Assembly (NCBI GenBank): GCA_003601535.1
Contig: PIXW01000007.1
Span: 1-15,388 of the forward strand
Reading direction: 5' to 3'
Source: ANME-2 cluster archaeon
Lineage (GTDB): Archaea; Halobacteriota; Methanosarcinia; Methanosarcinales; Methanogasteraceae
DNA length: 15,388 nt
A program made the position numbers and the translations under genes. Below, one piece after another: positions 1-15,388 of the stretch. How positions within the stretch are numbered: position 1 is the stretch's first letter; each line of letters opens with the position of its first letter. The notes beneath the pieces were generated by a model. It was not told the DNA's origin. It searched no databases and saw only the letters and a list, made by a program, of their open reading frames with translations.

Positions 1-313
1 ACAATTCAAGCGTTGACTCTTCTCCTTCTCCGATTACCACGGCATCCACGTCCAGTTCTCCGAGAACGATGTCAGGGTATGCGCTGACAGGACCTCCGAC
101 ATAGATCGGTTTGCTGCACTGCGATGCGAAATCCCTGATTCTGTTGTCGAGGAGATGGAGGGTCGAGTACAAACTCAGCAGTATTATGTCTGCGTTGGGA
201 GAGGCATCCACATTTTTTGTGAGCGTTACATCGAATCCTGCGTCCCGGAGGATTCCGCCGATCACCATTGAACCGTAGGTGTAGAGGTCAGGGGAGACGA
301 TCGTGATCTTCAT
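1..313 (-). CDS. B12-binding/radical SAM family protein, N-terminal part (gene runs off left edge)
   Basis: From the ATG at 313 the minus strand stays open for 104 codons to the window edge, so only the N-terminus is visible. It starts MKITIVSPDLYTYGSM and continues with an alternating strand/helix pattern: a GGILRDAGFDVTLTK stretch, an ADIILLSLYST strand, then KPIYVGGPVSAYP and DAVVIGEGEES. This is the Rossmann-like layout of the cobalamin-binding domain that precedes the radical SAM domain in B12-radical SAM proteins; the GGP...P and (V)GEGE motifs are typical. It resembles, from memory, the MJ0865-like family of methanogens. The Cys-rich radical SAM motif would lie outside the window, so enzyme activity cannot be confirmed. 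There is no Shine-Dalgarno; a TATA-like box 31 bp upstream suggests its own near-leaderless promoter. The domain class is fairly sure; the exact family and substrate are not. Confidence 0.65.
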   Translation of the reverse strand, partial: MKITIVSPDLYTYGSMVIGGILRDAGFDVTLTKNVDASPNADIILLSLYSTLHLLDNRIRDFASQCSKPIYVGGPVSAYPDIVLGELDVDAVVIGEGEESTLEL

Positions 314-339
314 GGGTGGTTACATCTGGACGTGATGAT

Positions 340-348
340 GGTATATCT
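340..348 (-). promoter_or_regulatory. TATA-like box for the B12/radical SAM gene
   Basis: Read on the minus strand the site is AGATATACC, preceded by an A-rich stretch (GAAAACAG) that could be a BRE. Its centre (about 344) is 31 bp upstream of the ATG at 313, so transcription would begin about 5 nt before the start codon. No ribosome binding site precedes the ATG, which fits a near-leaderless mRNA. Position and motif only. Confidence 0.4.
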
Positions 349-396
349 GTTTTCTGCTCGCGAGTATGCAGATGATGCACCATGCCTGGATGATTC

Positions 397-408
397 AAAA
401 ATAAAAAG
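397..408 (-). terminator. Possible T-rich terminator after pus10
   Basis: On the minus strand this reads CTTTTTATTTTT, an oligo-T tract about 145 nt beyond the pus10 stop codon and before the promoter of the next minus-strand gene. Archaeal RNA polymerase terminates at such tracts without a hairpin. The rest of the 314-553 spacer holds only short open frames with no SD and no recognisable product; I see no gene in it. Confidence 0.3.
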
Positions 409-553
409 AGGGGAGGGAATATGCATCTCCGCCCAGAATCGTGTAGGGCTTTGCACGTCCTTGGTATACACGTTGGCAGCGTATATGCAAATCAATGATC
501 CAGGAGCGGGGTGAAAGTGAATGCAGCATTTTACACAAACACCAGTCTGGTGA

Positions 554-1801
554 TCACGCAGAAACGGGCTTCACAGCCACCACATCCAGTTCGGTGACTG
601 CCACATCTGCGCCAACCGCCTCAGATAAACTCGGCACAGTCCTGCCATGATCCCCTGAGATCAACTCCTTCACATATAGCCCTGCTTCGCACTCGATTCT
701 GATGACCGCAGAATCGATCGAGAATGATTCAAGCACAGCGGAATAGACCTCACGCTTCCGCACCAGATCAGATCTTCGATGAGCAACCCTTGATGGCGTC
801 CTCTGTCTGATCACACCGGTTATAGCATCCAATCCGCGGATCAGTGTATCACGATTGACACCGGAACACGAGATCGTTACAAGATACGCCTTGTCATACT
901 GCTCTGATTTGATTTCTCTCACTTTTTGGTGATCAACAAAACAGAGATCGGATACAACAACCTTTGTTCCGCAGTATTCGTTGATGTCCTTCTCAAGTCT
1001 GCCAGGATCGATCCTCCGTTTACGCGGCTTCTTCACCTCAAGAACGAACGGTCTTCCGCTCCCGAGCATGCGTGCATCGACGTCCTCGCGCCCTGCGCCA
1101 TGAAACGCGGTACCGGAAGCCTTCATCGCTTCTACAACCGGAACTGCGATCAGTTCGTCCACCGACTCCGGATACATCTTTCCTGTGAAACTGCACCGTT
1201 CGCACCCCTTCCCTCTGCACTCTGTGCAGTACCACCGGATCTGTGGGATGCCACGCACCAGTTTCCGGTATCGTCCATAGATGTACGCTGATCTGATCTG
1301 TAATTGAACCGTATCCCGTGCAATATCGAGCAGGACAACGACGTCCGGTTCGGTAAACTCCACTTCCTTCTCTGTTACGCCTGCTATGCGTTTACCAACC
1401 TCCCGGTTGACCTCTGATTTCAATGGTTCGGCATAACCGGTTCCAGCAGTCTCCCACAACAATTCCTCGTTCTCAGACAGGAGTCCGCCTGGGCGTGTAC
1501 CGACAAGAAACGTATCATACTCGATATCATCCAGAGCGTTCAGCGCTCTCGCTGCCCATACATCGAGTTCCTCGAAGATGCCGTTGCATACCCAGCACCG
1601 TTTGGGCTGCTGTAGATCAGATCGAAGTACTTGATCATCCTGTGCGTCTGCGATCATCGCGAGCACCAGTCTGACCGCCCTGCCCCGCTCGTCGTTTGTT
1701 AAATCCGTGGACAGCTTTGCGAACTGCCTTCCAAGACAGTGATCACAGATCAACCCCTCACGCAGGATGGTGCGTGCAATGTCCAGTATCTCACCACTCA
1801 T
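554..1801 (-). CDS. pus10: tRNA pseudouridine synthase Pus10 (tRNA Psi54/Psi55)
   Basis: Archaeal Pus10 converts uridines 54 and 55 of the tRNA T-loop to pseudouridine. From the ATG at 1801 the protein is 415 aa, normal for the family. The N-terminus has a four-Cys zinc site (CDHCLGRQF at 19-27; CWVC at 69-72). A THUMP-like region follows, then a second Cys cluster ([12 protein letters not shown], 192-203). The catalytic block contains [20 protein letters not shown], with the catalytic Asp at 242. The C-terminal half carries the usual [10 protein letters not shown] and [19 protein letters not shown] motifs. A GTG start at 1822 is possible, but the ATG at 1801 gives the usual N-terminus ([13 protein letters not shown]) and an 11-bp overlap with the end of rpl11, suggesting translational coupling. 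It is the second gene of an rpl11-pus10 unit. Confidence 0.94.
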
Positions 1802-2261
1802 CCGGGATCTCGATCTCACCACTATCGATCGCCTGCTGGGCGTCCTTCGGCGGCATTCCAGCTACGGTTATGCCCATTGGCACACATGTACCGATGATCT
1901 CCTTTGAAGCATTCCTGAGCGTGTAGGAAAGAACGTCATCCTTTTTCATACGTGCGATCCGCAGTACCTGCTCGATACTGAGATCTCCGACAACCTCGTC
2001 CTCTGTAGATCCTTTCTCGATCCCGAGTTCCTTTAGAATCAGTGATGCGGTCGGGGGTATTCCAACCTCGACTGTCACGTTCTTATCGGCATCGACGATC
2101 ACCTTGACCGGTACCTGCATGCCATCGAAATCCTTCGTTGCCTCATTGATGTCATCGACCACCTGTTTAATGTTGATGCCAAGCGGTCCGAGTGAGGGTC
2201 CAAGCGGCGGTCCTGCGGTTGCTTTTCCGCCGGGTACCAGTGCTTCTACGATATCTACCAT
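1791..2261 (-). CDS. rpl11: Large ribosomal subunit protein L11 (uL11)
   Basis: L11 binds the GTPase-associated centre of 23S rRNA and helps factor-dependent GTP hydrolysis. The 156-aa product begins [20 protein letters not shown] followed by [13 protein letters not shown], the hallmark N-terminal domain of uL11. The C-terminal rRNA-binding domain has [16 protein letters not shown], then [20 protein letters not shown] and a MGITVAG stretch. Three starts compete: upstream codons at 2288 and 2267, and the ATG at 2261. A clear SD (AAAGGTGAT, 2276-2268) lies 6 nt before the 2261 ATG but directly abuts 2267, so 2261 is preferred. pus10 starts within the last 11 bp of the gene. Notably the usual archaeal partners (secE, spt5/nusG, rpl1, rpl10, rpl12) are not adjacent: upstream is divergent uvrA. 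Confidence 0.96.
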
Positions 2262-2267
2262 TATCAT

Positions 2268-2276
2268 ATCACCTTT
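2268..2276 (-). promoter_or_regulatory. Shine-Dalgarno site of rpl11 (decides the start)
   Basis: The minus strand reads AAAGGTGAT, matching the archaeal 16S rRNA 3' end (anti-SD ATCACCTCC). It is 6 nt from the ATG at 2261 and 0 nt from the ATG at 2267, which favours 2261 as the start. Confidence 0.65.
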
Positions 2277-2300
2277 GTCTTCATGCAATGCGCGATTCTA

Positions 2301-2309
2301 TGATAATAG
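2301..2309 (-). promoter_or_regulatory. Candidate TATA-like box for rpl11
   Basis: On the minus strand CTATTATCA is centred about 44 bp upstream of the rpl11 ATG. Initiation about 26 nt downstream would leave a leader of about 17 nt, just enough to hold the SD site. The alternative is the near-symmetric GTATATAG at 2344-2337, which would give a leader of about 54 nt. I cannot choose between them from sequence alone. Confidence 0.3.
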
Positions 2310-2336
2310 TTTCGGAAGGTTGTGATGTAAATACAA

Positions 2337-2344
2337 CTATATAC
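2337..2344 (+). promoter_or_regulatory. TATA-like box for uvrA
   Basis: CTATATAC is centred 27 bp before the uvrA ATG (2368), the distance at which archaeal transcription would start at or 1 nt before the ATG. The sequence between box and ATG has no SD, consistent with a leaderless mRNA. The core CTATATAC/GTATATAG is almost palindromic and could also serve rpl11 on the other strand. No LexA- or SOS-type operator is visible. Confidence 0.5.
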
Positions 2345-2367
2345 AATGATCCTGCATTCTCATACCG

Positions 2368-5136
2368 ATGGACAGGATCATCATCAAAGGAGCAAGGGAA
2401 CACAACCTGAAGGATATAAATCTTGAGCTCCCACGAGACAAGTTTATAGTGATAACAGGACTCTCAGGTAGCGGAAAATCGACCTTAGCGTTTGATACGC
2501 TCTACGCTGAGGGGCAGAGACGGTATGTCGAGTCGTTATCAGCGTACGCGAGGCAGTTTCTTGGGGTTATGAGCAAGCCGGATGTCGATTCGATCGAAGG
2601 AATCTCGCCTGCCATCGCAATTGAGCAGAAAGCGACGAGCAAGAATCCGAGAAGCACTGTCGGAACCGTTACAGAGATCTATGACTATCTGCGACTGTTG
2701 TTTGCAAGGATCGGCATCCCCCACTGTCCGGTACACCATATCGAGATCGCTGCACAATCACCCGAGAAGATTGCAGAACGAATCGCTGAGGATACGAAAG
2801 GATCGATCATCGTTCTATCTCCTGTAATCAGACAGAAGAAAGGTACGTACGAAAAACTGATATCCGACCTCAACAGGGAAGGATACACCAGAGTACGGGT
2901 CAACAAAGAGATTTACAGGACCGATGAAAAAATAGAACTTGATAGGTATAAAAAACATGACATAGAAATAGTCATCGACAGACTGCACGTTGATGACCGG
3001 TCGCGACTGGCTGAAGCAGTTGAGAACGCACTACAAAGGTCAGATGGTCTCGTAACCGTACTTGACGAAGACGGTCGCGAGTTCATGTATTCATCGAAGA
3101 TGGCTTGCCCGATCTGCGGTATCACGTTTGAAGAGTTGCAGCCGAGGATGTTCTCGTTTAACAGCCCATTTGGCGCATGTCCTGTCTGCCACGGGCTTGG
3201 CATAACCATGAACTTTGACCCGGACCTTATAATCCCTGATAAGAGCCGGTGCATCGCCGGCGGCGCGATTGCAATCTATAAAAACGCGATCGGTGGATGG
3301 CGAGGAGAGACAGTGGCTGCTGTTGCAAAGCACTTCGGATTCGACATCTTTACACCGATAGAAGACCTCTCTTCTGCGCAGTACAATATCCTGATGTACG
3401 GCACAGATGAGCTGATCCCATTTCAGAATTACAGGAGCGGGTGGGAAGGGCTTCTGCCCCAGTCAGAACGGCTGTACAGAGAGACAAAATCCGAACACCG
3501 GCGGCACGAACTGGAACGGTTCATGAGAATCTCCCCATGCCCGGAGTGTGAGGGAAAACGGCTGAAACAAAAGATTCTGGCAGTTACCGTCGGGGGAAGA
3601 TCGATAATCGATATCACAGACATGTCGATCGGCAGGTGCATCGAATTTATGCGAGAACTCGATCTCACAGAGAAACAGCTTGAGATCGCAGGACAGATTC
3701 TAAAAGAGATACGAGATCGACTTGATTTTCTTGCCAATGTCGGTCTCAGTTATCTCACGCTTTCGAGAGCTTCGAGTACGCTTTCGGGAGGCGAAGCGCA
3801 GAGGATACGGCTTGCAACCCAGATCGGATCCAACCTGATGGGGGTCCTGTACATTCTGGATGAGCCATCCATCGGTCTGCACCAGAGAGACAACCAGAAG
3901 TTAATTGGGACGCTGCACAGGCTGCGCGACATCGGTAACACGCTTATTGTTGTGGAACATGACGAAGAGATGATACGGAGAGCGGATTATGTCGTTGATA
4001 TGGGTCCTGGCGCAGGACGTAATGGTGGATTCGTGGTTGCGAAAGGAACTCCCGAAGAGATCGAACAGAATCCGGAGTCGCTCACTGGAAAGTATCTCTC
4101 AGGAGAGCTTGAAATAGGACTACCTGATAGGAGGAGAACTCCCAGAGGGTTTATCCAGCTCAAAGGGTGCAGGGAGAACAATCTAAAGAATATCGACGTT
4201 ACAATACCAACGGGCGTTCTCACACTCATTACAGGTGTCTCAGGAAGCGGGAAATCCACGCTCATCTACGATATACTGTACAGAGGGATGATGCGGAAGC
4301 TGCATGGTTCCAGACAGAGGGTAGGGTCGCACGACGAGATTCGCTCGGGAAGAGAGATCAACAAGGTGATCGTGATCGATCAGAGCCCCATCGGGAAGAC
4401 GCCGAGGAGCAATCCTGCAACCTACACAAAAGTCTTTGATGAGATACGGAAGATCTTTTCAGAGACAAAAGAGGCGAAGATTCGAGGATATAAACCTGGA
4501 AGATTCTCGTTTAATGTCAGCGGAGGCAGATGCGAAGCATGCGACGGGGACGGAGTCATCAAGATCGAGATGAACTTCCTGCCTGATATCTATGTGGAGT
4601 GCGAGGAGTGCAGAGGGAAGCGATACAACAAGGAGACGCTGGAAGTGAGATACAAGGGAAAAACGATAGCCGATGTTCTTGATATGAGTGCCGAAGAAGC
4701 ACTGCGGCTCTTCGAGAATATCCCATCGATCAGACAGAAGCTTGAGACTCTGATAAGGGTCGGACTTGGATATATCAAGCTCGGGCAGAGGTCCACCACT
4801 CTTTCAGGCGGAGAAGCACAGCGGATCAAGCTGACAAAGGAACTATCGAAGAGAGCGACTGGAAAGACGTTATACCTGCTGGACGAGCCCACAACAGGGC
4901 TCCATTTCCATGACATCAAGAAGCTGATAACGGTGTTGAACGATCTCGTGGATAAGGGCAATACAGTGGTTGTTATCGAGCACAATCCGGATGTGATTAA
5001 ATCTGCGGATCATATCATCGATCTCGGTCCCGAAGGAGGCGATGATGGTGGTATGGTGGTTGCAGAAGGGACGCCTGAGGAGATTGCAGCGAGCGCTGGG
5101 AGTTATACCGGAGAATTTTTGAGAGAGATTCTTTAG
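2368..5136 (+). CDS. uvrA: Excinuclease ABC subunit UvrA
   Basis: UvrA is the dimeric ABC-type ATPase that scans DNA for bulky lesions and loads UvrB in nucleotide excision repair. The 922-aa protein is full length (about 940 in bacteria). First half: Walker [10 protein letters not shown] (31-39), UvrB-binding region, zinc module C247/C250/C271/C274, ABC signature LSGGEAQRI (472-480), Walker B ILDEPS (496-501). Second half: Walker [10 protein letters not shown] (623-631), zinc module C722/C725/C745/C748, signature LSGGEAQRI (812-820), Walker B LLDEPT (837-842). All ATPase and zinc motifs are intact. The protein is bacterial in type, as in other archaea with Uvr genes, where horizontal origin is generally assumed. 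It is separated from uvrC by 1,006 bp holding gene remnants, so the three uvr genes cannot be read as one compact operon. Confidence 0.98.
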
Positions 5137-5279
5137 CCCAGCTCCCAGAATCCTGGCAGCACTATCAGTTCCTCAATGACCTGAGCGGTCTCTATACTCT
5201 TATTCTGATACCGCTTGATTGGCACTGGATATGATCTGGTGCTCCGGTGAAGAAGATGGATTCTCACGAGTTCTATCAT
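5133..5279 (-). pseudogene. Remnant of type I restriction enzyme R subunit (HsdR C-terminal region)
   Basis: An open stretch of 48 codons on the minus strand, ending with a TAA inside the last codons of uvrA, contains IKRYQNKSIETAQVIEELI (5219-5163). This closely matches the conserved helix near the C-terminus of HsdR proteins (typically ...A-(I/L)-(K/R)-(R/K)-Y-x-N-(R/K)-x-I-E-(A/T)-A-(Q/E)-V-I-E-E-L-I-x-L-A-K-E). The match is lost after ELIVL, where LAKE is expected but PGFWELG follows, and upstream of IKRY. A stop at 5291-5289 closes the frame. Nothing else of HsdR, HsdM or HsdS is present, so this is a scrap of a deleted restriction gene. The family call rests on recognition of about 20 residues; the sequence is too short for more. 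Confidence 0.6.
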
Positions 5280-5321
5280 TCTACCATTCTATTATTTTAT
5301 CAAAATCGCTGTCACCGGAGC
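5241..5321. repeat. Perfect 10-bp inverted repeat bracketing the junction of two gene remnants
   Basis: GCTCCGGTGA at 5241-5250 is exactly inverted as TCACCGGAGC at 5312-5321, with a 61-bp interior. The interior is pyrimidine/AT-rich on the plus strand and contains CATTCTA twice. It lies between the conserved core of the HsdR remnant and the stop of the DUF4143 remnant. It could be a chance repeat, a weak stem, or the ends of a tiny deleted element; no flanking target duplication is obvious. Confidence 0.35.
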
Positions 5322-5335
5322 GTATTCGTTTAATC

Positions 5336-6067
5336 CTACATTCTTTCCGCATCGGGCATGAGCCATTCGTAGACGGGTTTGATTCTGATAGTTTGGTCAT
5401 CTATTACGAGCACATCAGATTCTTTCTCAGATATTATGACACCTTCGTCAAGATTATGCACTTTCATTGCTTCTAACAAACCCCTTATCTCTCTTTTCCG
5501 TGTAGCGTCATCCTGTAAGGAAACCGTTACCTGAAGTGCTTCGGTTATCTTAAGACCGTCTCTTATCAAGAAGTCGCATTCATAGTTTCCCTTGTGATAA
5601 TATATCTCTTTGTTATCCCTCCTCAATGTTGTGCACACAAGGTTCTCAAGTAACCTCTCCCTGTTCTCTGAAAACCTGAATGATATTGAGTTTACCAGCC
5701 CGGTATCCAGACAGTACAGTTTCTTGGGGTTTGCGAGCTGTTTTTTCACAGATACGTCGTATTTGGTCAGTGTGTATAGCAGGTACGAACTTTCCGCATA
5801 CCTTATGTATTCTTTCACAGTTTCTGCTGCAATGCCGAGGGTTTTTCCAATGCTTGAGTACGAGAACGTCTGTCCTGTGTTTGAGATCACAAAATATAGC
5901 AGGTCAAATACATCTTTATTGTTCCTGATGTTGTTTGGATATATTATGTCCTTCAGGTAGATGGTCTGGAAGTAGTTTTTCAGTATCTCCTGTTTCAAAT
6001 CGCGGTCATCTTCCAGTACAACCCGTGGAAATGCCCCATATCTAAGACATGCAGTCCGTGGAAGCAC
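5336..6067 (-). pseudogene. AAA (AAA_14/DUF4143-type) ATPase, C-terminal half only
   Basis: The 243-codon frame (GTG at 6067; open back to a stop at 6103-6101) matches the C-terminal DUF4143 part of the large prokaryotic AAA_14-DUF4143 ATPase family. It opens at CLRYGAFPRVVLED (family: yl-x-yGGfPevvl), followed by EILKNYFQTIYLKDIIYPNN, a winged-helix-like section (TFSYSSIGKTLGIAAETVKE, then YIRYAESSYLL), and a nuclease-like section (RLLENLV, NYECDFLIRDG, EALQVTVSL) ending at a natural-looking C-terminus. The N-terminal AAA domain with Walker A (GPRRxGKT) and Walker B is entirely missing, and only 75 bp separate the start from uvrC. No SD precedes the start. Intact proteins are about 400-450 aa. 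The gene looks AT-richer than its neighbours, consistent with mobile origin. It is most likely a decapitated, non-functional remnant; stable expression of the isolated domain is a weaker alternative. Confidence 0.8.
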
Positions 6068-6070
6068 AAC

Positions 6071-6082
6071 CTTAAAAATATG
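6071..6082 (+). promoter_or_regulatory. Candidate TATA-like box for uvrC-uvrB
   Basis: CTTAAAAATATG is the most AT-rich, TATA-like element upstream of uvrC, centred about 66 bp before its ATG, which would give a leader of about 40 nt. uvrCB needs its own promoter because remnants in the opposite orientation separate it from uvrA. No SD is visible before the uvrC ATG, so the assignment is tentative. Confidence 0.35.
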
Positions 6083-6142
6083 ACAGCGAAACTCCTTGAG
6101 TCATACATTGGATAAGTTCTCTGCACAGATACCAACATAGCC

Positions 6143-7693
6143 ATGATCGATCGTTCCAACATACCTGAGAATCCGGGATGCTACCTCTTCAAAGACGTCT
6201 CCGGGAGGATCATCTATGTCGGAAAAGCAAAGAATCTGAGAAAGAGGGTCAGAAGCTACTTCCAGAAGAACGATCTCGACCCGAAGACGGAAGCGCTGGT
6301 CCGAAACATCGATTCCGTCGATTTCATTGTGACCGACAATGAAGTTGAAGCACTGATCCTTGAGAACAATCTCATAAAGAAGAACAGCCCGAAGTACAAT
6401 ATCGACCTCAAGGATTCGAAGCGGTATGCCTACATCGAATTAACAGAAGAGAAGTTTCCTCGCTTGCTCGTTGCAAGAAGAAAGGATGATACCGGCAAAT
6501 TCTTCGGACCGTTCGTCTCAGCCGCAGCGCGTGATCATATCCTCTCTGTCTTAAGGAAGACATTTCAGATCAGAACATGCAAGAGGATGCCAGAGAAGCC
6601 GTGCTTGAGATATCATATCGATCTATGCTCTGCGCCGTGCGCCGGAAATATCGAGAGCGCCGAGTATTCTGAGCGGATGCAGGCAGTCGAGTCGATTCTC
6701 AAGGGCGGGACAACCGAACTCATCAAATCCAAAAAGCGCGAGATGAAGGAAGCATCAGACAGACTCGACTTCGAGCGTGCGTTAAAACTGCGCAATCAGA
6801 TCGAAGCGATCGAATGGCTCATGGAAAAGCAGAAGATGGAGCTCTCAAAGAGATACGATGAGGATATCATAAATTACATCGTGAGAAACGAGAGAGTTTA
6901 TCTTATCCTTTTCAACGTCTATAAAGGGACTCTTGAGAACAAGCAGGAGTTTGAATTCGAGTACAGGGATAATTTCCTTGAGGAGTTTTTGATCCGGTAT
7001 TATTCTGAGAATACCGTGCCTGCCGAGATCCTGCTCCCGCAGGAGATCGATTCTTCGCTGATCTCGTTTCTCAGGATGAAGAGGGGTGGCAGGGTATCGG
7101 TTAAGGTGCCAAAGATCGGAGACAAGAAGCAGTTACTGGATCTCGTCATAAAGAATGTGGAAGCGTCATTCTTCTCTGATATCGAGAAACTGGAGGCGCT
7201 CAAAAGTGCGCTTCACCTTCCAGATATCCCGGTTGTAATCGAGTGCTTTGATATATCGCACCTCTCAGGCACATCCACTGTCGGGTCCATGGTGCAGTTC
7301 AGGGATGCAAAGCCTGACAAAAGCAATTACAGGCGGTTCAGGATCAAAACAGTCGATGGAATTGACGATACAAAAGCGATTGCCGAGGTTGTAAGAAGGC
7401 GGTACACAAGGCTTCTCAAGGAGAGTTCAGAGATGCCTGATCTGATCATAATCGATGGCGGTACCGGGCAGTTGAATTCGGGGGTAAGAGAGCTCAAAAA
7501 ACTCGGTCTCGAAATTCCCATCATATCCATTGCAAAGAAGTTCGAAGAGATACATACACCGGGATTGGCGTTTCCGCTACGACTTCCCAGGAGAGGCAAA
7601 GCCCTGAAACTGATACAGGAGATAAGGGATGAAGCACACAGGTTTGCGATCAGTTATAACAGACTGTTGCGCAAAAAGGAACTGTTGAGATGA
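6143..7693 (+). CDS. uvrC: Excinuclease ABC subunit UvrC, lacking the C-terminal HhH domain
   Basis: UvrC makes the two incisions flanking a lesion marked by UvrB. The 516-aa product has an N-terminal GIY-YIG nuclease (GCYLFKD 12-18, IIYVGKAKNLRKRV 23-36, metal-ligand Glu in EVEALILENN 67-76). A four-Cys cluster follows (C146, C154, C162, C166) matching the 4Fe-4S ligands reported for bacterial UvrC. The UVR motif that binds UvrB is at about 196-226 (LDFERALKLRNQIEAIE). The RNase H-like nuclease has D370 (ECFDISH), D438 (IIIDGGTGQLN) and H499 (RDEAHRFA). The protein stops 17 residues after that His; the tandem helix-hairpin-helix domain of typical UvrC (about 600 aa) is absent. The stop overlaps the uvrB start in ATGA, leaving no room for the missing domain in any frame. 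The ATG gives the standard MIDxSxxPxxPGCYLF N-terminus. Confidence 0.96.
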   Translation: MIDRSNIPENPGCYLFKDVSGRIIYVGKAKNLRKRVRSYFQKNDLDPKTEALVRNIDSVDFIVTDNEVEALILENNLIKKNSPKYNIDLKDSKRYAYIELTEEKFPRLLVARRKDDTGKFFGPFVSAAARDHILSVLRKTFQIRTCKRMPEKPCLRYHIDLCSAPCAGNIESAEYSERMQAVESILKGGTTELIKSKKREMKEASDRLDFERALKLRNQIEAIEWLMEKQKMELSKRYDEDIINYIVRNERVYLILFNVYKGTLENKQEFEFEYRDNFLEEFLIRYYSENTVPAEILLPQEIDSSLISFLRMKRGGRVSVKVPKIGDKKQLLDLVIKNVEASFFSDIEKLEALKSALHLPDIPVVIECFDISHLSGTSTVGSMVQFRDAKPDKSNYRRFRIKTVDGIDDTKAIAEVVRRRYTRLLKESSEMPDLIIIDGGTGQLNSGVRELKKLGLEIPIISIAKKFEEIHTPGLAFPLRLPRRGKALKLIQEIRDEAHRFAISYNRLLRKKELLR

Positions 7694-9621
7694 AATTCAA
7701 ACTGGTATCGGATTTCAAGCCAAAAGGTTCGCAGCCAGAAGCAATAGAAAAGCTGGTTGCAGGCATACGAAAGAATCACAACTATCAGACGCTCCTCGGT
7801 GTGACTGGCTCAGGAAAGACGTTTACAATAGCTAATGTCATAAGCAAGGTTCAGAAGCCAACGCTCGTTCTCGTACACAACAAGACGCTTGCAGCCCAGC
7901 TGTACAGTGAGTTCAAGGAATTCTTCCCTGAGAACCGGGTTGAGTATTTCGTGTCATATTACGACTTCTATCAGCCAGAGTCCTACATTCCGCAGAAGGA
8001 TCAGTACATAGAGAAGGACGCGCAGATAAATCCCAGGATCGAGCAGATGAGGCTCGCTGCAACCGCATCACTGTCCTCAAGAAAGGACGTGATCGTCGTC
8101 TCGTCGGTCTCGTGCATATACGGCATCGGAGCTCCTGAGACGTTTCGGAAGATGGGTTTTGAGATAACGGTCGGGCAGGAGATCCCAAGAAACAAATTTC
8201 TAAGAAGGCTTATAGAGATACAGTTCGAGAGAAACGATATCGAACTGATGCCAGGGAGATTCAGGGTCAAAGGGGATACGATCGATTTTATCCCAGGGTA
8301 TTTCAACAATATCATACGTGTGGAGATGTTCGGTGATCGTATCGAGACGATCGCTGAGATCGACAAGAATACAGGAAATGTGATTGAGAAATTTAAATAT
8401 TTCTTTATCTATCCTGCAAGACACTTTGTGATCCCCGAGGACAGAATCAGGGAAGCGATAGCATCGATAAAAGAGGAACTTGAGAGGAATCTCCCAACAC
8501 TCGGGATGATTGAAGCTCACAGGTTGAAGCAGAGGACGCTCTACGATATCGAGATGATCGAGGAGACTGGCTTTTGCAAGGGGATCGAGAACTATTCGCT
8601 CCACTTCGATGGGAGAAAGAAGGGAGAGAAGCCTTATTCTCTTCTTGATTACTTTGGAAACGATTTTCTGATCATAATCGATGAGAGCCACCAGACGATC
8701 CCGCAGCTCCACGGGATGTACAACGGGGATTACGCCAGAAAGAAGAGTCTGGTGGATTATGGTTTCAGGCTGCAAACAGCACTTGACAACCGCCCCCTCA
8801 GGTTTGACGAGTTTGAAGAGTATATGAAGCGAAATACGGTGATCTTCATGTCGGCAACACCAGGGAAGTATGAACGGCAGGTGTCCGGGCAGGTGGTTGA
8901 GCAGATCATAAGACCCACAGGTCTTGTTGATCCAGAGGTCTTTGTGCGACCTGTTACCGGTCAGATCGATGATCTGAAGAGCGAAATTGATGCTACAGTA
9001 AAACGCGGTGAGCGCATCCTTGTTACAACGATTACAAAGAGGCTTGCCGAGGAATTAACAGAATATCTTGCAGAATGCGGGATAAAGACAAGATACCTCC
9101 ATTCCGATATCGATACGCTTGAACGAACCGAGATAATAAGAGAGCTCCGGTTGGGGAAGTTTGACGTTCTCGTCGGGATAAATCTCCTGAGAGAAGGGCT
9201 CGATATACCTGAGGTCGGGTTCATCGGAATCCTTGATGCTGACAAGGAGGGCTTCCTGCGGGACACGAAAAGCCTGATACAGACGATAGGGCGGGCTGCG
9301 CGGAATGTGAACTCAACGGTGGTGCTGTATGCGGATACCATGACCGATTCGATACGGCATGCCGTAGCCGAGACGAAGCGGCGGAGGATGCTTCAGATCG
9401 AGTACAACAGGGAGCATGGAATCGTTCCTGCGACTATTGTGAAGGCGATAAAGGAGAAGGAGATCGAGATAAAGGATGTGAAACACATACCAAAGAAGGA
9501 TATCCCGAATCTCCTGATCGAGATCGAGGCAGAGATGAGGGAAGCAGCAGACAAACTCGATTTTGAGAGGGCTATCGCGCTCCGGGATAAGATTGCTGCG
9601 CTCAAGAAGAGGGTTGGGTGA
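7690..9621 (+). CDS. uvrB: Excinuclease ABC subunit UvrB (helicase-like damage verification)
   Basis: UvrB receives damaged DNA from UvrA, verifies the lesion by ATP-driven strand separation and recruits UvrC. The 643-aa protein is complete: Walker A GVTGSGKT (37-44), the damage-probing beta-hairpin region YFVSYYDFYQPESYIPQKD (86-104), DESH box (331-334), motif III MSATPGKYE (387-395), helicase motifs V and VI (GINLLREGLDIPE 496-508; QTIGRAARN 531-539), and a C-terminal UVR coiled coil (EMREAADKLDFERAIALRDK, about 615-634) that pairs with the UVR of UvrC. The start overlaps the uvrC stop by 4 bp (ATGA), and a weak SD (AAGGA, 7676-7680) lies 9 nt upstream, so uvrC-uvrB are surely co-translated. 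The 3' end converges on cbiB with a 29-bp gap and no clear terminator. Confidence 0.98.
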   Translation: MKFKLVSDFKPKGSQPEAIEKLVAGIRKNHNYQTLLGVTGSGKTFTIANVISKVQKPTLVLVHNKTLAAQLYSEFKEFFPENRVEYFVSYYDFYQPESYIPQKDQYIEKDAQINPRIEQMRLAATASLSSRKDVIVVSSVSCIYGIGAPETFRKMGFEITVGQEIPRNKFLRRLIEIQFERNDIELMPGRFRVKGDTIDFIPGYFNNIIRVEMFGDRIETIAEIDKNTGNVIEKFKYFFIYPARHFVIPEDRIREAIASIKEELERNLPTLGMIEAHRLKQRTLYDIEMIEETGFCKGIENYSLHFDGRKKGEKPYSLLDYFGNDFLIIIDESHQTIPQLHGMYNGDYARKKSLVDYGFRLQTALDNRPLRFDEFEEYMKRNTVIFMSATPGKYERQVSGQVVEQIIRPTGLVDPEVFVRPVTGQIDDLKSEIDATVKRGERILVTTITKRLAEELTEYLAECGIKTRYLHSDIDTLERTEIIRELRLGKFDVLVGINLLREGLDIPEVGFIGILDADKEGFLRDTKSLIQTIGRAARNVNSTVVLYADTMTDSIRHAVAETKRRRMLQIEYNREHGIVPATIVKAIKEKEIEIKDVKHIPKKDIPNLLIEIEAEMREAADKLDFERAIALRDKIAALKKRVG

Positions 9622-9650
9622 TTAATCTGCCATCAGTCTCTCTACAATCT

Positions 9651-10562
9651 TCAGATCGGCAGCAGCAACCCCATCACAACCGCCACAATCAGAATAAACG
9701 AGGCAATCAGCACGATCCGGTTCGCCTGAAGGATCTGCTGCGGGTCAGGGTCAGGATATTCACTGCCAAGAACGTAACTTCCAGGTTTCTCAAGTCTGCA
9801 CGAAAGCGCACCAGCAATAGCTGCCATCGGAAATCCTGAGTTCGGAGATGCCGGGCATGCGTGGTCACGTATACAGGTTTTGAGTGCTGATACCGGACTA
9901 TACGGGACGGATGCGATGAGAATTACGAAAACAGACAATCTTGCAGGAATCCAGTTGACGATATCGTCCAGTCTTGCAGATACGAAACCGATCTTGCGGA
10001 ACCGCTCGTTTTTGTATCCGACCATCGAGTCGAGTGTATTGATTGCTTTGTACGCAAGGGCGCCAGAAATTCCGAATAATGCATAATAGAGTATCGGTGA
10101 GAGGATACCGTCCACAAAGTTCTCAGCAGTCGATTCGATCGCCGCCGACGCAATTCTGTGCGAGTCAAGTGTCGTTGTGTCCCTGCTTACAAGCGAGATC
10201 AAGTCTTTTCTTGCGCTCTTGTGATCGTTTGCAGAGAGATCCTTGTAGATCAGATTCGAAGAACTGATAAGCGATCGTATCGAGAATGTCGATTTCAAAA
10301 AGTACGCCATCATGAAGAGACCGGTGATGGGGAGATGTGCGGTTATGTGCGTCAGTAGAATCCCAACAACAAGAGCGCATGACACACAGATCAACGCCAG
10401 CATCAATCCGGATACGTATTTCCATCGCACACGCTCGCATATTCTGGATGTCTGCCGTATCAGCGCACCGAGCCATACCACTGGATGGATAGTTCCTGGC
10501 ATCTCACCGAATAGTATGTCCATCGCAACCGCAAGAAGCAGTACCTGTATGTGAAGGTTCAT
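9651..10562 (-). CDS. cbiB: Adenosylcobinamide-phosphate synthase CbiB/CobD (cobalamin biosynthesis)
   Basis: CbiB is the membrane protein that joins adenosylcobyric acid to the aminopropanol (phosphate) arm in B12 synthesis. The ATG at 10562 gives 303 aa with the classic N-terminus MNLHIQVLLLAVAMDILFGE and MPGTIHPVVWLG. A longer frame to 10658 would overlap mre11 and adds an atypical 32-residue extension, so it is rejected. Family motifs: SRDTTTLDSHRIASAAIES (127-145) with AEN, NTLDSMVGYKNERFRKIG (175-192), ARLDDIVNWIPAR (196-208), SPNSGFPMAA (239-248). Hydrophobic segments at about 4-20, 50-72, 151-172, 205-221 and 281-303 fit an integral membrane protein. It is a single gene with no other cobalamin genes in view, diverging from mre11 and converging with uvrB. 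Confidence 0.95.
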   Translation of the reverse strand: MNLHIQVLLLAVAMDILFGEMPGTIHPVVWLGALIRQTSRICERVRWKYVSGLMLALICVSCALVVGILLTHITAHLPITGLFMMAYFLKSTFSIRSLISSSNLIYKDLSANDHKSARKDLISLVSRDTTTLDSHRIASAAIESTAENFVDGILSPILYYALFGISGALAYKAINTLDSMVGYKNERFRKIGFVSARLDDIVNWIPARLSVFVILIASVPYSPVSALKTCIRDHACPASPNSGFPMAAIAGALSCRLEKPGSYVLGSEYPDPDPQQILQANRIVLIASFILIVAVVMGLLLPI

Positions 10563-10590
10563 GGATCTTCCTATACCAAGGTCTGATATC

Positions 10591-10601
10591 GATATATTAA
10601 T
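10591..10601. promoter_or_regulatory. Shared, nearly symmetric TATA box between cbiB and mre11
   Basis: The only strongly AT-rich element in the 66-bp gap is GATATATTAAT, whose core ATATATTA (10592-10599) is centred at 10595.5. That is exactly midway between the cbiB ATG (10562) and the mre11 ATG (10629). From it, initiation 25-27 bp away in either direction would give leaders of about 6-8 nt, and neither gene has a convincing SD. A single bidirectional promoter element is the simplest reading. Confidence 0.5.
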
Positions 10602-10628
10602 GTGTTTGTGAACGAAGAGCACGTACCA

Positions 10629-11903
10629 ATGAACTTCGTGCATGCGAGTGATTTCCATCTCGGGTATGTCCAGTACGGTCTTGCGGAGCGGTTCAAGGAT
10701 TTTGCACGCGCTTTCGACCGGGTTGCTCGCTATACGATCGAATCAGATGCGGAATTTCTACTCATAGCCGGAGATCTCTTCCATAAAAGGAATATCAATG
10801 CACCAACATATCTGCAGGCGTATAAGATCCTGAGGAAGTTAAAAGAACACAATATTCCGGTGTATGCGATCGAGGGAAACCATGATCTTGCGTATCGCCG
10901 GGATGTGAACGGATGGATGCAGATCCTTGATGCGCAGGGGTTACTGCGATTGATCCGGATCAAACCGGTGGAGCAACACGGGATCAAACTGATGGGGGAT
11001 TTCATTGATATCGATGGTGCACGCATCTTCGGTGTCAAATACATTGGATCGCAGACCCGGAGTGCGATACCTGATATCGCAGGAGAGATCGAAACGATCA
11101 ATGACATATTCGGTAAACCGGATTATACGATTCTTATGATGCACTTTGGGATGGAGGGGATACTCAGTACGACCGGCATCGGGGAGTTATCCTACAATTC
11201 CCTGATTCCGTTACGTGATGTGGTCGATTATCTTGCGCTCGGACATTATCATATAAGATACGAGTACGGTGGATGGATATTCAATGGAGGAAGCTGCGAG
11301 ATGGTCTCGATGGCTGAACATAATAAGCCAAAGGGGTTCTACCATGTCGTGGATGGTGAAGCATCGTTCCAGAGGGCAAAACCACGCCATGTTGAGCGGT
11401 TCGGCATCGATACCAGTGGAATACGATCCATTCCTGATCTGTACAACAATATCCAATCGGTCGTCGATGGAGTTCCCCGCGGGGATGCAAAACCGCTCGT
11501 AGAGATTACACTACATGGCGATCTAAAATTCCCTAAAACAGAGATATCCATCGAAAAAATAAGAAAAAAAGTTTCTGATCGGCTCGATCCACTATGGGTC
11601 AATGTGCGGATCATCGATACGAAGGAGCCGATCAGCGTTGATAACCATGACATCTCCAGAGCAGAGATCGAACGATCGGTTATCGAAGAGATGGTCAAGG
11701 GCACACCTTATCGAAATCATTTGAACGATGTCACGGATATGGTCATCGAGGCGAAACAACTCGCTGTTACCGGGACTGATCCGCGGATCATTCTTGAGCG
11801 CATGAAAAACTCGTATGGTGTGGTTAAACCTAAAAATAAGGAACAGATCGATCTGCCATTTGGTAGAGGCGGAACTGGGGCGGGTGAGACAGATGTGGAT
11901 TAA
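10629..11903 (+). CDS. mre11: DNA double-strand break repair nuclease Mre11
   Basis: Mre11 is the Mn-dependent nuclease of the Mre11-Rad50 complex that tethers and resects DNA ends. The ATG at 10629 gives 424 aa beginning MNFVHASDFHLG; a GTG at 10602 would add nine residues of no family resemblance. Phosphoesterase motifs are all present: D8/H10 (SDFHLG), D49 (AGDLFHKR), N84/H85 (EGNHD), H172 (MHFGMEG), H206/H208 (LGHYH). After the roughly 250-aa nuclease core come a capping region and a Rad50-binding helical section (about 330-400), then a Gly-rich tail (GRGGTGAG). The last 11 bp overlap rad50. The adjoining HerA helicase and NurA nuclease genes common in archaeal mre11 operons are not present here. 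Confidence 0.95.
   Translation: MNFVHASDFHLGYVQYGLAERFKDFARAFDRVARYTIESDAEFLLIAGDLFHKRNINAPTYLQAYKILRKLKEHNIPVYAIEGNHDLAYRRDVNGWMQILDAQGLLRLIRIKPVEQHGIKLMGDFIDIDGARIFGVKYIGSQTRSAIPDIAGEIETINDIFGKPDYTILMMHFGMEGILSTTGIGELSYNSLIPLRDVVDYLALGHYHIRYEYGGWIFNGGSCEMVSMAEHNKPKGFYHVVDGEASFQRAKPRHVERFGIDTSGIRSIPDLYNNIQSVVDGVPRGDAKPLVEITLHGDLKFPKTEISIEKIRKKVSDRLDPLWVNVRIIDTKEPISVDNHDISRAEIERSVIEEMVKGTPYRNHLNDVTDMVIEAKQLAVTGTDPRIILERMKNSYGVVKPKNKEQIDLPFGRGGTGAGETDVD
11883..11887 (+). promoter_or_regulatory. Shine-Dalgarno site of rad50 inside mre11
   Basis: GGTGA, 5 nt before the ATG at 11893, lies within the last codons of mre11. It fixes the rad50 start at 11893 rather than the upstream in-frame GTG at 11815 and suggests coupled translation of the pair. 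Confidence 0.6.
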
Positions 11904-14640
11904 TTCAGTCGAACTCCGGAATATCAAATCATACCGGAACGAGACCATCCGGTTCAAACCAGGGGTCAATGGCATCAGCGGGGAGAATGGTGCTGGCAAG
12001 ACAACAATCCTTGAGAGCATCGGATTTGCGCTCTTTGACGAGCTCCCATACAGCAAAAAGGAGTTCCTGCGGAAGGGAGAGAAGACCGGAGAAGTCAGAG
12101 TTCATGTCGTTGCGTCTGATGATCTGGAATATGTGATTACACGGTCGGTTAAGGGTGAGTATAGTGTCGAATCATCGATCGGGCGGATTGCAGTCGGAAA
12201 GGTCGATGTACAGGACTGGATCGTGGAGAATCTTTTCGGTGGTGTCCTGGGTCCAGGTGACCTCTCGCCCATATTCGAGAATGCTGTCGGGGTTCCGCAG
12301 GGAACGTTCACGTCATCGTTCCTTTCAACTCCAGCGGTGAGAAAAAAGGTTTTTGACAATATTCTCCGGGTGGAGGAGTACAGGAGAGCATTCGAGAACC
12401 TTGGCGACGTCTCAAAGATCATCAAAACCGAGATTGAGAGTCTGAAAAATGAGTATCATGAACTGAAGGGCGGCACCGCCAAATATGACGAGCTTAAAGA
12501 GGACTACGAGGGTGAACGAATCAGAGTTTCGGAGATAAAGGAAGATATAACCAAACTGGAGAAACAGTTAAAGCAATTGCAACTGAAGAGGGACGATCTG
12601 GGTAAAAGGAAGGAATTGATCGATTCTACAGAGAAAGAAGTGGAGAAGATGGGAAGAGATGTTGAAGAGCTGAAAAAACACCTTACCATCGCAAAAAAAC
12701 AGCTGGAAGATTCTCTGATCGCAAAAAAAGTACTCGAGGATACGATAGATGCAAAGGAAAAGTATCTGGATGCACAGAAACGATTGAAGGAATTGGGTGA
12801 AGAGAGGAAGAAACGGGACCGTATCGAGAAGCAGATGCGTGAGCAGGAGACTAAGCTAAAGCAGATGGAAACAGAACTGGAAAGAAAGAATGCTCTGCTG
12901 AACGAACTGGAAAATAATAAAAAGTCACTGAAAGAGATCGAACCACTGGTGAAAAAGCAGCAGCAGCTTGAAAAACAGATAAAGGATGCGGAAGACAGAA
13001 TAAGAGAGATTATTTTGATAGAATCGGATATCAGCGATCTGAAAAAGTCGATAGAAGAATTCAAAACGCTTTCAGAGAATTTGAGAGAGATTGAGGGGAA
13101 GCAGAAGGAGATCGAACCAGATGTGAAGAAACAGGAGGAACTCGAAAGCAAGAAACATACTATAACTGGAAAGCGATCTGCTATCGCTTCCGAGATAAAG
13201 AAGATACGGATGAAGAAGGGGGAGACTGGGGATACAAACCTGTGCCCGATTCTTGACGGGGTTAAATGCGCTGCGGTCAGCAGTTTTTCTGATTATTTTG
13301 AAAATAGGCTCAATGAAAGAGATAACGAACTAAGATCCACAAAAGATGAACTTAAACGGATTGAGAAAGAATTAAAAGACCTGAACAATCCAAAAAAGAG
13401 GATGGAGGTCTACAAATCCAGAATATCAGAGATAACAGGACAGTTAAAAAAGAGATCTGATGTGCAGGATGGATTGAAGCAACGTCAGAGCGATCTGAAA
13501 AAATCCCATGAGGCGTTCAGAGAGCGATATTCTCAGTATCTGCCCTCCATTCAGGATGCACCTGAATTGCGCGAGAAGATGGAGAAGGTAATAGGGATCA
13601 TGGAGACTGAATTGAAGGAACTGAACGATCCTATGCAGCAGGCATCGAAGATGGATGCGCTGATCGATGCCAGAACAAAAGAACTGGAGAGGATAAAAGT
13701 CGACGATAACGCCATAAAACTGGAGAAATCTAAATTATTCGAGATAAGGTTGGGATTATCTGAATTTTCAGACCTCGATTCCAGGGAGAAGGATGCGAGG
13801 AAGATCATGCAGGACTGCGAACCATATTACAGAAGATATCTGCAAAATGAGAAGAATGCGGATAATGCGGATGCGCATCAGCGTAAATGCGACGAATTGA
13901 GCAGCGAAATTTCGAAGAAGATATCAGAGAGGGAGCATCTCGTTAAGGATCTGACCGAATATAGATCGATGTTCGATTATGAAGTATTTGAACGAGTGAA
14001 CAGGGAGTACGAACAGAGAAATATCGAACTTGGAAGCAAGAGGACCGAGTATACGCTGATATCAAAGAACCTCGAAAGATTAAAAAACGATCTTAAAGAT
14101 ATGGAGTCTCTGATCAGGAAAAAAGAAGAACTGAAAAGAGAGTGTGAATCGAAGAGAGGTTTCTGGAGTTACGTCGAGTTCATAAGAACAACACTCAAGG
14201 ATTCTGCTCAGTTGGTCGCAGGAAAATTAATTAAAAACATAGGGGAGGAGGCTAACCGGATATACTGCGAGATCATCAACGATTACACGCAGGAACTCAG
14301 ATGGACGCACGACTATGCCATCGTCATAACAGAGCATGGTGAGGAGAAGGAGTTCAATCAACTCAGTGGTGGGGAACAGATGTGTTCTTCGCTTGCGGCG
14401 CGTTTCGCATTATTAAAGGTACTCTCCGGGTGTGATGTTGTATTTCTTGACGAACCGACCCAGAATATGGATGAGATACGAAGAGAGAAACTTTCGGAAC
14501 AGATACTGAACATATCAGGATTCAAACAGATTTTTGTTATATCTCATGACGATACATTCAATGAGAAGTACGAGAACGTGATCACGGTGCAGAAGATCAA
14601 TGGGGAGAGCAGAGTTACGAGCGATGGTGTGGTATCATGA
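11893..14640 (+). CDS. rad50: DNA double-strand break repair ATPase Rad50 with non-canonical Cys-X7-Cys hook
   Basis: Rad50 is the SMC-like ATPase partner of Mre11. The 915-aa protein starts MWINSVELRNIKSYRNETI and has Walker A GENGAGKTT (30-38), a Q-loop region (GVPQGTFTSSFL), a long charged coiled coil (about 165-445), an apex, a return coil (about 470-770), the signature LSGGEQ (824-829), and Walker B/D-loop FLDEPTQNMD (851-860). The apex is CPILDGVKC (C451, C459), at the exact midpoint of the chain. Canonical Rad50 has CXXC there, two copies of which bind one Zn between molecules; I find no CXXC anywhere in this protein. ATPase motifs are intact, so it is presumably functional. The Q-loop and hook recall, from memory, an SbcC/SMC-like ATPase group also found in bacteria, so this may be a divergent branch of the family. 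Confidence 0.93.
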   Translation: MWINSVELRNIKSYRNETIRFKPGVNGISGENGAGKTTILESIGFALFDELPYSKKEFLRKGEKTGEVRVHVVASDDLEYVITRSVKGEYSVESSIGRIAVGKVDVQDWIVENLFGGVLGPGDLSPIFENAVGVPQGTFTSSFLSTPAVRKKVFDNILRVEEYRRAFENLGDVSKIIKTEIESLKNEYHELKGGTAKYDELKEDYEGERIRVSEIKEDITKLEKQLKQLQLKRDDLGKRKELIDSTEKEVEKMGRDVEELKKHLTIAKKQLEDSLIAKKVLEDTIDAKEKYLDAQKRLKELGEERKKRDRIEKQMREQETKLKQMETELERKNALLNELENNKKSLKEIEPLVKKQQQLEKQIKDAEDRIREIILIESDISDLKKSIEEFKTLSENLREIEGKQKEIEPDVKKQEELESKKHTITGKRSAIASEIKKIRMKKGETGDTNLCPILDGVKCAAVSSFSDYFENRLNERDNELRSTKDELKRIEKELKDLNNPKKRMEVYKSRISEITGQLKKRSDVQDGLKQRQSDLKKSHEAFRERYSQYLPSIQDAPELREKMEKVIGIMETELKELNDPMQQASKMDALIDARTKELERIKVDDNAIKLEKSKLFEIRLGLSEFSDLDSREKDARKIMQDCEPYYRRYLQNEKNADNADAHQRKCDELSSEISKKISEREHLVKDLTEYRSMFDYEVFERVNREYEQRNIELGSKRTEYTLISKNLERLKNDLKDMESLIRKKEELKRECESKRGFWSYVEFIRTTLKDSAQLVAGKLIKNIGEEANRIYCEIINDYTQELRWTHDYAIVITEHGEEKEFNQLSGGEQMCSSLAARFALLKVLSGCDVVFLDEPTQNMDEIRREKLSEQILNISGFKQIFVISHDDTFNEKYENVITVQKINGESRVTSDGVVS

Positions 14641-15388
14641 TCAGATTCACAAAGTTGCATGGGAACGGAAACGACTTCATCTTAATCGACGAATACGATG
14701 GCGAGGTTGTCCAGGACAAACCCGGTTTCGCTGCGAGATACTGTGACCGCAGGTTCGGGATAGGGGCAGACGGCGTGCTGTTTCTTTCAAAGGCTGATCA
14801 CGCGGATATCAGGATGCGGCTCTTCCAGCCAGACAGATCAGAGGCAGAGATGTGTGGAAACGGCATACGCTGCCTTGTCAGGTACGCAATCGATGAAAAA
14901 TATCTGAATTCGGAAACATGCACCATCGAGACGCTCGCAGGCGTGATGAAAGTCGACGTCGATTCCGGATGGATACGGGTGAATATGGGCACACCTGTAT
15001 ACAGTGGTATCGAATATCCTGGTGGATACGAGGTCCATTCCACAAATACCGGCGTTCCACATGCAGTCATCTTTGTGGATGATCTGAATCTCGCAATCGA
15101 TGAGATCGCACCAGGGATCAGATATGCACCTGTCTTTCCAGAAGGTGCGAACGTGAACTTTGTGAGAATCGAGAATGATCATGAGATCAGGATCAGGACG
15201 TACGAACGGGGTGTGGAACAAGAGACTTTGAGTTGCGGAACAGGCTCTGTTGCATCCGCATTCATCTCCCACAGACTCGGGAGAACCGGTGACCGGGTGA
15301 CTGTGCATACCACAGGCGGAGACTTGCGTGTGACAATCGCGGAGGACGGCGTCGCGTTCATGGAAGGGACAGCTGTGCGGGTGTATGA
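14637..15388 (+). CDS. dapF: Diaminopimelate epimerase DapF (3' end cut off by window)
   Basis: DapF interconverts LL- and meso-diaminopimelate in lysine/DAP synthesis using two cysteines and no cofactor. From the ATG at 14637 the frame runs 250 codons to the edge without a stop (the final bases TGA are out of frame). The N-terminus is MIRFTKLHGNGNDFILID; RRFGIGADGVLFL follows. The first catalytic Cys is C73 in SEAEMCGNGIRC and the second is C200 in TLSCGTGSVASA; the substrate-binding GVPHAV (139-144) and ANVNFV (171-176) are present. EGTAVRVY at the end is close to the normal C-terminus, so about 15-30 residues are missing. The start overlaps the rad50 stop by 4 bp (ATGA), making it the third gene of an mre11-rad50-dapF chain. 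Confidence 0.95.
   Translation, partial: MIRFTKLHGNGNDFILIDEYDGEVVQDKPGFAARYCDRRFGIGADGVLFLSKADHADIRMRLFQPDRSEAEMCGNGIRCLVRYAIDEKYLNSETCTIETLAGVMKVDVDSGWIRVNMGTPVYSGIEYPGGYEVHSTNTGVPHAVIFVDDLNLAIDEIAPGIRYAPVFPEGANVNFVRIENDHEIRIRTYERGVEQETLSCGTGSVASAFISHRLGRTGDRVTVHTTGGDLRVTIAEDGVAFMEGTAVRVY

Follow-up and report, generated by a model that had tools for sequence, protein, structure and literature searches.

The window analysed here, by which we mean the whole 15,388-nucleotide stretch of DNA, carries mre11 and rad50 on its forward strand, with rad50 lying directly behind mre11 and the end of the latter overlapping its start by 11 nt (Table 1). We chose the ATG at 10629 as the start of mre11; its listed open reading frame begins at a GTG at 10602. 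The predicted Rad50 possesses the split ABC ATPase head of the family, composed of Walker A, LSGGE and Walker B, and this head aligns with the solved archaeal Rad50 heads 3aux, 5f3w and 3qku; the adjoining Mre11 gene is that expected of a Mre11–Rad50 system. The best match to the protein is the NCBIfam Rad50 model NF003034 (6.6e-65, 219.6 bits), at a score below the curated cut-off of 700, which was passed by none of 60 genomes, the CXXC-bearing f4 group included, and by none of 14 controls. The closest named relatives are 'Methanosarcinales archaeon', 'Candidatus Methanogaster' (ANME-2 cluster in the NCBI taxonomy) and ANME-2 or ANME-2c metagenome-assembled genomes (MAGs). The host genome is itself a MAG (78% complete, 263 contigs), in which the window Rad50 is the only match; a search for a second, canonical Rad50 (NF003034 at 1e-20) found none, a result that 78% completeness keeps from being final. 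A match to the Pfam zinc-hook model PF04423 at G000:C65 (20.6 bits, below the cut-off) belongs to a 167-aa ORF unrelated to Rad50, which we take to resemble the transcription factor TFE. Upstream of mre11–rad50, on the same strand, lie genes that we named by eye as UvrA, UvrC and UvrB (2368–9621), and the whole makes up a repair gene cluster; an opposite-strand ORF amid the uvr genes (5336–6067) resembles a truncated ATPase.

Table 1. Features of the mre11–rad50 locus, in window coordinates.
Feature	Position	Strand	Details
mre11	10629..11903	+	motifs D-x-H-x-G, GDLF, GNHD, HFG, GHYH
rad50, 915-aa ORF	11893..14640	+	Walker A 11980-12003; LSGGE ABC signature 14362-14376; Walker B FLDEPT 14443-14460
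44-nt direct repeat, two copies	12930..13147	+	spaced by 174 nt (58 codons); identity 77%
N-arm prolines P351 and P409	12943..13119	+	P351 12943-12945; P409 13117-13119; 58 residues apart
Wide hook, C451-P-I-L-D-G-V-K-C459 (C-X7-C)	13243..13269	+	coiled-coil apex; TGCCCGATTCTTGACGGGGTTAAATGC = CPILDGVKC
Aromatic cluster F465, Y468, F469	13285..13299	+	just past hook; F465 and F469 in all 119 X7 relatives, Y468 in 118
C-arm prolines P500 and P580	13390..13632	+	P500 13390-13392; P580 13630-13632; 80 residues apart; P500 in 64/64 rows

At the tip of its coiled coil, the window Rad50 bears two cysteines at residues 451 and 459 of 915, and CXXC occurs nowhere in the 915-aa protein, as the initial annotation had read. 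The apical position is marked by prolines on both arms: those of the N arm precede the first Cys by 42 and 100 residues, and those of the C arm follow the second by 41 and 121. Compared with a canonical zinc hook, the protein has the conserved apical Cys pair and lacks the CXXC motif; PF04423 (Rad50_zn_hook) gave no match on it. Searching the apex against solved structures yielded no match of weight, the hits being keratin (4zry, E 4.5) and Rad50 (6zff, E 8.1). The aromatic cluster just past the hook is a possible packing or dimer contact.

Comparison with close relatives, namely the query (P0001) and the best 120 of 523 homologue matches, revealed that 119 of these 121 proteins carry C-X7-C. 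One more (P0073) carries C-X6-C, the 518-aa P0033, which is named 'partial', is without the hook region, and CXXC is found in none of the 121. A sequencing error or a one-genome oddity, which the initial annotation had named as the grounds on which its claim would fall, is therefore ruled out. One relative, P0002, is 98% identical to the query and may come from the same or a sister MAG; thus the independent evidence is that of the relatives 35–70% identical. In the 119 X7 proteins, both Cys and the Pro are present throughout, accompanied by Gly at –5 (117) and Gly at +5 (114), and the F-x-x-Y-F below the hook is kept in 118 of them (F+14 and F+18 in all, Y+17 in 118) and also in P0073. Beyond these relatives, Y-F alone is kept in Fusobacterium, in one f15 protein and in the f22 X6 hooks. 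Between residues 180 and 740, a 64-row alignment has only nine invariant columns, C451, P452, C459, F465, Y468, F469, L494, L497 and P500, six of which sit at the hook. The six other cysteines vary, being kept in 41 (C666), 52 (C792), 43 (C847), 15 (C642), 18 (C751) and 2 (C831) of the 64 rows. Both hook cysteines are under strong constraint. The earlier suggestion that the protein belongs to a subfamily bearing a hook of its own is supported, the subfamily being one of Rad50.

We then surveyed 392 Halobacteriota genomes with a profile built from wide-hook rows, which at E 1e-30 matched 71 genomes. Altogether 69 loci were read, coming from 62 matched genomes (G147 twice) and six genomes from the query-protein search; the own genome was already known, and the matched genomes left unread are G078, G089, G101, G108, G193, G225, G322 and G348. 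The apex is C-X6-C in 36 loci, CXXC in 23 and C-X7-C in 10, in a sample that leans to relatives of the query and does not give phylum frequencies. Each of the 69 loci has a Cys pair and none has a lone apical Cys. C-X7-C is found in f3, f5, f14 and one f15 member; C-X6-C in f9 (28/32), f7, f22, f30, f34 and one f15 member; and CXXC in f4 (5/5), f18, f23, f24, f36, f10, f28 and the remaining 4/32 of f9. Since named haloarchaeal plasmid proteins group with f18, f23, f24 and f36, we take these groups to be haloarchaea, and f4 appears to be Methanosarcinaceae. The wide hook is thus widespread, and beyond the relatives of the query it is usually C-X6-C, which the initial annotation had not foreseen. 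The spacing did not serve as a marker of anaerobes: with f4 presumed to be strict anaerobes, the idea was rejected on the CXXC of f4 and the C-X6-C of Pyrinomonadaceae (Acidobacteriota).

Wide hooks also occur outside the phylum. The SbcC of Fusobacterium vincentii, on a plasmid record, carries C-X6-C and is preceded directly by an SbcD-like ORF with GNHD. All of the best 120 of its 992 matches carry C-X6-C as well; being 92–100% identical, with every named one from Fusobacterium, they count as one lineage. A search with an f7 protein gave, as the best 120 of 185 matches, the proteins P0243–P0316 and P0317–P0362. Among the matches listed, C-X6-C is present in 73 of the 74 former, and the latter comprise 38 with C-X6-C, seven with CXXC and one without a pair. 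Three named members of P0317–P0362 are Pyrinomonadaceae, and at least P0353, which groups with f30 on the second tree described below, and P0317, which is f7-like, look archaeal. In the same family, P0335 has no Cys pair at the apex; near its middle there is a single Cys, residue 456 of 920. CPxC hooks are seen in Arcobacter (L112) and Cetobacterium (L114). From 31 viral loci we obtained 17 ORFs with Walker A (the other 14 loci gave none), of which 12 have CXXC, four have no pair and one (L126, 437 aa) has C-X7-C without Pro, so that a CP-type wide hook is seen in 0 of the 17; the phage records gave no match to P0001. These observations indicate that Rad50 hooks show more variety than they are usually credited with. 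Among the matches listed, full-text literature searches, together with passages of PMC6969161, PMC9569753, PMC9389158 and PMC2610378, provided no description of a C-X6/7-C hook, which is not proof of absence.

To relate the spacing classes, trees were built from the head domains only, with the apex excluded and a midpoint root. On the first tree (84 rows, 326 columns), a single set (100/98) unites the X6, X7 and haloarchaeal CXXC proteins and leaves f4, f10 and three f9 CXXC rows outside; the hook label changes 5 times against 37.8 in shuffles. On the second tree (59 chosen rows), 3 changes separate CXXC from wide hooks, and for the CXXC label starred branches make 2 of these necessary; X6 and X7 differ by further changes (P0073, f15). 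Wide and CXXC forms thus interleave within one head-domain family. The deep order is unsure, given the long branches of Fusobacterium, f10 and f22, and the trees give no direction of change.

The initial annotation had also proposed that the loop was expanded by insertion, which finds support for the step between the two wide spacings and none for the step from CXXC. When the hook profiles of X6 (f9) and X7 are aligned (hhalign probability 91.5%), X7 has one residue more within the loop, and the coil after the hook is shifted by +1 (r 0.62; +8, in the same phase, gives 0.66). Accordingly, X6 to X7 does look like a one-residue insertion. The two CXXC classes align with each other (hhalign 97.7%), but no alignment of local profiles was obtained between CXXC and wide hooks in any of three pairings (hhalign probability 4.5, 5.0 and 16%). 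A four-residue insertion into a CXXC loop was rejected, the expected +4 coil shift giving only r –0.09 and 0.32; going from haloarchaeal CXXC to f9 X6, the best shifts are –2 (r 0.69) or +5 (0.59), and within P0317–P0362 the CXXC rows pass into the X6 rows best at +1 (0.53). The register test is a weak one, owing to the seven-residue periodicity of the coil, and X6 sets of equal spacing (f9 versus P0317–P0362) differ by +3 (r 0.67).

The arms that carry the hook vary in length in a regular manner. A Pro 41 residues past the second Cys is present in 119 of 120 relatives with an apex. Of the 119 whose N arm is full, 104 have a Pro 42 residues before the first Cys, and of the 102 whose N arm is long, 91 have one at –100; the C arm carries a second Pro, at +114 to +121, in 51 of 102. 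Longer proteins have extra N-arm prolines at –158 and –216, to which the ANME-2c type adds C-arm prolines at +201 and +281; in the ANME-2d type the C-arm step is about 75 and less regular. Judged from this spacing, the arms look to be built of one to four proline-marked modules, of 58 aa on the N arm, where they are most regular, and of 75–80 aa on the C arm. Protein lengths near 770, 911–915, 1041–1053 and 1174–1203 fit one to four modules, the window protein fitting two. Its 44-nt repeat pair is likely the trace of an N-arm module duplication, and relatives contain fresh tandem copies of 174 nt (92%) and 240 nt (96–98%); on both arms, tandem duplication of DNA seems to be the way in which coil length evolves. 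Tandem Repeats Finder reported no array within the window or in the ANME-2d-type L102. Unequal arms were seen in P0013, P0015, P0019, P0021, P0022, P0023, P0029 and P0032, and in L041 at 5481–5979; unequal module numbers with 96–98% identical repeats may reflect either assembly collapse or real unmatched arms. Such modular arms, of one to four units, offer one and the same machine in several natural lengths.

In 49 of 59 loci, the rad50 gene is immediately preceded by a Mre11-type ORF, and the remaining 10 loci hold at most 1168 nt upstream; counted by distinct heads, as the 59 loci include repeats, the figure is 43 of 50. Those f1, f3 and f5 genomes that match NF003034 at 1e-20 do so only at the wide-hook family locus; some others of these groups, mostly incomplete (G008, G009, G011, G014 and G047), have no match at this threshold. 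Because of the upstream mre11 and the restriction of NF003034 matches to the wide-hook locus, the wide hook probably serves an ordinary Mre11–Rad50 complex. In an f5 genome, an 839-aa frame (G041:C169:3915-4670) weakly matches query residues 661–904 (1.2e-6). All 13 genomes of f2, a group of the same order (G017, G020, G036 and others), several of them 96–100% complete, are without an NF003034 match at 1e-20, and in two of them the query protein finds weak matches (2e-4 to 6e-4).

These data enable us to propose a putative model of the hook. Each arm tip would offer two cysteines, C451-P at the start of the loop and C459 eight positions on. When two tips meet, a single metal ion, most likely Zn2+, would be bound by the four cysteines in the manner of the CXXC hook. 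The loop might be closed by an x-D/N-G turn in X7 hooks or a tighter turn in X6 hooks, with the second Cys moved towards the descending helix. Wide hooks begin with CP, like CPxC hooks. The assumption of zinc at the wide hook is one by analogy; zinc held through a wider loop, as the initial annotation had considered, is plausible. A description of the Rad50 hook as a stable dimerisation module for which an SMC hinge can be substituted (PMC6969161) is in keeping with the joining of two tips. The spacing changes and a single Cys is almost never kept, as expected of two ligands of one shared site, and a shared metal site would be the best explanation of cysteines kept together at changing spacing, with P0335 as the exception. 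We therefore consider it rather probable that the window encodes the Rad50 of a Mre11–Rad50 complex from an ANME-2c-type archaeon, with a widened hook whose tips are joined via a shared metal, likely Zn2+. The lone Cys of P0335, the silence of PF04423, the want of a weighty match among solved structures and the unaligned CXXC and wide profiles are among the counterpoints to a metal hook.

The aromatics, in X7 relatives as invariant as the cysteines, could themselves provide metal-free contacts carrying the dimer, in which F465, Y468, F469 and the CPIL loop would form the interface and the cysteines would be structural. The Y-F pair, kept in P0073, one f15 protein, the f22 X6 hooks and Fusobacterium, is consistent with such contacts, and so is the replacement of the Rad50 hook in yeast by an SMC-type hinge, that of MukB (PMC6969161). 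However, Y-F or F-F is absent and both Cys are kept in 31/31 f9-group X6, 70/70 f7-type X6 and 31/38 P0317–P0362 X6 hooks, and a Cys pair is present in all Halobacteriota loci read, which renders a metal-free hook unlikely. The four cysteines of two tips might instead hold a [4Fe-4S] or [2Fe-2S] cluster, for which two cysteines per chain suffice; an Fe–S cluster bridges two subunits in the nitrogenase Fe protein. The C-X6/7-C apex would then be a second, independent chemical solution to joining Rad50 arms, and the tethering of DNA ends would respond to redox state. In favour of such a cluster, the haloarchaea in the same family, aerobic by our assumption, have CXXC, and the methanogen-like and methane-oxidising relatives of the query are presumably rich in Fe–S proteins. 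Nevertheless, spacing does not track oxygen use, as seen from the f4 and Pyrinomonadaceae hooks, and we know of no motif specific for Fe–S; both the cluster and the redox-responsive solution it would exemplify seem improbable to us.

In favour of a tip that is no self-dimer hook and binds another partner protein or DNA, the local profile of wide hooks is unlike that of CXXC hooks; on the other hand, the mre11 gene order and the lack of another Rad50 match at 1e-20 in the own genome point to the usual complex, and we hold a separate partner to be very improbable. Least probable of all is an intrachain or interchain C451–C459 disulfide: a cross-strand bond between cysteines that flank a short turn is conceivable, but spacings of 6 and 7 interchange with CXXC, here a metal-type motif, and the host is presumably a strict anaerobe with a cytoplasmic Rad50. 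The wide Cys pair extends through several archaeal groups and some bacteria, and the Pfam hook model misses the window protein. Wide hooks thus offer natural variants, on small testable fragments, for asking what a hook requires in metal affinity, rigidity and angle.

Canonical CXXC zinc hooks are exemplified by P. furiosus, human and E. coli. The window Rad50 resembles the canonical Rad50/SbcC zinc hook (PF04423) in its antiparallel coiled-coil apex, a Cys pair starting C-P, the Rad50 head and the Mre11 partner gene, and differs in a spacing of 7 (or 6) instead of 2, in going undetected by PF04423, and in a local profile for which no alignment was obtained with the CXXC hooks compared. The haloarchaeal 'SMC family ATPase' proteins (L146, L147, L148 and chromosomal relatives) share the head-domain family and an upstream metallophosphoesterase gene, but have a CPTC hook. 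On the plasmids of L146 and L147, metallophosphoesterase, CXXC Rad50-like ATPase and NurA genes form a run; L148, at a record end, is without NurA. Archaeal SMC-related proteins (ASRP, or coalescin; ClsN, Sph) are described as a separate family with a zinc hook (PMC9389158). They and the window Rad50 both belong to the SMC superfamily, are archaeal and have an apical hook; the window protein scores 102.4 bits against the ASRP model NF045487, below its cut-off of 300. Finally, the Fusobacterium SbcC and the Pyrinomonadaceae SMC family ATPase differ from the window protein in a spacing of 6, the lack of F-x-x-Y-F after the hook and their distant heads, yet share with it a wide apical Cys pair starting with CP.
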